Shown piece by piece: positions 1 to 64,000 of a stretch of DNA of 64,000 nt. The position numbers and the translations under genes were made by a program. The DNA comes from Planktotalea frisia (GTDB taxonomy: Bacteria > Pseudomonadota > Alphaproteobacteria > Rhodobacterales > Rhodobacteraceae). The notes below the pieces were generated by a model, which did no database searches, had not been told where the DNA came from, and saw only the letters and a list, made by a program, of their open reading frames with translations. The stretch spans positions 1-64,000 of the forward strand of contig NZ_MLCB01000126.1 in assembly GCF_001890925.1 (NCBI RefSeq), written 5' to 3'. How positions within the stretch are numbered: position 1 is the first letter of the stretch; each line of letters begins with the position of its first letter.

Positions 1-357
1 TGTGTAGAGGCCTTGAAAGAGGCCATCGCAAAATACGGCAAGCCCAAGATCATGAATACGGACCAAGGATCGCAATTCACTGGGTCAGCCTGGATCACAA
101 CCTTGACCGAGGCTGACGTCAAAATCTCGATGGACGGACGGGGCCGGTATCTCGACAACATATTCATCGAACGGCTGTGGCGGTCGCTCAAACAGGAAGC
201 CGTCTATCTGCACGAATTGCAGGACGGGTTCCAAGCTAAACGCGTGATCAAAGACTGGATTGGGTTCTACAACTCTGAGCGGCCCCACACGGCTCTCGAC
301 AAACGATCCCCTGATGACGCATTCTTCGACACAGCACGAACCCAGAAGGCGGCATGA
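1..357 (+). mobile_element. IS3-family transposase (OrfB), C-terminal part
   Basis: This is the last 118 codons of an IS3-family OrfB transposase; the gene is already open at base 1 and ends at TGA 355-357. The DDE (RNase H-like) integrase core is visible: DQGSQFT carries the second catalytic Asp, and the run around FIERLWRSLKQE carries the catalytic Glu, followed by the usual YNSERPH segment. The protein would cut and join the element's ends. The N-terminal half, OrfA and the left end lie outside the window, so intactness cannot be judged. A terminal inverted repeat follows at 393-418. Confidence 0.9.
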
Positions 358-392
358 AACCAACCCGATTACATCTTAGCTGAGCCACAAAC

Positions 393-418
393 CTGTCCGA
401 ATTAGTAGGACCACTTCA
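393..418. repeat. right terminal inverted repeat of the IS3-family element
   Basis: Read on the minus strand this begins TGAAGTGGTCCTACTAATTC, the form typical of one IS3-family subgroup, and it lies 36 bases after the transposase stop. The element probably ends at about base 418. The duplicated target bases cannot be confirmed because the left end is not in the window. Bases 419-574 hold no gene I can support. Confidence 0.6.
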
Positions 419-574
419 GTATCAGCTTTTTCGGTTTGTGGGCCAAATACAGGTTAAGCCAGAGCATCAAAGCGAAATTGAAGCTCTAAAGCCTACAGAG
501 TGTTTGAAACATCAAAAATGCCCATATCGCGAAAATCACCGCTTGCACGGTCAGCAATATGAGCATCCACAAGG

Positions 575-1525
575 TCACCCTTGAAGGGCGTCCCACATTT
601 CCAGATCGCGTTTGTCGGTCCAGATGCGGGGATGCAAAATGCCACGCGCTTCATCATAAGCCCGCGCGACGTTGAACGGCAGGCAGTGCTCATAAATCGC
701 GTAATCCTTGAACTTGGGATCGCATTCTGCGCGCACAGCGTCCCACGCTTCCTTGAGTGAACCACCACGCGCCGCAACACGCGCCGCTGGGGCATAAGTG
801 GAGTCAACGAAGTCACGTGTGCTCTCAATCGCGCTGGCAACCGCGTCTTTACCCACAAGCGCGCCGCCACGACCGGGCGCAATCGCGTCCACGTCATATG
901 CGATGATATTGTCGAGCGTCTCACCCCAATCACCGAAATATCCGTCACCGCAATAGCAAGCAGAGTGATCTTCGACGATATCGCCCGTGAACATTACATT
1001 CTCGTCCGGTACATGGATCACAGCATCGCCAGCGGTATGCGCACGGCCGATTTGCTTGATATCAACGCGCCGCTTGCCAAGGTAAACAGTCATGCTGTCG
1101 CTGAAGGTGGTGGTAGGATATGTAAGGCCCGGAATGGATTCAAACCCTTCAAATAAACGCGGGAAGCGTTGGAATTCACTGTCCCAATCTTCTTGGCCGC
1201 GCTCCTCGACCATGCCGCGTGCGACGTCGGACATGATGATTTGATCTACGCCGTAAGCAGACGCACCAAGCACGCGCACAGCATGGTAATGTGTCAGCAC
1301 AAGGTGGCTAATGGGCTTATCCGTAACAGAACGCACCTTTTCGATGACTTTCTCTGCCAGACGCGGTGTCGCCTGTGCTTCAACGATCATCACCGACTCG
1401 TCGCCAATGATGACACCCGAGTTTGGATCACCCTCTGCGGTGAACGCCCAAAGGTCGCGACCCACCTCGTCAAAGGTGATCTTCTTTTCGCTCATGTCGC
1501 CTTGCGATGCGAATGCTTTTGCCAT
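575..1525 (-). CDS. metallo-beta-lactamase-fold protein with a depleted metal site, homogentisate operon
   Basis: A 316-residue MBL-fold protein, last gene of a likely hmgA-fahA-MBL operon, 12 bases after fahA. The start is supported by AAAGGA 8 bases upstream of ATG 1525. The fold's motifs are recognisable but altered. The HxHxDH motif reads HYHAVR, so its Asp and third His are missing. The mid-domain His (AHTAGD) and the bridging Asp (TGD) are kept. The late PGHG motif reads PGRG. In glyoxalase II numbering this removes the whole second metal site while keeping the first. Family members are hydrolases; the substrate here is unknown. By context it may act on an intermediate of tyrosine breakdown, but that is inference. 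Confidence 0.85.
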   Translation of the reverse strand: MAKAFASQGDMSEKKITFDEVGRDLWAFTAEGDPNSGVIIGDESVMIVEAQATPRLAEKVIEKVRSVTDKPISHLVLTHYHAVRVLGASAYGVDQIIMSDVARGMVEERGQEDWDSEFQRFPRLFEGFESIPGLTYPTTTFSDSMTVYLGKRRVDIKQIGRAHTAGDAVIHVPDENVMFTGDIVEDHSACYCGDGYFGDWGETLDNIIAYDVDAIAPGRGGALVGKDAVASAIESTRDFVDSTYAPAARVAARGGSLKEAWDAVRAECDPKFKDYAIYEHCLPFNVARAYDEARGILHPRIWTDKRDLEMWDALQG

Positions 1526-1537
1526 GGTATCAGTCCT

Positions 1538-2794
1538 TTAAGCGGGGAATTTGGGGGAAGGTGTGATCGTGCCCATGCAGGACCCAAAGCCGATACGATA
1601 GCCATCGCCAATCGCGGCACCGTGCAGACCAAGCGTGTCACCATCTTGAATAAACGTGCGTGTCTCACCGCCCAGATCCATCGGGTTCTTGCCACCCCAT
1701 GTCATCTCCAGAAGGGAGCCGTAGCTGTCCGGCGTGGCACCAGAAATAGTTCCAGACCCAAGCAAATCACCCGCCGTCATCGCACAACCGGACGAGCTGT
1801 GATGCGAAAGCTGTTGCGCCGCAGAATAATACATCTGCGTGTAGTTGGTGTTCGAGATCGTGTGGACCTCGTCGCTGCCAGCTGTTTGCATGGTGACGCT
1901 GAGATCAATGTTGAAAAGGCCCGGTTTGTCCTCTGCAAGGTAGGGCAGCAGTTCTTTCTCTCGCTCGGGCGTGCTCTCGCGGAACGGCTCAAGGGCGGCT
2001 TTGGTGACGATCCAAGGGCTGATGGACGTCGCAAACGCTTTGGCTTGGAAAGGTCCAAGCGGTTGGTATTCCCACGCCTGAATGTCGCGCGCGGACCAGT
2101 CGTTCAAAAGCACATAGCCAAAGATCATCTCTTCCGCTTCGGCCACGCTTACAGGGCGGCCCATGTGCGAGCCAGAACCGACGATTGCGCCCATTTCCAA
2201 CTCGATGTCGAGACGCTTGCAAGGGCCAAAGCTGGGCATGTCAGCATCCGGTGCTTTGGTTTGGCCGTTGGGCCGAATGATATCTGTGCCGCTGACAACA
2301 ACCGTGCTCGCGCGACCGTTGTATCCAATCGGGATGTGCAGCCAATTCGGCGGCAGCGCGTTTTCAGCGCCGCGGAACATTGTTCCAACGTTCACGGCGT
2401 GCTGTTTGCCTGCGTAGAAATCAGTGTATTCTGCAACAAGGAACGGCATGTGCAATTCCGCATCCACTTGCGCGACGAGGCAGCTCTCTGCGACGGCTTG
2501 GTCGTCAAAGCCTTCGCTTAGAATGTCTATGAGACGGCGGCGCAAAGTGGTCCAAACCTGTGAACCCGCTTCCATCACTTCGTTCCAGAATGGCACATCG
2601 AATAAGGGATCGTCTGTGATGTCGAGGAGGCCTGCTTCTTCAGCGGCGGCGCAATCAAATATCATATCGCCAATCGCCACACCGCAGCGTGGCTCGAGCG
2701 TCTCGGTCGAGAACACGCCGTAAGGCAGGTTGTTCAGCGGGAAGTCTGTCTCGGCGGAATTGGCGGAGGCCACCCAAGAGGTTTGCAGTGTCAT
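1538..2794 (-). CDS. fahA: fumarylacetoacetase
   Basis: Fumarylacetoacetate hydrolase, 418 residues, splitting fumarylacetoacetate into fumarate and acetoacetate, the last step of tyrosine/homogentisate breakdown. Family motifs present include DFYAGKQHA (metal-binding region), SGTDIIRPNGQ, ARDIQAWEYQPLGPF and GDLLGSGTISG. The frame is open upstream to 2884, but ATG 2794 is preferred: AAAGGA lies just upstream and the protein then starts at the family's usual N-terminus. It sits 101 bases downstream of hmgA and 12 bases upstream of the MBL gene. No maleylacetoacetate isomerase gene is visible nearby. Confidence 0.95.
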   Translation of the reverse strand: MTLQTSWVASANSAETDFPLNNLPYGVFSTETLEPRCGVAIGDMIFDCAAAEEAGLLDITDDPLFDVPFWNEVMEAGSQVWTTLRRRLIDILSEGFDDQAVAESCLVAQVDAELHMPFLVAEYTDFYAGKQHAVNVGTMFRGAENALPPNWLHIPIGYNGRASTVVVSGTDIIRPNGQTKAPDADMPSFGPCKRLDIELEMGAIVGSGSHMGRPVSVAEAEEMIFGYVLLNDWSARDIQAWEYQPLGPFQAKAFATSISPWIVTKAALEPFRESTPEREKELLPYLAEDKPGLFNIDLSVTMQTAGSDEVHTISNTNYTQMYYSAAQQLSHHSSSGCAMTAGDLLGSGTISGATPDSYGSLLEMTWGGKNPMDLGGETRTFIQDGDTLGLHGAAIGDGYRIGFGSCMGTITPSPKFPA

Positions 2795-2895
2795 TATGGA
2801 TCCTTTTGGCGGAGGGTGCGCGCACAAGCACGGCACCTTACGGGAATGCGTCAAGTAAGGTGTCGTGCTCTCGCACGCACCCATCGAGGGTTGGT

Positions 2896-4257
2896 TTACT
2901 TCTTACCGGGTGTGCCGTCGAACTTCTTTTCGATATCGTCCCAGCAATCAATGTAGTCGTCCTGAAGCGGCGCTTCATTCGCAGCGAAGCCGGTCAAATG
3001 CTGCGGGAAGCGCGTCTCGAACATGAACGACATCGTATTGTCGAGTTTCTGCGGCTGCAAATCAGCATTCGAGGCCCCTTCAAACGCGTTCTTATCCGGC
3101 CCATGTGGCAACATCATATTGTGCAGGCTCATACCGCCGGGAATAAATCCTTTGGGTTTCGCGTCGTATTGTCCGTAAATATTGCCCATCAGCTCGGACA
3201 TGATGTTTTTGTGATACCAAGGCGGGCGGAATGTATCCTCTGCCACCATCCAACGCTCACGGAATAGAACAAAATCGATGTTCGCGGTGCCCTCAACCCC
3301 GGAAGGGGCTGTAAGCACAGTGAAAATCGAAGGATCAGGGTGATCGAACAAGATTGACCCAACAGGGCAATAAGTGGTGAGATCATATTTGCAGGGCGCG
3401 TAATTACCGTGCCACGCAACCACGTCCAAAGGTGAATGTCCGATCTTTGTCTCGTGAAACTGCCCGCACCATTTGATCGTGACGGTTGAAGACGTTTCGC
3501 GGTCCTCGAACGCCGCAACAGGCGTTTTGAAGTCGCGACGGTTCGCCATGCAGTTCGCGCCAATCGGGCCACGGCCCGGCAAATCAAACTTCTGACCGTA
3601 ATTCTCGCAGACGAAACCGCGTGCTGGACCGCTCAGAACTTCGACGCGATACAGCAAACCACGTGGGATTATTGCGATCTCTTGCGGGGCAACGTCGATT
3701 ACGCCCAGCTCTGTGATAAATCGTAGATGACCTTCCTGTGGAACAACCAAAAGCTCGGAATCCGCAGAGTAGAAATAGCTATCCACCATGCTCTGCGTTA
3801 CCAAATAGATATGGCTCGCCATGCCAACTTGCGTGTTCACATCCCCCGCCGTCGTCATCGTGCGCATGCCCGTGAGCCAAGTCAGCGCGGCATCAGAATG
3901 CGGAACAGGGTCCCAGCGATACTGGCCAAGGCTGATCACGTCAGGGTCCACATGCGGCGCTGACTTCCAATAGGGCAGGTCAATCTTTGTGTAACGGTGC
4001 GAATGCTTTACGGACGGGCGAATGCGGTAGCACCATGTGCGCTCGTTCTGATGGCTCAGCGCGGTGAAGGCGGTGCCGCTCAGTTGCTCGCCATAAAGCC
4101 CGTAATTCACCTTTTGTGGGCTGTTCATACCTTGTGGCAATGCACCCGGCAGCGCCTCAGTCTCGAAGTCATTTCCAAAGCCGGGCATATAGCCGGGGTG
4201 TGTGCCCATGGGCGTAGCCGCTTGCGTGAGCGGCGAAGGACTGACGTGACGATTCAT
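2896..4257 (-). CDS. hmgA: homogentisate 1,2-dioxygenase
   Basis: A 453-residue cytosolic non-haem iron dioxygenase that opens the homogentisate ring to maleylacetoacetate. The N-terminus has [21 protein letters not shown], usual for the family. The C-terminal iron site is visible: [11 protein letters not shown] supplies a His and the Glu ligand, and [11 protein letters not shown] supplies another His. Length matches the family. It is the first gene of the leftward catabolic operon, and a palindrome at 4291-4310 lies 33 bases upstream of the start. No dedicated regulator (MarR or IclR type) is next to it. Confidence 0.96.
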
Positions 4258-4290
4258 CTTGAGCTCCCAATGCGTGGTTGGCTGTAGATA

Positions 4291-4310
4291 TTAGTTGGTT
4301 TTGTAACTAA
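4291..4310 (-). promoter_or_regulatory. possible operator upstream of hmgA
   Basis: TTAGTT (4291-4296) and AACTAA (4305-4310) form a perfect inverted repeat with an 8-base spacer in the short mipZ-hmgA gap. This spacing is typical of dimeric winged-helix regulators of the MarR kind, which often control homogentisate operons. The binding protein is not in the window, so the assignment is inference. Confidence 0.4.
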
Positions 4311-4363
4311 CAACCATCATCATTGCCAAAGAGATGAAAAATCACGCAACTTATAGGGATGAT

Positions 4364-5173
4364 TTAAAAGTCGACAGTAACGCCCGGAAAATTCAACGAT
4401 TTCATCAAATCGCGCAATTCCTGACGCGCTGCGACGTTGGAGATATTCATCTGCTTCACGCCGACCTCTTTGAGATCAAGCAACGTCAAACCACGCGGGA
4501 ACAATTCGCGAAAGATCACACGCTCATTGAAACCCGGAGCGACACGAAAGCCTATGCGTTTTGCGAGTTGCTCAATCGCTGCTTCCATCTTTTGCTTGTT
4601 CACCATGTTCTGCGCACCCATGCGATTGCGTAAAACGACCCAGTCGATCGGCGAAAGCTTTGCTTGCGCACGGAGTTGGCGCGCGTTCCAAACCATTTCG
4701 GAGTAGACCGAGGGTCCCTCAATCTTCACGCCATCGGTATCTGTATGTGCGAGCAAATCGAAGTCTACAAAACTGTCATTGAGCGGCGTCACCAGAGTAT
4801 CCGCGAGCGAGTGCGCAACTTGGCTGAGGCGCGTATGCGATCCCGGGCAGTCAATCACGATGAAATCGCAATCAGGCTCGAGCGTGGCCACCGCAGCCGA
4901 AAGCCGGTGATCATAAACGTTTTCGCTGGGGCGCAGATTGGCTTGGTCGATCTCTGGCAATTCGCGGTAATCAGGGCAGGGCAGCTCGACACCTTGCTTT
5001 TTCAAAAACGCTTTGCGATTGGCCACGTAACGCCCGAATGTTTTCTGCCGCAGGTCCAAATCCAACACGCCGACTTTATGGCCCATGCGCGAAAGCGCTG
5101 TTGCCACGTGCATCGAGACAGTGGATTTACCCGCACCGCCCTTTTCGTTTCCGACAACAATAATATGCGCCAT
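4364..5173 (-). CDS. mipZ: division plane positioning ATPase MipZ
   Basis: A 269-residue ParA/MinD-superfamily ATPase. The deviant Walker A KGGAGKST is at residues 11-18, DLDLRQ gives the switch region, and IVIDCPGS with the following ADTLVTPLNDSFVDFD stretch is typical of MipZ. In alphaproteobacteria MipZ binds ParB at the origin, forms a gradient from the pole, and inhibits FtsZ assembly so that division occurs at mid-cell. It starts at ATG 5173 and is transcribed alone, with hmgA downstream in the same direction. Placement away from parAB is usual. Confidence is high from the signature and length. Confidence 0.92.
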   Translation of the reverse strand: MAHIIVVGNEKGGAGKSTVSMHVATALSRMGHKVGVLDLDLRQKTFGRYVANRKAFLKKQGVELPCPDYRELPEIDQANLRPSENVYDHRLSAAVATLEPDCDFIVIDCPGSHTRLSQVAHSLADTLVTPLNDSFVDFDLLAHTDTDGVKIEGPSVYSEMVWNARQLRAQAKLSPIDWVVLRNRMGAQNMVNKQKMEAAIEQLAKRIGFRVAPGFNERVIFRELFPRGLTLLDLKEVGVKQMNISNVAARQELRDLMKSLNFPGVTVDF

Positions 5174-5277
5174 GTCTTGAATTCCCCACTTCGGTCTTGA
5201 GTTTCGGATTAGAGCATGAGTCTCACAAGGGGAAGAGGGCGCGCGCGGCTATTTAGAAACAGACGCATTGCAGTCAC

Positions 5278-5943
5278 TTATGCGGGCTTACTGCCAGTCA
5301 GCGCAAGCCGCGTGATCTGTTCAAAAAAACCATCAGCGCGCTGCCCAACGAGTGTCAGATGCGCCAAGTGAAAGGGGTGCGGGATAAGTGGGGTAAAGGT
5401 GCGCGTAACTTCGTCGCGAATCTGCTGCGCGTGAGGTTCTTTCAAAGGTCCTGTCAGCGTCACGTGAAAACGGAACTGTTCCATCACGTGAGGATAGCCC
5501 CAGCGATGCACATTGCTGATCTGCTCTGCACTCAACCGCCCTTTAAGTCTTTTCTCTATTTCTGCTTCTGACAAGGGTGCGCGAAAAGCATCAAACTCGC
5601 AAACGACTCTGCTCGCTAGGATCTTGAGTGCTGTGTCATCCCCATCAATCGTGAGCGCAAGGAAACGGCCAATGGGTTGGATTTGAAGCCCTTCATGAGC
5701 GATAGGCGTTAACGATCCACATAAACGCTTGAACGCTTCCCTCAGTTCATCCTCGGTGCGGCCCTGTGCCAAGTGAAACGGTGCTTTAAGCGTCGCGTGA
5801 AACCCGTATTTACGTGGTCGCTTCGTTTCCTCGCGTGCTTCTCGCGTCACAGTCGCGCGCGCAATATCCCAGCCGAGCCACGCGGCACCTGCGGCACCAA
5901 ACGCGCCATCAAACGTGACATAAATTGCGTAACGCTCAAACAT
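5278..5943 (-). CDS. DUF1045 protein, 2H phosphoesterase-like
   Basis: A 221-residue DUF1045 protein. Two H-x-T-L motifs, HATLKAPF near residue 50 and HVTLTGPL near residue 160, are the paired catalytic signatures of the 2H phosphoesterase superfamily. Relatives occur in phosphonate (phn) operons, but no phn gene is visible here, so the substrate is unknown. ATG 5943 is chosen because MFERYAIYVTF is the family's usual N-terminus; the frame is open further upstream but runs into the preceding gene. It overlaps the end of the EamA transporter by 8 bases, suggesting coupled translation. Confidence 0.75.
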   Translation of the reverse strand: MFERYAIYVTFDGAFGAAGAAWLGWDIARATVTREAREETKRPRKYGFHATLKAPFHLAQGRTEDELREAFKRLCGSLTPIAHEGLQIQPIGRFLALTIDGDDTALKILASRVVCEFDAFRAPLSEAEIEKRLKGRLSAEQISNVHRWGYPHVMEQFRFHVTLTGPLKEPHAQQIRDEVTRTFTPLIPHPFHLAHLTLVGQRADGFFEQITRLALTGSKPA

Positions 5944-6817
5944 CGCGCACCTTGCGCGTCGCGAGATACACACCGAGTGATGCAGCTGCCAAGCCGAGCC
6001 AGGCAATCGGCGGCATCACTTCGCCCAGCATGATCCAGGCCACCATTGCCGCCAAAGGAGGCACCAAGAAAAACAGCGCCGACACGCGGCTCACATCCCC
6101 TGCGCGGATCATCGCAAGCAACAGGCCAACAGCGATCAGTGAATTGCCGATGACAAGATAGGCGAGCGCTGCGATGAACGCGCCACTCCATTCCACTTCA
6201 AAACTGTCCTGCAAGGCAAGAGCTGGCAGGATGCCAATGAAACCTGCGGTATAACCTATAAGATTTGAGGTCACAGGATGATGGTTCAACCCAAATCGCT
6301 TTTCCCAAAGTGAGCCGCTGGTGATGCCGAGCAGTGCTATGGCTGCGCAGGTTAGCCCGAACAAACTGGGCGGCTCGATATCTGTGCGTGACCCGATCAC
6401 CAAAAGCGTGCCGCACAGCCCAAGCGCCAGTCCAATCCAACTGCGCCGCCCAATGACTTCCGCGCTCCAGACCGGTGCAATAAGTGCGACTAGGATCGGC
6501 TGAAACGACATCAAAAGCGCGCCGGTGCCAGCGCCAACGCCCGATTCAAAGGCGAAGTAGTTCATCCCGAAATATACCGCTTGGATCAGGAACCCGACAA
6601 AGGCCAGATGCCCCCACTCCGCGGGTGTTTTGGGCAAGGGTGGCCTGACGATCAGGAACAAAATGGTCATAATCACGATGACGCAGCCAAAACGCAGTGC
6701 AAGCAATGTCATGGGATCAGTGTAAAGCAGTCCGATTTTAGCGACCGAATAGCCCATGGACCAAAGCCCGAGAAAAATGAATGGCGCAAGTATGAGCCAG
6801 AGAGGGCGTTGAGGCAT
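5936..6817 (-). CDS. EamA/DMT-family membrane transporter
   Basis: A 293-residue inner-membrane protein of the drug/metabolite transporter superfamily, with about ten hydrophobic segments in two EamA repeats. Such proteins usually export small metabolites or amino acids; the substrate here is unknown. ATG 6817 (MPQRPLWLILAPF) is preferred because it begins just before the first membrane helix, while the longer frame adds an unlikely tail starting at TTG 6859. It is followed by the overlapping DUF1045 gene and is divergent from the NYN nuclease gene at 6962. Confidence 0.85.
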   Translation of the reverse strand: MPQRPLWLILAPFIFLGLWSMGYSVAKIGLLYTDPMTLLALRFGCVIVIMTILFLIVRPPLPKTPAEWGHLAFVGFLIQAVYFGMNYFAFESGVGAGTGALLMSFQPILVALIAPVWSAEVIGRRSWIGLALGLCGTLLVIGSRTDIEPPSLFGLTCAAIALLGITSGSLWEKRFGLNHHPVTSNLIGYTAGFIGILPALALQDSFEVEWSGAFIAALAYLVIGNSLIAVGLLLAMIRAGDVSRVSALFFLVPPLAAMVAWIMLGEVMPPIAWLGLAAASLGVYLATRKVRDV

Positions 6818-6961
6818 GGGCTGACCACTTAGATTAAAGCCATTTGGCGGACATCCCAAGTCCTGCGCTGATTGCTGCTATATGTCCAGAGTGCTACAAG
6901 CTGGCCGGATGCGTCGATGACTTGATTGACCTCTAAAAGGGGCGTGACTAAGGTCTGGATT

Positions 6962-7453
6962 ATGAATGATACTTTGTTAGTTGTTGCCGCAATCGCGCTG
7001 TTTATTATCTTTTTCGGATTGCTCTGGTTTGCGAGAAAGCGGTCTGCAAAAGCGCGCAAATGGGTGCTCGTTGACGGCTCAAATGTCATGCACTGGCACA
7101 ACAACACGCCTAACATTCAGCCCGTTAAAGACGTTTTGAAACTTCTGAAATCGCGCGGTTTTACAGCGATTGTGATGTTTGATGCGAACGCGGGCTACGA
7201 GCTTTTTGGCAAGTACAAACACGATGACGCATTCAGCAAACTCTTGGGCCTTCCTGAGAAACACATCATGGTTGTGCCCAAAGGAACGCCTGCCGACCCT
7301 TTTCTTTTGAGTGCTGCGCGCAAACAGCGTGCGCAAATCGTGACCAATGATCGTTTCCGCGATTGGGCTGTAAAGTTCCCTGAGGTCCAAGAGCACGGCC
7401 TTTTGATCACCGGATGGTACCGTGATGGACGGTTGCACACTTCGCTGCAATAA
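6962..7453 (+). CDS. membrane-anchored NYN/PIN-like ribonuclease
   Basis: A 163-residue protein with one hydrophobic helix at residues 4-23, a basic stop-transfer patch, then a domain of the Zc3h12a-like NYN (PIN-fold) group. VDGSNVMHW carries the first metal-binding Asp and VTNDRFRDW a later acidic cluster; a middle MFDAN supplies another. Related eukaryotic domains are RNA endonucleases; bacterial substrates are not defined. The anchor suggests RNA processing at the inner face of the membrane. ATG 6962 places the helix at the N-terminus, although the frame is open back to 6926. It is divergent from the EamA gene and alone in its direction. Confidence 0.7.
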   Translation: MNDTLLVVAAIALFIIFFGLLWFARKRSAKARKWVLVDGSNVMHWHNNTPNIQPVKDVLKLLKSRGFTAIVMFDANAGYELFGKYKHDDAFSKLLGLPEKHIMVVPKGTPADPFLLSAARKQRAQIVTNDRFRDWAVKFPEVQEHGLLITGWYRDGRLHTSLQ

Positions 7454-7582
7454 TTGCGTGCACTCACTCATTTGTGTCAGGCTTTGATCCGTGTTCGCTA
7501 AGCTTTGCTGGGCGTTTAGTGGAAAGGCATGCTTTTAGGTGCTATATCCTTTCAAACACCCAATTGATCGAAAGGCGCGCTG

Positions 7583-8071
7583 ATGAGCTTGATACACCCT
7601 AACCGCAGAACCCTTCTGACGGCCACAGGCGCGGCTTTGGTTACGGGTGTTTCTGGGCTGCGCGTTCCTGCACAGGCCAAGACGATAGCACCAAGCAAAA
7701 CGATGCTGGGTGGCGCGAACAATTATCGTGCGGGGGCGCCCGTCGTTGACAAGATAGGTGGCGGTGGTTTCTGGATGAGCGGCACAGTGCGTCGCGCGGG
7801 CGATGGTGCTCCACTTGCGGGCCAGCGCATCCAGATTTGGGCGCACACCACTGAAGGGCACGAGCGTGATCAACGCTCACATGGTGCGACGCTAAATGAT
7901 GAGAACGGTGTGTTCCGATTGTAAATGCCGCAAATCGTGCCTGCATTTGGCCAAGCCCACGGGCACTTAACTTACGACAGCGCTGAGTTTAAAAAGGTTT
8001 TTCTGCGCCCTGTGATGAAACGCTCGAGCGACACCAGCCTTGAAGCGCATTTCGTGCTGGAGCCCGTCTAG
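7583..8071 (+). pseudogene. intradiol-dioxygenase-like protein interrupted by one in-frame stop
   Basis: A Tat-type signal (NRRTLLTATGAALVTG) is followed by a beta-sandwich segment reading SGTVRRAGDGAPLAGQRI, as in secreted intradiol ring-cleavage dioxygenase-like proteins. Codon 114 is TAA (7922-7924). The same frame continues with MPQIVPAFGQAHGHL and further plausible coding sequence to TAG 8069-8071, with no frameshift. One base change from GAA would explain the stop. Uninterrupted, the protein would be 162 residues. It ends 3 bases before the next gene, so they form one unit. It may be a recent pseudogene, a sequencing error, or less likely read-through. Confidence 0.7.
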
Positions 8072-8074
8072 ATT

Positions 8075-8686
8075 TTGCAAGCTAGCCACACCAAGACGCT
8101 GCTCATCTGGATCGCGCTGGGCATTGCGGTTTTGGTGCCAATTGTCCTGTCTTTGAATAGCCCACTTTTGGCGTGGCGAGACCCTGTCTACATCGCGGCT
8201 GGATTGTCTGGCGCGCTGGCCTTGGCGCTGTTGTTGTTTCAACCACTCTTAGCGATTGGTGCCTTGCCGCGCGTCGGGTTGCTTACAGGCCGTCGCGTTC
8301 ATCGCTGGCTTGGCGCAGGGCTTACGATCTTTATCGTCCTTCACGTAGCGGGCCTTTGGGTAACCAGTCCTCCTGATGTGATTGATGCCTTGCTGTTCAG
8401 ATCGCCGACTTCCTTTTCGTTCTGGGGCGTGCTCGCGATGTGGGCCGTTTTTGGCACGGCGTTGTTTGCGTCTTTGCGTCGTATTTTACGAATACGTCCG
8501 CGCATATGGGTGCGCGTACATAGCGCGCTGGCTCTGGTGATCGTGGGTGGCACAATCGCGCACGCGCTGCTGATTGAGGGCACTATGGAGACCATCTCCA
8601 AAGTGATCCTTTGCGCATATGTTGGCGTCACAACTCTGTTTGCTTTGCGCAAAGCGTTGCGAAAACCTCAAAAGCGGCAAAACTGA
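8075..8686 (+). CDS. ferric-reductase-like transmembrane protein
   Basis: A 203-residue inner-membrane protein with five to six hydrophobic helices resembling the ferric reductase-like transmembrane domain. Histidines in helix contexts (RVHRWLGAG, FIVLHVAG, VRVHSALAL, TIAHALLIEG) look like paired haem ligands, suggesting a small membrane cytochrome b that moves electrons across the membrane. There is no FAD/NAD domain, so it needs a partner. TTG 8075 is the only convincing start and lies 3 bases after the interrupted dioxygenase-like gene, which implies a shared function. The physiological acceptor is unknown. Confidence 0.7.
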   Translation: MQASHTKTLLIWIALGIAVLVPIVLSLNSPLLAWRDPVYIAAGLSGALALALLLFQPLLAIGALPRVGLLTGRRVHRWLGAGLTIFIVLHVAGLWVTSPPDVIDALLFRSPTSFSFWGVLAMWAVFGTALFASLRRILRIRPRIWVRVHSALALVIVGGTIAHALLIEGTMETISKVILCAYVGVTTLFALRKALRKPQKRQN

Positions 8687-8801
8687 GCACCAGACAAGAT
8701 GACCCGTCACGATAAGTCACCCTTAGGTGCGAGTTCCTTGTTTCAAGCGGGCGCAAGTTAGCGCATCAAGTGAGTCTCATATCTAAACGGGGAACATCAT
8801 C

Positions 8802-9986
8802 ATGCTCGGATCGATCATTTCACGAAACGGGTCTTATCTCGGCTTGCTCACGGCAAACACGATCCTTGGCTCAGCGATGCCGATGATGATCATTCTTGGT
8901 GGCTTGGCGGGTCTGTCTTTGGCCCCCTCGACTGCGCTGGCCACACTGCCTGCATCCCTGTCAACGCTTGCAGGCCTGTTCGCGGCAGCCCCGTTTTCAC
9001 TGCTTATGGGACGCTATGGTCGCAAGATCGGGTTCCTTGTGGGGATTGCTTGTGCAGTGATTGGCGCTCTGTTGGGGGTTTACGCGCTTTTGATCGGTAG
9101 CTTTGTGCTTTTGTGCCTCGGCCATCTCGCGCTTGGTGCTGCGCTCGCGTGTTACCAGTTCTTTAGGTTCGCTGCGGCTGAGACCGTTAGCACCGAATGG
9201 CAACCCGTCGCAATCTCTCTGATGCTCACTTCTGGCTTGATCGCGGCCTTTGTCGGCCCGCAAGTTTTTATCCTTGCAAAAGATGCGCTTGCCCCTGTTC
9301 CGCTTGCTGGTGCTTACGGGGCGCTTGCGGGGCTTTCCATCGTTGGACTGATCCCCTTGGCTTTGACGCGACTGCCCAAACCCGTCGCTGCGATACCACA
9401 AACGCTTAGGCAGAGATTGGCATCTTTGTCGGTGCTAAAAGGCAAATCAATACGCCTTGCAGTTGGGCTTGGGGCGGTTTCCCAAGGGATCATGGTTTTT
9501 CTGATGGTGCCGACGCCGCTCGCGATGATCGGCTCTGGTTTTAGCGAAGCACTCGCGGGCGACGTAATCCGTTGGCACGTTGTCGCGATGTTCGCTCCGA
9601 GCTTTTTCACAGGCTTCTTGATCAAGACGTTCGGAGGTCAGCGCATCGCCTTCGCAGGTGTCGCGCTTTTGATTCTCGCTTCGCTTGCTGCGATGAGCGG
9701 GTTGAGCGCTGCTCACTTTTATAGCTCACTCATCTTGTTGGGTGTTGGTTGGAACTTTGGCTTCATTGGCGCGACGTCGATCCTTGCGACTGCGGTCCCT
9801 GAAGCGGACAAAGCCTTGGTGCAAGGCGCGAATGACACTGTGATTGCTTTGGTCTCGACCCTTTGCGCTTTTGCTGCGGGCGCTTTGATCGCAGGGGTTG
9901 GCTGGATCGTGCTCTCTGGTGTGTCTGCCCTTCTCTTGGTTTCGGCGTTTGTCGTGCTGCTACGGCAATCGCGCGATGCCTCATGA
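8802..9986 (+). CDS. major facilitator superfamily transporter
   Basis: A 394-residue membrane carrier with about twelve hydrophobic segments. GRYGRKIGF between helices 2 and 3 is an MFS motif A. No specific family signature is apparent, so the substrate (drug, sugar or organic acid) cannot be named. The gene stands alone with 115 bases before it, and faces the leftward ribosomal protein operon across the terminator at 10078-10112. Confidence 0.85.
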   Translation: MLGSIISRNGSYLGLLTANTILGSAMPMMIILGGLAGLSLAPSTALATLPASLSTLAGLFAAAPFSLLMGRYGRKIGFLVGIACAVIGALLGVYALLIGSFVLLCLGHLALGAALACYQFFRFAAAETVSTEWQPVAISLMLTSGLIAAFVGPQVFILAKDALAPVPLAGAYGALAGLSIVGLIPLALTRLPKPVAAIPQTLRQRLASLSVLKGKSIRLAVGLGAVSQGIMVFLMVPTPLAMIGSGFSEALAGDVIRWHVVAMFAPSFFTGFLIKTFGGQRIAFAGVALLILASLAAMSGLSAAHFYSSLILLGVGWNFGFIGATSILATAVPEADKALVQGANDTVIALVSTLCAFAAGALIAGVGWIVLSGVSALLLVSAFVVLLRQSRDAS

Positions 9987-10077
9987 GGGGGGGCCTGCGT
10001 GCTGCTGCACGTAGGGCACGGAAAAAGAACAATCGTCTCAAGCGATCATCCCCATCGGCGCGTCACCCTATCTAAAA

Positions 10078-10112
10078 CGAAAAACGCCGCCCCAAAAGGG
10101 AGCGGCGTTTCT
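10078..10112 (-). terminator. rho-independent terminator after rpmE, possibly bidirectional
   Basis: A 9-base stem AAACGCCGC/GCGGCGTTT (10082-10090 and 10102-10110) with an 11-base loop is followed on the minus strand by a T-rich tail. It ends the leftward rpsP-rpmE block. The plus-strand side also has T residues, so it may serve the convergent MFS gene too. Confidence 0.85.
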
Positions 10113-10137
10113 GCAATCTTGAAAATAAAAGCCGAGC

Positions 10138-10359
10138 TTAGAAGCCCAGACCTTCGTATTTCTTCTTAAACTTGGAAACACGTCCGCCAGCATCCATCAA
10201 GCGCGAGCTACCACCATTCCACGCAGGGTGCGCAGACGGGTCGATGTCGAGCGCGAGCTGGTCGCCCTCTTTACCGTATGTGGATTTCATCTGGTGGATC
10301 GTACCATCCGTCATCTTTACGTTGATGATGTGGTAATCTGGGTGAATATCGTTTTTCAT
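10138..10359 (-). CDS. rpmE: 50S ribosomal protein L31
   Basis: A 73-residue large-subunit ribosomal protein. [14 protein letters not shown] and the HPAWNGG segment mark L31. The zinc-binding cysteines of the C+ form are absent, so this is the zinc-independent form typical of alphaproteobacteria. It is the last gene of the leftward block, 11 bases after rplS, and is followed by a strong terminator. Confidence 0.96.
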
Positions 10360-10370
10360 GTGCGCGCTCC

Positions 10371-10745
10371 TTAGCCCTTGAGTGGCTTATAAGTTGTATC
10401 TTCAGCGATACGTGCGGACTTACCGCGACGTGAGCGCAGATAGTAAAGCTTCGCACGACGGACGCGGCCACGGCGCACGACTGTGATGCTGTCTACGTTG
10501 GTGGAATGCAGTGGGAACACACGTTCCACGCCTTCACCAAACGAAATCTTGCGAACTGTGAAAGAGCCGGCAACGCCTTTGCCGTTCTTGCGCGCGATGC
10601 ACACACCTTCGTAGTTCTGAACACGAGAGCGCGTGCCCTCTGTTACTTTATAGCCAACACGAATTGTGTCTCCGGCTTTAAAATCGGGAATATCTTTCCC
10701 GAGTGCGGCGACCTGTTCGGCCTCCAATTGTGCGATAAGATTCAT
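10371..10745 (-). CDS. rplS: 50S ribosomal protein L19
   Basis: A 124-residue ribosomal protein at the subunit interface. Family segments present include [20 protein letters not shown], the [10 protein letters not shown] run and [14 protein letters not shown]. It follows trmD by 51 bases and precedes rpmE by 11. The order rpsP-rimM-trmD-rplS matches the classical bacterial operon. Length is normal. Confidence 0.97.
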
Positions 10746-10796
10746 GTCTCATCTCCTATGTATGCTCGCGGTTGATCCGCAAAGGTTTACGCGTCC

Positions 10797-11618
10797 TCAG
10801 AGCTCTCGGTCTTCATCCGGGTCCCTGTTGTGCGCCGCACACCAAGCCCGCCAGAGGTCAGGTCGTCTTTCTTTTGTCAGCCTTTCGGCCATGGCCTGCC
10901 GCCAGTCAGATATCTTCGCGTGATGGCCGGACTGAAGTATTTCCGGTATCGCGCGATCCTTCCAGACCGCAGGTTTCGTATACTGAGGATGCTCTAGTAA
11001 CCCATGCGAGAACGATTCGTCCTGCGTGGAATCGTAGTTCCCAAGCACGCGCGGTATAAGCCGCACAGTTGCATCAATCAAGGCCTGCGCTGCAATCTCG
11101 CCGCCTGTAAGGATAAAGTCACCTAAGCTGACTTCTTCAATGTCGTATTCTTCGATCACACGCTCATCAACACCCTCAAATCGCCCACACAGCAAGGTAA
11201 TCCCGTCGCAAGCCGCAAAGCGTTGCGCCATCTTCTGATCAAGGCGTTTGCCGCGTGGAGAAAGATAAACGACGGGCCAGTTCCCACGCGCCGATTCCGC
11301 CGCTTTATCCAGCGCTTTGCCCAGCACATCCGCGCGCAAAACCATACCCGCACCGCCACCTGCAGGGGTGTCATCGACATTGCGATGTTTGGTCTCGCCG
11401 AAAGGGCGCAGATCAATCGTATCCATCTGCCAAAGCCCTTCCTGCAAGGCTTTGCCCGTGAGGGACGCGCCAAGCACACCGGGGAAGGCATCGGGAAACA
11501 ACGTAATAATCTGCGCACGCCACACGCCCGCAAGCTCAGGCGTCGGCGTCATCAACTCACGCGGTTTAAACGTCTGGCGGATCGCCTTGCGACCATGGGA
11601 ACGGGGTTTGTCGGTCAT
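10797..11618 (-). CDS. trmD: tRNA (guanine-N1-)-methyltransferase
   Basis: A 273-residue SPOUT-class enzyme that methylates N1 of G37 next to the anticodon, preventing +1 frameshifting. PGGGAGMVLRAD, LCGRFEGVDERVIEE and GDFILTGGEIAAQ form the knotted SAM-binding site and the catalytic region. About 29 extra residues precede the conserved core, giving a basic N-terminal tail. It starts 1 base after the pentapeptide-repeat gene ends, so the two are probably coupled in translation. Confidence 0.96.
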   Translation of the reverse strand: MTDKPRSHGRKAIRQTFKPRELMTPTPELAGVWRAQIITLFPDAFPGVLGASLTGKALQEGLWQMDTIDLRPFGETKHRNVDDTPAGGGAGMVLRADVLGKALDKAAESARGNWPVVYLSPRGKRLDQKMAQRFAACDGITLLCGRFEGVDERVIEEYDIEEVSLGDFILTGGEIAAQALIDATVRLIPRVLGNYDSTQDESFSHGLLEHPQYTKPAVWKDRAIPEILQSGHHAKISDWRQAMAERLTKERRPDLWRAWCAAHNRDPDEDREL

Positions 11619-11619
11619 A

Positions 11620-12303
11620 TCAAACCACCTTCAATCCAAGTTGACCCAACAAATCGGCCGCTTGGCTTTTGGAAATGATTGCGCCTTTGAAGCGGCGCGC
11701 ATCGCTCATTTGCAAACCACCCAGATCACTCGATCGCAAATCTGCACCTTGGAAATTGGCATCCGTGACGATGCTCTCACGCAACGAGCATTCCTCCAGA
11801 TACGCATTCTCGAACGTCGCATTCGAAAGGTCCGCTTGATCGAAGTTCACCGAATTGAGCGTGGTGTCTTTCATCTCTAGCCCGCGTAGTTGCGCAAGGC
11901 CGAGGTTGCATTCAGACAGGCTTATGTCGGCAGTTGCCATGTCGGTCATATTGGCACCGATCATTTTGCAGCCGCCAAAGCTGACATCCGCGAGCTTGCT
12001 AAACGTGAAATGCGCATTACTCAGTTCGCAATTTTTGAACTGTACTTGCGACAGCCGCGCAGAGCGGAATGTTGCCTCAGTCGCGCGGCATTCGATGAAA
12101 TCAGTCTCGTCCAGAATGCAATTATCAAGCCGTGCGCCGCGCAGGTCACATTTCTTGAACGTCCACTCAGTGACCTCCAATTCGTGAAAATCCACACCAA
12201 CCAATGTGCAATTCTGAAAATGCACGGGCTCGCCAGCAGTGGCGAATTTTGCGAGCTCTTTTGAAGTGATCGCGCGATCTGTGATAAAGTGCTCTTTGCT
12301 CAT
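11620..12303 (-). CDS. pentapeptide-repeat protein between rimM and trmD
   Basis: A 227-residue protein dominated by A(D/N)LXX-type pentapeptide repeats from about residue 30 to 205, e.g. LRGARLDN, LSNAHFTF, GANMTDMA, LSNATFEN and FQGADLRSSDLGG. These repeats fold as a right-handed quadrilateral beta helix; some relatives mimic DNA and protect gyrase, most have no known role. It begins the base after rimM stops and ends 1 base before trmD starts, so expression is tied to translation genes. No signal peptide or membrane helix is visible. Its presence inside this otherwise standard operon is unusual. Confidence 0.88.
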   Translation of the reverse strand: MSKEHFITDRAITSKELAKFATAGEPVHFQNCTLVGVDFHELEVTEWTFKKCDLRGARLDNCILDETDFIECRATEATFRSARLSQVQFKNCELSNAHFTFSKLADVSFGGCKMIGANMTDMATADISLSECNLGLAQLRGLEMKDTTLNSVNFDQADLSNATFENAYLEECSLRESIVTDANFQGADLRSSDLGGLQMSDARRFKGAIISKSQAADLLGQLGLKVV

Positions 12304-12810
12304 TTATTCAAACAATCCGTGTGGCGGATCGGTGATGATACGCCCGGCTTTCAAATCAACAGTCGGCACCGCTTCTAACGTGAAGGGCAGCAGCACAGCG
12401 GTCTTTAATTTAGGTCCGTGAACCTCTAGCAGATCACCTGCGCCGTGGTTTTGTACGTTTTTCACATGCCCCAAAGTGACGCCGCCTGTATCGACAACCT
12501 CAAGCCCCTCAAGGTCAGTGTGGTAATATTCATCATCCGGCAACGCTGGCAATTGTTCGCGTCGCGCAAATAGCTTTTCGCCGCTGAGCGCATCTGCGTC
12601 CTCTTTGGTCACGACACCAGAGAACCGCGCGGAGTAGCCGTTTTTGACAGGGCCAAGCAGAGTCAGCGTGAAACTACGACCGTCCTCTGTCACCAAAGGA
12701 CTGTAGTCGGCAATGTCGGAAGGCTGGGCGCAGAAACTTTTGAGACGCACATCGCCTTTGACGCCAAACGCGCCACCGATGGAGCCGACACAAATTAGAT
12801 CATCACTCAT
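12304..12810 (-). CDS. rimM: ribosome maturation factor RimM
   Basis: A 168-residue 16S rRNA processing factor that assists assembly of the 30S head around S19. The N-terminal barrel reads [20 protein letters not shown] and the C-terminal PRC-like half contains [12 protein letters not shown] and [13 protein letters not shown] 12810 overlaps the stop of the small upstream ORF in an ATGA junction, implying coupled translation. The pentapeptide gene follows directly. Confidence 0.94.
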
Positions 12811-12950
12811 TCAGATACTCCCCGGCAAACGCCGCTTTTCATGGCTCCACCTGCGTCCAAACATTTATCAAGCGCTGCGTTACGCTCGGAAAAAACGCCA
12901 AGCACGAAGGCAGCGCCGAACATGATGGGTAGGCGGATGAGGCGGAACAT
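12807..12950 (-). CDS. 47-residue single-pass small protein upstream of rimM
   Basis: A short ORF of 47 codons from ATG 12950 to TGA 12807. The N-terminus [20 protein letters not shown] is a hydrophobic membrane segment; a short soluble tail follows with two cysteines in [13 protein letters not shown]. Its stop overlaps the rimM start (ATGA), a strong sign that it is translated. A weak AGG lies about 10 bases upstream. Short membrane proteins with a CxxxG...C tail of this type seem common in roseobacters, though I cannot run a search. Function unknown; the pair of cysteines could form a disulphide or bind metal if the tail is periplasmic. Confidence 0.72.
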
Positions 12951-12971
12951 ATCAACAAACCTGTCTTAGAA

Positions 12972-13002
12972 AAGCAAAAGACGGCGCAAGTCCTGCGCCG
13001 CC
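12972..13002 (-). terminator. terminator between rpsP and the small ORF/rimM
   Basis: A perfect 7-base stem CGGCGCA/TGCGCCG (12982-12988, 12994-13000) with a 5-base loop is followed on the minus strand by TCTTTTGCTTTT. It lies just after the rpsP stop, so it probably ends or attenuates transcription between rpsP and the rimM-rpmE genes. Confidence 0.8.
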
Positions 13003-13029
13003 CCTTTTTCATGTCGCTTAAAGAGCAAT

Positions 13030-13431
13030 TTACTCTTCAGCTGCTGCTTCTTCAGCAGGTGCTTCTGCTGGAGCCGCAGCCGCTTCGGCCGCTGCCGCTG
13101 CTTTTGCAGCTTTCTCTTCGACGCGTGCAACAGCTTTCTTGCCTGGTGTACCCTTCTTAGGGTTTGCACGGTCTTTCTTTGGCAGCAGGTCAGCCGCTTC
13201 GAGCATACGAGACACACGGTCCGTTGTTTGTGCGCCTTCGCCTAACCAGTACTGGATGCGCTCAACGTTCATTTTCACGCGCTCTTCGCTGTCTTTTGGA
13301 AGCAGTGGGTTATATGTGCCCAGCTTTTCGATGTAGCGACCATCGCGTGGCATGCGGGAATCCGCTGCAACGATACGGTAAAAAGGACGCTTCTTGGAAC
13401 CGCCGCGGGCGAGACGAATTTTCATAGCCAT
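13030..13431 (-). CDS. rpsP: 30S ribosomal protein S16
   Basis: A 133-residue small-subunit protein. [20 protein letters not shown] is the S16 N-terminal signature, followed by YNPLLPKD and a conserved [14 protein letters not shown] run. Beyond about residue 85 there is an alanine/lysine/glutamate-rich tail ([16 protein letters not shown] and on), longer than in E. coli but common in alphaproteobacteria. It follows chorismate mutase by 51 bases and is followed by a terminator. Confidence 0.96.
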
Positions 13432-13482
13432 GGTGTAGTACTCCTAAGTTTTCTTTTTGGTCGGTGCGTGAAATCACACACC

Positions 13483-13779
13483 TTACGTTTGGTGTTGTTT
13501 ATGGTGGTGGATCACTTCCTCAATGATGAAATTGAGGAATTTCTTGGCAAATTCAGGATCAAGATTGGCCCTGTTTGCAAGGTCTTCCAGCCGCGCAATC
13601 TGCGTGGCCTCGCGGGTGGGGTCACTTGGCGGCAGATCATGCTCTGCCTTCAGCTTGCCCACAGCTTGTGTGTGTTTGAACCGCTCGCCCAGCGTGTAGA
13701 CGAGGATCGCATCAAGGCGATCAATACTCTCGCGGTGCTCCAGAAGCACTTCGGCGGCTTTGGTGACTGCATCGCTCAT
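13483..13779 (-). CDS. chorismate mutase (AroQ type)
   Basis: A 98-residue all-helical AroQ-class chorismate mutase, converting chorismate to prephenate for phenylalanine and tyrosine synthesis. RLDAILVYTLGERFKHTQAV matches the first long helix with its Arg and Lys ligands, and the C-terminal helix closes the active site. No prephenate dehydratase domain is attached. It overlaps the last GNAT gene by 4 bases and precedes rpsP. This position beside ffh and rpsP appears in other Rhodobacteraceae as far as I recall. Confidence 0.88.
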   Translation of the reverse strand: MSDAVTKAAEVLLEHRESIDRLDAILVYTLGERFKHTQAVGKLKAEHDLPPSDPTREATQIARLEDLANRANLDPEFAKKFLNFIIEEVIHHHKQHQT

Positions 13780-14306
13780 TTGGCATCTCCTGATTTGGGA
13801 TGGCGGTAGACGTGGACCATCGGCGTTCCAGGCATTCCACCATCACGCTCATACGAAGCGCCTAGGCGGGTCGCAAGTTTTGCGGAACGCATATTGCTGG
13901 GATCAATGTAGCTGATAACGCCATCCAGCCCGAAATGCTTTGCGCCATATGCGCGCGCTGCACTTGCGGCTTCAAAGGCGTAGCCTGCACCCTCGTAGCC
14001 ATCATGAACATGCCAACCGAGTTCGGGTTCATCCCAACCTTCGCGGAAGATAAAGCCACAAGCACCGATCATGCGATCATCGCGTTTATGATGGATGTAC
14101 CACATGCCAAAGCCACGCATGAGCCAGTGACCAAAATTGCCTGAGATCAGCTTCCAGCTGCTGGCACGATCCAATGGGCCGCCAACAAAATGTGAACGCT
14201 CCGATTGCATGAAATCTGCAATCACGTCCAGATCGCTTTCCTGCGCGGCACGCAGCATGAGACGCTCGGTTTCAACCGTTGGAATATCAAAGCTGAACGA
14301 GGTCAT
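13776..14306 (-). CDS. GNAT acetyltransferase, fourth of a tandem set
   Basis: A 176-residue RimJ/RimL-like N-acetyltransferase. ETERLMLRAAQESDLD opens the fold, and ELGWHVHDGYEGAGYAFEAA gives the acetyl-CoA-binding turn; the strict Q/R-x-x-G-x-A motif is relaxed to EGAGYA. The substrate is unknown; the subfamily acetylates protein N-termini, amino acids or antibiotics. It overlaps its neighbours by 4 bases on both sides and is clearly paralogous to the three genes upstream of it. Confidence 0.85.
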   Translation of the reverse strand: MTSFSFDIPTVETERLMLRAAQESDLDVIADFMQSERSHFVGGPLDRASSWKLISGNFGHWLMRGFGMWYIHHKRDDRMIGACGFIFREGWDEPELGWHVHDGYEGAGYAFEAASAARAYGAKHFGLDGVISYIDPSNMRSAKLATRLGASYERDGGMPGTPMVHVYRHPKSGDAK

Positions 14307-14863
14307 TGCACGGCCTCATTCGTATGGATGTAGGCGAGCATCGTGTCGTCATGCACCGTGCGTTTCGCCCCAAGGCGTTCCGCCAAAGCGATTGAGCGTG
14401 CGTTGTCTTTGTGGATGTAGCTGGCGAGTTCCGACAGGTTAAGCGTGTCGAACGCAAACTCACGCGCCATTTGTGCGGCCTCGAAGGCAATCCCAAGACC
14501 TTCGTTCTGCTCTGACACCAAGAAACCCAGTTCGATCTGCGCATCACCCGGCTCAAGGCCAAGGATCACAAAGCCCAAGAGCTCTTCGCTGTCCACGTCA
14601 ACGATAGACCAGCCGCCATGTCCGTGCAGCATCCACCCAGACGCGAGTTGAACGAAGTCCCACCATGCATCATCACGGCCCAAAGGCCCGCCCATATACT
14701 GACCGCGCTCCGTGCACAGGATGTCAGCGTAGAGGGGGAAATCCTCAACAGTCGGCGCGCGCAGCAAGAGCGCGTCGGAAACCAGTGTCGGGATCTGTGC
14801 CGCCACATTTGCGGCAACAGCGGATGGAATGCCCGTCGGGGCTTGCTCATGGCGCAGGGTCAA
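14303..14863 (-). CDS. GNAT acetyltransferase, third of a tandem set
   Basis: A 186-residue RimJ/RimL-like acetyltransferase. The core begins at VSDALLLRAPTVEDF and includes IELGFLVSEQNEGLGIAFEA, the acetyl-CoA-binding turn. Compared with its paralogues it carries about 25 extra N-terminal residues and lacks the C-terminal YRHP ending, finishing in YIHTNEAVQ. It shares the GQYMGGPLGR-like segment with the others. Both junctions are 4-base ATGA overlaps. The substrate is unknown. Confidence 0.84.
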   Translation of the reverse strand: MTLRHEQAPTGIPSAVAANVAAQIPTLVSDALLLRAPTVEDFPLYADILCTERGQYMGGPLGRDDAWWDFVQLASGWMLHGHGGWSIVDVDSEELLGFVILGLEPGDAQIELGFLVSEQNEGLGIAFEAAQMAREFAFDTLNLSELASYIHKDNARSIALAERLGAKRTVHDDTMLAYIHTNEAVQ

Positions 14864-15387
14864 TTCAGCGCCTCCGGTGCCGGATGGCGATAGAGGTGAT
14901 CGAGACCCATTTGCACGTTGTCATATTCACGCTCGAACGTCGCGCCGAGGCGCTTGGCGAGGGCGATAGAACGTGTGTTTGACGGGACGATGTTCGAGGT
15001 CATGGTCGTAAAGCCAAGGTCAGAATAGGCCCACGCGCGTGCAGCCAAAGCGGCCTCATATGCGATGCCTTTGCCCTCGTAACCCTCATAAACGACCCAA
15101 CCGAGTTCTGGCTCTGGCCAGCCCTCAGGGTTCCAAATACCGCAAATGCCAGCAGGCTTGCCCGTGACTTTGTCTTCTATCGTTAGGTAGCCGTAGCCGT
15201 GGATGTGCCAATGGCCGATATTCAACGCGAACCAGCGCCAAGCCTCGTCACGTTGAGGAATATAGCCGAAACCAATCGAACGTACTTCGTCCGCAGAGAA
15301 CGCGATGAAGGTTTCAACGTCGGCCATTTCTGGACCGCGCAGGATCAGGTTGTCTGTTTCAAGACGGGGCGCATTGGTCAAAGTCAT
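14860..15387 (-). CDS. GNAT acetyltransferase, second of a tandem set
   Basis: A 175-residue RimJ/RimL-like acetyltransferase. LETDNLILRGPEMADVE opens the domain, PELGWVVYEGYEGKGIAYEA gives the acetyl-CoA-binding segment, and SNTRSIALAKRLGATFE is the helix typical of the subfamily. It ends in DHLYRHPAP. It differs from its paralogues in lacking the MGGP segment. ATGA overlaps join it to both neighbours. The substrate is unknown. Confidence 0.85.
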   Translation of the reverse strand: MTLTNAPRLETDNLILRGPEMADVETFIAFSADEVRSIGFGYIPQRDEAWRWFALNIGHWHIHGYGYLTIEDKVTGKPAGICGIWNPEGWPEPELGWVVYEGYEGKGIAYEAALAARAWAYSDLGFTTMTSNIVPSNTRSIALAKRLGATFEREYDNVQMGLDHLYRHPAPEALN

Positions 15388-15899
15388 GCAGCCCTCCGAT
15401 GACGGTAAACTGCCGTCTCTTGCGCCGTTTCACCATCCGGAAGAGATCCGTCAGGGTCGATGACGCCGCCAAGGCGCGTCGCCAAAGCAATCGAGCGGAC
15501 ATTCTTTGGATCAATGTAGCTTACTAAGCTTTCAAGCTTCAGTTCTTCAAACGCCCATGCGCGCGCAGCTTGAGCAGCCTCAAACGCAATCCCCATACCT
15601 TCAAACTCAGGCATAATCAGATAGCCAAGCTCAACCTCAGGAAAATGGCTTGGCTTATTGATGCCGACTTGGCCAACAAATGAACCGTCATGGGTTTCAA
15701 TGCCCCAGCTGCCAAAACCCTGCAAAGACCAGCTACCGACTTCACCAGCCACCCAATACCACAGTTTTTGACGATCAATCGGACCACCCATGTAGACCGA
15801 ACGCTCGGATGCAAATAGCTCACCCAGAGGCGCGAAATCGCTCATCTGGTGGTGCTGTAGCGTGAGACGCTCGGTGCGTATGGTGGGTGCGCGATCCAA
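15384..15899 (-). CDS. GNAT acetyltransferase, first of a tandem set
   Basis: A 171-residue RimJ/RimL-like acetyltransferase starting 2 bases after the ffh stop. TIRTERLTLQHHQMSDF, SVYMGGPIDR, ELGYLIMPEFEGMGIAFEAA and NVRSIALATRLGG are the shared segments of the set. In RimJ the target is the N-terminus of ribosomal protein S5, so a ribosomal substrate is possible given the surrounding genes, but nothing in the sequence proves it. Confidence 0.85.
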   Translation of the reverse strand: MDRAPTIRTERLTLQHHQMSDFAPLGELFASERSVYMGGPIDRQKLWYWVAGEVGSWSLQGFGSWGIETHDGSFVGQVGINKPSHFPEVELGYLIMPEFEGMGIAFEAAQAARAWAFEELKLESLVSYIDPKNVRSIALATRLGGVIDPDGSLPDGETAQETAVYRHRRAA

Positions 15900-15901
15900 A
15901 G

Positions 15902-17413
15902 TTACTTCTTCTTCCCGAAACCAGACAGACCGGGGGGCAGGCCCATGCCGCCGCCCATGCCACCAAGTCCACCGGGGAGCTTGCCGCCCATGGCTTTTGC
16001 GGCCGCTTCCATCGCCTTCGGGTCCATTTTGGACGGGTCCATGCCAGCAGGCATCCCAGCGCCGCCGCCTTTGCCGCCCAACATGCCCTTCATCGCTTGC
16101 TTGAGCATCCCGCCTTTGCCCATCTTCTTCATCATGTCGCCCATTTGGCGCTGCATTTTGAGAAGCTTGTTCAGCTCGGACACTTCCATGCCTGACCCTT
16201 TGGCGATGCGTTTCTTACGGCTCGCCTGCAAAAGCGCGGGGTTCGCGCGTTCGCGCTTTGTCATCGACTGGATCAGGGCGATTTGCTGCTTGAGGATGCG
16301 ATCATCAATGCCCGCGCCCTCCATCTGTTTGGTCATTTTGCCCATGCCGGGCATCATGCCCATGATACCTTCCATACCACCCATCTTTTGCATTTGCTCA
16401 AGCTGGGATTTAAGGTCGTTCATGTTGAACTGACCCTTCTGAAAGCGCTTCATCATGCGCTCGGCTTGTTCAGCCTCAATGGTTTCTTGCGCCTTCTCGA
16501 CCAGCGCAACAATGTCGCCCATGCCAAGAATACGGCCCGCGACACGCTCAGGCTCGAACGTCTCAAGCGCGTCCATCTTTTCGCCCATGCCGACGAATTT
16601 GATGGGCTTGCCCGTGACCGCACGCATAGACAGTGCCGCACCACCGCGACCGTCGCCGTCCATACGGGTAAGGACAACGCCAGTAATACCGATCTTGCCG
16701 TCGAACTCTTCTGCAACTTCAACTGCGACCTGACCTGTCAGACCGTCGACCACCAAAAGTGTCTCACGCGGGTTTACCGCATCGCGAACATCTTCGACCT
16801 CTTTCATCAAGGTTTCGTCGATCTGCAAACGACCAGCGGTGTCGAGCATGTAGACGTCGTAGCCGCCCAAAGTCGCCTGTTGCTTGGCGCGCTTGGCGAT
16901 CTGAACCGCGCTCTCGCCCGCAACGATTGGCAGCGTGTCCACGCCGATCTGCGTACCAAGGATTGCCAACTGCTGCTGCGCGGCTGGGCGATAGATATCG
17001 AGCGAAGCCATCAAAACGCGCTTGCCATTCTTCTCGGTCAAACGCTTGGCAAGCTTACCTGTCGTGGTCGTTTTACCGCCGCCTTGCAAACCGACCATCA
17101 GGATCGGGGCAGGGGCGTTGTCGATCTTTAACTCACCGGGTTCACCTTCACCGCGCAGAATGTGCTGAAGCTCGTCGTGAACGATCTTGACCACTTGTTG
17201 GCCGGGGGTGATGGATTTGGTGACCGCTTGGCCTGTGGCCTTTTCCTGTACCGCTTTGACGAAATCACGAGCGACAGGCAAGGAAACGTCCGCCTCCAGC
17301 AAAGCAACACGCACTTCGCGCAACGCGGTCTTAACATCCTCATCGGACAATGCACCTTGCTTGGTTAGTCGATCAAAGACTCCGCCAAGGCGTTCGGATA
17401 GATTTTCAAACAT
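15902..17413 (-). CDS. ffh: signal recognition particle GTPase Ffh
   Basis: A 503-residue SRP54 protein. The N domain is followed by the G domain with GLQGGGKTTTTGKLA (G1), DTAGRLQID (G3), and TRMDGDGRGG (G4 region). The methionine-rich M domain that binds 4.5S RNA and signal sequences starts near residue 300. The C-terminus is a long Gly/Met-rich tail ending in FGKKK. It directs inner-membrane proteins to FtsY and the translocon. It heads the leftward block that continues into the GNAT genes. Confidence 0.97.
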   Translation of the reverse strand: MFENLSERLGGVFDRLTKQGALSDEDVKTALREVRVALLEADVSLPVARDFVKAVQEKATGQAVTKSITPGQQVVKIVHDELQHILRGEGEPGELKIDNAPAPILMVGLQGGGKTTTTGKLAKRLTEKNGKRVLMASLDIYRPAAQQQLAILGTQIGVDTLPIVAGESAVQIAKRAKQQATLGGYDVYMLDTAGRLQIDETLMKEVEDVRDAVNPRETLLVVDGLTGQVAVEVAEEFDGKIGITGVVLTRMDGDGRGGAALSMRAVTGKPIKFVGMGEKMDALETFEPERVAGRILGMGDIVALVEKAQETIEAEQAERMMKRFQKGQFNMNDLKSQLEQMQKMGGMEGIMGMMPGMGKMTKQMEGAGIDDRILKQQIALIQSMTKRERANPALLQASRKKRIAKGSGMEVSELNKLLKMQRQMGDMMKKMGKGGMLKQAMKGMLGGKGGGAGMPAGMDPSKMDPKAMEAAAKAMGGKLPGGLGGMGGGMGLPPGLSGFGKKK

Positions 17414-17520
17414 GCCTAAGTTCCTTTAGTCGACTGCAAGTTTAGACCTATGTAGGAAGGCCCAGCGAATGTTCCAAACGACAATCGCACCAGTGGGCGC
17501 AACGCGCTGACTGATGGCGA

Positions 17521-17560
17521 TCCTCGTATGATCGAGGACCGGAAGAGTTTTTGCTTCCGG
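17521..17560 (-). other. two abutting hairpins between the 97-residue gene and ffh
   Basis: TCCTCG/CGAGGA (17521-17526, 17533-17538) and CCGGAAG/CTTCCGG (17539-17545, 17554-17560) form two perfect adjacent stem-loops. They lie just after the stop at 17575 and about 110 bases before ffh. No T-tract follows, so this is not a classic terminator. They could stabilise the 3' end of the upstream transcript or sit in the ffh leader. Confidence 0.5.
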
Positions 17561-17574
17561 ATATGTCCCAGCGT

Positions 17575-17868
17575 TTAGGCTTTGGGTGGTTCAGAGTCAA
17601 CAGGCGCAGGCGGTTTCAACCATGCGTTTATGGCGTCCGTGATTTGTTTGGGCGCAAGGCCGCTGGTTGAGTATTGCGTGATCGGATGATCCCCTTGGCT
17701 CATCCCTTTATCAAAGACCAAAACGCAGCGCGCGGTGTCGTGGCCTTCTTTTTTCGCATGACTGAGATCGCTGAGCATGTGCACGATTTCACTATAGCCA
17801 CGCATGTTACGCGCACGAAAAGTGATCGTGTTATTCGGCCGATCAAAAATTACCTGAACACGACGCAC
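17575..17868 (-). CDS. conserved-looking protein of unknown function, 97 residues
   Basis: I do not recognise this family. The predicted start is GTG 17868, giving a soluble protein with an N-terminal strand pattern (RRVQVIFDRPNNTITFRARN), a helix (SEIVHMLSDLSHAKKEG), a further strand (ARCVLVFDKG) and a Pro-rich tail. No signal peptide or cofactor motif is visible. It lies 12 bases after the small membrane protein gene and is probably co-transcribed with it. Codon use looks normal for the region. Confidence 0.55.
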   Translation of the reverse strand: MRRVQVIFDRPNNTITFRARNMRGYSEIVHMLSDLSHAKKEGHDTARCVLVFDKGMSQGDHPITQYSTSGLAPKQITDAINAWLKPPAPVDSEPPKA

Positions 17869-17880
17869 AAAAAGACGGAT

Positions 17881-18060
17881 TCACAGCGTGATGAAAGCGG
17901 TAGCGAAGGTCAACACAAGGGCGACAAGCCACTCACTCGCAATCCATCCCGAAACAGCGCCTGCAAAGGATGCAAGAAAAAAGAAGCCAAGCAAAGCCGT
18001 CACCAACACTGGGCGATCCTCGATGATCAAGATTTGATCGGTATTGCGCGCGACTTTCAT
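17881..18060 (-). CDS. small two-helix membrane protein, unknown
   Basis: A predicted 59-residue protein from ATG 18060. RPVLVTALLGFFFLASFAGAV and WLVALVLTFATAFITL are two membrane-spanning segments separated by a short loop, with a short cytosolic N-terminus. No Shine-Dalgarno sequence is clear, and the frame stays open to TTG 18123, so the start is uncertain. It precedes the 97-residue unknown gene by 12 bases and is divergent from the LysR gene at 18186. Function unknown. Confidence 0.5.
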   Translation of the reverse strand: MKVARNTDQILIIEDRPVLVTALLGFFFLASFAGAVSGWIASEWLVALVLTFATAFITL

Positions 18061-18185
18061 AAAAAGAGTTTGTGGCAAGCGATGCGAATTTCCAAGTGTT
18101 TTGCCGTGCAAGCGGCGTTGCAATTTCGAACACTTAGGGCGAAAGTACAGTCACTGCGTTGATGAATGCACAAAAGGCTAGATGA

Positions 18186-19067
18186 ATGGACAACTGGGAC
18201 GAAGTGCGCACGGCCTATCAAGTGGCCAAAATGGGCACCGTGAGTGGTGCGGCAGACGTGCTCGGCGTGCATCATGCGACGGTCATTCGCCATGTGGATG
18301 CTCTCGAAGCGCGCCTTGGGGTGAAGCTGTTTCAACGTCACGCGCGCGGGTATACGGCGACGGAAGCAGGCGAGGACCTATGCCGCGTGGCGCAGGCCAC
18401 GGACGAGCAATTCAGCCAGCTTGCAGGGCGCGTAAAGGGCAAAGGTGATGAAGTCTCAGGCGAACTGGTGGTGACATCACTCATCGGCCTTGCGCCGATG
18501 ATGGCACCGGCGCTCACCGCATTTCAACAAACCTACCCTGATGTCACTCTTCGCTATCTAACGGGTGAACGCTTGTTCCGGCTTGAATACGGCGAGGCGC
18601 ATATCGCGGTACGCGCAGGAAGCGTGCCGGACCAACCGGACAATGTCGTGCAAGCTTTTGTCAAACAACCCATCGGGCTTTATGCTTCGCAAAGCTATAT
18701 CGACCGCTATGGCATGCCCAAGGATGAAAGCGAATATAACAAACATCGTTTTGTCGGGCACGATTCCGAGAGTAACGGATCACCGTTTTTCCAATGGCTG
18801 ATCAAGAATGTTCCGCGTGAAAACGTTGTGTTCCGCTCCACCGATAACCGCGCGATGGAACTTGCCATTCGTGCAGGCGCGGGCATCGGGTTCATGAATG
18901 CCCATGATGCTGCGGCCCATAAAGGCATGGTGCAAGTCGCGCCTGCGCGTGATGATTGGAATGCACAGCTTTGGCTGGTCACGCATGTCGATCTACACCG
19001 AACGGCTAAGGTCCAAGCCTTTTTGCGCTTTGTAAAAGAACAGGCGAAAAGTTGGGATATGTCATGA
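18186..19067 (+). CDS. LysR-family transcriptional regulator
   Basis: A 293-residue regulator. The N-terminal winged helix-turn-helix covers residues 3-60 (GTVSGAADVLGVHHATVIRH is the recognition region), followed by a linker helix and a periplasmic-binding-like effector domain starting near residue 92. It starts an operon with the EamA exporter, overlapping it by 4 bases, rather than being divergent from its target as is more usual. The effector is unknown; the downstream exporter and hydrolase are plausible targets. Confidence 0.9.
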   Translation: MDNWDEVRTAYQVAKMGTVSGAADVLGVHHATVIRHVDALEARLGVKLFQRHARGYTATEAGEDLCRVAQATDEQFSQLAGRVKGKGDEVSGELVVTSLIGLAPMMAPALTAFQQTYPDVTLRYLTGERLFRLEYGEAHIAVRAGSVPDQPDNVVQAFVKQPIGLYASQSYIDRYGMPKDESEYNKHRFVGHDSESNGSPFFQWLIKNVPRENVVFRSTDNRAMELAIRAGAGIGFMNAHDAAAHKGMVQVAPARDDWNAQLWLVTHVDLHRTAKVQAFLRFVKEQAKSWDMS

Positions 19068-19981
19068 ACGATGCTCTGCGCGGACATGGTGCGATGCTGT
19101 TGTTCTCCATGTTGGTTGCGGGGTCGTTTTCGCTCGGCGCACTTGCCTCGCCGTTCATTGCGCCGGAACTTGTGACAGTCTTGCGCTTTGGCATCGCGAC
19201 TCTCGTGCTTGGTGCGCTTTGTGGTTTTCGGGGCGAGCTTAAAGCAGAAAATGTGACGGCTGTTTGGCGGTATGTTCTGTTGGGTGGTGTGTTTGCGACC
19301 TACTTTGTGCTTATGTTTGCAGGCTTGAAAACAGCGCCAGCTGTTTCTGCGGCAGCAGTGTTTACGCTGACACCGATTTTGACGGCGCTGGCCTCTTACG
19401 TGTTGCTACGACAAATCACGACGCCGCGCATCGCGGGCGGTCTCGCCATTGGTGCGCTCGGCGCGCTTTGGGTGATTTTTCGCGCCGATTGGTCTGCTTT
19501 CATGCTCTTTGAAGTCGGAAAGGGCGAGATCATCTATTTTTGGGGCTGCATTTGCCACGCGATTTACATCCCGCTTGTGCGTTTACTGAACCGAGGCGAG
19601 AGCGCGATCCTGTTTTCATTCGGAACGACAATTGGCGGTATTTTGGTGCTTTTGGTGTGGAGCTGGTCCGCACTTTGGAGCACCGATTACGCGGCTCTGC
19701 CCAACATCGTCTGGATCACCATCCTGTATGTGTCGATTTTCGCGACAGCGGCGACCTTTGTTCTGGGCCAATTCGCTTCTCTCAGATTGCCGGGTGCAAA
19801 GGTGATGGCCTACACCTATCTCATCCCGTCGTGGGTGATTTTATGGGAAATTGCATTGGGGCACGGCGCGCCGCGCGGCCTCATTCTTGGTGGGGTTGGC
19901 TTGACTATGTTCGCTTTGGTGGTCTTGCTGAAACATGAAGAAACGGGAGGGCGTGATGGCCGATTATCAAAAGCTAATTGA
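19064..19981 (+). CDS. EamA/DMT-family membrane transporter
   Basis: A 305-residue inner-membrane protein with ten predicted helices in two EamA repeats. ATG 19064 overlaps the LysR stop (ATGA), preferred over ATG 19052 inside the LysR gene. DMT members usually export amino acids or other small metabolites; no substrate can be assigned. The end overlaps the hydrolase gene by 26 bases, making a three-gene operon. Confidence 0.86.
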   Translation: MNDALRGHGAMLLFSMLVAGSFSLGALASPFIAPELVTVLRFGIATLVLGALCGFRGELKAENVTAVWRYVLLGGVFATYFVLMFAGLKTAPAVSAAAVFTLTPILTALASYVLLRQITTPRIAGGLAIGALGALWVIFRADWSAFMLFEVGKGEIIYFWGCICHAIYIPLVRLLNRGESAILFSFGTTIGGILVLLVWSWSALWSTDYAALPNIVWITILYVSIFATAATFVLGQFASLRLPGAKVMAYTYLIPSWVILWEIALGHGAPRGLILGGVGLTMFALVVLLKHEETGGRDGRLSKAN

Positions 19982-20879
19982 TGCAGAGATTTGGGCGTTC
20001 ATCGAGAAAACCAATAGTTTTTACCCACCCGACACAGCCACTTACGGTGTTGAGGACCAGCGCCGCATTTATGACGGCATGTGCGCTGCGTTTCGCGTGG
20101 ACTACCCCGATGGCGTGAGCACGACGGATCGCGTCTATGGTGGCGTGCCGTGCCGACATTATACGAATAGTGGCAGCGATGTTGTGGTCATGTATTTCCA
20201 CGGTGGCGGGTTCGTTGTTGGCGGCTTGGAGAGCCATGATGATGTGTGCGCCGAGATTTGCGCGGCGACGGGTTTGGATGTGGTATCTGTCGATTACCGC
20301 ATGGCCCCAGAGCATAAACATCCCGCAATGTTTGACGATGCAATGGCCGCGACGCGGGCTGTTTTTGCTGAAACAGGCAAAGCTGTTGTGCTGTGCGGCG
20401 ATAGCGCAGGGGGCAACTTGGCCGCTTGTGTCTCACATATGGCACGTGGCTCTGAGGTGGCGATTAAAGGACAGGTGTTGGTTTATCCGGGTCTGGGCGG
20501 TGATTTCGACAAAGGCTCTTACATGGTGTTTGCGGATGCACCTATGCTGACGCGTGATGATATTATGATTTACCGCAATGTGCGACTTGCAGGGGACGAG
20601 CCTGTTGGTGATCCGCGCTATGCGCCGCTTCATGATACCACGTTTGACGGATTGCCGCCGACAGTGATCAACACGGCGCAATGCGATCCATTGAGCGATG
20701 ATGGTATTGATTACGAAGAAGCTCTGAGAGCCGCAGGCGTGCCTGTCCACCGCGTTGATGAGGCTGGACTGGTGCATGGCCATTTGCGCGCGCGCCACAC
20801 GTCCGAGCGATCAAGCGCGAGTTTCACCCGTATTACGCAAGCGATCTCTGCATTGGCTGCAGGTGAGTGGCCTTACTAA
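19956..20879 (+). CDS. alpha/beta hydrolase of the HSL group
   Basis: A 307-residue hydrolase. YFHGGGFVVG gives the HGGG oxyanion-hole motif, CGDSAGGNL the nucleophile elbow with catalytic Ser, and GLVHGH near the C-terminus the likely catalytic His. The catalytic Asp probably lies in QCDPLSDDG. This places it in the hormone-sensitive lipase-like family of carboxylesterases/amidases. GGGAGG 5 bases upstream supports ATG 19956 over the longer frame. With LysR and an exporter it may clear a small ester or amide, but the substrate is unknown. Confidence 0.86.
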   Translation: MADYQKLIDAEIWAFIEKTNSFYPPDTATYGVEDQRRIYDGMCAAFRVDYPDGVSTTDRVYGGVPCRHYTNSGSDVVVMYFHGGGFVVGGLESHDDVCAEICAATGLDVVSVDYRMAPEHKHPAMFDDAMAATRAVFAETGKAVVLCGDSAGGNLAACVSHMARGSEVAIKGQVLVYPGLGGDFDKGSYMVFADAPMLTRDDIMIYRNVRLAGDEPVGDPRYAPLHDTTFDGLPPTVINTAQCDPLSDDGIDYEEALRAAGVPVHRVDEAGLVHGHLRARHTSERSSASFTRITQAISALAAGEWPY

Positions 20880-20888
20880 CGGCGCGCG

Positions 20889-20908
20889 CGATTTTTCTAG
20901 AAAAATCG
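20889..20908. terminator. 20-base perfect palindrome between convergent genes
   Basis: CGATTTTTCTAGAAAAATCG is a perfect palindrome with T- and A-rich arms, 9 bases after the hydrolase stop and just before the stop of the convergent phosphodiesterase gene. It is best read as a bidirectional transcription end. Confidence 0.55.
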
Positions 20909-20913
20909 GGGCG

Positions 20914-21753
20914 TCACGCAGGGAGGAAAGGGTCTGCCTTCATGCTGGCAGGGATCGGTGCGCCAAGTCGATTTAGGATGCTTGGAGCAAGCTGTAGCTG
21001 GTGTAGTGGCGTCTGTGCGTCTGGACCTTGCGCATCACCAAAATAATAGAGCGCAAATTCCTGTTGCAGTGGGTTGTTCCCGCCATGATGCCCACGCGCG
21101 TCTTGTCCATGATCTGCGGTCACGATCACCTCGTATCCCATGTCGCGCCAACGCGGAATGAAAGGGGCGAGCATCTCATCCATCACAAAACACGCGTGAT
21201 CCATTTCATGGCTTTCATGTTGAAAGCGGTGCCCCATGCTATCGAGCGTGCACGTGTGCAAGATCCCGTAGTTCAAATCAAACCGACCCGCGAGATTGGT
21301 GAGCGTGGCGAAGAGATCAAGATCAGACGGTGTCATCTGATTGGCCTGCCCATAACCCGTCATTGAATGAAAACGACCGTGGTTTATCGTATTGCTTTCG
21401 GGTTCATCGTACTCGATGTCGCGCACGTAATCGAAAGGATGGCGGTTGAAAAATTCTGACCAGAATGAATGCGTGACAGCCCCAGTTGTGCCACCCGCCT
21501 TTCTGATTTCGGAAAAGAGATCAGGTTGCGTTATGCGAAAGACGTTTCCGTTGCCGGTACAGCCATGTTCCTGCGGTGTGACACCTGTGTGGATCGACGC
21601 GTAGCAGCTGGCCGAAATAGACGGAAGCACGCTGGTCATTGTCCATTTTTGTGCGGTTCCGTTTGCCACCCAGCCCTCAAGATTACCAAACAAACGCGCC
21701 CAATTGCGCAGGGGGACACCATCAAGGATGATGAGGAGCAATTTGCGATCCAT
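20914..21753 (-). CDS. alkaline phosphatase-superfamily phosphodiesterase
   Basis: A 279-residue member of the type I phosphodiesterase/nucleotide pyrophosphatase group. The metal-binding Asp is in IILDG; the nucleophile is a Ser or Thr in the stretch before IHTGVTPQEHG; DSMGHRFQHE and TADHGQDARGHHGG supply the remaining metal ligands. No signal peptide is visible, so it is likely cytosolic. It follows the ABC importer genes by 54 bases, with a repeat fragment between them, and may belong to the same operon. The substrate is unknown. Confidence 0.82.
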   Translation of the reverse strand: MDRKLLLIILDGVPLRNWARLFGNLEGWVANGTAQKWTMTSVLPSISASCYASIHTGVTPQEHGCTGNGNVFRITQPDLFSEIRKAGGTTGAVTHSFWSEFFNRHPFDYVRDIEYDEPESNTINHGRFHSMTGYGQANQMTPSDLDLFATLTNLAGRFDLNYGILHTCTLDSMGHRFQHESHEMDHACFVMDEMLAPFIPRWRDMGYEVIVTADHGQDARGHHGGNNPLQQEFALYYFGDAQGPDAQTPLHQLQLAPSILNRLGAPIPASMKADPFLPA

Positions 21754-21766
21754 AGGAGCCTCCGGC

Positions 21767-21790
21767 AGAAGTTTATTTAGAAAGATGAAG
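21767..21790. repeat. fragment of a dispersed intergenic repeat
   Basis: AGAAGTTTATTTAGAAAGAT and the following GAAG match the segment at 36967-36990 at 22 of 24 bases. Both sit beside gene 3' ends. This copy lacks the G/C-rich palindrome seen at 36945 and 51928. Confidence 0.5.
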
Positions 21791-21807
21791 CAGTGGGTCG
21801 TTTCTTG

Positions 21808-23442
21808 TTAGTTCCCAGCGCTTTCCATTTTACGGGTTGCAATGACGTTCTCAAGCCAGCCGATTTTCATTTCAGGGACTGAGCTGAGCAAAAGATCGGT
21901 GTAATCATCAAACGGAGGACTCAGGACCTCGGACTTGGTGCCGTAGCGCACAACTTTGCCTTGGTACATTACCGCGATGCTATCGGCGATTGCGCGCACT
22001 GTCGCGAGATCGTGTGTGATGAACAGATAAGCCACATCCTCGCGCTTTTGCAGATTGAGCAGCAGTTTAAGGATGCCATCAGCGACCAACGGATCGAGCG
22101 CGGATGTAACTTCATCACAGATGATAAGCTTGGGCTTGGCTGCCAGCGCGCGCGCAATGCAGACTCGTTGTTTTTGACCGCCTGAGAGTTCAGCAGGGTA
22201 ACGATCGATGAAGCCATCGCCCATCTCAATTTCTTCCAAGAGCTCCGCGATACGCTTGCGTTTCTCTTCGCCCTTCATGCCGAAGTAGAATTCCAGCGGG
22301 CGTCCGATTATCGTGCCAACTGTTTGGCGTGGATTCATGGCAACATCGGCCATTTGGTAGATCATCTGAAGCTCACGCAGATCCTCGCGTGAGCGGCTTG
22401 GTTGATCCGGTGTCAAAGTACGACCCGCGAAATCCGTACTGCCGCCCTTTGGTGGAAGCAGGCCAGTGATCACACGCGCGAGTGTGGATTTACCAGAGCC
22501 GGATTCCCCAACAACGGCCAAAGTTTGACCCGGTGAAATATCAATGCTCACGTCATGCAGAACGTCGAATTTCGTACCCTTGTAGCGCGCTGTAATGTTC
22601 TTGGCGCTCAGGATCGGCTGGGTTGGTGTCTTTTCTTCATGATTGATCGAGCGCACGGAAACGAGCGCTTTGGTATAGTCTTCTTGCGGGTGGTTGATGA
22701 TCTGATCGACCGTGCCGTATTCGACCATATTGCCCATCTTCAGCACCATGATTTCATCACTCACCTGCGCAACGACAGCAAGGTCATGCGTGATATATAA
22801 AGCAGCGACACCTGTATCGCGGATCGCTTCTTTGATCGCTGCAAGCACGTCGATTTGGGTGGTTACATCAAGCGCTGTTGTTGGTTCATCAAACACCACC
22901 AAGTCAGGCTCTGGGCAGAGCGCGAGCGCGGTCATGCAGCGTTGAAGCTGACCGCCTGAGACTTGGTGCGGATAGCGAGAGCCAATGTTGTCAGGATCGG
23001 GCAGACCAAGCTTGTCAAAGAGCAAACGCGCTTTGGCTTCCGCATCCGCGCGGCTGAATTTGCCTTGGCTCACGGAGGCCTCAACAACCTGATCCATGAT
23101 CTTCTTGGCAGGGTTGAAGCTGGCAGCGGCGGATTGGGCCACATAGGTCACCTCTGCGCCGCGCAGTTTGCGCAAATCGCCAATGCCACCTTTGAGGATG
23201 TCACGTCCGTTGACCCAGACTTCGCCGTCCGTCAGTTCCACACCGCCACGCCCGTAGCCTAGAGCCGAAAGTCCAATGGTGGATTTTCCGGCACCGGATT
23301 CACCGATCAGGCCAAGCACTTTGCCCTTTTGCAGCTCGAAATCGACGCCATGCACAATCTTGATCTTATGGGGTTTGGCATCGGGGGGATAAACCGTTGC
23401 GCCAATTTTCAGACCGCGTACTTTGAGGAGTGGATCGCTCAT
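21808..23442 (-). CDS. peptide-type ABC transporter ATPase with two fused nucleotide-binding domains
   Basis: A 544-residue fusion of the DppD- and DppF-like ATPases. The first domain has GESGAGKST and VSGGQLQR, the second GESGSGKST and LSGGQKQR; both have Walker B Asp-Glu and ITHDLA switch histidines. It powers import through the two permeases upstream. The start at ATG 23442 overlaps the permease stop by one base (TAATG) and fits the family better than the longer frame to 23487. In many species these domains are two separate proteins; the fused form is common for this group. Confidence 0.93.
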   Translation of the reverse strand: MSDPLLKVRGLKIGATVYPPDAKPHKIKIVHGVDFELQKGKVLGLIGESGAGKSTIGLSALGYGRGGVELTDGEVWVNGRDILKGGIGDLRKLRGAEVTYVAQSAAASFNPAKKIMDQVVEASVSQGKFSRADAEAKARLLFDKLGLPDPDNIGSRYPHQVSGGQLQRCMTALALCPEPDLVVFDEPTTALDVTTQIDVLAAIKEAIRDTGVAALYITHDLAVVAQVSDEIMVLKMGNMVEYGTVDQIINHPQEDYTKALVSVRSINHEEKTPTQPILSAKNITARYKGTKFDVLHDVSIDISPGQTLAVVGESGSGKSTLARVITGLLPPKGGSTDFAGRTLTPDQPSRSREDLRELQMIYQMADVAMNPRQTVGTIIGRPLEFYFGMKGEEKRKRIAELLEEIEMGDGFIDRYPAELSGGQKQRVCIARALAAKPKLIICDEVTSALDPLVADGILKLLLNLQKREDVAYLFITHDLATVRAIADSIAVMYQGKVVRYGTKSEVLSPPFDDYTDLLLSSVPEMKIGWLENVIATRKMESAGN

Positions 23443-24260
23443 TATCCGCGTCCTCCTTTGAGAGAGGTGGTTCTGTTGAGCACCCAATCCGCCACGAGGT
23501 TCACAGAGATTGCGAGGGTTGCAATCGCAAAAGCGGGGACCAGCGCAGCAGGGATGCCGTAAACGATGCCATCTTTGTTTTCTTTGACGATGCCGCCCCA
23601 GTCTGCGCCGGGGGGTTGCACGCCAAGGCCCAAGAACGACAGGGTCGAGACGAAAAGGACCGCAAAAATAAAGCGCAGGCCCATTTCAGCGACCAAGGGG
23701 CTAAGAGCGTTGGGGAGGATCTCGCGGAAGATTATCCAAGATTTTCCCTCACCGCGCAGTGTCGCGGCTTCGACGTAATCCATCACGTTGATGTCCACAG
23801 CGACCGCGCGTGAAAGACGGTAAACGCGTGTGGAATCCAAGAGGCCCATCACAACGATCAAAACTGGAATGGTCACAGGCATCACGGACAAAACAACCAA
23901 TGCAAAGATCAAAGACGGGATCGACATGATCAAATCCACAAAGCGCGAAATTGCCTGATCGACCCAACCGCCCATCACGGCTGCCAATAGTCCAAGACAG
24001 GACCCGAGCGTGAAACTAAGGATCGTTGCAGCCGTCGCGATAAAGATTGTCGTGCGCCCGCCGTAGATCATACGGCTCAGCAGGTCGCGCCCGATGCTGT
24101 CAGTGCCCAGCCAATGCTTGGAAGAGGCTGGCTCCCATACGTCGCCTACCGCTTCGGCCATGCCATAAGGGGCAAGCCAGGGCGCAAAGATTGCGATGAA
24201 GAAATAAAGACCTGTAAAGAACAGACCGATGAGGGCGGAAATTGGGATATTCTTGAACAT
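23442..24260 (-). CDS. peptide-type ABC transporter permease, DppC-like
   Basis: A 272-residue inner-membrane permease with an N-terminal helix and about five more. GTDSIGRDLLSRMIYGGR is the DppC/OppC signature, and the EAA loop lies at EAATLRGEGKSWIIFREILPN. It pairs with the permease 11 bases upstream and overlaps the ATPase by one base. Specificity is set by the binding protein; dipeptides, oligopeptides, nickel and some sugars are all known cargo for the family. Confidence 0.92.
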   Translation of the reverse strand: MFKNIPISALIGLFFTGLYFFIAIFAPWLAPYGMAEAVGDVWEPASSKHWLGTDSIGRDLLSRMIYGGRTTIFIATAATILSFTLGSCLGLLAAVMGGWVDQAISRFVDLIMSIPSLIFALVVLSVMPVTIPVLIVVMGLLDSTRVYRLSRAVAVDINVMDYVEAATLRGEGKSWIIFREILPNALSPLVAEMGLRFIFAVLFVSTLSFLGLGVQPPGADWGGIVKENKDGIVYGIPAALVPAFAIATLAISVNLVADWVLNRTTSLKGGRG

Positions 24261-24271
24261 GTCCGCTCCTC

Positions 24272-25228
24272 CTATTTCGGGTGCCGCAAGCGCGGGTTGG
24301 CAAGGATAGAAACAATGTCAGCAACCATGTTGAGCAAAATATAAACGGCCGCGAACACAAGGCCGCAGGCTTGCACAACAGGGACATCACGCTTGGCGAC
24401 GTGATCGACCAGATACTGCCCCATGCCGGGATAAACGAACACCACTTCGACGACGACTACGCCCACAACGAGATAAGCAAGGTTGAGCATGACAACATTC
24501 ACGATCGGTGCAATCGCATTCGGGAAAGCGTGACGCGAAATGACTTGAAAGCTGCTCAGACCTTTGAGTTCAGCCGTCTCGATATAAGCGGATTGCATCA
24601 CATTCAGAATTGCCGCGCGGGTCATGCGCATCATATGCGCAAGCACGACAAGCGTTAGAACCGTCACAGGCAAGGCGATCGCATGCAGCTTTTGGCCAAG
24701 GCTCATGCTGTCGTTAATCATCGCCACTGAGGGTGCCCAGCCCAGCTTTACGCCGACAAAATACATCAAAACGTAGCCGATCAGGAATTCTGGAATGGAA
24801 ATCGAGGTCAAGGTGACGGCTGAAATCATCTTGTCAGGCCAGCGGTCTTTGTAACGAACGGCCACTAAACCAAGGAAAATCGCCAACGGTACGGACACAA
24901 CAGCGGCCCAGAACGCAAGGAACAACGTGTTACCCAACCGTTTGCCCATGGAGGTTGCAATATCCTGACCATTGGTCAGGGCTGTACCGAGATCGCCTTG
25001 AATCGCACCGCCAAGCCAACTGAAATAGCGGCTCAAAGCAGGTTCGTTCAGGCCTAAATCTTTTCGTAGATTAGCCAATGCTTCGGGGGTCGCCGATTGG
25101 CCTAAAATGGATTGTGCAACGTCGCCGGGAAGAATTTGTGTTCCCACAAAAATCAACGCAGACGCTGCGAGGAGGAGCAGGAGCCCCAGCGCTAAGCGCT
25201 GGGACACCAATTTCAAAATCGGGTGCAT
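24272..25228 (-). CDS. peptide-type ABC transporter permease, DppB-like
   Basis: A 318-residue inner-membrane permease with about six helices. LPGDVAQSILGQSATPE after the first helix and ETAELKGLSSFQVISRHAFPN (EAA loop) are the DppB/OppB signatures. ATG 25228 puts the first helix near the N-terminus; the longer frame to 25309 runs into the end of the binding-protein gene. It is 14 bases after that gene and 11 bases before the partner permease. Confidence 0.92.
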   Translation of the reverse strand: MHPILKLVSQRLALGLLLLLAASALIFVGTQILPGDVAQSILGQSATPEALANLRKDLGLNEPALSRYFSWLGGAIQGDLGTALTNGQDIATSMGKRLGNTLFLAFWAAVVSVPLAIFLGLVAVRYKDRWPDKMISAVTLTSISIPEFLIGYVLMYFVGVKLGWAPSVAMINDSMSLGQKLHAIALPVTVLTLVVLAHMMRMTRAAILNVMQSAYIETAELKGLSSFQVISRHAFPNAIAPIVNVVMLNLAYLVVGVVVVEVVFVYPGMGQYLVDHVAKRDVPVVQACGLVFAAVYILLNMVADIVSILANPRLRHPK

Positions 25229-25242
25229 TTGCGTTCCCGACC

Positions 25243-26826
25243 TTACGCGAAGGACAGCTTGCGTGTGACCTGACCGTTCATCAGCTCGCCGTTTGGATCG
25301 GTTTCCCATCCAACCAGCTTGTCGCTGACGCCGTCGATGAAGTCGTTGAACATTGGGCAGATGAGACCACCCTCGTCACGCACGATGTTACCCATCTCGG
25401 AATAAAGCGCTTTGCGCTTCGTGAGGTCGAGCTCTGCCTTGGCTGCGAGCAGCTTGGCGTCAAACTCAGGGTTGTTGAACTTCGTGTCGTTCCAATCCGC
25501 AGAAGACAGATACGCAGTCGAGTACATTTGATCCTGAACCGGACGGCCACCCCAATAGGATGCACAGAACGGCTGCTTGTTCCAAACTTCAGACCAGTAA
25601 CCATCATTTGGCTCGCGCTTGATTTCAAGCGGGATACCTGCGGCTTGTGCAGACTGTTGGAACAACTGCGCTGCTTCAACCGCACCCGGGAAGGCACCGT
25701 CAGCTGTGCGCAGAATAATGGGTGAGCCATCATGACCGGATTTCGCGTAATGCTCTTTCGCTTTATCCACATCATACATGCGCTGTGGGATCGAGCTGTC
25801 GAACAAAGGATAAGCTGCGTTGATTGGCATGTCGTTGCCGACAGAACCGTATCCGCGCAGGATCTTCTCAACCATTTCTTCACGATTGATCGCGTATTTC
25901 AGCGCAAGGCGCAGTTCTTTGGAATCGAACGGTGCAGTGTTTGTGTGCATGATGAACACATAGTGACCACGGCCCGGCGTAGACTGAACCGACACACCAG
26001 GTGCGCGCGACAGAAGGCCAGCAATCTTAGGCTCAAGACGGTTAATCAGGTGAACCTGACCGGACTGAAGTGCTGCTGTACGTGCAGTTGCGTCGTTGAT
26101 CGCGAGGATTTCGACGGAATCAAAGTGACCATCATCACCCCAATAGTTCGCGAACTTGGAGTACATGTGACGCACACCCGGCTCGTCAACTTCCATCTTA
26201 TATGGGCCTGTGCCAACGCCTTCGGCAGGGTTGTCCATGCCACCGTTTGGCTGAATGATCAGGTGATAATCCGCCATCAGGTACGGAAGGTCAGCGTTTG
26301 CATTCTTCAGCGTGACGGAGAACGTGTCGCCCTCAACCTTCATGCTTTCGATGTTTTTCATCACACCCAGTGCGCCGGACTTTGAATCTTCGTTGGAGTG
26401 ACGCTCCATCGTTTTCATGACGTCTTCGCCGGTCATTGTCTTGCCGTTATGGAATTCAACGCCTTGGCGCAGTTTGAACATCCATGTTTTTGCGTCTGGC
26501 GTGCTCTCTACGCTCGTTGCGAGACGGCCTTCGATGTCGCCCGTCGCAGACACTTCTACCAATGTGTCACCGAACTGACGACCATTGTGATACGGTACTT
26601 GGCTTGCATATGTCGCTGGATCGAGCGAGTTCGTGCTCTCACCGCCTGTGGAGCCGATCTTTAGATCGCCACCTTTTTTGTGGCTTGCAGCTTTCGCAGC
26701 AGTTGCGAACATCGTGCTCGCAGCTGCGGCGCTGACGCCGAGTGCAGACGCTTTGCCCATAAAGTCGCGGCGTGACAGTTTGCCTGCGCTCGCACGTTTT
26801 GCGAGGTAGTCGAGTTGATCTTGCAT
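25243..26826 (-). CDS. peptide-type ABC transporter substrate-binding protein, Tat-exported
   Basis: A 527-residue periplasmic solute-binding protein of the SBP family 5 (DppA/OppA class). The N-terminus carries SRRDFMGK, a twin-arginine motif, and an Ala-rich signal ending near AKAASH, so it is exported folded. The mature protein has the family's RQGVEFHNGKTMTGEDV and YAINREEMVEKI segments. GGGAGA precedes the start. It is the first of four importer genes. With the CocE hydrolase upstream, peptide or ester-linked cargo is plausible. Confidence 0.93.
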   Translation of the reverse strand: MQDQLDYLAKRASAGKLSRRDFMGKASALGVSAAAASTMFATAAKAASHKKGGDLKIGSTGGESTNSLDPATYASQVPYHNGRQFGDTLVEVSATGDIEGRLATSVESTPDAKTWMFKLRQGVEFHNGKTMTGEDVMKTMERHSNEDSKSGALGVMKNIESMKVEGDTFSVTLKNANADLPYLMADYHLIIQPNGGMDNPAEGVGTGPYKMEVDEPGVRHMYSKFANYWGDDGHFDSVEILAINDATARTAALQSGQVHLINRLEPKIAGLLSRAPGVSVQSTPGRGHYVFIMHTNTAPFDSKELRLALKYAINREEMVEKILRGYGSVGNDMPINAAYPLFDSSIPQRMYDVDKAKEHYAKSGHDGSPIILRTADGAFPGAVEAAQLFQQSAQAAGIPLEIKREPNDGYWSEVWNKQPFCASYWGGRPVQDQMYSTAYLSSADWNDTKFNNPEFDAKLLAAKAELDLTKRKALYSEMGNIVRDEGGLICPMFNDFIDGVSDKLVGWETDPNGELMNGQVTRKLSFA

Positions 26827-26956
26827 AAGAAGTCTCCCAGTTAGCTATTTTGATCCGCCGTCGTTTTAAAGCAGGCGGTTTTCATATTAGTGTCATTAAC
26901 AATGCGGATTGCAGCGCACCTCGCAAGGGTTAATTGCTTTTTTCGCCATCACGCTT

Positions 26957-28948
26957 TTACAAGTTGTCGCGCAAAGTGCTGCGTTGCACGTCTTTTTCGA
27001 AGATAAGTTCATCGTTTTCAAAGGCCTCCAAGCGAGCCTTGAGATGGAAATGAGTAGCGTCTGATGCCATTTCTGACGTTGCTTCGGTCCGCAAAGTGAT
27101 TCCCTCGCGCTCTAGCTCGTCAGTCCAATGCGTGCGGCCATGCGCACTCAGCGGATCATCAGGATGGATGGACCACCATTCGCGCGCAACAGAGCCGTTG
27201 ATCAGCCCATGATCGCCGTCTTTGACTTTGCCGAAGTCATCCACAATTTCGAGAGTGACAATACCCGTGGTCCAATCGGTGACGGTTTTACGGCTGTTTG
27301 ACCCTTCGCGGATGGTTTCAACTTGCCAAGGCGTGTCCGCTTCTGGAGCCTCGAACGTCCACTCATCCGTGTCGTCGCTTGGGCGAAGCGGCAGGCTCAG
27401 CGATCCTTGGGTTAGCGTTAGCGTGCTTGCCACTGGGCTGGGCCAAATGAGGGGCCAATAGGCAGTGGAAATCGCGATGCCTAGCCGGTGACCTTTTGGC
27501 AAACGATAAGCAATATGATCAAGATCGAGCGTGACCTCTTCCGCCCTCTCAGGCGTCATCGGGCTGGGGGTTGCATGGCTGATACGATGTGAAAGATTGA
27601 GCACCCCATAAGTGATACGCGCGCTGGCACCATTGGGTTGAATGTCGAGCAAGCGCACGGCGATTTGGCCTTGCGGCGTATCGCTGCTCAGCGTGAGTGT
27701 AATCTGTGGTGCACCGACGATATCGCGCTGCGCGTTGAGCGGTTCAGATTTGAATACAACCGACATTGCATCATCGCTGCGTTGATCGTCCGGCAGTTCC
27801 GGCCCCAGCCAGATCGCGCAATATTCGCCCGAATGGGCCCCGCAAGTTTGGGGCGAACTGATCGTTGCCTCGAACGGCTCAGCTGTGTCTTGAAGCGTGT
27901 GATCCCCAAGATGCCACGTCTCGCGCGCAAGGTCTGACGGCTTTTCATTGATCGCAAGCCAAGTGCCTGCACGCTCGGTGTACCATGACTTTGGCGTAAC
28001 AGAGTCCATCAGGTAGGGTCGGTAGAGCGGGTCATTCTCAACCCCAGTATCGATCCCTTTCAACCAGTGATCCCACCAGCGCAGGGCTTCTTGCAGGAAG
28101 CCAATACGTGGCTCTGGAATCGCAAAATGCGGATACTTGTGGACCCACGGCCCGATGATCGCTTTCGCAGGTGCATCGAGGTTTTCAATCAAAGCAGGTG
28201 GTGCATTTTTATAGGCGTCGCCCCAACCCCCAACGGCAAGCGTTGCGGCTTTGATTGCAGTGTAGTCTTCGCAGACTGAGCCGTGCTGCCAATAGGCATC
28301 GCGTCGTTGATGATCGAGCCATGTCGCCGCTAGGAATGGCTCATTCTCAAGCCGGTCAAGCCAGATTTCGCGCCAATCATCAGGGCGCAACGCAGGATCA
28401 GGCGCGCGCGAGGAATAAGACCACATCGTCCCGCTCCACCCAAGGTTTTCATTCAGCAGGCAGCCGCCTTTGTAATGGATGTCGTCGGCGTAGCGATCCA
28501 CTGTGGAACACAGCGTGATGATCGCTTTCAGCGCATCGGGCTGGAGGGCTGCGACCTGTAGCGCGTTAAAACCTCCCCAAGAGATTCCCATCATCCCGAC
28601 ATTGCCGTTGCACCACGGTTGTGTGGCGAGCCATTTGATTGTTTCGACGGCATCATCGAGTTCTTGAGCGCTATATTCGTCCGCCATCAGCCCTTCGCTA
28701 TCCCCATTCCCGCGCATGTCGACGCGGATGCAGGCATAGCCGCGCTTGGCAAAGTAAGGATGCGTCAGGCAATCGCGCGCGGTCGTACCATCGCGTTTGC
28801 GGTAGGGTAGAAATTCGAGGATCGCAGGGACGGGGGCGTCTGTTGCGTTGTCCGGTATCCAAGTACGCGCAGAAAGGCGCGTGCCATCGGGCATCGTGAT
28901 ACCAAGATCGGGGTTCTCGGTGATCGGGCGGAGGGAGTTTGATGTCAT
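26957..28948 (-). CDS. CocE/NonD-family hydrolase (X-Pro dipeptidyl-peptidase-like)
   Basis: A 663-residue serine hydrolase. The alpha/beta domain has DMRGNGDSEG and the nucleophile elbow GISWGGF near residue 120-127; the C-terminal half is a jelly-roll (PepX C) domain starting near residue 320. Members are Xaa-Pro peptidases or acyl esterases. No signal peptide is visible, so it should act on imported substrate in the cytosol. It lies 130 bases upstream of the peptide-type importer in the same direction, which favours a peptide or amino-acid ester as substrate; the true substrate is unknown. Confidence 0.85.
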   Translation of the reverse strand: MTSNSLRPITENPDLGITMPDGTRLSARTWIPDNATDAPVPAILEFLPYRKRDGTTARDCLTHPYFAKRGYACIRVDMRGNGDSEGLMADEYSAQELDDAVETIKWLATQPWCNGNVGMMGISWGGFNALQVAALQPDALKAIITLCSTVDRYADDIHYKGGCLLNENLGWSGTMWSYSSRAPDPALRPDDWREIWLDRLENEPFLAATWLDHQRRDAYWQHGSVCEDYTAIKAATLAVGGWGDAYKNAPPALIENLDAPAKAIIGPWVHKYPHFAIPEPRIGFLQEALRWWDHWLKGIDTGVENDPLYRPYLMDSVTPKSWYTERAGTWLAINEKPSDLARETWHLGDHTLQDTAEPFEATISSPQTCGAHSGEYCAIWLGPELPDDQRSDDAMSVVFKSEPLNAQRDIVGAPQITLTLSSDTPQGQIAVRLLDIQPNGASARITYGVLNLSHRISHATPSPMTPERAEEVTLDLDHIAYRLPKGHRLGIAISTAYWPLIWPSPVASTLTLTQGSLSLPLRPSDDTDEWTFEAPEADTPWQVETIREGSNSRKTVTDWTTGIVTLEIVDDFGKVKDGDHGLINGSVAREWWSIHPDDPLSAHGRTHWTDELEREGITLRTEATSEMASDATHFHLKARLEAFENDELIFEKDVQRSTLRDNL

Positions 28949-29065
28949 TTAGGCATCGTTGTGTGGGAAGCGTTAAGAGTCAAGATGAGCGTGCAATTAC
29001 ATACGCTTAATGAGCGGCTAAAGCGGCTCGAACCCTCAGGCTATTTCTGAAAACAGGAAGATGAA

Positions 29066-29096
29066 AAAGAAAAAGCCCGGCGCGAAGGCCGGGCGA
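29066..29096 (-). terminator. terminator of the atp (Fo) operon
   Basis: A perfect 7-base stem GCCCGGC/GCCGGGC (29075-29081, 29088-29094) with a 6-base loop is followed on the minus strand by TTTTTCTTTTTC. It lies 27 bases after the atpF stop. The rest of 28949-29120 holds no gene. Confidence 0.88.
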
Positions 29097-29120
29097 ATTC
29101 AAAACTGTTTGTAAAAGTGC

Positions 29121-29681
29121 TTAGTGCAGCTTGCTGGATACTTCGCCAATCGCGTCATCGATAAGCGCGGAACCGTCTTTTGCAGTCATCTGCTTCGCGA
29201 TCACGTCATTCGCAGCTGCAATTGCAACGCCAATGGCTGTGTCACGCACTTCTTTGATGGCACCTGCTTCAGCAGAAGCGATCTGGTCTGTTGCCGCCGT
29301 GAGACGACGCGCGATGGAGGCTTTGAGATCCTCTTTCGCTTGATCCGCAGCGACAGCCGCGTCCTTTTTGGCCGCTTCGACGATGCGATCTGCTTGCTCT
29401 TGCACTTCTTTTTGCTTGCGCTCGTAAGAGGCGAGCAATTTCTGTGCATCTTCACGCAAGGCTTTCGCTTCATCCAATTCGTCGCGAATGTCAGTAGCGC
29501 GCTTATCAAGCATGCCGCCAAGAAGCGCAGGGATTTTGAAGTAAGCGATGATCGCGAGGAATAGCAAGAAACCGAGCAATACGACGAAGTCTGTGTTGCC
29601 GAGCGAAAAGAACGGACCAGACGCTGCGAAAGCAGGCTGCGCCGTTACTGCGGTGAGCAGTGCAAGTGATGTAATGCGCAT
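29121..29681 (-). CDS. atpF: ATP synthase Fo subunit b
   Basis: A 186-residue stator subunit. After an Ala-rich N-terminus there is one membrane helix ([16 protein letters not shown]) and a long charged helix (from about residue 55) that dimerises with b' and reaches F1. It is the last gene of the leftward Fo operon, 3 bases after the b' gene. The first 20 residues look like a cleavable signal, as often seen for b in this group. Confidence 0.93.
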
Positions 29682-29684
29682 GAC

Positions 29685-30230
29685 TTACCCTTTCATGCGG
29701 GCAGCGACAGCCGCGCCCACGTCTTTTGCTGTTGCTTTGCCGCCCAGCGCAGAGACGATCTCTGCGGCTGTGTCTTTGGCGACTTCTTCAACGCTTGCCA
29801 TTGCGCCGGCACGGATCTCGGCGATTGCCTTCTCCGATTCAGCAGCTTTCGCGGAAATCTCTGCGTCTGCTTTCGCAATCGCCACGTCGAGATCAGCTTG
29901 AATCTCTGCTTTGGCACCTGCCACGATGTTTTGCGCTTCTGCGCGTGCATCTGCAAGGGCCTTGTTGTACGCATCTTCCGCTTCGCCTGCTTTGTTTTTC
30001 AACATTTCAGCGGCGGCGATGTCATTGGTGATCGTCCCTGAACGCTCTGCCAGAACCGCAGCGATGCGCGGAAGCGCGATGCGGGACAGGACAAGAAAGA
30101 TCACTACAAGAGTGAGAACGAGCCAGAAAATCTGGTTTGGGAACCATTCAAAGCAAAGCTGCGGCATGCCGATGGCTGAGCCATCGGGACCTACGCATGA
30201 GCTGACGGCACCTGTTGTTTCGGTAGCCAT
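29685..30230 (-). CDS. atpF': ATP synthase Fo subunit b'
   Basis: A 181-residue second stator subunit, also called AtpX or AtpG. A short N-terminal segment precedes one membrane helix ([21 protein letters not shown]) and a long Ala/Glu-rich coiled coil. Phototrophic and alphaproteobacterial synthases use one b and one b' rather than two copies of b. It follows atpE and precedes atpF by 3 bases. Confidence 0.92.
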
Positions 30231-30315
30231 GTCGTCCTCCGTCGGAACTTTTCTCTACATCGGGCGGCCTGAACGTTTGCCAAGCCGCCCGCGCGTAAGG
30301 ATTAGATCAGTCGGC

Positions 30316-30540
30316 TTAGACTGCGAACATAAGCAGAAGGGAGACTAGGAATGCAAAGATGCCCAGTGCTTCTGCGAACGCGATGCCGATGAAGAGTGTT
30401 GCTGTCTGACCAGCAGCAGCGGATGGGTTGCGCAATGCGCCAGCCAAGAAGTTGCCTGCTACGTTACCAACACCGATAGCGGCTGCGCCGGAACCGATTG
30501 CTGCAAGTCCTGCGCCGATGTGTGCGAGATCGCCTTCCAT
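30316..30540 (-). CDS. atpE: ATP synthase Fo subunit c
   Basis: A 74-residue rotor-ring subunit with two membrane helices: an N-terminal Gly-rich one ([17 protein letters not shown]) and a C-terminal one holding the proton-carrying Glu in FAEALGIF, joined by the polar loop RNPSA. No extra Na+-ligand pattern is seen, so proton coupling is expected. ATG 30540 gives the usual MEGDLAHIG start; the longer frame is a read-in. Confidence 0.96.
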
Positions 30541-30609
30541 AGTATTTCTCCTTACGATTGGAAGTTTAGGTAGATGTGTAGAGTGCGTGATGTCACGCAC
30601 CCACATTAG

Positions 30610-31353
30610 TTAGTGAGACGGGTGCAATGCGTCCTTTAGGTAAACGCATGTCAGGATAGTAAAGACGTAGGCCTGGATCGCGGACACCAGCACTTCGAGG
30701 CCGTAAATCGCGACAACACCAAGGATCGACAATGGCGCGACTGCTGTCAGCGCAGCGAAACCTGCAAAAACCTTCAGAACCGCGTGGCCCGCCATGACGT
30801 TGCCAGCCAAACGAATGGAGTGGCTTACAGGGCGAACAAAGTAAGAGATAACCTCGATCAGTGCGAGAACCGGACGCAGAGCAAGCGGTGCGCTAGACAC
30901 CCAGAACAGACCCAAAAAGCCTACGCCATTCTTGATAAAGCCGATGGCTGTCACAACGAAGAAGACGCCGAAACCCAGAACCGCTGTAACCGCGATGTGT
31001 GATGTTGGTGAAAACGACATCGGGATCAGAGCAAGGAAGTTAGAAAAAAGAATGAAGATGAACAGTGTAAAGATATATGGGAAGTATTTGATCCCGTCTT
31101 TGCCTGTTACGTCTTCGACCATCTTGTAGACGAAACCGTACATCATCTCTGCGATCGATTGTGCACGACCAGGGATGACCGCGCGGCGCGATGTGCCGAT
31201 GACCAACAAGCCGATGACGCATACCGCAGCGAGCGCCAGCCAGAGCGTCATGTTCGTGATTGTGAACATACCAATCGGGCCATCGCCAAACAAAGGTTTG
31301 ATGATGAACTGATCCATTGGGTGGAAAACAAGTCCGCCTTTTTCCTCAGCCAT
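30610..31353 (-). CDS. atpB: ATP synthase Fo subunit a
   Basis: A 247-residue membrane subunit forming the proton half-channels. [14 protein letters not shown] contains the essential Arg that faces the c ring. Five to six hydrophobic helices are visible and the C-terminus ends in [10 protein letters not shown]. It follows atpI by 3 bases. Confidence 0.96.
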
Positions 31354-31356
31354 GCT

Positions 31357-31686
31357 TCAGTCCTCTTTCTGCGCGTCCGCTTGAGCAGACATTTGTTGGT
31401 CTTGGATCTCTTGTGCGGTGCGCATCATCGTTTTGATACCGGCCGCGAGACCCAACATTATAAACAGCACCATGAAAATCGGCAGCGTGCCAAAGAGCAC
31501 ATCCAATCCGTATCCGATGCCAAAACCGATCCCAAGACCGGCTACGAGCTCTGTCACCATGCGCCAGCCTTGTTGAGCCTGACTATAGTGCTCCTCCGAG
31601 GCAGGTTTTGGCGTGCTCGCTGCTTTCACCTTGGCGATCCGGTCGTCCAATTGCTTGAGACGGTCTTGATTGTCAGGTTCGGTCAA
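31357..31686 (-). CDS. atpI: ATP synthase accessory protein AtpI
   Basis: A 109-residue protein with a charged N-terminal region and two membrane helices (VAGLGIGFGIGYGLDVLF and FMVLFIMLGLAAGIKTM). AtpI is thought to help assemble the c ring or carry Mg2+. It heads the leftward Fo operon. The F1 genes are not in this window, which is normal for alphaproteobacteria with a split atp cluster. Confidence 0.9.
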   Translation of the reverse strand: MTEPDNQDRLKQLDDRIAKVKAASTPKPASEEHYSQAQQGWRMVTELVAGLGIGFGIGYGLDVLFGTLPIFMVLFIMLGLAAGIKTMMRTAQEIQDQQMSAQADAQKED

Positions 31687-31718
31687 CGGGTCAAATCCTA
31701 CCCACGAAGTTCTAGTGA

Positions 31719-31747
31719 GTGCTATGTCTGGTAGCGCTCCGAGTCAA
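31719..31747 (-). promoter_or_regulatory. possible promoter of the atpI-atpF operon
   Basis: On the minus strand TTGACT (31747-31742) is followed 15 to 17 bases later by a weak -10 candidate (CATAGC or TAGCAC), upstream of atpI. The -35 is good and the -10 is poor, so this is tentative. The 220-base gap 31687-31906 holds no other feature I can support. Confidence 0.35.
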
Positions 31748-31906
31748 GAGAGCGGATGCGTTATGTAAGTCTCTGTTAAGTTTAAGAAATTCAATAATTT
31801 TCCGGCCTGCGACAGTTCTGCACACCCTCAGTATTGGCCAATTCAGCGCCTTATCCATATTCAACCATTTGGTTGACGAATATCGCCGCTTTGCGTTTAT
31901 GGCTGC

Positions 31907-32230
31907 ATGAGCCAAACTCTCGACACCACCTTCGCTGCCCTTGCTGACCCCACCCGCCGCGCGATCCTGTCGATGCTGCTAGAGGATGACATGGCTGTCA
32001 CCGATGTGGCCGAGCCTTTCGAGATGTCCCTGACCGCTATTTCCAAACACCTTGGTATCTTGTCGAAAGCCGGCCTGATCACCCAAGAAAAGCGCGGCCG
32101 CGTGAAATGGTGCAAGATTGAACCCAACGCTATGAAAGACGCATCCGTGTGGATGCAAAGCTTTGGTCAGTTCGAAGAGCTGGACATGGATGCGTTCGAG
32201 CGGTTCTTGGCGGCGGAGTTGGAGGGGTGA
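31907..32230 (+). CDS. ArsR-family winged-helix regulator
   Basis: A 107-residue ArsR-type repressor. ADPTRRAILSMLLEDDM and SLTAISKHLGILSKAGLITQ form the winged helix-turn-helix. There are no cysteine pairs typical of metal-sensing members; this subgroup usually sits beside an SRPBCC-domain gene, but none is here. It is divergent from the atp operon and stands alone, ending 20 bases from the convergent PIG-L gene. Confidence 0.87.
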   Translation: MSQTLDTTFAALADPTRRAILSMLLEDDMAVTDVAEPFEMSLTAISKHLGILSKAGLITQEKRGRVKWCKIEPNAMKDASVWMQSFGQFEELDMDAFERFLAAELEG

Positions 32231-32250
32231 GCAGGCCTGTTGAATGCGTC

Positions 32251-34182
32251 CTATGCGTCGAGCAGCTCTTGAACGTCGTCCAATTCTGCTTGGTCAGGAC
32301 TATCCTCCGCGTACCCTCCCATCAAAGGCAACAAAATATCATCATCGCTTGAAACCAGTATCAACTCATTTGTGCGTAACACTTCGTAGCGGATGAATTC
32401 ACGGGATGCGACAGTGTCCGTCTGATCGAAACCTGTGCGGGTGATCTCGTAGATGTTGTTCTCATCTTGATCCCATGCATCGGCAAAATCGGGGGTGAAC
32501 CAGTCTTTCGTGCTGACATCGCCGTTCGTGCTATCCATCTCAAACAAAAAGGCGTCAGAGCCGGAAAGTTGATACGTAAGCGTCGGTGTTGGATCATCGC
32601 CAGTTGGTTCGTCGTCAGCTGGGTCTTCTCCTGTCGTATCATCCTCGGTTGGATCCGTTGGATCTGTATCGTCATCCATCGGATCCTCGTCGACGTCGGG
32701 ATCACCGGTTGGCAAAGACTCGTCCAGTATTGTCAGAACGCCCTCAGCTTCGGTGTCGTATTGAACAAGCTCGGTTGTAGGCGGGCTGCCATCGTTCGGG
32801 GTTTCGATGCGTGTGACGTCGTAGATGTAATCTTCATCCGCGTCCCATGCATCTAGCAAACTCGGAGAGAATCACCCTTTAGTCGTGATTTCCCCTGTTT
32901 CAGTGTCGATGTTGAAATAGAAATTGTCCGGGTGATCGCCCAAAGAAAAGCTCGATTGCGCTGGTTGAGGATCCTCATCAGCAGGACCTTCGTCATCTGG
33001 CTCATCCTCGATAGGGTCGTCTTCCTCAGGATCACTATCGGTGGGATCATCCTCAATTGGATCGTCTTCGCTTGGATCATCCTCTGCAGGCCCGTCATCT
33101 TCGGGCTCGTCATCTACATCTGCATCGCCCAGCAGGACCAAAGGCCCATCCGATTGTTCTTCATACCGGAGCAATTCTGTTGTTGCTGGACTTCCATCGC
33201 TCGGAGTTGTGATGCGCGTCACATTGTAGATGAAATCTTCATCTTCGTCCCAAGCGTCGGTTCGATTTGCAGTGAACCAGTCTTTTGGCGTGAGCTCACC
33301 TGTTTGTGGATCAATCTCAAAGTAAAAATTGTCAGGCTCATCACCCAGTGAAAACGAGCTTTCAGTGTCCGGCTCATTGTCTGAAACAACATAGGTCTCG
33401 TCCACATATTGGCGCATCGTCCATGCGACGTAGATTGGCAGCAAATTTCCGTCTGCATCCAGAACGGCAGGATCATGTGCCGCGTAGGCTTGCATGATTT
33501 CCATAGAATAGGCGGCTTCTTCGGGCGTAAGGTTCGGCGCGAGGGTCTCTGTCTGGTAGTTCACATAGTGGGCGACGCTGTAGGTATCACCGCTGAACTC
33601 ATCCATAGCTTCGAGCGCGAATTCGGTGGCGTGAACATGATCGGTGTGTTCGCCGTTTGCGCCGTCACCTTCAGCCACTTGCAAGCGAAACGCTGTAGGG
33701 TCATGTGCTTCCATCAATCCTGCAAGAACATTCACCACATCAGCGCGCGTATAGGTGGTTGCTTCATCAATCGTGTCGACGGACAAGCGCGTCCCATCTT
33801 CAAGCCGCGCAAGTGTTTCAAAATCTAGCGGATCTTCGATGAACCCGCCCCCGTCAGGAATACGCATAAAGTACAGCCGCACCTCTGGCGCGCTCTCCAA
33901 GAATGAGGAAGCAATGTTGTAGTCAGCGCCGTTCTGCTCAATCGGCACAACTTCATCGACCCAATCATCTTCGCCAGCCATGACGGCATAGGCGGCTTTG
34001 ATCCCTTCTTCGCGTCCTTGCCAGTACCAATCATCTAGCCCCGCATCACCGGCAGTTACAAAAACGGTCGTTGCAACATTCCCGTCCGCGATAGAGGTGG
34101 CAATGTCGGGGTTCATAAACAACAAGTCGTCGTCAGTGTGCGCGACAATTGTCATAAAGCCGTTCAGTAGCAGGATGGGCAT
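32251..34182 (-). pseudogene. PIG-L deacetylase with acidic linkers and C-terminal repeats, interrupted by one stop
   Basis: A PIG-L (LmbE) deacetylase domain covers roughly residues 1-260: IVAHTDDDLLF replaces the usual HPDDE zinc motif, and EHTDHVHA gives the second metal motif. Three cadherin-like modules of about 80 residues follow, with TDAWDEDEDFIY-type calcium signatures, separated by linkers made of EDDP/DEP repeats. TGA at 32872-32874 stands where the paralogous modules have Trp (KDWF), and the frame continues intact to 32251. The 436-residue product to that stop would keep the enzyme domain. AAGGA supports ATG 34182. It may be a recent pseudogene or a sequence error. Confidence 0.75.
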
Positions 34183-34387
34183 AGCACTTCCTTGCGATTG
34201 GACATCGTGGCACCCTCTACTAACAGACGGCATCATACAACCCAAAGTAAAGTGTTTCTCCTATTGGCGGTTGGTTCAAAGCGTTGAGGCTGATGTAATT
34301 TGCAGGGCTGGTATGGTTTTGCCGTTGAGCTAAAGCAGCAATGGGTTAAGACGAAGTACCTTCGCGCTCTAGAAAGTCGCTTTCAAT

Positions 34388-34861
34388 ATGTCCCAACCCA
34401 ACATGAAAATCGTGCTCGTCACGCCAGAAATCCCATGGAACACAGGGGCCATCGGACGAACGTGTGTGGCACTGAACCTAGAGCTGATCTTGATCAAACC
34501 ACTGGGTTTCTCGCTCGACGAAAAATCCGTACGCCGCGCGGGGACGGATTATTGGAAACACGTGAACCTCACGCAGTACGATGATTGGCAGAGCTTCTTA
34601 AACGCGCGCCAGCCTAAGCGGGATCAGCTTTATTTCTTTGAAGAACACGGTGAACAGAGCCTTTATGAACCCGACTATGACCCGGATGGCTATCTTATCT
34701 TCGGCTGTGAATCCGCAGGCCTGCCGCCCTCAATCTTAGACGATATGAAAGACCGCACCTTCCATCTGCCGATGCTCAGCGAAAAAGTCCGTTCGCTCAA
34801 TCTCGCCAATGTTGCGACAGCTGTGATCTTCCAAGCGATGAAACCGCAGCTGGGCGGCTAA
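34388..34861 (+). CDS. trmL: tRNA (cytidine(34)-2'-O)-methyltransferase
   Basis: A 157-residue SPOUT-class enzyme that methylates the wobble nucleotide of leucine tRNAs. PEIPWNTGAIGRTC, LIFGCESAGLP and LNLANVATAVIFQA are the three conserved blocks of the knotted SAM site. Length matches the family. It lies alone on the plus strand between two leftward units and ends 9 bases before the convergent GNAT gene. Confidence 0.93.
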   Translation: MSQPNMKIVLVTPEIPWNTGAIGRTCVALNLELILIKPLGFSLDEKSVRRAGTDYWKHVNLTQYDDWQSFLNARQPKRDQLYFFEEHGEQSLYEPDYDPDGYLIFGCESAGLPPSILDDMKDRTFHLPMLSEKVRSLNLANVATAVIFQAMKPQLGG

Positions 34862-34869
34862 GCCTCTGA

Positions 34870-35364
34870 CTAAGCCCCGCCGAATGCATCGTCGTAGCCA
34901 ATCTCACCACGCGGTTCGGACCCACGTAGCACCACGAACTGCACGTATTTTGTGGGTGTGTCGAAATAAGTCAGCGCGCCGTTCGATGCGAACCCAAAAC
35001 GTCTGTAATAGTCGGGATTGCCGACCAACACACAGCCACACGCGTCAATCGCTTCCAGCTCAGCGAGAGCGTGTTTCATCAATGCGCTACCTATCCCTTG
35101 TTTTTGACGTTCAGGGTGCACCGCGATAGGGCCAAGGCCGAACCAATTGCTGTGTCCCTTAATTGTGACAGGCGATAATGCGCCATGTCCGACAATCTTA
35201 CCGTCTTCTTCAGCTACCAATGAAACGCGCAAGGCACCGTTGTCGCGTAAACCGTTGATGATGTCCGGCTCGGATCCATCACTCATCGCGAGCGGCGCAA
35301 AGGCGTCGGCGGTCAGTCGATAGATCGCGTCGATATCTTGCGGCGTTTCGCGGCGAATGATCAT
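34870..35364 (-). CDS. GNAT N-acetyltransferase, YhbS-like
   Basis: A 164-residue acetyltransferase. PIAVHPERQKQGIGSALMKHA contains the acetyl-CoA-binding Q-x-x-G-I-G motif, and VLVGNPDYYRRFGF is typical of the YhbS group. It is last in a GntR-SDR-GNAT operon with 4-base overlaps. The substrate is unknown. Confidence 0.88.
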   Translation of the reverse strand: MIIRRETPQDIDAIYRLTADAFAPLAMSDGSEPDIINGLRDNGALRVSLVAEEDGKIVGHGALSPVTIKGHSNWFGLGPIAVHPERQKQGIGSALMKHALAELEAIDACGCVLVGNPDYYRRFGFASNGALTYFDTPTKYVQFVVLRGSEPRGEIGYDDAFGGA

Positions 35365-36107
35365 GTGCGCAACGCTGGCAGGCCAACGCCTGTGCTTTCA
35401 AAACCGCCATCGGATGCGATGATCTGACCCGTCACGTAAGACGCTTCAGCCGAGCAAAGGAAGGTGATCACAGACGCGATTTCGTCCTCTGTTCCATAGC
35501 GATTGAGCGGAATCGCGTCGTGATAACTGTCAATGATCACTTGCGTATGAACAGCCATTGCGAGTTTGGTGCGCACAGGTCCGGGGCAGACGCAATTGGC
35601 GCGGATGCCGTATTCGCCAAGTTCTGCGGCTTGCTGCTTGGTTAGGTGGATCACGGCCGCTTTGGAAGTGCCGTAAGCGACCCGCAACGTGGACGCACGT
35701 AGACCAGAGATAGAGCCGATATTTACAATCGCCCCTTTGGTCACCTTGAGCGCATCCGTGGCTGCTTGGGAGAGCAAAAATGTGCCATCGAGGTTGATGG
35801 ACATGATCCTGCGCCAGCGCTCGTAATCGGTCTCTTCAATAGGTCCAAAATCCGCGACGCCTGCGTTGTTGACCAATGCGTCGATCTGGCCAAAAGCCTC
35901 GAGCGTTTTGGAAACGATGCGCGCCACGTCCTGCGTTTGCGCGATATCGTGATCGAGTGTTATGACGTTCTCGAGGCTCTTCGCGCTTAACGCCAGCTCA
36001 TCGCCATCCCAATCCACCATCGCAACACGCCAGCCTTTCGCGAGGAATTGTTTCGTGGTGGCAAGGCCAATCCCGCGTGCGGCACCTGTGACGAGAGCTA
36101 CTTTCAT
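35361..36107 (-). CDS. short-chain dehydrogenase/reductase
   Basis: A 248-residue classical SDR. VTGAARGIGLA is the Rossmann TGxxxGxG motif; NNAGVADFG follows; the catalytic set is Ser in NIGSISGL and YGTSK. The Asp in MVDWDGD after beta-strand 2 suggests NAD+ preference. It is the middle gene of the GntR-SDR-GNAT operon, joined on both sides by ATGA overlaps. The substrate is unknown, possibly a sugar or hydroxy acid given the GntR partner. Confidence 0.9.
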   Translation of the reverse strand: MKVALVTGAARGIGLATTKQFLAKGWRVAMVDWDGDELALSAKSLENVITLDHDIAQTQDVARIVSKTLEAFGQIDALVNNAGVADFGPIEETDYERWRRIMSINLDGTFLLSQAATDALKVTKGAIVNIGSISGLRASTLRVAYGTSKAAVIHLTKQQAAELGEYGIRANCVCPGPVRTKLAMAVHTQVIIDSYHDAIPLNRYGTEDEIASVITFLCSAEASYVTGQIIASDGGFESTGVGLPALRT

Positions 36108-36880
36108 TTACGACCTCTTGCGTTTTCGTGTTCATATCGCTGCTGCGCGATAATCTCGTTTGCTTGGGCTTTCACATCGTCGCGTAATGATCCCTCAACG
36201 AAGGTCAAATGCGCTACGATGGCATTACGCGCGCTCTGTGGATCGCGCGCTTGGAGGGCTGCGTTTATCTTGGCATGCTGTTCTAAAAGCGCATCGCGCG
36301 TCGTGCGTTGTTTGAAAATAATTTGGCGATTGTAAAACACGCCTTCGCGCAACAATTGATACATAGAGCGCATCATGTGCAGCATGATCACGTTATGGCT
36401 CGCCTCGATAATGGCCAAGTGAAAGTCCGCATCAAGCTGGGCTTCTTCTTCGGGAATGTTCTTTTCATGGGCGCTTTGCATCTTGATGAAAACGGTGTTG
36501 ATCACGTCAAGATCAGTCTGTGAGCCAAGTTTTGCGGCGCGCTCTGCCGCGAGCCCCTCCATGTCACGCCGAAACGATAGGTAATCGAACACCGCATCGT
36601 CATGGCGCGCAAACAGGCTGGTGAGCGCAGGCGAAAACGCCGAACCAAGCACGTCTGCGACGAAAACACCTGCACCGGCTTTGCTGGTGAGAAGGCCGTC
36701 GTCTTGCAAACTCGCAATCGCGTCGCGCAAAGAGGGGCGCGAGACGCTGAGACGTTCGGAGAGTTCACGCTCCGAAGGAAGTCGCTCGCCTGGGCGCAAA
36801 ATTCCGCGCAGGATCAGGTCTTCGATCTGGCGAATGACAGCAGTTGAGAGTTTCTCTGGTTCAACGGGGCGGAAGGGCAT
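36104..36880 (-). CDS. GntR-family regulator, FadR subgroup
   Basis: A 258-residue repressor. The N-terminal winged helix covers residues 10-75, with RPGERLPSERELSERLSVSR as the GntR signature. The C-terminal all-helical FCD effector domain includes DADFHLAIIEASHN, whose His and Asp residues often bind a metal. It heads the operon with the SDR and GNAT genes and probably controls it. Ligands are commonly organic acids such as pyruvate or sugar acids; none can be assigned. Confidence 0.9.
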   Translation of the reverse strand: MPFRPVEPEKLSTAVIRQIEDLILRGILRPGERLPSERELSERLSVSRPSLRDAIASLQDDGLLTSKAGAGVFVADVLGSAFSPALTSLFARHDDAVFDYLSFRRDMEGLAAERAAKLGSQTDLDVINTVFIKMQSAHEKNIPEEEAQLDADFHLAIIEASHNVIMLHMMRSMYQLLREGVFYNRQIIFKQRTTRDALLEQHAKINAALQARDPQSARNAIVAHLTFVEGSLRDDVKAQANEIIAQQRYEHENARGRK

Positions 36881-36944
36881 GCGCGGCTTTCTTGCTGATT
36901 GGTCAAGTTATATGACCGCAATGTATGTGCAGCAAGCGTTGGAT

Positions 36945-36990
36945 GGGGGCCAGCCCCCAAACCCCCGAAGTTTATCTGGAAAGATGAAGA
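36945..36990. repeat. dispersed intergenic repeat with G/C palindrome
   Basis: GGGGGCCAGCCCCC (36945-36958) is an inverted repeat, followed by AAACCCCCG and then CGAAGTTTATCTGGAAAGAT. Related copies lie at 51899-51971 and, as a fragment, at 21767-21790. All lie at gene 3' ends, here after the leftward Lin0512 gene. Confidence 0.7.
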
Positions 36991-37335
36991 TTAAGTTTGT
37001 TTCGGAAGGAAAGCTTCGACGGCAGCGGTGGCGATGACGATCGTGTCGCCAGTGTCTGGGTTGGTGACATTGAGGCCGCCGTGGGTGGCAGTGATCGTCG
37101 TGGTGCCGCGTGGGAGCTTGTCTTTGAGAGCGTCGGTGTCGAGCTTGTCAGGTTCTTGTACACCAATGGTAACTTGTACGCGCATGTCGGTGTGAGGGAT
37201 GCCGCGCGCCGCGAGCATGGGGATGGAGGAGTGGCGGATCGCATCCTCGATCGCGCGGGCGGCGGCTTTGGTGTAGTCCATCCCGTATTGATCGTTGCCG
37301 GAACCCATTTCGATGATGAAGCGTTGATCGGTCAT
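36991..37335 (-). CDS. Lin0512-family protein, second of a pair
   Basis: A 114-residue protein of the Lin0512 family, unknown in function. FIIEMGSGNDQYGMDYTKAA opens the fold, and the VQVTIGVQEPDKLDTDALKD block is the family's most conserved part. No catalytic motif, signal or membrane helix is apparent. It overlaps its paralogue by 4 bases; both have the same length and align throughout, which suggests a hetero-oligomer. Confidence 0.8.
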   Translation of the reverse strand: MTDQRFIIEMGSGNDQYGMDYTKAAARAIEDAIRHSSIPMLAARGIPHTDMRVQVTIGVQEPDKLDTDALKDKLPRGTTTITATHGGLNVTNPDTGDTIVIATAAVEAFLPKQT

Positions 37336-37676
37336 GTGGCTGGCTCCAAATCGAGAGACACGTTGATCGCGACAGTGGCGATGACGGTCGGGTTGCCATC
37401 AGGGCGCGGCACATCAAGGCCGCCTTTGGTCACGTTGATAGAGATTTGACCATATGGAAAGATGTCTTTGAGCGCGTCTGTGTCGAGTTGCTCGGGCTGT
37501 TGCACGCCCACTTCTACATCAATTAGCATCGCTTCTTTTTCTTTGCCGAAGAGTTCCGCGAGGTTGATGGAATTGTGCCAAAGCGCATCTTGGAGGGCTC
37601 GGCGCGCAGCTTGGGTATAGTCTTGCCGACGCAGAGATGCGCCTTGGCCGAATTCAGTGAGGAGGCGTTGTTTCAT
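37332..37676 (-). CDS. Lin0512-family protein, first of a pair
   Basis: A 114-residue paralogue of the gene that follows it. RRQDYTQAARRALQDALWHN and VEVGVQQPEQLDTDALKDIF match the same blocks of the partner. AAGGA supports ATG 37676; the frame is open to 37781 but that part lies inside the zntB-like gene. It follows the zntB-like gene by 14 bases, so all three probably form one operon. Function unknown. Confidence 0.8.
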   Translation of the reverse strand: MKQRLLTEFGQGASLRRQDYTQAARRALQDALWHNSINLAELFGKEKEAMLIDVEVGVQQPEQLDTDALKDIFPYGQISINVTKGGLDVPRPDGNPTVIATVAINVSLDLEPAT

Positions 37677-37690
37677 CGTATCATCCTTGT

Positions 37691-38644
37691 TCAGAGCCAG
37701 CCGCGCCAGCGAAAGACGGCGTAAAGTGCGATACCAATCGCGGTGGATAGTGCTGTGAGGGCCGCGAAAGCCCAGATCCATTCTGTCCCTGGCATGCCCG
37801 CGACGTTCACGCCGAACAGGCCGGTTAAAAACCCGAGCGGCAGGAAGATCGCGGCCATAACCGAGAGCACGTAGCTGTTACGCCCAAGGGTCATCGCGCT
37901 GTGGGCATCGACGTGTTCTTGGATCGCCATCAGCCTGTCGCGGGATGCATCTAACGCCTCGACCGTGCGCGCGGTTCTGTTGGCGGCTTCGCGCAGGTGG
38001 TTTGAATGCGTGGCCTGCAATATGCCTGTCACATCCGTGGCGAGACGTTCGACTGCCTCGCGTTGTGGCCCAACAAATCGGCGTAGTTTGATGATAGATT
38101 GGCGCAGAGCGAGGCACTCTTTTGACGTGTTTTGATCCGCGTTGAGCGAGCTTTCCTCAAGCGCGTCCACCATTTCCTCGAACTGTAGCGAGACCACTTC
38201 GATCCTGTGGCATAATCCATCGACTAACGCTGACAGGAAGGCCGCGGGTGATGCGGGGGCTGTGCCCTTTTCGGCCTGTTGGCGCAGCGCGTCGAGCGCC
38301 ATCAAGCGACGTTTGCGCACAGTGATTATCTGCGTTGGCGTCACCCACAAACGTAGAGACACCATGTCCTCTGGGTCCGCGTCAGGGTTCAAATTGACGC
38401 CCCTTAACGTGACAATCAAACCCTCGTCGAACGCATCAACCCTCGGGCGCGTTTCGGCGGCAAGTAGGGCTTTGGCGATCAATGGATCAACTTGGGTTGT
38501 GAGCCAGTCTGCGAGATGGGGGTCTGCCAGATCAAAGTGCGTCCAGCGCCAACAACGCTTAGACGCGCGCGCCGAAAGGTCGATAGCCTGCGCGGAGCCG
38601 TCGGGGTCGATATCAAACGCAGCTATGGGTATGGGGGGTGGCAT
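37691..38644 (-). CDS. zntB: CorA-superfamily metal transporter, ZntB-like
   Basis: A 317-residue protein with a large cytosolic N-terminal domain and two C-terminal membrane helices. The loop between them reads GVNVAGMPG, close to the ZntB form (GVNVGGIPG) rather than the GMN of CorA. ZntB moves Zn2+, probably with protons. It is divergent from the DUF4062 gene by 52 bases and precedes the two Lin0512 genes. Direction of transport cannot be read from sequence. Confidence 0.85.
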   Translation of the reverse strand: MPPPIPIAAFDIDPDGSAQAIDLSARASKRCWRWTHFDLADPHLADWLTTQVDPLIAKALLAAETRPRVDAFDEGLIVTLRGVNLNPDADPEDMVSLRLWVTPTQIITVRKRRLMALDALRQQAEKGTAPASPAAFLSALVDGLCHRIEVVSLQFEEMVDALEESSLNADQNTSKECLALRQSIIKLRRFVGPQREAVERLATDVTGILQATHSNHLREAANRTARTVEALDASRDRLMAIQEHVDAHSAMTLGRNSYVLSVMAAIFLPLGFLTGLFGVNVAGMPGTEWIWAFAALTALSTAIGIALYAVFRWRGWL

Positions 38645-38696
38645 GCGGGTCGCTCATTCCTTGTCTCTGCTCGAGGTTGTGTGCATCTTGTCGTAA

Positions 38697-39629
38697 ATGC
38701 GTTTGAGGGCAAGTGATTTGGAAAAGCGGTATCAGGTTTTTATCAGTTCGACGTTTCAGGATTTGCAGGGCGCGCGCCAAGAGGTGTCGCAGGCTTTGCT
38801 GAGGGCGGATTGCTTTCCCGCTGGGATGGAGCTGTTTCCGGCTGCGGATGAAGAGCAGTTCGAGTTCATCAAGACGGTGATTGATCAGTCGGATTACTAC
38901 ATTTTGATATCCGCTGGGCGCTATGGCTCGATCCATCCTGACACGGGGTTGAGCTATACGGAGATGGAGTATGACTATGCGGTGGAGACGGGCAAGCCTG
39001 TTATTCGGTTGCTGCATAAGGATCCGTTCAATGAGTTGAAAGGGGAGTTTATTGAGCAGACGGATGTCGGGCGGGAAAAGCTAGAAGCGTTTCGCACAAA
39101 GTTGATGAAGGGCAAATTGGTCAAATTTTGGACTTCGCCGCAAGACATTTTGATAGAAACGGTATTTGCATTGCAAGATGCGCAACGAAGGTTTCCAAAA
39201 GATGGTTGGGTTCGAGGCGATAAAGTAATGAACAGTCAGACTCTTAAGGAACTAGAAACTCTACGTGGAAAGGTGAGCAATGCAGAGAAGGAATCATCAA
39301 ATCCATCGAATATTCTAGAGAAAAAAATAAAAGCTCCAGTGACAATAGGTTTGTTGAAAAAGCTTTCTGGCGAAATCGAACGCAACATTGAATTGGTTGA
39401 TTTGCTGGTAGCTTTGAAGAATAGTTCTGATGACGACGATGATTTGAGAAAATCAGACATAGCTTCGATTGCAGGTAAGTTAAAAATAAATTCCAATGTT
39501 GCAACAATTATGCTGAATGCGTGCGCTTTAGACGGTCTGGTTTCTGAAGGCAGCACCTATTTCTCTTCAACATCAAAGTTTAAAGATGCTTTCCAAGCCG
39601 CGACTGTTTTGAAGGCGTTAAATACTTAA
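38697..39629 (+). CDS. DUF4062 protein with AT-rich C-terminal half
   Basis: A 310-residue protein. The N-terminal DUF4062 domain spans roughly residues 10-160, opening with KRYQVFISSTFQDLQ, including FIKTVIDQSDYYILISAGRY and EMEYDYAVETGKPVIRL; this domain has a TIR-like fold and often precedes signalling ATPases in other proteins. A likely coiled coil covers residues 180-205. Residues 240-290 (SDIASIAGKLKINSNVATIM) look like a winged helix. The 3' part from about 39190 is strikingly AT-rich. ATG 38697 has no good ribosome site; TTG 38718, with GAGG upstream, is a credible alternative. Its stop overlaps the convergent cobO stop. Function unknown. Confidence 0.8.
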   Translation: MRLRASDLEKRYQVFISSTFQDLQGARQEVSQALLRADCFPAGMELFPAADEEQFEFIKTVIDQSDYYILISAGRYGSIHPDTGLSYTEMEYDYAVETGKPVIRLLHKDPFNELKGEFIEQTDVGREKLEAFRTKLMKGKLVKFWTSPQDILIETVFALQDAQRRFPKDGWVRGDKVMNSQTLKELETLRGKVSNAEKESSNPSNILEKKIKAPVTIGLLKKLSGEIERNIELVDLLVALKNSSDDDDDLRKSDIASIAGKLKINSNVATIMLNACALDGLVSEGSTYFSSTSKFKDAFQAATVLKALNT

Positions 39630-40234
39630 AACTCCACCCCAATCTGCGCCTTAACCCCTGATCTGAACGGATGCTTCACCAGCTCCATCTCTGTCACCAG
39701 ATCGGCAATCTCGATCAAGTCATCCTTCGCATTGCGGCCTGTCATCACAACGTGGGTCATCGGTGGTTTCTCTTCCACCAAGAACGTCACCACGTCGTTC
39801 ACGTCGATATAATCATAGCGTAGTGCGATGTTGATCTCGTCGAGTAACACCATTTTGTTGCTCTCGTCGCGGATCAGCTCTTTGGCTTTTTCCCAAGCGG
39901 CCTGCGCCATTTCGGTGTCCCGATCGCGGTCTTGGGTTTCCCATGTGAACCCTTCGCCCATCGTGTGGAACGAGCAAATGTCGGAAAATTTGCCAAGGAT
40001 CAGATCACGCTCGCCCGTGCTCATCCCGCCCTTGATGAACTGCACCACGGCGCATTGCATGTCATGGGCGATGTGGCGGAAGATCATCCCGAAGGCGGCT
40101 GAACTTTTGCCCTTACCTTTACCCGTATGAATGACGATCAGACCTTTTTCATCGGTCTTGGTGGCCATGATTTTGTCGCGTGCGGCCTTCTTCTTGGCCA
40201 TCTTCATCGCGTGACGTTCGCTATCAGCACTCAT
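39626..40234 (-). CDS. cobO: cob(I)yrinic acid a,c-diamide adenosyltransferase
   Basis: A 202-residue CobA/CobO-type enzyme that attaches the adenosyl group to the cobalt of corrinoids. HTGKGKGKSSAAFG is the P-loop, and MVLLDEINIALRYDYI carries the family's second conserved block. It is downstream of cobN and an EEP-domain lipoprotein gene in the same direction. Length is normal for the family. Confidence 0.94.
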   Translation of the reverse strand: MSADSERHAMKMAKKKAARDKIMATKTDEKGLIVIHTGKGKGKSSAAFGMIFRHIAHDMQCAVVQFIKGGMSTGERDLILGKFSDICSFHTMGEGFTWETQDRDRDTEMAQAAWEKAKELIRDESNKMVLLDEINIALRYDYIDVNDVVTFLVEEKPPMTHVVMTGRNAKDDLIEIADLVTEMELVKHPFRSGVKAQIGVEF

Positions 40235-40261
40235 CGGGAAATCCTTTTCGTTTTGGTCAAC

Positions 40262-41173
40262 TTAGGGCAAGCGCAGGTCTAGCGCGACAGGATAATGATC
40301 CGAGGGCCACACGCCATCGAATGTCTCACGCAATACCATTGGGGCGCTTAGGGGTGTCGTGCCGTTTGCGACGCCGATGTGATCGATTGCACCAAACAGG
40401 TTTGCGCCGCGATTAAGGTGATAGGTCGCGCCTTTGACAGGGGCGAAGGTGATGCCAGCGGCCCCAAGAATTTGCAGCGTTTTGGCCCCTTTGCGTGCGT
40501 TGAGATCGCCAAGCAAGATCACGGGCGTACCTTCGCTAATCCAAGGTGCAATGCGTTTGGCAACGAGCGCTGCGGATAGCTGGCGGTTGGTGGCGCTTTT
40601 GAACTCGAAATGAAGATTGATGGCGTAGAACTGTGCGCCACTTTTGCGATCTTGCATCATGGCCCAAGACGCGAAGGCGGGGAACGAGCCGTTGAACGTG
40701 CGCGAATATATCACGTCTGGTGTGTCCGAGAAAAAGAACCAGCCTTGGTCCAACATGTTCAAGCGATCCTTGCGGTAGAAGATCGGCTGAGTTGGGGGGA
40801 AGGTTTCGGCAGGGCCGTGCGCTGCCAGCGCGTAATCCGAGTTTTGCGAAGTGAGCCAATCGCGTGTCAGATTGATATTTCGGTCACTGCCAAAATCAAA
40901 GCTTTCCATCTCCTGAAAGGCGATCAGATCCGCATCGATGGTTTTGAACGCGGCGTCCATCGCGGCTTTGCGTCGCTCCCAATCGGCCACGGACCACGCG
41001 CCGTCGTCTTTACCTAGCCAGATGTAGTGTACGTTATGTGTCGCAACACGCAGGGCACCCTCTGGTTTTGAGGCAAGTCCTGAGCTTCCCGAATTGCGCA
41101 CATGTTGCGCGCAGGCGACCAGCGCAGTAAGCGCGAAAAGCACAAAGATGATTTTGGTCAAAGATGCGAGCAT
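40262..41173 (-). CDS. endonuclease/exonuclease/phosphatase-fold lipoprotein
   Basis: A 303-residue EEP-fold phosphoesterase. The N-terminal signal ends in a lipobox (LVAC-A), so it should be a lipoprotein at the membrane. Catalytic motifs are THNVHYIW (Asn), FQEME (metal-binding Glu), LLGDLNARKG (Asp/Asn) and WPSDHYPV (Asp-His). ATG 41173, with AAGGGG upstream, gives a signal peptide of normal length. The substrate may be a lipid, nucleic acid or sugar phosphate; nothing points to one. It sits between cobN and cobO but has no known cobalamin role. Confidence 0.85.
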   Translation of the reverse strand: MLASLTKIIFVLFALTALVACAQHVRNSGSSGLASKPEGALRVATHNVHYIWLGKDDGAWSVADWERRKAAMDAAFKTIDADLIAFQEMESFDFGSDRNINLTRDWLTSQNSDYALAAHGPAETFPPTQPIFYRKDRLNMLDQGWFFFSDTPDVIYSRTFNGSFPAFASWAMMQDRKSGAQFYAINLHFEFKSATNRQLSAALVAKRIAPWISEGTPVILLGDLNARKGAKTLQILGAAGITFAPVKGATYHLNRGANLFGAIDHIGVANGTTPLSAPMVLRETFDGVWPSDHYPVALDLRLP

Positions 41174-41224
41174 ACAGGCCCCTTTTGATGTGCGCATTTT
41201 TGCGACGAGAGTGCTGTGGCTACC

Positions 41225-44200
41225 TTAGTCAAAAGAGGGCTCGGAGGGGGCTAAAATTTCTGTGATGCGGGCGCGGGCCGAGTTTGATCGGGGGATCCAG
41301 AGGCCACGATCAATCGCCTCTTGAAAGCGTTCGGCCATTTCTATCAACGCCGATGGGTTATGATCGGCGATGAATTCGCGGGTCTCATCGTCCTCTAGGA
41401 AGGCGGAGTCAACCAGATCGAAGTGGTGGTTTTTCACGGCCCCAGTCGTGGCGGCGAAGGCGAAAAGATAGTCGACTGTTGCTGCCATTTCGAACGCGCC
41501 TTTATAGCCGTGGCGTTTGACGCCGTCGATCCACTTGGGGTTCACCACGCGCGAGCGCACGACACGGCCGATCTCTTCATCCAACGTGCGGATCACGGGG
41601 CGCTCAGGGCGGGAATGATCGTTGTGATAGATCGGGCGGTCTTGGCCTTGAAGCGTGCTGACGGCTGCTGCGGCACCGCCCTCAAATTGATAATAATCGT
41701 CGCTATCGAGAATGTCGTGTTCGCGGTTGTCTTGGTTCTGCACGATGGCTTCTGTTTGTTTGAGGCGTGTTTCGAACCCAGCGCGATCCCGCTCGCCCTC
41801 AACACCTGCGCCATAAGCGTAGCTGCCCCATTCCAGATAAGCTTCGGCGAGGTCGGCTTTGTCGGCCCAAAGGCGTTCGTCGATCATGGCTTGCAAGCCT
41901 GCACCATATGCGCCGGGTTTGGAGCCGAACACGCGCGATGTGTTGCCCTCTGCCTTCGCGCGCGCAGCGGCTGGGTTTTGACCCTCGGATTCATCAAGCG
42001 CCATGACGGCTTTGGCTACGCTATCGACAAGGGAGATAAGCTGTGGAAACGCATCGCGAAAAAAGCCCGAAATACGCAACGTAACGTCCACGCGGGGGCG
42101 CCCGAGCACGCCTTCGGGAAGGACTTCAAACCCTGTCACACGGCGGTTGGCGCTGTCCCATTTCGGCTTTACTCCCATAAGTGCAAGGGCCTGCGCGATG
42201 TCGTCGCCACCTGTACGCATGTTGGCAGTGCCCCAAGCGGTCAGCAGCATTGTGCGCGGCCAATCGCCGTGGGTTTGCAGGTGCTTTTCGATGAGCAGAT
42301 TGGCGGACTTCCACCCGAGCGCCCATGCGGTCGGGGTCGGCACCGCGCGGCTATCAACGGAAAAGAAATTGCGCCCTGTTGGGAGAACATCAAGACGTCC
42401 GCGCGTCGGTGCACCAGATGGGGCTGGCGCTACGAATTTACCGTTGAGTGCGGTCAGAAGGCCGTTCATTTCGGCAGGGCCGCAAGAGCGGAGGTTGGGC
42501 ATCACTTCATTGTGCAGGGTTTCAAGAACCAATGCGGTGGCTTTGAAATGCTCAGGTGTTTCTGACCACTGGATTGCGTTTTGTGCGAGCATTTCGAGGC
42601 GTTCAATCGTGTCGCCATTTGAGCGCCATGTGTCAGTGCCCATGCTTTCAAGAAACTTGTGACGTGGGCCAGTGTAGGCTGTTCCCATGTCGCAATCGAG
42701 CGGGTCGATATCGACGCCGCAATCTGTAGCAAGGGCGCGGATCAAAGACGCGTCTCCATCTTTGCCATCCCCACGCGGAACACGCACTAAGGCGATAGCG
42801 AGGTCGCGTTCTAGATCGCCCAATGGAGAGCTGCCAAAGATGTGCAAACCATCCCTGATCTGCGCTTCTTTGAGTTCACAGAGATAAGAGTCGAGCTTGG
42901 CCAGATCGCCGTCTTCGTCGTCGCCCGATAGTCCCGCGTCTTTGTCGAGACCCGTGGAGGAGGTCATGCTGAGGATTTCACGGCGGAGATACGCGATGCG
43001 GCGGGGGTCGATGCCCGCGGCTTCATAGTATTCGTCGACGAGGGCTTCGAGGTCTTTGAGCGGACCGTAAGTTTCGGCGCGCCCTAAAGGGGGTGTCAGG
43101 TGGTCGATGATCACGGCCTGCGCACGGCGCTTGGCTTGGGTGCCTTCCCCGGGATCGTTGACGATGAATGGATAGATGTGGGGCGTGGGGCCAAAGACGG
43201 CTTCGGGCATGCAGTTCTCAGAGAGCGCAATCGCTTTGCCAGGAAGCCATTCGAGGTTGCCGTGTTTGCCCATGTGGACAATCGCGTGGGCACCTTGGAC
43301 GTGGCGCAGCCAGATGTAAAAGGCGAGATAATTGTGCGGCGGCGCGAGGTCGGGCGAGTGATATGTGTCTGTCGGATCAATGTTGTAGCCGCGCGCGGGT
43401 TGCACACCCACGGTGGCATTGCCGAGTTTGAAGATAGAGAGTTTGAAGCCATCGGGTGTGAGGAATGGATCATCTTCAGGCGCGCCCCAGCGGGTTGTGA
43501 TCTGCTCCTTCACATCGAAAGGGAGGGCGTCGAAATGCTTTTGGTAAATGTCCAAAGGCAGCGTTTCGCCACCCTCTTTATCGGCGCGATCCGTGAGCCA
43601 ATTGGTTGGTCCAGACATGATCGTTTTCATCAGCACGTCGCTATCGCTCGGCGCATCTTCAACGCTGTAGCCCGCATCGGCTAGAGCGTTCAGCGTGTTA
43701 ACCGTTGCTTGAGGAGTGTCGAGACCGACGCCATTCGCAAGACGGCCATCTTTGTTGGGATAATTTGCGAGGACCAAAGCGACATTTCGATCTGCCGCAG
43801 ATACCCCACGTAGCTTGGCCCAATTGGCGGCAAGTTTCGCGGCGAAACCTATCCGGTCGCCTTGTGCGCGATATGTGGCGATGGGGCACTCGGTTGCTTC
43901 GTCGAAATAGGCCTCGCCTTTGAAAGAGATCGCTCTGGAAAGGATACGTCCATCTACTTCTGGTAGCGCCACGTTCATCGCGATGTCACGACCCGAGAGG
44001 CCGGTTAGGCCAGAGGCCCATGCTTCTTCGGTCGATCCTGCGAGCACGGTTTGAAAGATTGGCGCGTCGTTGGCGGCGGGCATGGTGAGTGGGTTCTTCG
44101 GGCTGTTGTCGCCTGCGTGAGGTGAGCCAACCGCGAAGGACGTGCAGTTGAGGATGACGGAGGGCGGCGCTGCGGTGAAGACTTGTTCGAGCGTGGCGAC

Positions 44201-44935
44201 ACTGACGGGGTCTTTGAGCGAAGCCACGAAGAGGGGGAGGGGGTTGAGACCTTCTTTGAGCAGCGCTTTGGTCAAGCGGTTGATGGGATGTAGGCCTGCG
44301 CCTTGGACAAGCGCACGGTAGAAGATGATGGGGACGATTGGGGCACCGTCTGTCCAGCCGTCTTGGGCGGCGGACAAGCCGGAAATGCCAGCGCCCGGCC
44401 AATAGACGCCTGCGCGTAACAGCGGGGATGCCGCGCTGGGTTTGTCGGAGCCGTCGAGCATGGATTTTGCGTAGCGCAGCAGGTTTTGCGCGTTCTCGGG
44501 GCCGCCCTCGACGCAGTAGGCCCAGAGCGCGTCGTAATCTTCGTCCGAGACTGTGCTGAGGCGGCGCAGTTCCTCGTCGGGCTTGTCGTCACCGGGAAGC
44601 AGCGCCAAAGGAACGCCAGCGTCATGGAGGCGCGCAGCGTATTGTTCGGCCCCGTATTTCCAGTAGCCAACACCGCCAAGTACCCGCGCGATGACAAGTT
44701 TGGATTTGGATGCGCATTCGCCGATATGCAGGTCCACTGACATGGGGTGCATCAGGTGCATCATCGAAGCGAGGCGCAGGGTGGGCGGCGCATCGATTTG
44801 CGCACGCGCGTCCGAGAGCGCGGCGAGTTCCGTGTCGGCCGCAGAAATGATCACTACATCGGCAGGGGTTTGGCCCAGATCAACAGGTTCTTTACCATCA
44901 TCAATAGAACCGGGGGTGGCGGCGAGCAGGTGCAT
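41225..44935 (-). CDS. cobN: cobaltochelatase large subunit CobN
   Basis: A 1236-residue subunit of the aerobic, ATP-dependent chelatase that inserts cobalt into hydrogenobyrinic acid a,c-diamide. HMGKHGNLEWLPGKA and the ARGYNIDPTDTYHSPDLAPP region are family signatures. It works with CobS and CobT, which are not in this window. Length matches CobN rather than ChlH/BchH. It starts at ATG 44935, and cobO follows after the EEP lipoprotein gene. Confidence 0.96.
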   Translation of the reverse strand: MHLLAATPGSIDDGKEPVDLGQTPADVVIISAADTELAALSDARAQIDAPPTLRLASMMHLMHPMSVDLHIGECASKSKLVIARVLGGVGYWKYGAEQYAARLHDAGVPLALLPGDDKPDEELRRLSTVSDEDYDALWAYCVEGGPENAQNLLRYAKSMLDGSDKPSAASPLLRAGVYWPGAGISGLSAAQDGWTDGAPIVPIIFYRALVQGAGLHPINRLTKALLKEGLNPLPLFVASLKDPVSVATLEQVFTAAPPSVILNCTSFAVGSPHAGDNSPKNPLTMPAANDAPIFQTVLAGSTEEAWASGLTGLSGRDIAMNVALPEVDGRILSRAISFKGEAYFDEATECPIATYRAQGDRIGFAAKLAANWAKLRGVSAADRNVALVLANYPNKDGRLANGVGLDTPQATVNTLNALADAGYSVEDAPSDSDVLMKTIMSGPTNWLTDRADKEGGETLPLDIYQKHFDALPFDVKEQITTRWGAPEDDPFLTPDGFKLSIFKLGNATVGVQPARGYNIDPTDTYHSPDLAPPHNYLAFYIWLRHVQGAHAIVHMGKHGNLEWLPGKAIALSENCMPEAVFGPTPHIYPFIVNDPGEGTQAKRRAQAVIIDHLTPPLGRAETYGPLKDLEALVDEYYEAAGIDPRRIAYLRREILSMTSSTGLDKDAGLSGDDEDGDLAKLDSYLCELKEAQIRDGLHIFGSSPLGDLERDLAIALVRVPRGDGKDGDASLIRALATDCGVDIDPLDCDMGTAYTGPRHKFLESMGTDTWRSNGDTIERLEMLAQNAIQWSETPEHFKATALVLETLHNEVMPNLRSCGPAEMNGLLTALNGKFVAPAPSGAPTRGRLDVLPTGRNFFSVDSRAVPTPTAWALGWKSANLLIEKHLQTHGDWPRTMLLTAWGTANMRTGGDDIAQALALMGVKPKWDSANRRVTGFEVLPEGVLGRPRVDVTLRISGFFRDAFPQLISLVDSVAKAVMALDESEGQNPAAARAKAEGNTSRVFGSKPGAYGAGLQAMIDERLWADKADLAEAYLEWGSYAYGAGVEGERDRAGFETRLKQTEAIVQNQDNREHDILDSDDYYQFEGGAAAAVSTLQGQDRPIYHNDHSRPERPVIRTLDEEIGRVVRSRVVNPKWIDGVKRHGYKGAFEMAATVDYLFAFAATTGAVKNHHFDLVDSAFLEDDETREFIADHNPSALIEMAERFQEAIDRGLWIPRSNSARARITEILAPSEPSFD

Positions 44936-45004
44936 GATTGAGACCTATGAGTTGTGCGCGGGCCGCGCTTGGTGCATTGGGGGCGCAAGCAAAAGGAAAT
45001 TGAG

Positions 45005-45175
45005 ATGAACAGCAACAAACCCGACACGTCGAATTTTGGCAACAGCACGTATAACAAGCATGACGATCACAAAGGTCACGCGCCCCGCCGTGCGCGAGGC
45101 AAGACCCGTTTGACCAAGGAAGAAATGCTTGAGCAGATGAAGAAAAACGCAGCTGAAAAGGCTGGCAAGGCGTAA
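45005..45175 (+). CDS. small basic protein of unknown function, 56 residues
   Basis: A 56-residue hydrophilic protein with a disordered Asn/His/Lys-rich first half (NKHDDHKGHAPRRARGK) and a C-terminal helix (LTKEEMLEQMKKNAAEKAGK). AAAGGA lies 8 bases before ATG 45005. It occupies the gap between cobN and the GNAT gene on the opposite strand. The basic, helical character suggests nucleic acid or ribosome contact, but this is a guess. I recall similar proteins in roseobacters and cannot verify that here. Confidence 0.65.
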   Translation: MNSNKPDTSNFGNSTYNKHDDHKGHAPRRARGKTRLTKEEMLEQMKKNAAEKAGKA

Positions 45176-45177
45176 GC

Positions 45178-45642
45178 TCACGGGGTTTCTTCCGTAAGGG
45201 TTTTTTCCATGAACAGGCTTTCGGGGGCGGCGACATAGTCCCCGAACGGGCCACAGAATGTGAAGCCGTGGCGCTCATAAAGACGGTGTGCAGCGTGCAA
45301 AGTATCACCTGTTTCGAGCTTGAGCGCGAGTAGGTCATGTTCGCGCGCTGTGTCTTCGATCTGACGCAAAAGGGCGGCGGCGACGCCTTTGCCGCGTGCT
45401 GCTTCTAGGGTGAACATCGATTTCACCTCGCCGTATCCATCTTTGATCGCAATCGCGCCTGTGCCAAGGATGTCTTGGCCGATCCGCGCGGCGAACAGGT
45501 GGATGTTGTCTGCTTCCAGCGCGTCCAAATCCAAGAAATGACAGGACTCAGGCGAGAAGAGCGAGAGCATGAGCGCATGGCTCAGTTCTAGCAAGTCTTG
45601 CGTGCCATTGGCGCGTGGCGAGGTGGGTTCGACGACGACCAT
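45178..45642 (-). CDS. GNAT N-acetyltransferase
   Basis: A 154-residue acetyltransferase. EAARGKGVAAALLRQIEDTA carries the R-G-x-G-x-A acetyl-CoA-binding motif, and HRLYERHGFTFCGPFGDY is the usual C-terminal helix-strand. The start overlaps the cobW stop by one base (TAATG), so it is probably co-transcribed with cobW. The substrate is unknown. Confidence 0.87.
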   Translation of the reverse strand: MVVVEPTSPRANGTQDLLELSHALMLSLFSPESCHFLDLDALEADNIHLFAARIGQDILGTGAIAIKDGYGEVKSMFTLEAARGKGVAAALLRQIEDTAREHDLLALKLETGDTLHAAHRLYERHGFTFCGPFGDYVAAPESLFMEKTLTEETP

Positions 45643-46721
45643 TATGCTTTGAGAGCTGTTTCGATGGCAGTGTGATCAAGGCCCGCTTGGCCGATGACGA
45701 CAAGACGGGTGATGCGCGGGTCGCTGCCAAAGGGCTTGTCAAAATAGGTGTCAACGCGCGGACCAACAGCTTGTAGAGTGAGGCGCATGGGCTTGCCTGT
45801 GACAGCTGCGAAACCTTTAAGGCGCAAAATGTCGTGGGCGCGAATAATGTCGGCGACTTGTTCAGCAAACGCGGCTGCATCGGTGATTTCACCGCGCTCC
45901 ACGACGAAACTTTCGAAAGCGTCGTGATCGTGGTCATGGTGGTGGTGATCATCCTCGTGGTGGTCGTCATGGTGATCGTCGTCGTGATCATGATGGTGGT
46001 GATGCACTTCATGTCGTGCGTCCATGTCACCTTCGGCGCTGTTGCCTTGGCCAAGTAGGACGTCAACAGGCAACGCGCCCATTGTGGATTTGACGACCTG
46101 AACGCCTTTGCGAGATTCAGATTTGAGTTTCGCGGCAAGCGCGTCCACTTCATCAGGGCTGAGAAGGTCGGATTTATTCACCACGATCATGTCAGCGCAG
46201 GCGATCTGGTCTTCGAACAACTCAGAGAGCGGTGTCTCGTGATCGAGGTTCTCGTCCAACTTGCGCTGGGCGTCGACTGCGGCAACGTTATGGGCGAAAC
46301 GGCCCTCGGTCACGGCTTTGCCATCCACCACGGTCACAACGCCATCGACGGTAACTTGGGTGGAGATTTCGGGCCAGTTGAACGCGCGGATAAGCGGCTG
46401 GGGCAGGGCAAGACCGGAGGTTTCGATGACGATGTGATCCGGCTTGTTCTCGCGGGCGAGCAGCTTTTCGATTGTGGGGACAAAATCATCCGCGACAGTG
46501 CAACAGATGCATCCGTTTGACAGCTCCATGATGTCATCCTCGGTGCAAGTCTCGTCGCCGCAGCCTTTGAGGATGTCGCCATCCACGCCAAGGTCGCCAA
46601 ATTCGTTAATGATAAGCGCGATGCGCTTGCCTTTGGCGTTTTCTAGCATGTGACGGATCAGCGTGGTCTTGCCCGCGCCGAGAAAACCAGTGATGACGGT
46701 GGCAGGAATTTTAGCAGGCAT
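45642..46721 (-). CDS. cobW: CobW-family GTPase
   Basis: A 359-residue metal-trafficking GTPase of the COG0523 family. ITGFLGAGKTTLI is the Walker A/P-loop, NGCICCTV holds the metal-binding CxCC motif, and NKSDLLS the guanine-recognition motif. A His/Asp-rich stretch around residues 220-247 adds further metal-binding capacity. Near cobN it most likely delivers cobalt to the chelatase. GGAG before ATG 46721 supports this start; the longer frame overlaps the divergent DUF1636 gene. Confidence 0.92.
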   Translation of the reverse strand: MPAKIPATVITGFLGAGKTTLIRHMLENAKGKRIALIINEFGDLGVDGDILKGCGDETCTEDDIMELSNGCICCTVADDFVPTIEKLLARENKPDHIVIETSGLALPQPLIRAFNWPEISTQVTVDGVVTVVDGKAVTEGRFAHNVAAVDAQRKLDENLDHETPLSELFEDQIACADMIVVNKSDLLSPDEVDALAAKLKSESRKGVQVVKSTMGALPVDVLLGQGNSAEGDMDARHEVHHHHHDHDDDHHDDHHEDDHHHHDHDHDAFESFVVERGEITDAAAFAEQVADIIRAHDILRLKGFAAVTGKPMRLTLQAVGPRVDTYFDKPFGSDPRITRLVVIGQAGLDHTAIETALKA

Positions 46722-46755
46722 AAGAGGTCTCCGATTGGACGACGAATGGCGAGAA

Positions 46756-47085
46756 GTGACCCGCGTTATCATTTGCGACACATGTGCCGTTGCGGGCGAG
46801 GCTCCACAAGGGGAAGCCTTTGCGCAAGCGTTGCGCGGGCGTGTGGGCGAGGGTGTGTGCGTTGAAACGACGTCCTGCATGAACCAATGCGACACGCCGG
46901 TTTCTTTGGCTTTGCGGAGCGAGGGCAAGGATGTGTATCTGTTCCACTCGGTCGATCCTGCGCGCGATCTTGACGACACTTTGGCTCTGATCGAGCTTTA
47001 TAGAACCGCCGAGGGGGGCACTATCGAAGATGCGCGCCCAGCGGGACGGTTGCGCCATTGCCTGAGCGGGCGTGTACCTAAATGA
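46756..47085 (+). CDS. DUF1636 metal-binding protein of the cobalamin locus
   Basis: A 109-residue DUF1636 protein. CDTCA near the N-terminus and TTSCMNQCDTPVSLALR, with two more cysteines, resemble a thioredoxin-like ferredoxin or metal-binding site. GTG 46756 gives the family's usual start; TTG 46735 has a better ribosome site (AAGAGG) and cannot be excluded. It is divergent from cobW and convergent with cbtA, inside a cobalt/cobalamin region, as is common for the family. A role in metal or electron delivery is inference. Confidence 0.82.
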   Translation: MTRVIICDTCAVAGEAPQGEAFAQALRGRVGEGVCVETTSCMNQCDTPVSLALRSEGKDVYLFHSVDPARDLDDTLALIELYRTAEGGTIEDARPAGRLRHCLSGRVPK

Positions 47086-47089
47086 ACGC

Positions 47090-47773
47090 TTAAGCGTCAT
47101 CGGATCGGGTCCAGAACCATGCGGCGAGGAAGCCAAGACTTGTCCACCCGGCGAGTGCAGTTCCTAAGCTGAGCATTGCGAAACGCGCTGCAAGTTCAGG
47201 AGGGGCGACGCCGAAATATGTGTCGAGATAGGGCGCGCCTACGATGTGCGGGGCGAGCAACAGCGGAATGCTTAGAAGAGCCGTCCAGCCTTTGCCAAAC
47301 GCGATGAGCGCAAGTGCGATGGCGGTGATAATGATGGTTAAAGCCCACCATGCTTGGCGCGGGCCGACTTCGGAACCGATTGCACCGGGCAGCACAGGAG
47401 GCTGACCGATACCGGGTGCGAGTTGCACGGCGATGAAACCCGCAACACCCCAGATGAGCCCTGTGCGCGGGGTCAGTGTATGACCTTTGTCATGTGCGAA
47501 AATCATCAGCGCAAGCAGGATCAAACCATAACCCGTATATGTGATCATGTTGAAGGCAACCGTCATGCCATGGCGCGCGAAATCCGTCCCGATCGCAGGC
47601 TGCGCGCGGTCCGACTGGGTCGAGCCGTCGATGGCGAAATGTATGCGTTCGCCTGTCTCGTAAAGCTCACCCTCAAGCAAATGAGGGATAACAAACGTAA
47701 ATTGCAGCAGAGCGGCAATCAACCCTGCGGCAACACCAGCGAGCACCGCGCTGGTAAACAAATTTTTGGTCAT
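47090..47773 (-). CDS. cbtA: cobalt transporter subunit CbtA
   Basis: A 227-residue inner-membrane protein of the CbtA family, proposed to import cobalt for cobalamin synthesis. About six hydrophobic helices are visible; conserved segments include GLIWGVAGFIAVQLAPGIGQPP, and FAHDKGHTL in the loop between helices. It follows cbtB by 21 bases and is under the same cobalamin riboswitch. It ends 4 bases from the convergent DUF1636 gene. Confidence 0.92.
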   Translation of the reverse strand: MTKNLFTSAVLAGVAAGLIAALLQFTFVIPHLLEGELYETGERIHFAIDGSTQSDRAQPAIGTDFARHGMTVAFNMITYTGYGLILLALMIFAHDKGHTLTPRTGLIWGVAGFIAVQLAPGIGQPPVLPGAIGSEVGPRQAWWALTIIITAIALALIAFGKGWTALLSIPLLLAPHIVGAPYLDTYFGVAPPELAARFAMLSLGTALAGWTSLGFLAAWFWTRSDDA

Positions 47774-47794
47774 TGGGCGGTTAAGCCCCCGCCG

Positions 47795-47965
47795 TTAGTG
47801 GCAGGGAAACGCCATCGCGTGGCGCTGATCGTGCGCTGCGTCGTGCAAAACTGTTGCTTGTGCAATGCCGGACGCCATCAACAGGAAAACACCTGCAAGA
47901 ACTGCGATTGCGAGGCCCATTGCTGAGCTGTCAGAGCGGTCGATTGTTGCCGTTTGAGTCGTCAT
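47795..47965 (-). CDS. cbtB: cobalt transporter subunit CbtB
   Basis: A 56-residue protein with one membrane helix (AIAVLAGVFLLMASGIAQA) and a His-rich C-terminus, LHDAAHDQRHAMAFPCH, the CbtB signature that probably binds cobalt. AAAGGAG lies 8 bases before ATG 47965. It is the first gene after the cobalamin riboswitch and pairs with cbtA. Its small size makes it easy to miss in gene calling. Confidence 0.9.
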   Translation of the reverse strand: MTTQTATIDRSDSSAMGLAIAVLAGVFLLMASGIAQATVLHDAAHDQRHAMAFPCH

Positions 47966-48014
47966 AGTCTTTTCTCCTTTGTGCCGTCACACCCGACGGC
48001 AAATATCGGTCTTC

Positions 48015-48220
48015 ACATATGCAAGGCTGGTCTCCTGGCTCGCGGGTCGCAGCGTTTTGACGTCTTCCCAGATCAGATGATCCAGTGACTTGGTGCCAAA
48101 CGCTCGCCGCTTACAGTCGCGGGGGCGGCTGCGGCTTTGGGTCCCTGATTGGATCCCCCATCTCCGCATTCCCATTTTACCCAATGACGCTTTGCGCCGA
48201 AGTTCGGGTACCATGCATGC
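48015..48220 (-). promoter_or_regulatory. cobalamin riboswitch upstream of cbtB
   Basis: On the minus strand the conserved elements appear in order: a P1 stem (ATGCATGG pairing with CCTTGCAT), GCCCCCGCGACTGTAAGCGG, a CACTGG element, GGGAAGACG, and the B12 box GAGCCAGGAGACCAGCC. It binds adenosylcobalamin and reduces expression when it is abundant. A 6-base hairpin (47983-48000) sits directly before the cbtB Shine-Dalgarno sequence and may be the expression platform, so control is probably over translation initiation. It fits a cobalt importer being shut off when B12 is plentiful. Confidence 0.93.
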
Positions 48221-48435
48221 GATCACTTGGCCCTGAATCAGCTTGGCCGTCAAGGTCGATAGCGACATAGCGCGTCGGTAATACGAAGTGGTTAATCTGG
48301 TGAAAGTCACAGGTTTAACGCAATATCTTGTGGATAACTCGCTTAGTTCGCCCAGATAGGGCCTGCTTGCGTTGACTCATTCAATGACGCTGATCACAGT
48401 CAATTACCGAAGAATCAACTGTGAGAGCAGCGAAC

Positions 48436-51400
48436 GTGCGCTTTTCCAAACTCAAATTGCAAGGCTTCAAGAGTTTCGTGGATCCCACGGACCTGATTAT
48501 TGCTGACGGTTTGACGGGGGTTGTTGGGCCCAATGGCTGCGGTAAATCCAATCTGCTTGAAGCACTGCGTTGGGTGATGGGCGAAAACCGCCCCACGGCG
48601 ATGCGTGGTGGTGGTATGGAAGACGTGATCTTTGCAGGGGCGGCGACGCGACCTGCGCGCAACTTTGCGGAAGTGAGCTTGCAGATTGATAACTCCGAGC
48701 GGCTCGCGCCGGCGGGGTTTAACGATTTGGATACTCTTGATGTTGTTAGACGGATCACGCGCGATGTGGGCAGTGCGTATAAGACCAACGGCAAAGACGT
48801 GCGCGCACGAGATGTGCAGATGTTGTTCGCCGATGCCTCGACGGGGGCGCATTCGCCTGCGTTGGTGCGCCAAGGTCAAATTGCAGAGTTGATCAACGCC
48901 AAGCCGAAGAACCGTCGTCGTATTTTAGAAGAGGCGGCAGGAATTTCTGGACTTTATCAGCGTCGTCATGAGGCGGAATTAAAGCTGAAAGGCGCGGAAA
49001 CCAATCTTGCGCGCGTTGATGATGTGATCGAGCAGTTGGCGTCTCAGTTAAGTCAGCTTGCACGGCAAGCCCGTCAAGCGGCGCGTTACCGTGCGATTGG
49101 CGATGAGTTGCGTCAGGCTGAGGGGATGCTTTTATACCGTCGCTGGCGCGAGGCGGATGACGCGCGTTTGAGTGCTGAGGAAGAGTTGCGCGGGCGCACC
49201 ACAGCGGCGTCGCAGGCGGAAAGTGCCGCGCGTTTGGCTGCGAAATTACGTTTGGAAAGCGAAGGGTTTTTGCCGCCTTTGCGTGAAGAAGAAGCGATTG
49301 CTGCGGCTGTTTTGCAGCGGCTGATCGTGCAACGTGATACGCTCAATGATCAAGAAAGCCGCGCGCTGCAAACGATTGAGACGCTGCAAAACCGGATTAT
49401 TCAGCTCGATAAGGATATCGAGCGCGAAGGTGCGTTGAACCGCGACGCGGGCGAGACGATTGAGCGTTTGGAGTGGGAAGCGCGCGAACTTGCAAAGGCG
49501 TCTGAGGGTCAAGAGGATCGCTTGGAAGCGGCGGCCGCGGAATCGCGCTCTGCTGCGGCGATCTTGCAAGAGCGTGAAGCGGACCTGTCCGAACGCACAG
49601 AAGATGTCGCACGTTTGGCGGCGCGCCATCAGTCGGCATACCGCGTTTTGACGGACAGTCGTAAGATGCTTGAGCGCAGTGAAGGTGACGCTGCGCGCGC
49701 GCGCGAGGCGGTTGAAGGCAGTCGCGCAGCGTTGGCGCAGGCCGAGACAGATATGCAAACGGCTGCTGGTAAAGAGAGCCAAGCGATTGCAACGGCGGAA
49801 CGCGCGGATGCGGCTTTGACGGCGGCGGAACTGGCGCGAACGGAAACGCAATCGCTTGAGGCAGACGCGCGCGCGGAACGATCCGAGGCGGAAGGCGAGG
49901 CGAATGCGCTGCGCGCTGAGGTTACGGCGCTCGCGAAACTGTTGGATCGCGACACGGCTGAGGGCGGTCAGATTTTAGATCGCTTGCAGGTTGAGCAAGG
50001 GTTTGAAAAAGCGCTGGGTGCTGCGTTGGCCGATGATTTGCGTGCGCCTGAGGTAGAGAGCGATGGACCGTCTGGCTGGCGCATTTTGCCAAGTTATGAG
50101 GATCGCCAACCTTTGCCGGAAGGTGTGACGTCGTTGGCACGGCATGTGTCTGTGCCTGATGTTTTAGAACGCCGCGCGAGCCAGATTGGCCTGGTCGATG
50201 CGGATGACGGGCAGCGTTTACAAGCGTCTTTAAAGCCGGGCCAACGGCTTGTTTCGCTTGAAGGGGATTTATGGCGTTGGGACGGTTATCGCGCTTGGGC
50301 GGAGGATGCGCCCTCGGCTGCTGCTTTGCGCTTGGAGCAGCTCAACCGTCTTGAGGTCTTGAAGCAGGAAATGGAGCGCGCGACAACGCGGGTTGAGGCG
50401 GCGCAGCGGGCGCACGAGAGTTTGACCAATCGTTTAGCAGAGTTGACGCGTGCAGATCGTGATGCGCGCGATGCACGTAAAGAAGCGGATCGTTTGGTAA
50501 ATGACGCTGCGCGCGCGCTGAGCCGCGCGGAAGCGGATCGCAATTTAGCGGAAGGTAAGCTCGAGAGCCTTGGTCTGGCTGTCACGCGCCACGAAGAAGA
50601 TGCGATGGCCGCGCGCAAACAGGTGCAAGAGGCGGAAACGGCTGTCGCGCAGCTTGGCGATTTGGAAGAGGCGCGCGCAGGTGTTGAAGACGTCAAGATG
50701 ACCGTCGAAGCGTCGCGCATGACGATGATGGCGCGGCGTTCTCAGCATGACGAATTGCGCCGCGAAGGGGATGCGCGGATCAAGCGTTCACAAGAAGTGA
50801 CCAAGGAAGTCAGCGGTTGGCGGCATCGTTTGGAGACGGCTGAAAAGCGGATCGCTGAATTGGCGGAGCGCAAGGTAAATTCCGAAGTTGAGTTGAAGGA
50901 TGCAAGCGCGGCACCTGCAGAGATTACCGCCAAGCGCGAAGAATTGACGGATGCGATCGCTGATGCGGAAGGTCGCCGCAATAAAGCGGGCGATGCTTTG
51001 GCACAGGCAGAGAGCGCGTTGCGTGAAGCTGTACAGGCAGAGCGTGATGCGGAGCGTGCAGCGTCCGAAGCGCGTGAGGCGCGTGCGCGCTCGGAAGCAC
51101 GATCAGATGCAGCTCGTGAGACGGTGGCTTATGCAGCGGAGCGTATTTCGGAAGAGATGGAGACGTCGCCTGCGGACTTGCTCGAAAGTTTGCAAATTGA
51201 TGTGGAGAAGATGCCAGCCTCCGGTGCGATTGAAGCGGATGTGAACCGCTTGAAACGTCAGCGCGATGCTTTGGGCGCGGTGAATCTGCGCGCTGAGGAA
51301 GATTCTGTGGAAGTACAGGTCGAGCATGACACTTTGGTGAGTGAAAAGGCTGATCTGGAAGAGGCAATCAAGACTTTGCGCGGCGGCATTGCGAGCTTGA

Positions 51401-51891
51401 ACCGCGAAGGGCGCGAGCGGCTTTTGACGGCGTTTGAGCAAGTGAACAGCAATTTCTCGCTTTTGTTTACGCATTTGTTTGGCGGCGGTGAGGCAAATTT
51501 GGTGCTGGTTGAAAGTGACGATCCGCTTGAAGCTGGCTTGGAGATCATGTGCCAACCGCCCGGTAAAAAGTTGTCGACGCTGTCGCTGTTGTCCGGTGGC
51601 GAGCAAACATTGACGGCGATGGCGCTGATTTTCGCGGTGTTCTTGGCGAACCCTGCGCCCATTTGTGTGCTCGACGAGGTGGACGCGCCTTTGGACGATG
51701 CAAACGTGACGCGTTTTTGTGATCTGCTTGACGAGATGTGTCGTCGCACCGATACGCGGTTCTTGATCATAACCCACCACGCAGTCACGATGGCGCGGAT
51801 GGATCGTTTGTTTGGCGTTACAATGGCTGAGCAGGGTGTGAGCCAGTTGGTGTCTGTTGATTTGAAGAACGCTGAGACTTTGGTGGCTTGA
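48436..51891 (+). CDS. smc: chromosome segregation ATPase SMC
   Basis: A 1151-residue SMC protein that compacts and aligns sister chromosomes with ScpA and ScpB. GPNGCGKSNLLEALRW is the N-terminal Walker A; two long coiled-coil arms flank a hinge near residues 510-630; LLSGGEQTLTAMALIFA and VLDEVDAPLDDANV are the signature and Walker B at the C-terminus. GTG 48436 gives the usual start (RFSKLKLQGFKSFVDPTDL) with GAGAG 8 bases upstream; GTG 48421 is possible. It is monocistronic and convergent with azlD. Confidence 0.96.
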   Translation: MRFSKLKLQGFKSFVDPTDLIIADGLTGVVGPNGCGKSNLLEALRWVMGENRPTAMRGGGMEDVIFAGAATRPARNFAEVSLQIDNSERLAPAGFNDLDTLDVVRRITRDVGSAYKTNGKDVRARDVQMLFADASTGAHSPALVRQGQIAELINAKPKNRRRILEEAAGISGLYQRRHEAELKLKGAETNLARVDDVIEQLASQLSQLARQARQAARYRAIGDELRQAEGMLLYRRWREADDARLSAEEELRGRTTAASQAESAARLAAKLRLESEGFLPPLREEEAIAAAVLQRLIVQRDTLNDQESRALQTIETLQNRIIQLDKDIEREGALNRDAGETIERLEWEARELAKASEGQEDRLEAAAAESRSAAAILQEREADLSERTEDVARLAARHQSAYRVLTDSRKMLERSEGDAARAREAVEGSRAALAQAETDMQTAAGKESQAIATAERADAALTAAELARTETQSLEADARAERSEAEGEANALRAEVTALAKLLDRDTAEGGQILDRLQVEQGFEKALGAALADDLRAPEVESDGPSGWRILPSYEDRQPLPEGVTSLARHVSVPDVLERRASQIGLVDADDGQRLQASLKPGQRLVSLEGDLWRWDGYRAWAEDAPSAAALRLEQLNRLEVLKQEMERATTRVEAAQRAHESLTNRLAELTRADRDARDARKEADRLVNDAARALSRAEADRNLAEGKLESLGLAVTRHEEDAMAARKQVQEAETAVAQLGDLEEARAGVEDVKMTVEASRMTMMARRSQHDELRREGDARIKRSQEVTKEVSGWRHRLETAEKRIAELAERKVNSEVELKDASAAPAEITAKREELTDAIADAEGRRNKAGDALAQAESALREAVQAERDAERAASEAREARARSEARSDAARETVAYAAERISEEMETSPADLLESLQIDVEKMPASGAIEADVNRLKRQRDALGAVNLRAEEDSVEVQVEHDTLVSEKADLEEAIKTLRGGIASLNREGRERLLTAFEQVNSNFSLLFTHLFGGGEANLVLVESDDPLEAGLEIMCQPPGKKLSTLSLLSGGEQTLTAMALIFAVFLANPAPICVLDEVDAPLDDANVTRFCDLLDEMCRRTDTRFLIITHHAVTMARMDRLFGVTMAEQGVSQLVSVDLKNAETLVA

Positions 51892-51898
51892 TTAAAGT

Positions 51899-51971
51899 TG
51901 GCGGCCAGCCCCCAAACGAAGGTTAAACTGGGGGCCAGCCCCCAGACCCCCGGGATATTTGGAAAGAGAGG
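51899..51971. repeat. two adjacent copies of a dispersed intergenic repeat
   Basis: A partial copy (51899-51921, with GGCCAGCCCCCAAAC) and a full copy (51928-51971, with CTGGGGGCCAGCCCCCAG then GGGATATTTGGAAAGAGAGG) lie between the convergent smc and azlD genes. The palindrome could act as a terminator for both. Similar elements are at 36945-36990 and 21767-21790. Confidence 0.72.
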
Positions 51972-51994
51972 AATAGGGGCGTTAAGCTTGGTGG

Positions 51995-52321
51995 TTAGCT
52001 GAGTAAGAATTGTAGTATATAGAGCGTAGCGCCGCCGCCGATGATCGAGCCGACGACGTTTTTCCAGATGAGACCGAGTGTCAGAGTGATGATGGCTGCG
52101 GATACACGCGGGATGTCGAAATCGCCGTTGGTGGCCGCGGGCCAAAGGACGGCGGGGGCGATGATTGCAGGTAGAATACCGACCGCTGTGTATCGCAAGT
52201 GCCGCATGAGCCATATTGGGAGTTGGCGGTCGCCTACAAGGCCCGTAAAAGCAAACCGCAGCGCAAAGCTGCCGATGCCAAGGCCGATGATAACGATCCA
52301 GAGTTCTGTTTTATCGATCAT
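51995..52321 (-). CDS. azlD: branched-chain amino acid exporter small subunit AzlD
   Basis: A 108-residue membrane protein with four hydrophobic segments of the AzlD family. It works with AzlC to export branched-chain amino acids or related compounds. LMRHLRYTAVGILPAIIAP is the conserved core. It overlaps azlC by 4 bases. The local substrate is not known. Confidence 0.9.
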   Translation of the reverse strand: MIDKTELWIVIIGLGIGSFALRFAFTGLVGDRQLPIWLMRHLRYTAVGILPAIIAPAVLWPAATNGDFDIPRVSAAIITLTLGLIWKNVVGSIIGGGATLYILQFLLS

Positions 52322-53028
52322 GATGTGGCCTCCTCTGTCATGGCTTCGATGCGCGCGCCGACCATCATGCCGCCCATGCCTGCGAGCAAAATGCCAAGGT
52401 TAAAAGGCACAGAAAACAGTAAAAGCGACAGGAAAGCAGCGGTGATCGCGGCACCAATATGCGCGCGGGTGCGCAAGGCGGGAGCGACGATGGCGAGAAA
52501 TGTGATGGGCACTGCGAAATCGAGCGCGAAAGAGGCTGGAATTGCTTCGCCAACCAGTGCGCCAATGAGCGTGAATATCCACCAAAGGGGGCAAACGGGC
52601 GTGACGGTTCCAAAGAAATAGGCGATCTTTTCTTGCGGCGACATATCCGGTGCCGCCTCGTATTTTGTGACCGAGACCGCGTAGCTTTGATCAACCGTAA
52701 AATATGCGGCGATGGCGCGTTGCAACAAAGGAGCGCCACCAATGTGGGGCGTGAGGGACGCCGAATACATCGCCATGCGCAGGTTAACCGCAAGTGCGGA
52801 AGCAAGCACGACAAGGGTCGGTGCCTCTTCCGCCATCAGTTGCAGCGCGGTGAATTGAGCGGCCCCCGCGATGACAACCACGGAAAAGGAGAGCGTTTCG
52901 AAGACACTTAGCCCCGCTTCCGTCGCGAGCACGCCGAAAAGCATGGCGAAGGGTGCAATCACCAACATAAAAGGTGCGCCGTCGCGAATGCCCGCGTGAT
53001 AGGCTGATTTGACGCTAGTGGATGCCAT
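52318..53028 (-). CDS. azlC: branched-chain amino acid exporter large subunit AzlC
   Basis: A 236-residue inner-membrane protein of the AzlC family with about six to seven helices. FAMLFGVLATEAG and GAAQFTALQLMAE with the following Leu-rich helix are conserved. It forms a two-subunit exporter with AzlD. It is divergent from fdhD, whose start is 84 bases away, so a shared control region at 53029-53111 is likely. Confidence 0.9.
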   Translation of the reverse strand: MASTSVKSAYHAGIRDGAPFMLVIAPFAMLFGVLATEAGLSVFETLSFSVVVIAGAAQFTALQLMAEEAPTLVVLASALAVNLRMAMYSASLTPHIGGAPLLQRAIAAYFTVDQSYAVSVTKYEAAPDMSPQEKIAYFFGTVTPVCPLWWIFTLIGALVGEAIPASFALDFAVPITFLAIVAPALRTRAHIGAAITAAFLSLLLFSVPFNLGILLAGMGGMMVGARIEAMTEEATS

Positions 53029-53111
53029 GGGCTACCTTTACATTGAGGCTGTGCAAATGCAGCTATCTTGCAAAGCGCAGTTTTGCAATCTTGAGCGCCA
53101 AGGAGCGGACG

Positions 53112-53984
53112 TTGGACGAACAGAGTGGATATATCATTGCGCCTGACCCGAGCCACACAAGGCTGACGCGTCGTGTCGTAGGCTTTGATCAGACAGGCGC
53201 TGAGGTTGCGCAGGATGTGATCGAAGAACGGCCTTTGACGATTTATCTCAATGCGCAGGAAATCGTGACGGCGATGACGATCGGGGATTATCCCGAGTAT
53301 CTCGCGCTAGGCTTTTTGCGCAATCAAGGGATGCTTGAGGGTGCCGGTGCGATCACGCGGATTGAGTACGACGCCGAGCTTGAGGTTGTTGTCGTGCGCA
53401 CCGACGGGCCGACCAATCATGAAGAAAAGTTGAAGAAGAAGACGCGCACATCGGGCTGTGCGGTTGGGACTGTGTTTGGCGATATGATGGAGGGGCTTGA
53501 GGGGGTTATTTTGCCTCAGGCGGAATTGCGCACCTCTTGGCTTTATGAACTAGCGCGCAAGATCAATACGACGCCCTCGCTTTATCTGAATGCCGGGGCG
53601 ATCCATGGCACGGTGCTTTGTAAAGGCGATCAGCCGTTGGTCTATATGGAAGATGTGGGGCGTCATAATGCCGTCGACAAGATCGCAGGTTGGATGATGC
53701 AAGAACAAGCGAGTAGCGCTGATAAGATCCTTTACACGACAGGGCGATTGACGTCTGAGATGGTGATCAAATGTGCACACATGGGGATCCCTGCGCTGGT
53801 GTCACGCTCCGGTTTTACCGCTTGGGGGGTCGAGTTGGCACAGCAAGTCGGGCTGACCTTGATCGGACGTATGCGCGGCAAGCGGTTTCAATGTCTGGCG
53901 GGTGCGGAGCGGATAACGTGGGACGCTGATCTAGCGCAAATCAAGGATGAGCCGAAGAAATCAGGTCGGAAGGGCAGCGCATGA
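53112..53984 (+). CDS. fdhD: formate dehydrogenase accessory sulfurtransferase FdhD
   Basis: A 290-residue FdhD protein, which passes sulfur from the IscS desulfurase to the molybdenum cofactor before its insertion into formate dehydrogenase. Family blocks LYLNAGAIHGT and YMEDVGRHNAVDKIAGW are present. The sulfur-carrying loop reads TSGCAVGT, keeping the first Cys of the E. coli pair but not the second. TTG 53112, with AAGGAG 7 bases upstream, is the best start. It is first in a Mo-cofactor operon that runs to 57845. Confidence 0.92.
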   Translation: MDEQSGYIIAPDPSHTRLTRRVVGFDQTGAEVAQDVIEERPLTIYLNAQEIVTAMTIGDYPEYLALGFLRNQGMLEGAGAITRIEYDAELEVVVVRTDGPTNHEEKLKKKTRTSGCAVGTVFGDMMEGLEGVILPQAELRTSWLYELARKINTTPSLYLNAGAIHGTVLCKGDQPLVYMEDVGRHNAVDKIAGWMMQEQASSADKILYTTGRLTSEMVIKCAHMGIPALVSRSGFTAWGVELAQQVGLTLIGRMRGKRFQCLAGAERITWDADLAQIKDEPKKSGRKGSA

Positions 53985-54080
53985 CAGTTATAAAAGATGA
54001 CCTTAGCGATTTGCCGCACCGCTTGCCGGAACAGACAAGAGGAAGTGAAAAAATCATCGAGGCAGTACGTGGTTGGTTTG

Positions 54081-54644
54081 ATGGACGCTGACAACACAAA
54101 CACCGTAAGCTTCGATTTCGAACTGGATCCAAAGAGCGCCTATGAAGGCATGTTGCTGGGCGGGCAGCGGGTTTATCGCGGTGGCGGAAGGTTGATTTTG
54201 CTTGGGCTTTACTTGGAGCTTTTTGTTCTGATCCCATTCGGCTGTGTTGCCATCTATGTTACCACTGCCACGCTGGTGTTTGATAAACTTCCCGATGGCG
54301 CGCATTGGTTGCTGATTGCGAGCTTGCCCGGATTTTTCCTGGGTTGGTACCTTAATCAATCTGCCTATCGCAGATTGGCTAAGATGGTGGCAAGGTCCAA
54401 ATTTGGCCACGCCGGGCAGATGAGATTTGATGAAAAAGGGCTGTGCGTGAACACGCAAGCCAGCACGTGGCGCACAGGGTGGCGCGACGTCGAAGAAATA
54501 CTTATCGGGAAGCGCTGTATCAGTTTTGCAATTTCGGGCATCGTTTTGATCCTGCCGCTGAGCGCGTTTGAAAGCAAAGCGGCGATGCACCAAATCTATA
54601 CGCAAGTGAGCAAAATGTTTGAGCAAGGACAGAACGCGACATGA
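54081..54644 (+). CDS. membrane protein of unknown function in the Mo-cofactor operon
   Basis: A 187-residue protein with two membrane helices (GLYLELFVLIPFGCVAIYVTT and WLLIASLPGFFLGWYL) followed by a small beta-rich domain containing MRFDEKGLCVNTQAST and GWRDVEEI. The layout resembles YcxB-like proteins, but I am not certain. It overlaps mobA by 4 bases (ATGA), so it is made with the cofactor enzymes. ATG 54081 is assumed; no clear ribosome site is seen. Confidence 0.6.
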   Translation: MDADNTNTVSFDFELDPKSAYEGMLLGGQRVYRGGGRLILLGLYLELFVLIPFGCVAIYVTTATLVFDKLPDGAHWLLIASLPGFFLGWYLNQSAYRRLAKMVARSKFGHAGQMRFDEKGLCVNTQASTWRTGWRDVEEILIGKRCISFAISGIVLILPLSAFESKAAMHQIYTQVSKMFEQGQNAT

Positions 54645-55249
54645 AACAACCTCTTGGTGTGATCCTTGCAGGCGGGCAAGCGCGGCGTATGGGCGGTGGT
54701 GATAAGGGGCGGCTGATGCTAGGCGGGCGCAGTTTGCTCAGCCATGTGATTGCACGGTTGGAGCCGCAAGTCGCGGCGCTTGCTTTGAGCGCAAACGGCG
54801 ATGTTGCGCGGTTCGTTGATACGGGTCTGCCCGTGGTGGCAGATAGTGTCGCGGGATTTGTCGGACCTTTGGCAGGTGTGCTGGCAGGGCTGGATTGGGC
54901 TCATGAACAAGGTGCTGAGACGATTGTGACGGCGGCGGCGGACACACCGTTTTTTCCATGCGATCTGGTGCCGCGATTGATGATGGCCGCGGATGGCATG
55001 GTGCATCCCTTGGTTCTGGCAGCTACGCTGGATAGCGAGCGTGGGCGCAATCGACATCCAACGTTTGGGCTTTGGCCTGTTGCACTTCGCGATGATCTAC
55101 GCCGTGCGCTGGAGGGTGGCTTGCGTAAAGTCGTGCTCTGGAGCGATCAGCATGGTGGGCGCGAAGCGATGTTTGAAGCCGAACCGTTTGATCCGTTTTT
55201 TAACGTGAACACCCCTGAAGATTTGGCGCACGCCGAGGGATTATTATGA
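54641..55249 (+). CDS. mobA: molybdenum cofactor guanylyltransferase
   Basis: A 202-residue nucleotidyltransferase that joins GMP to molybdopterin, giving MGD. LAGGQARRMGGGDKGRLML is the nucleotide-binding N-terminal signature, and AAADTPFFPCDL holds the metal-binding Asp. Both ends overlap neighbours by ATGA, tying expression to mobB. Length is standard for MobA. Confidence 0.94.
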   Translation: MKQPLGVILAGGQARRMGGGDKGRLMLGGRSLLSHVIARLEPQVAALALSANGDVARFVDTGLPVVADSVAGFVGPLAGVLAGLDWAHEQGAETIVTAAADTPFFPCDLVPRLMMAADGMVHPLVLAATLDSERGRNRHPTFGLWPVALRDDLRRALEGGLRKVVLWSDQHGGREAMFEAEPFDPFFNVNTPEDLAHAEGLL

Positions 55250-55746
55250 AGATTTACGGCGTTGTCGGTTGGAAAAACGCGGGTAAGACCGGTCTTATGG
55301 AGCGTTTGGTGAGCGAAATTTCGTCGCGTGGGTATTCAGTGTCCACGGTCAAACATGCCCACCATAGTTTCGATGTGGATCACGTGGGCAAGGACAGCTA
55401 CCGTCACCGCGCGGCGGGTGCGAGAGAGGTGCTGCTGGCTTCGCGCAATCGTTTCGCTTTGATGCATGAATTGAGCGATGAAGATGAGCCAACGCTTGAA
55501 GAATTGCTGGGCAAACTTGCGCCCGTCGATCTGGTGTTGGTGGAAGGGTACAAGCGCGACAAGCATCCCAAAATAGAGGCGCATCGCCAGGAAACGGGCA
55601 ACCCGTTGATCGCGGATGCGACTGTGCGCGCCTTTGCAGCGGATTGCGCGTTGGATGTGGGTCGCCCTGTGTTTGATCTGAATGCGACGGCTTTGATTGC
55701 CGATTTTGTGTTGAGTGATGTGGGTTTGGCGGAGCGGCTGGTATGA
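55246..55746 (+). CDS. mobB: molybdopterin-guanine dinucleotide biosynthesis protein B
   Basis: A 166-residue P-loop GTPase that assists MobA, dispensable in E. coli. GWKNAGKTGLMERLV is the Walker A motif, VKHAHHSFDVDH follows, and VDLVLVEGYKRDKHPKIE is the typical Walker B region. It overlaps mobA and the MoeA fusion by 4 bases each. Confidence 0.94.
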   Translation: MKIYGVVGWKNAGKTGLMERLVSEISSRGYSVSTVKHAHHSFDVDHVGKDSYRHRAAGAREVLLASRNRFALMHELSDEDEPTLEELLGKLAPVDLVLVEGYKRDKHPKIEAHRQETGNPLIADATVRAFAADCALDVGRPVFDLNATALIADFVLSDVGLAERLV

Positions 55747-57845
55747 CGTTTGATACGGTCATCGTTGTCGATTGGGCCTCTGGCAAAGCATCGGGGCCGA
55801 CGCCGAAGAAGGACGCGATCTGGATCGGTGTTGCGAGCTCCACTTCTGTCGAACCGCCGCTTTATTTGCGTTCGCGCGTAGAGGCCGAAGCATGGTTAAT
55901 CGCTCGTTTGATCGCGGAGCGCGCCAAGGGTCATCGGGTGCTTGCGAGTTTTGATTTTCCCTTTGCCTATCCCACTGGTTTTGCACGCGCTCTAAGCGGT
56001 TCGGATGATCCGTTCGGTGTCTGGGAATGGCTCGCCGTGCGGATCAAAGATGATGAGAACGGCGAGAATAATCGCTTTGACGTTGCTGCTGAAGTTAACG
56101 AATTTTTCGGAGGGACTGGTCCGTTTTGGGGCAATCCTTTGAAGCGTGATATAGCAGGGTTGCGACGAAATAAGTCTGAGTATTCTTTGCATGGTTTGCC
56201 TGAAAAGCGTCAGTGTGAGCAGGATGAAAAAGGGTTGTTCACGTGCTGGCAGCTTGCGGGCGCGGGCGCTGTTGGCGCACAAGTTTTGATGGGATTACCC
56301 GTTTTGCATCGCCTGCGTGAACGATTCGGCAAGGAATTGGCGGTATGGCCATTTGAAGCGGCGGACGCGCCGATTGTTTTGGCAGAGATTTGGCCATCTC
56401 TGCTGGGGCCTGTGGTTAAGGAGGCAGAGAAAAGTGGTGAAATAAGAGATGCAGCACAGGTTCGGCTGTTGTCGAAGGCTTTGGCGTCTATGCCGGCTAT
56501 TGAACTTGCTGGAATGATGGATCTCACGTCGCCTATTGAGGGCGCGATCCTTGGTGCTGGGCACTCAGATGAACTGCAACGCGCGGCGGTGCATCTAGCG
56601 CCGCCAAAGTTGTCAAATGACTGTTTTACCTTGCCAATGGGCGTAGATTGGACACCTGTGGATGAAGCGTTGGGGATGCTTCGCGCGCGTTTGAAACCTG
56701 TGGTGCCGACGATAACTGTCTCGGTGCAGAGTGCCGTGAACAAAATCCTAGCAAAGGATGTGATCGCGCAACGCTCTAACCCGCCGCTACCCAATACAGC
56801 TGTGGATGGATATGGGTTTGCATCCAAAAGTTTGTCTGGCGAAGGGCCATTTGAGTTGCCTTTGGTAAAAGGACGTGCAGCAGCTGGTTTGCGCTTTGAT
56901 GGTCGCGTGCCAAACGGTTTCGTCATTCGCATTTTGACGGGTGCTGCATTGCCGGATGGCGTTGATACGGTGATTTTGCAGGAAGATGTGCGCAGTGATG
57001 GCCTGCGCATTGCTTTTAACGGACCGGTCAAAGCAGGTAGCAACACGCGTCGCGCGGGTGAAGATGTGGGCGCTGGTGAAACTGTTCTGCGTGCGGGGCG
57101 GCGGATGACGCCAGCCGATGCCGCATTGTTGAGTGCGGTGGGCGTTTCGCAGGTTAGCATCTACGCGCCATTGCGCGTTGGTGTCCTTTCGACTGGCGAT
57201 GAGCTGGTTGAAACAGGTCAGCCCGCGCAGGATGGGCAGATTTATGATGCAAACCGCCCAATGCTTTTGGCGCAATTGCGCGATTGGGGGTTTGAAGCGG
57301 TCGATCTTGGTCGGGCACCTGATGACAGAGCAACGCTAGGTGCAATGTTGGATGGGGGTGCTGCTCAGTGCGACGCCATTATAACATCTGGCGGTGCGTC
57401 TGCGGGGGATGAAGATCACATGTCGGCCCTTTTGGAAGAGACCGGCTCGCTCGCGTTGTGGCGGATTGCTTTGAAACCTGGGCGGCCCTTGGCGCTGGGA
57501 ATGTGGAACACAGTTCCGGTTTTTGGCTTGCCAGGAAACCCTGTGGCGGCACTCGTGTGCACGTTAGTTTTTGCGCGCCCTGCTTTGAATATTCTTTCAG
57601 GTGCCGGATGGTCAGAACCACAATGCTTTTTGCTGCCCGCTGCCTTTGAAAAGCGTAAAAGGGCTGGACGACGCGAGTTTTTGCGAGCAAGGGTTCGAGA
57701 CGGTCATGTTGAGGTCTTTAAGTCCGAGGGATCAGGGCGGATCAGTAGTTTAAGCTGGGCGGAAGGTCTCGTTGAATTGCCCGATGGCGCTGCATTGATC
57801 GAGCATGGAACACCGGTGCGATACTTGCCGTTTGGTTTGTTTTAA
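55743..57845 (+). CDS. DUF429-like domain fused to molybdopterin molybdenumtransferase (MoeA)
   Basis: A 700-residue two-domain protein. Residues 1-290 resemble DUF429-type RNase H-fold proteins (IVVDWASGK, SFDFPFAYP, WPFEAADAP). Residues 305-700 are a full MoeA, which inserts molybdenum into adenylated molybdopterin: PLPNTAVDGYGF, VLSTGDELVETGQ, SGGASAGDEDHM and GLPGNPVAALV are present. The two parts are in one continuous frame, with no internal ribosome site evident near the junction. Two separate genes are the norm. The N-terminal part has no known role; it may act on a cofactor intermediate. Last gene of the Mo-cofactor operon. Confidence 0.85.
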   Translation: MTFDTVIVVDWASGKASGPTPKKDAIWIGVASSTSVEPPLYLRSRVEAEAWLIARLIAERAKGHRVLASFDFPFAYPTGFARALSGSDDPFGVWEWLAVRIKDDENGENNRFDVAAEVNEFFGGTGPFWGNPLKRDIAGLRRNKSEYSLHGLPEKRQCEQDEKGLFTCWQLAGAGAVGAQVLMGLPVLHRLRERFGKELAVWPFEAADAPIVLAEIWPSLLGPVVKEAEKSGEIRDAAQVRLLSKALASMPAIELAGMMDLTSPIEGAILGAGHSDELQRAAVHLAPPKLSNDCFTLPMGVDWTPVDEALGMLRARLKPVVPTITVSVQSAVNKILAKDVIAQRSNPPLPNTAVDGYGFASKSLSGEGPFELPLVKGRAAAGLRFDGRVPNGFVIRILTGAALPDGVDTVILQEDVRSDGLRIAFNGPVKAGSNTRRAGEDVGAGETVLRAGRRMTPADAALLSAVGVSQVSIYAPLRVGVLSTGDELVETGQPAQDGQIYDANRPMLLAQLRDWGFEAVDLGRAPDDRATLGAMLDGGAAQCDAIITSGGASAGDEDHMSALLEETGSLALWRIALKPGRPLALGMWNTVPVFGLPGNPVAALVCTLVFARPALNILSGAGWSEPQCFLLPAAFEKRKRAGRREFLRARVRDGHVEVFKSEGSGRISSLSWAEGLVELPDGAALIEHGTPVRYLPFGLF

Positions 57846-57906
57846 GCATCAAAGGGGCGATTGCGATGACAACACGAAAACCTGTCTCACACATCTTGCC
57901 AAAGCA

Positions 57907-58923
57907 CTAGTCAAACGTCCCCGCAACGCGACCCAACAGCATGAAGGCGCGGGCCGTGCGTGTGCTGGAAAGCGCAGCAATTTCAGCGTCTGTCGCTATT
58001 TCTTCAAACTCCGAAAAGCTCTTGTCGAAACGGCGTAAGAAGTGATGCGCTGCATCGCGGAAAATCGTATCTTGCTTCATGCGAGCGGCGGACAAAGCCA
58101 GTGAAGAGCGATCCCGAATGCCGCCAAGTGCCGCAATCGCACGGCCACGTTCGCCAGCGGCGAAACTCCGCCAAATTTCGGGGCGCGCGGCGTCAGGGCG
58201 CAAGTCATCCATGTAAATACCGTCTTGGCTAAGCAGTGTCAGCACATCTTGCGCTGCCTGAATCAACTGCGCAGAGGTTCTGTCTTTTAACGCATCGCGC
58301 AAAGCATCAAAGCCGGCTTTGTCATTGGCATCCTCAGGGAAATTTAGCGCGCGGATCAAAACGTCACGCTCGAGCGGCGGTGCCATTTCAGCGGCTTGCG
58401 TGCCAAGGGCCAGACTGGCCTGTTCGGAGGGGTCCGCCGCAGCCGGTTCTACAGGAGCCGGTTTGCGCACGGGGGCCGTGTCGCGCTTCGTTGAGAAGGT
58501 CGCAAGCGTCGTTTCGGTCTTGCGCTGAGCCGCGGCGATTTCATCAAGTTTACGAGTTACAGAGGGCTCCGCCGCCATATTGCGCCCTTGGCTTTGGGCC
58601 ACATAAGCTTGTCGAATGCCATCAATAGCGGCTTGTAAACGCTGGCTTTCTTCACGCATCACACGACTCGAGCGGGCAGCCGTCGCTGCGACCCAGATCA
58701 TTGCAACCGGCATAAAGATTGCAAGCATTGTCATCAAGAAACGAAGGCCACCAGTACCCTCGACAGCGGCTTCGCTCGGAAGCGTGAGGAAGAAAATCGC
58801 AGCACCAAGTAACCACAAAAGGCTCAGCGCGATCGCGATGATTTCGATCCCCGTGATCGAGGATTTACCCGGACGATCATAGATGCCCAGTGGTGTTGAT
58901 TTACCGTCAGAGCCGTCAGCCAT
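57907..58923 (-). CDS. membrane protein of unknown function, 338 residues
   Basis: I do not recognise a named family. Two N-terminal membrane helices (IEIIAIALSLLWLLGAAIFF and LRFLMTMLAIFMPVAMIWVA) are followed by a predicted coiled coil (residues 85-140), a Pro/Ala-rich linker and an all-helical C-terminal domain of about 160 residues (from ERDVLIRALNFPEDAND). ATG 58923, with AAAGAAG upstream, is the preferred start over the longer frame to 59049. It lies 40 bases after greA. The layout suggests a membrane-anchored scaffold. Confidence 0.65.
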   Translation of the reverse strand: MADGSDGKSTPLGIYDRPGKSSITGIEIIAIALSLLWLLGAAIFFLTLPSEAAVEGTGGLRFLMTMLAIFMPVAMIWVAATAARSSRVMREESQRLQAAIDGIRQAYVAQSQGRNMAAEPSVTRKLDEIAAAQRKTETTLATFSTKRDTAPVRKPAPVEPAAADPSEQASLALGTQAAEMAPPLERDVLIRALNFPEDANDKAGFDALRDALKDRTSAQLIQAAQDVLTLLSQDGIYMDDLRPDAARPEIWRSFAAGERGRAIAALGGIRDRSSLALSAARMKQDTIFRDAAHHFLRRFDKSFSEFEEIATDAEIAALSSTRTARAFMLLGRVAGTFD

Positions 58924-58963
58924 GCTCACTTCTTTCGCTCTTCGCCTGTGGAAAAACCACGGT

Positions 58964-59434
58964 CTAAATATATTCGACTTTAAGCACTTCGTAAGATTTG
59001 CCGCCACCAGGCGTGCGCACCTCAACACTATCACCTTCGTCCTTGCCAATCAAAGCGCGCGCGATAGGGGATTTGATATTGAGCAAGCCGTCTTCGATGT
59101 TGGCTTCATGTTCGCCAACGATCTGCCACGTTTTTTCTTCATCGGTGTCTTCATCAACCAGAGTTATGGTCGCGCCAAACTTAATGGTTCCGCTCAGTGT
59201 CGCCGGATCAATCACGGTGGCCAAGGAAAGAACGCCTTCAAGTTGCTTGACTCGGCCCTCGATGAAACTGTGTTTTTCGCGCGCGGAATGGTACTCGGCG
59301 TTTTCTGACAGATCGCCATACTCGCGTGCTTCAGCAATTGCTGCGATAATCGCAGGGCGTTCCACGGTCTTGAGGTTCTTGAGTTCAACCTCAACAGCCG
59401 TATGGCCTGCTTTGGTCATCGGTATCTTTTCCAT
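58964..59434 (-). CDS. greA: transcription elongation factor GreA
   Basis: A 156-residue GreA. The N-terminal coiled coil contains [18 protein letters not shown], the tip with the acidic pair that stimulates RNA cleavage in the polymerase secondary channel. The C-terminal FKBP-like half has [17 protein letters not shown] and [18 protein letters not shown] 59434 starts at the usual position. A terminator hairpin lies 48 bases upstream in its leader. Confidence 0.95.
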
Positions 59435-59481
59435 GGGCGACCCCGTCGTCATCTAACGTGCTTGTGTAGCACAGCTATTTA

Positions 59482-59507
59482 TACAAAAACGCCGGACAAA
59501 CCGGCGC
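59482..59507 (-). terminator. intrinsic terminator in the greA leader
   Basis: CGCCGG/CCGGCG (59490-59495, 59501-59506) with a 5-base loop is followed on the minus strand by TTTTTGTA, between greA and any upstream promoter. No minus-strand gene lies upstream, so it must act on a greA leader or on a small RNA. A second hairpin CTCAG/CTGAG lies at 59531-59546. The rest of 59547-59712 shows no gene and must hold the divergent promoters of greA and the ETF-QO gene. Confidence 0.72.
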
Positions 59508-59712
59508 TGCACTCTTGTCTATTTTCAGCACTCAGATTGCCCTGAGCTGGTGGGCAAATGCAAGTGATGATCGCCATATAAGCATATTCGCGCGAATGCG
59601 TAGGTTTTTCTGCTGAAACACCACGATTTACGTATCGTTGCGATTGACCACATTAGGCATGCCTTGATACCCATCGGCGCAACATAATTTCTTGCTCACG
59701 AGAGGAGCCATC

Positions 59713-61347
59713 ATGTGTGAAATCGAACGCGAAGCGATGGAATATGACGTAGTGATCGTGGGCGCGGGGCCCGCGGGCCTGTCTGCGGCGATCCGTCTGA
59801 AGCAACTGGATGCTGATTTGCAGGTTGTTGTGCTGGAAAAGGGCTCTGAAGTGGGCGCGCATATCTTGTCTGGCGCAGTGCTTGATCCGGTTGGTTTGAA
59901 CAAGCTTATTCCTGATTGGAAAGAAAAGGGCGCGCCGTTGAACGTGCCTGTAAAGGACGACAATTTTTATGCGTTGGGCGAGGCGGGTCAGATCCGCATT
60001 CCGAATTTCCCGATGCCACCTTTGATGAACAACCACGGCAATTACATCGTTTCCATGGGCAATGTGTGTCGCTGGATGGCAGAGCAGGCCGAAGAGCTTG
60101 GCGTTGAAATCTTCCCGGGCATGGCTTGTTCCGAGCTGGTTTACGGCGACAATGGCGAAGTCAAAGGCGCCGTGGCTGGCGTGTTTGGGCTAGAGGCTGA
60201 TGGCACGCTTGGGCCGAATTCGGAGCCAGGCATGGAGCTTCATGGTAAATACGTTTTCCTCAGCGAAGGTGTGCGAGGATCGCTTAGCAAAGAAGTGATT
60301 GCGAAATACGATCTCTCGAAAGGGAAAGAGCCGCAGAAATTTGGCCTTGGCATGAAAGAGATTTGGGAAATTGATCCCGCCAAGCACAAAGAAGGATCTG
60401 TCACGCATACGATGGGTTGGCCTTTGGGCAGCAATGCTGGCGGTGGTTCGTTCATATATCATCTTGATAACAATCAGGTTTACGTTGGTTTCGTGGTGCA
60501 TTTGAACTACGAAAACCCGCATCTGTTCCCCTATATGGAATTCCAACGCTTCAAACATCACCCGATGATCGCGGACCTTTTGAAAGGCGGCAAACGTGTG
60601 GCCTACGGAGCGCGCGCGATCTCTGAAGGCGGGTATCAGTCCATGCCGAAGATGGTGGCACCCGGCGTTGCATTGCTTGGCTGTTCTGTAGGCATGGTTA
60701 ACGTGCCGCGCATCAAGGGCAATCACAACGCAATGTTGTCTGGCATCGCGGCTGCAGAAGCTGCGTTTGCTGCGATTGAGGCGGATCGTTCTGGCGATGA
60801 GCTGAACGACTACGAGGTCGAAGTGCGCTCTGGCGAGATTGGCAAAGACCTCAAGAAAGTGCGCAACGTAAAGCCACTTTGGAGCAAATACGGGCTTGTC
60901 GCATCGCTTGCAGTTGGCGGGTTTGACATGTGGACCAACACGCTTGGCTTCTCGCTTTTGGGCACTTTAAAGCACGGCAAAAATGATGCGGACGCAACGG
61001 GTAAAGCGGCGGCACATCAGCCGATTGAGTATCCCAAGCCTGATGGCACGCTTAGCTTTGATCGCCTCACGAATGTGGCGTTCAGCTTCACCAATCATGA
61101 AGAAAGCCAGCCAGCGCATTTGCAGCTGACTGACAAAATGGTGCCGATGGCGGTGAACATGCCGCATTACGCAGAGCCAGCGCAGCGCTATTGCCCCGCC
61201 GGCGTTTACGAGGTTGTTGACGATAATTTTGTGATCAACTTCCAGAACTGCGTTCACTGTAAAACATGTGATATCAAAGATCCGAGCCAGAATATCACTT
61301 GGGTCACGCCTCAGGGTGGGGACGGTCCGAACTACCCGAATATGTAA
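59713..61347 (+). CDS. electron transfer flavoprotein-ubiquinone oxidoreductase
   Basis: A 544-residue membrane-associated flavoprotein that passes electrons from reduced ETF to ubiquinone, linking fatty acid and amino acid oxidation to respiration. VVIVGAGPAGLSAAI is the FAD-binding motif. The C-terminal 4Fe-4S ligands are in YCPAGVYE and NCVHCKTCDIKDP. AGGAG 7 bases upstream supports ATG 59713. It is monocistronic, with a terminator at 61372-61398. Confidence 0.96.
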   Translation: MCEIEREAMEYDVVIVGAGPAGLSAAIRLKQLDADLQVVVLEKGSEVGAHILSGAVLDPVGLNKLIPDWKEKGAPLNVPVKDDNFYALGEAGQIRIPNFPMPPLMNNHGNYIVSMGNVCRWMAEQAEELGVEIFPGMACSELVYGDNGEVKGAVAGVFGLEADGTLGPNSEPGMELHGKYVFLSEGVRGSLSKEVIAKYDLSKGKEPQKFGLGMKEIWEIDPAKHKEGSVTHTMGWPLGSNAGGGSFIYHLDNNQVYVGFVVHLNYENPHLFPYMEFQRFKHHPMIADLLKGGKRVAYGARAISEGGYQSMPKMVAPGVALLGCSVGMVNVPRIKGNHNAMLSGIAAAEAAFAAIEADRSGDELNDYEVEVRSGEIGKDLKKVRNVKPLWSKYGLVASLAVGGFDMWTNTLGFSLLGTLKHGKNDADATGKAAAHQPIEYPKPDGTLSFDRLTNVAFSFTNHEESQPAHLQLTDKMVPMAVNMPHYAEPAQRYCPAGVYEVVDDNFVINFQNCVHCKTCDIKDPSQNITWVTPQGGDGPNYPNM

Positions 61348-61371
61348 TATCGACGCTTTGAAATGACGCGG

Positions 61372-61398
61372 AGGGCAGGCTTAGGTCTGCCCTTTTTC
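61372..61398 (+). terminator. terminator after the ETF-QO gene
   Basis: AGGGCAG/CTGCCCT (61372-61378, 61387-61393) with an 8-base loop and TTTT on the plus strand. It overlaps the 3' end of the convergent LytTR gene. Confidence 0.75.
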
Positions 61399-62181
61399 GT
61401 TGAGCATTTGCTCGACGTTTGCCCTGTAGCTGTTGCTTACGGGAACAGAACGCCCATCTTTGAGAGCCAGTTGGTGACGGCGATCAACACGCGACAGACT
61501 ACTTGCATGCGCGCGTGCAGCCCAGTGAGATCGGTGGGTCTGCACGCCTTCGATTCCATCGAGCAGATCAATCGCATCGCTTAGGCGCATCAGGATCATC
61601 TCACTTCCTTTAGTTGTCGTAACCTCGACGTAGTGATCCTGCATCGACATTGAGATGATTTGCCCTTCGCGTAAACGCGTGGGTAAGCGTTGTAACAATC
61701 GAGGGGTCAATAAGCTTGGGGTCTTTTCGTCGCTTTTTACTGAATTACTATCCTGCGTTTCTTGTCGCGCAGTTTGCGAGCGAGAATTGATCAAAAGCTC
61801 CAGTCCCGCGATCAGTATGCCCATAACGGTGACTTGAAACCACAGCATAGGAAATAGCGCGCCTTCTAAATGTTCGGGGCGGAAGACCTTGTTAAGCGCT
61901 ATAACAAATGAGGTGCCGGGCACACTGCCGAGCGCAGAACCAATCACGATGGTAAACAGCATTGGAACCCTTGTGAGCCATTTGCTTTCGATTGCGGCAA
62001 GGATGCAAATTTCCATAAAAATGCCGACAGTGCTGATCGCAACAGTCCAAAAGACCACACGATCCCAGAAGGATAAATCATCACCCGTGTCGAATGGACC
62101 TAGGAAAACACAGACAAAAATCGCGATGGCGAAAACGGCAATGCGCCTGTCTCTGCTGTTTTGACTTGTATTTTCACGCAT
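61381..62181 (-). CDS. LytTR-domain transcriptional regulator with membrane N-terminus
   Basis: A 266-residue protein. The first 135 residues contain about four membrane helices (e.g. IAVFAIAIFVCVFLGPF and MLWFQVTVMGILIAGLELLI). After a polar linker, residues 165-262 form a LytTR DNA-binding domain: ISMSMQDHYVEVTTTKGSEM, GIEGVQTHRSHWAAR and LKDGRSVPVSNSYR are typical. Such proteins sense a signal at the membrane and bind DNA directly without a separate kinase. The divergent region upstream holds a short ORF with its own terminator. Confidence 0.85.
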   Translation of the reverse strand: MRENTSQNSRDRRIAVFAIAIFVCVFLGPFDTGDDLSFWDRVVFWTVAISTVGIFMEICILAAIESKWLTRVPMLFTIVIGSALGSVPGTSFVIALNKVFRPEHLEGALFPMLWFQVTVMGILIAGLELLINSRSQTARQETQDSNSVKSDEKTPSLLTPRLLQRLPTRLREGQIISMSMQDHYVEVTTTKGSEMILMRLSDAIDLLDGIEGVQTHRSHWAARAHASSLSRVDRRHQLALKDGRSVPVSNSYRANVEQMLNEKGQT

Positions 62182-62260
62182 CGTGTATTTGCTTTTCTGC
62201 TGATTTCACGAAGAATCTTAACGATATACGCAGTTTGACTTCGAAGAGAGCCGAGTTGCA

Positions 62261-62323
62261 ATGATAAATGATCTCGTGAGTGAGGCAATCGGCATCCTAA
62301 CCCAACTGATTGCAGTTAACTAA
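62261..62323 (+). CDS. possible 20-residue peptide beside the LytTR regulator
   Basis: ATG 62261 opens a 20-codon frame, MINDLVSEAIGILTQLIAVN, ending at TAA 62321. GAGAG lies 10 bases upstream. The peptide is a plausible amphipathic helix. A strong plus-strand terminator begins 26 bases after the stop, and no other plus-strand gene could use it, which argues for a short transcript here. It could be a small protein, a peptide signal, or just part of a non-coding RNA. The ORF is short enough to occur by chance. Confidence 0.3.
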   Translation: MINDLVSEAIGILTQLIAVN

Positions 62324-62348
62324 AATTCCCTTTTCAAAACGTACATGG

Positions 62349-62382
62349 AGCGGTGCACTCGTTTGCACCGCTTCTTTTTTAT
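62349..62382 (+). terminator. strong intrinsic terminator with no obvious upstream gene
   Basis: A perfect 9-base stem AGCGGTGCA/TGCACCGCT (62349-62357, 62364-62372) with a 6-base loop is followed by TCTTTTTTAT. The nearest plus-strand gene upstream ends at 61347 and has its own terminator, so it should end a short transcript starting in 62182-62348. Bases 62383-62518 carry no gene and probably hold the promoter of the TPR gene. Confidence 0.82.
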
Positions 62383-62518
62383 CGCTCTGCGTGTCGCGCT
62401 CGAAAGAAATCGCAAAAACTTGAACGACTCTTTGTGTTGTTGAGACGTGCGATCATTGCTTTACCCGCATCGACGCCCTAGCTTCTTGTAAAGCAGTACA
62501 CATAAAGGAGCATCACAC

Positions 62519-64000
62519 GTGCCCATTCGCGTCTTACGGCAGATAAGTTTTGCAGCGGTTCTTGCCGTCACTGGAATTCCGCTGGTAGCTGAGCCTGCGG
62601 GGCCTTATCTCGCGGCGCGTTCTGCTGCGGTGACAGGCGATTACGATGCTGCGGCGCGCTATTATACTCAGGCTCTAGCGCGTGATCCTTCAAACCCTGA
62701 AATATTGGAAAACGCCAGCTTTGCGTTGCTCGCCCTTGGTGACATCGAACGCGCGGCGATCGTTGGTGGCACTTTGCTCGCCAACGGCCAAAGCAGCCAA
62801 GTTGCGCAAATGGCCTTGCTCGCACAGCGCGCACAGGAAGAGAATTACGCTGATGTGCTTGGACGGATTCTTGATAACCAAGGTGTTGGACCTTTGGTGG
62901 ACGGACTTTTGCGTGCTTGGGCGCAAGTCGGCATTGGCGAAGTAACAACTGCGCTTGAGAACTTTGAAAAGATTGGCGAAGAGCGCGGGCTGCAAGGCTT
63001 TGCACTTTACCACAAAGCGTTCGCTCTTGCGATGGTTGGCGATTTTGAAGGGGCGGATGAGATCTTTTCCAAACCTGAGTCAGGTGCGTTGCGTCAAACC
63101 CGTCGCGGTGCGATTGCGCATATTGAAGTGCTCAGTCAATTGGGGCGGACTGAGGATGCTTTGAAACTTCTCGACGACTCGTTTGGCCCTGACCTTGACC
63201 CGCTACTCAAGTCTATTCGCGCGAGCCTGAGTGATGGCAAGACTGTTGAATTTAGCCAGATCAAGACTGCGCGCGATGGCATGGCAGAGGTCTTTTTCAC
63301 CGTGGGCAGTGCGTTGCGTAACGAGGCGAGCGAAGATTACACGCTTCTTTATACGCGCGTCGCTGAATATTTGAACCCAATGCACAGTGATGCGACCTTG
63401 CTGTCCGCTGGTTTGCTCGAGCAGATGGAACGGTTCGAGTTGGCGACGGAAACTTACAAGAAAGTTGGTCGTGATGATCCCGCGTTTCATGCGGCAGAGC
63501 TGGGGCGCGCAGAAGCGTTGCGGCGTAGTGGGAAACCGGACGCCGCGATCGAGGTGCTCGAAAGTCTCGCGCAAACCCATGGTGAATTGGCGCTCGTGCA
63601 TTCGTCGCTCGGCGATGCGTTGCGCCAGATGGAGCGTTTTGAGGATGCGATCAAAGCGTATGATACCGCGCTAGAGCAGTATGACGAAGAAAGCCGCGGA
63701 CAATGGTTCATCTATTACGCGCGCGGGATTTCTTACGAGCGGCTTGATAACTGGGAAAATTCGGAAGCGGATTTTCGCAAAGCGTTAGAGTTGAACCCGG
63801 AGCAGCCGCAAGTTTTGAACTACCTTGGATATTCCTTGGTTGAGAAGCAAGTCAAGCTGGATGAAGCGCTAAATATGATCGAGCGCGCCGTCGCGGCACG
63901 TCCTGACAGTGGGTATATCGTCGATAGCTTGGGTTGGGTTTTGTTTCGTTTAGGTCGCTATGAAGAAGCGGTCGCACCGATGGAACGCGCGACAGAATTG
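62519..64000 (+). CDS. tetratricopeptide-repeat protein, C-terminus outside the window
   Basis: An open frame of at least 494 codons from GTG 62519, with AAGGAG 8 bases upstream, still open at the window end. Residues 5-25 form a hydrophobic signal or anchor (QISFAAVLAVTGIPLVAEPAG). TPR motifs run along the rest, e.g. GDYDAAARYYTQALARDPSN, FEDAIKAYDTALEQY, WENSEADFRKALELNPEQPQ and YEEAVAPMERATEL. Exported TPR proteins usually scaffold envelope complexes. No catalytic motif is seen. The specific partner is unknown. Confidence 0.87.
   Translation, partial: MPIRVLRQISFAAVLAVTGIPLVAEPAGPYLAARSAAVTGDYDAAARYYTQALARDPSNPEILENASFALLALGDIERAAIVGGTLLANGQSSQVAQMALLAQRAQEENYADVLGRILDNQGVGPLVDGLLRAWAQVGIGEVTTALENFEKIGEERGLQGFALYHKAFALAMVGDFEGADEIFSKPESGALRQTRRGAIAHIEVLSQLGRTEDALKLLDDSFGPDLDPLLKSIRASLSDGKTVEFSQIKTARDGMAEVFFTVGSALRNEASEDYTLLYTRVAEYLNPMHSDATLLSAGLLEQMERFELATETYKKVGRDDPAFHAAELGRAEALRRSGKPDAAIEVLESLAQTHGELALVHSSLGDALRQMERFEDAIKAYDTALEQYDEESRGQWFIYYARGISYERLDNWENSEADFRKALELNPEQPQVLNYLGYSLVEKQVKLDEALNMIERAVAARPDSGYIVDSLGWVLFRLGRYEEAVAPMERATEL

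What the first reader, a model, noticed from the sequence alone, without database searches (positions are those of the whole stretch)
38697..39629. Lone DUF4062 gene with a compositionally foreign 3' half
A TIR-like DUF4062 domain is joined to a coiled coil and a probable winged helix, not to the usual large ATPase. The 3' half is much more AT-rich than any neighbour, so it looks like a transferred or chimeric gene dropped between zntB and cobO. DUF4062 often occurs in proteins linked to immunity or signalling, so this may be a compact single-gene sensor or defence factor.
Basis: partly seen in the sequence, partly recalled or inferred. Interest (0 to 1): 0.57.

Follow-up and report, generated by a model that had tools for sequence, protein, structure and literature searches.

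The report
Phage-defence gene with swapped sensor half
A small bacterial gene resembling a newly described anti-phage self-destruct switch keeps an almost unchanged enzyme half at one fixed chromosomal spot, while its presumed sensing half has been replaced by unrelated sequences from species to species.

Summary
The gene is real: 310 codons at 38697-39629 (+), DUF4062 at residues 13-95 (E 2.5e-27), with a GC step from 51% to 39%. DUF4062 is no longer of unknown function. A May 2026 preprint (PMC13174449) shows it is a TIR-like NADase; K. pneumoniae "Swarozyc" (KpSwz) kills infected cells when its C-terminal AUX domain binds phage portal. Our protein matches KpSwz over residues 8-193 (E 1.5e-49) and keeps the catalytic Glu (E91, 104 of 104 homologues). 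New here is the pattern behind the AT-rich half. In roseobacters the gene occupies one slot beside cobO across genera. The head (residues 1-123) stays 88-99% identical among most of them, but everything after it differs. In the sister species G003, identity falls from 93% to 47% at base 39066 and dS jumps from 0.39 to 1.66. Among pairs with heads at least 85% identical and both tails at least 50 aa, 0 of 15 slot pairs share a tail, against 55 of 55 in other lineages. Verdict: a Swarozyc-type NADase with a replaced, non-canonical sensor tail. Tail swapping is well supported; anti-phage function is inferred from homology; trigger and recombination route are unknown.

The parts
38697..39065 (+). 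Conserved head, codons 1-123: DUF4062/TIR-like catalytic core (start may instead be the TTG at codon 8, where several relatives begin)
   Evidence: Pfam DUF4062 13-95; KpSwz match; model pLDDT mostly >90, TIR/N-glycosidase fold matches; 88-99% identical in slot relatives L001-L007, L010
38967..38969 (+). Codon 91, predicted catalytic glutamate (equivalent of KpSwz E97)
   Evidence: Alignment to KpSwz chain built as E97A; Glu in 104 of 104 aligned homologues
39066..39066 (+). Mosaic breakpoint relative to sister species G003
   Evidence: Best single breakpoint after base 39066, 93.2% to 47.0% identity, 2dlnL 167 against a shuffled maximum of 16.8; blastn similarity ends at 39066
39066..39281 (+). 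Codons 124-195: last helix/strand of the TIR-like fold (alpha-E) and start of the helical stalk, exchanged together with the tail
   Evidence: 22-43% identity between slot members whose heads are >=85% identical; predicted helices 123-137, 148-165, 180-201
39282..39629 (+). Codons 196-310 and stop: AT-rich C-terminal tail, presumed sensor (AUX) domain, unrelated in sequence to the KpSwz AUX family
   Evidence: No match in 394 family genomes (last 105 aa), plasmids (last 105 aa), Pfam or PDB above noise; profile of the common AUX family E 0.88, hhalign probability 0.3%
39626..39629 (.). TTAA where the gene's stop and the convergent cobO stop overlap; 3' edge of the swapped segment
   Evidence: Sequence; the two genes end at the same base in L002, L004, L005, L012
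39626..40234 (-). cobO (cob(I)alamin adenosyltransferase), conserved 3' neighbour of the slot
   Evidence: Pfam CobA_CobO_BtuR E 1.7e-63
37691..38644 (-). zntB/CorA-like transporter, 5' neighbour (absent from the slot in G002 and G004)
   Evidence: Pfam CorA E 5.1e-60
36991..37781 (-). Tandem Lin0512-family genes, the 5' neighbour of the slot in L006, L009, L010, L012, G002, G004
   Evidence: Pfam Lin0512_fam twice

Best explanation
A Swarozyc-type (DUF4062) NADase switch with a non-canonical, replaced sensor. Inferred working: in the resting cell the TIR-like heads are held inactive in stalk-linked dimers; the C-terminal tail binds a phage-made structure; this aligns the stalks and re-arranges the heads into an active form; [quoted passage not shown] the cell dies or stalls before phage is released. 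Shown here: head homology, catalytic Glu, TIR-like fold, intact ORF, strong purifying selection on the head (dN/dS about 0.01 between sister species), a conserved cobO-side slot, and replacement of everything after codon about 123 (last TIR helix, stalk, sensor) by unrelated sequence in each slot relative with a full-length tail and a head at least 85% identical. Inferred: NADase activity, anti-phage role, abortive outcome, that the tail is the sensor, and that exchange happens by recombination between conserved arms (head on one side, cobO 3' end on the other), giving each lineage a different specificity behind the same executioner.
For: KpSwz homology E 1.5e-49 over residues 8-193, a protein with shown NADase, abortive and portal-triggered activity. 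Catalytic Glu in 104 of 104. Fold matches TIR (4c6t E 4.1e-5; Z 11.8) and N-glycosidase relatives. Head dN 0.003, dS 0.39 against G003; dN 0.04-0.08 with dS 1.0-1.9 for G000 against L002-L005 and L007. Tail swap: 0 of 15 slot pairs alike against 55 of 55 control pairs; breakpoint 39066 with dS 0.39 to 1.66; clade-specific GC3 step. Slot: cobO on the same contig in 9 genomes, G000 and L002-L007, L010, L012.
Against: No activity or phage data for this protein. Its tail is not a detectable member of the AUX family that senses portal, so the trigger could be something else or the tail non-functional. The gene is not in a defence island: PADLOC finds nothing in 10 neighbours except a weak CorA hit to zntB. 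The tail is seen in one genome only, so assembly error cannot be wholly excluded. The middle segment (124-195) does not reject a single slot clade (p-AU 0.37), so part of it could be fast divergence of a shared ancestor. Two congeners carry only relics, so the gene is dispensable.
Confidence: 0.7

Rival explanations
1. Ordinary vertical Swarozyc gene whose C-terminal half simply evolves very fast; no exchange.
For: Middle segment still recognisably homologous (22-43%), and its tree does not reject one slot clade (p-AU 0.366).
Against: Rate differences under selection should not raise dS four-fold at one base; the tail is not alignable and has a different GC3; other lineages with equally similar heads keep their tails in 55 of 55 pairs; L010 has a head 94% like L003/L007 but its tail relative is L012, whose head is only 76% like it.
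Confidence: 0.1
2. Decaying chimera: recombination left a foreign, non-functional tail on a head that no longer has a trigger; the gene is on its way to the relics seen in congeners.
For: Relics in G002 and G004, absence in G005, early stop in G003 and a stop in L010; tail without detectable family; 52-bp leader without a sigma-70-like match.
Against: ORF intact over 310 codons and ending exactly at cobO; head under strong purifying selection; several slot members in other genera also have full-length, different tails.
Confidence: 0.17
3. The head acts as a nucleotide N-glycosidase or makes a signal from NAD+ rather than depleting it; the tail then senses or passes a metabolic signal, not phage.
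For: Closest folds by VIA-align are DNPH1/MilB N-glycosidases (Z 13.7) above TIR (Z 11.8); the preprint notes NDT similarity; neighbours are B12 and metal-transport genes, not defence genes.
Against: [quoted passage not shown]
Confidence: 0.1

Closest known systems
KpSwz / Swarozyc (PDB 10wc, 11cq, 11cv; PMC13174449)
   Same: DUF4062 head with the catalytic Glu, stalk after it, compact single-gene layout, no ATPase; E 1.5e-49 over residues 8-193
   Different: C-terminal domain: KpSwz 203-325 belongs to a widespread AUX family (E 6.6e-20 to profile A2) to which the tail here shows no detectable similarity; chromosomal slot beside cobO rather than a defence island
SpbK (TIR NADase activated by phage portal YonE; abstract and outline read, PMC12847820)
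   Same: Single-protein TIR NADase with a separate sensing part, abortive infection
   Different: Canonical TIR, different sensing domain; no sequence relation tested here
DGR-diversified sensors in NACHT-type conflict systems (PMC10907252, abstract and outline read)
   Same: Constant defence machinery with a diversified sensing part
   Different: There point mutation by reverse transcription; here whole-domain replacement; no search for a DGR was run
TEP1 and other eukaryotic DUF4062-NACHT proteins (PMC13174449)
   Same: DUF4062 TIR-like domain
   Different: Large ATPase and WD40 architecture

Membership tests
DUF4062 (PF13271) | Profile match above the gathering score | tested here: met
   95.3 bits against 24.7
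[quoted passage not shown]
   E 1.5e-49, residues 8-193
Swarozyc (KpSwz-like) | Catalytic glutamate (E97) | tested here: met
   E91; Glu in 104 of 104
Swarozyc (KpSwz-like) | C-terminal AUX domain of the KpSwz HTH/winged type | tested here: not met
   Not met at sequence level: no significant match to the AUX family profile (E 0.88; hhalign probability 0.3%). Fold undecided: tail model unreliable
Swarozyc (KpSwz-like) | NAD+ hydrolysis, portal activation, abortive infection | not testable with these tools
   Needs assays
Swarozyc (KpSwz-like) | Defence-island neighbourhood (about 20% of homologues in the preprint; not required) | tested here: not met
   10 neighbours, only a weak CorA hit in PADLOC
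TIR-fold superfamily | TIR-like fold of the head | tested here: met
   4c6t E 4.1e-5; TIR chains Z about 11-12, DNPH1 Z 13.7
STAND/NACHT-DUF4062 proteins | NTPase domain after DUF4062 | tested here: not met
   310 aa, no other Pfam domain

The most novel reading that the evidence does not exclude
A chromosomal 'constant executioner, replaceable sensor' immune locus: in roseobacters one Swarozyc gene beside cobO keeps an invariant NADase head while sensor cassettes (last TIR helix + stalk + tail) are exchanged between the conserved head and the cobO 3' end by homologous recombination, perhaps carried by gene transfer agents (the window's genome has the GTA_TIM marker), so that populations hold many trigger specificities at one allelic site.
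Probability: 0.45. Interest if true: 0.7.

Novelty: new variant of a known kind. Interest (0 to 1): 0.52.

Why it matters
The executioner and its enzyme are already described. The cobO-slot pattern is not mentioned in the main text of the DUF4062 preprint (terms recombin, swap, Rhodobacter, Roseo: 0 occurrences), and my literature searches listed no paper that I recognised as describing it. If true, it offers a clean natural experiment: the same effector with many natural sensors at one chromosomal address, from which sensor-trigger pairs can be found by swapping cassettes onto one head. It also gives a simple explanation for how a chromosomal abortive-infection gene could keep pace with phages without mobile elements.

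Tried and rejected
Whole-gene recent insertion: rejected, because the head and its place beside cobO are shared across genera, while same-family heads of other lineages (62% identity or less: L112-L115, L180-L185) show no cobO in the flank held.

Donor of the tail: not found. The last 105 aa hit only the window's own genome among 394 family genomes; codons 124-310 reached only the middle segment in 6 other of 385 class genomes; plasmids none.

Winged-helix proof: two structure jobs gave low-confidence tails; Pfam none. KpSwz was not among the Foldseek/VIA rows (library ends April 2026), so its fold was compared by sequence only.

Trees: the head tree (quick method) holds the 8 slot rows within an 11-row set with L008, L011 and L012 (99*); one slot clade is not rejected for head (p-AU 0.73) or middle (0.37), so the trees neither prove nor exclude the swap.

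Phage and viral carriers: 2 phage records at 27% identity; 23 viral contigs at up to 49%; none resembles the slot lineage.

Literature term 'Swarozyc' found 0 papers, probably because the preprint prints an accented letter; the preprint was found through DUF4062.

Rows dropped before counts: L009 (open end), L010 and L022 (fragments) and six duplicates before the 104-protein comparison; four short tails (L001, L007, L029, L046) before 0/15 and 55/55; with them the figures are 0 of 28 and 59 of 64. L108, L109 and L111 (same sequences as L002, L003, L006 in the aligned part) were left out (pair table), 78 and 85 but are counted among the 100 tails. L008, L011 and L012 are in neither group of the pair table; L012 is a slot gene and L008 and L011 are among the others. 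One search used 43 of the 104 proteins. In one search the head query may have carried alignment gaps; the head part was repeated clean with the same two positive loci.

Full report
What is there. The ORF at 38697-39629 (+) is intact, 310 codons. Residues 13-95 are DUF4062; no NCBIfam or PADLOC model matches; two unnamed phage-protein families match the first two thirds. The gene is the only DUF4062 gene of the genome. Neighbours are SpoU, GNAT, SDR, GntR/FCD, two Lin0512 genes and CorA/ZntB on one side, CobO, an Exo_endo_phos protein and CobN on the other; PADLOC recognises none of ten neighbours apart from a weak CorA hit.

What the head does. The closest solved structure is K. pneumoniae KpSwz (E 1.5e-49, residues 8-193). 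I read the preprint PMC13174449 from the title through the discussion (the rest only through a term search): DUF4062 is a TIR-like NADase; KpSwz protects by NAD+ depletion and abortive infection; E97 and the auxiliary domain are needed; the auxiliary HTH/winged domain binds the phage portal. The solved construct carries E97A; in the alignment an Ala at the expected position faces our E91, which is Glu in all 104 homologues aligned. The predicted head is confident and matches TIR domains and, by VIA-align, DNPH1/MilB N-glycosidases slightly better (Z 13.7 against 11.8), in line with the TIR/NDT kinship the preprint reports.

The foreign half. GC falls from 51% to 39% and GC3 from 66% to 35%. 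Relatives show why. In the sister species G003 the gene starts the same way next to zntB. The head differs by one residue in 123 (dN 0.003, dS 0.39), then identity drops in one step after base 39066 (93.2% to 47.0%; 2dlnL 167, shuffled maximum 16.8) and dS rises to 1.66. Flanking zntB has dS 0.86 and cobO 0.64. So head and 3' half have different ages: a mosaic, not a fast-evolving end. The break lies just before the last helix of the TIR-like fold (helix 123-137), so the exchanged block is last helix + stalk + tail.

A fixed slot. In 9 genomes the gene and cobO are on one contig and convergent: the window, L002-L007, L010, L012; gene and cobO end at the same base, or within the shared TTAA, in 5 of these 9 (window, L002, L004, L005, L012). 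L003 is 22 bp short, L006 carries a second DUF4062 gene in between, L007 ends 237 bp before cobO, and L010 has an in-frame stop. L002, L004 and L005 have a more distant cobO (66-71%). In G003 the cobO contig is separate (55-bp shared contig ends); L009 ends before cobO but has the Lin0512 neighbour. L008 and L011 (heads 76% and 72%) show none of the queried neighbours. Inside the genus the slot is intact (window), head-intact with an early stop at codon 219 and a contig break (G003), relic (G002, G004; zntB also missing) or empty (G005); G001 gave no hit. In 29 other family genomes with cobO loci, 1 had an intact head (the L007 genome) and 1 a relic. Overall 10 of 394 family genomes have a match, and 10 of 390 order genomes with the head alone.

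Tails. Of 100 tails of at least 50 aa, 63 form one family across phyla; a profile of 14 of them finds KpSwz residues 203-325 at E 6.6e-20. None of the slot tails tested joins it (P0001: E 0.88; hhalign probability 0.3%). L006's tail is a canonical TIR_2 domain (E 4.2e-21). Among pairs with head identity of at least 85% and both tails at least 50 aa, tails are alike (blastp E<1e-3) in 0 of 15 slot pairs and 55 of 55 other pairs; with short tails included, 0 of 28 and 59 of 64. Middle-segment identity is 22-43% against 65-100%. Pairs share members, so these are not independent trials. The exception that helps: L010 and L012 share a tail (62%), yet L010's head is 94% like L003/L007 and 76% like L012. 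Tails are poorer in GC than heads, and heads than flanks, in 10 of 10 slot loci measured (P0001, L001-L007, L009, L012); the head-tail GC3 gap is a slot feature (0.276 against 0.027).

Reading. The simplest account is a Swarozyc NADase whose head is maintained by purifying selection while its sensing module is replaced by recombination. Both edges of the replaced block lie in conserved DNA (head, cobO 3' end), which would serve as homology arms; this step is inferred. A gene transfer agent marker is in the genome, one possible carrier; its cluster was not examined, and the role of such agents is recalled, not tested. Results against: the middle-segment tree does not reject one slot clade (p-AU 0.366); the tail fold is unresolved; no donor was found; the tail is known from one genome; relics show the gene is dispensable; and all functional steps rest on KpSwz.

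Status. Known kind (Swarozyc), with a variant that differs in its sensor, its genomic setting and its mode of change. I did not find this pattern in the preprint's main text or in the listings of my literature searches; subscription journals and the preprint's supplements were not seen.

Noticed in passing
L006:6001-6987 and following about 500 bp: Slot gene whose tail is a second, canonical TIR_2 domain (E 4.2e-21), followed by another divergent DUF4062 ORF before cobO: two NADase-type domains in one protein.
   Followed up: partly
plasmid collection: 164 of 181 plasmid records with a DUF4062 relative are Staphylococcus plasmids, many about 20.7 kb: a Swarozyc-like gene may be common on these plasmids.
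   Followed up: no
window 36991-37781: Two overlapping tandem Lin0512-family genes, conserved beside the slot in several genera; function unknown.
   Followed up: no
L104:1573-1965 (-): Where G002 has lost most of the gene, the slot holds a 130-aa antisense ORF of unknown origin.
   Followed up: no
L142, about 60-780 bp beyond the cobO 3' end: The same Lin0512/cobO slot holds a different 241-aa ORF that looks like a peptidoglycan-binding protein (by eye); the slot may take other genes.
   Followed up: no
window 61851-62600: Second GC dip of the window (0.45-0.47).
   Followed up: no
G000:C145:10075-10965: GTA_TIM match (E 1.1e-152): gene transfer agent marker in this genome.
   Followed up: partly
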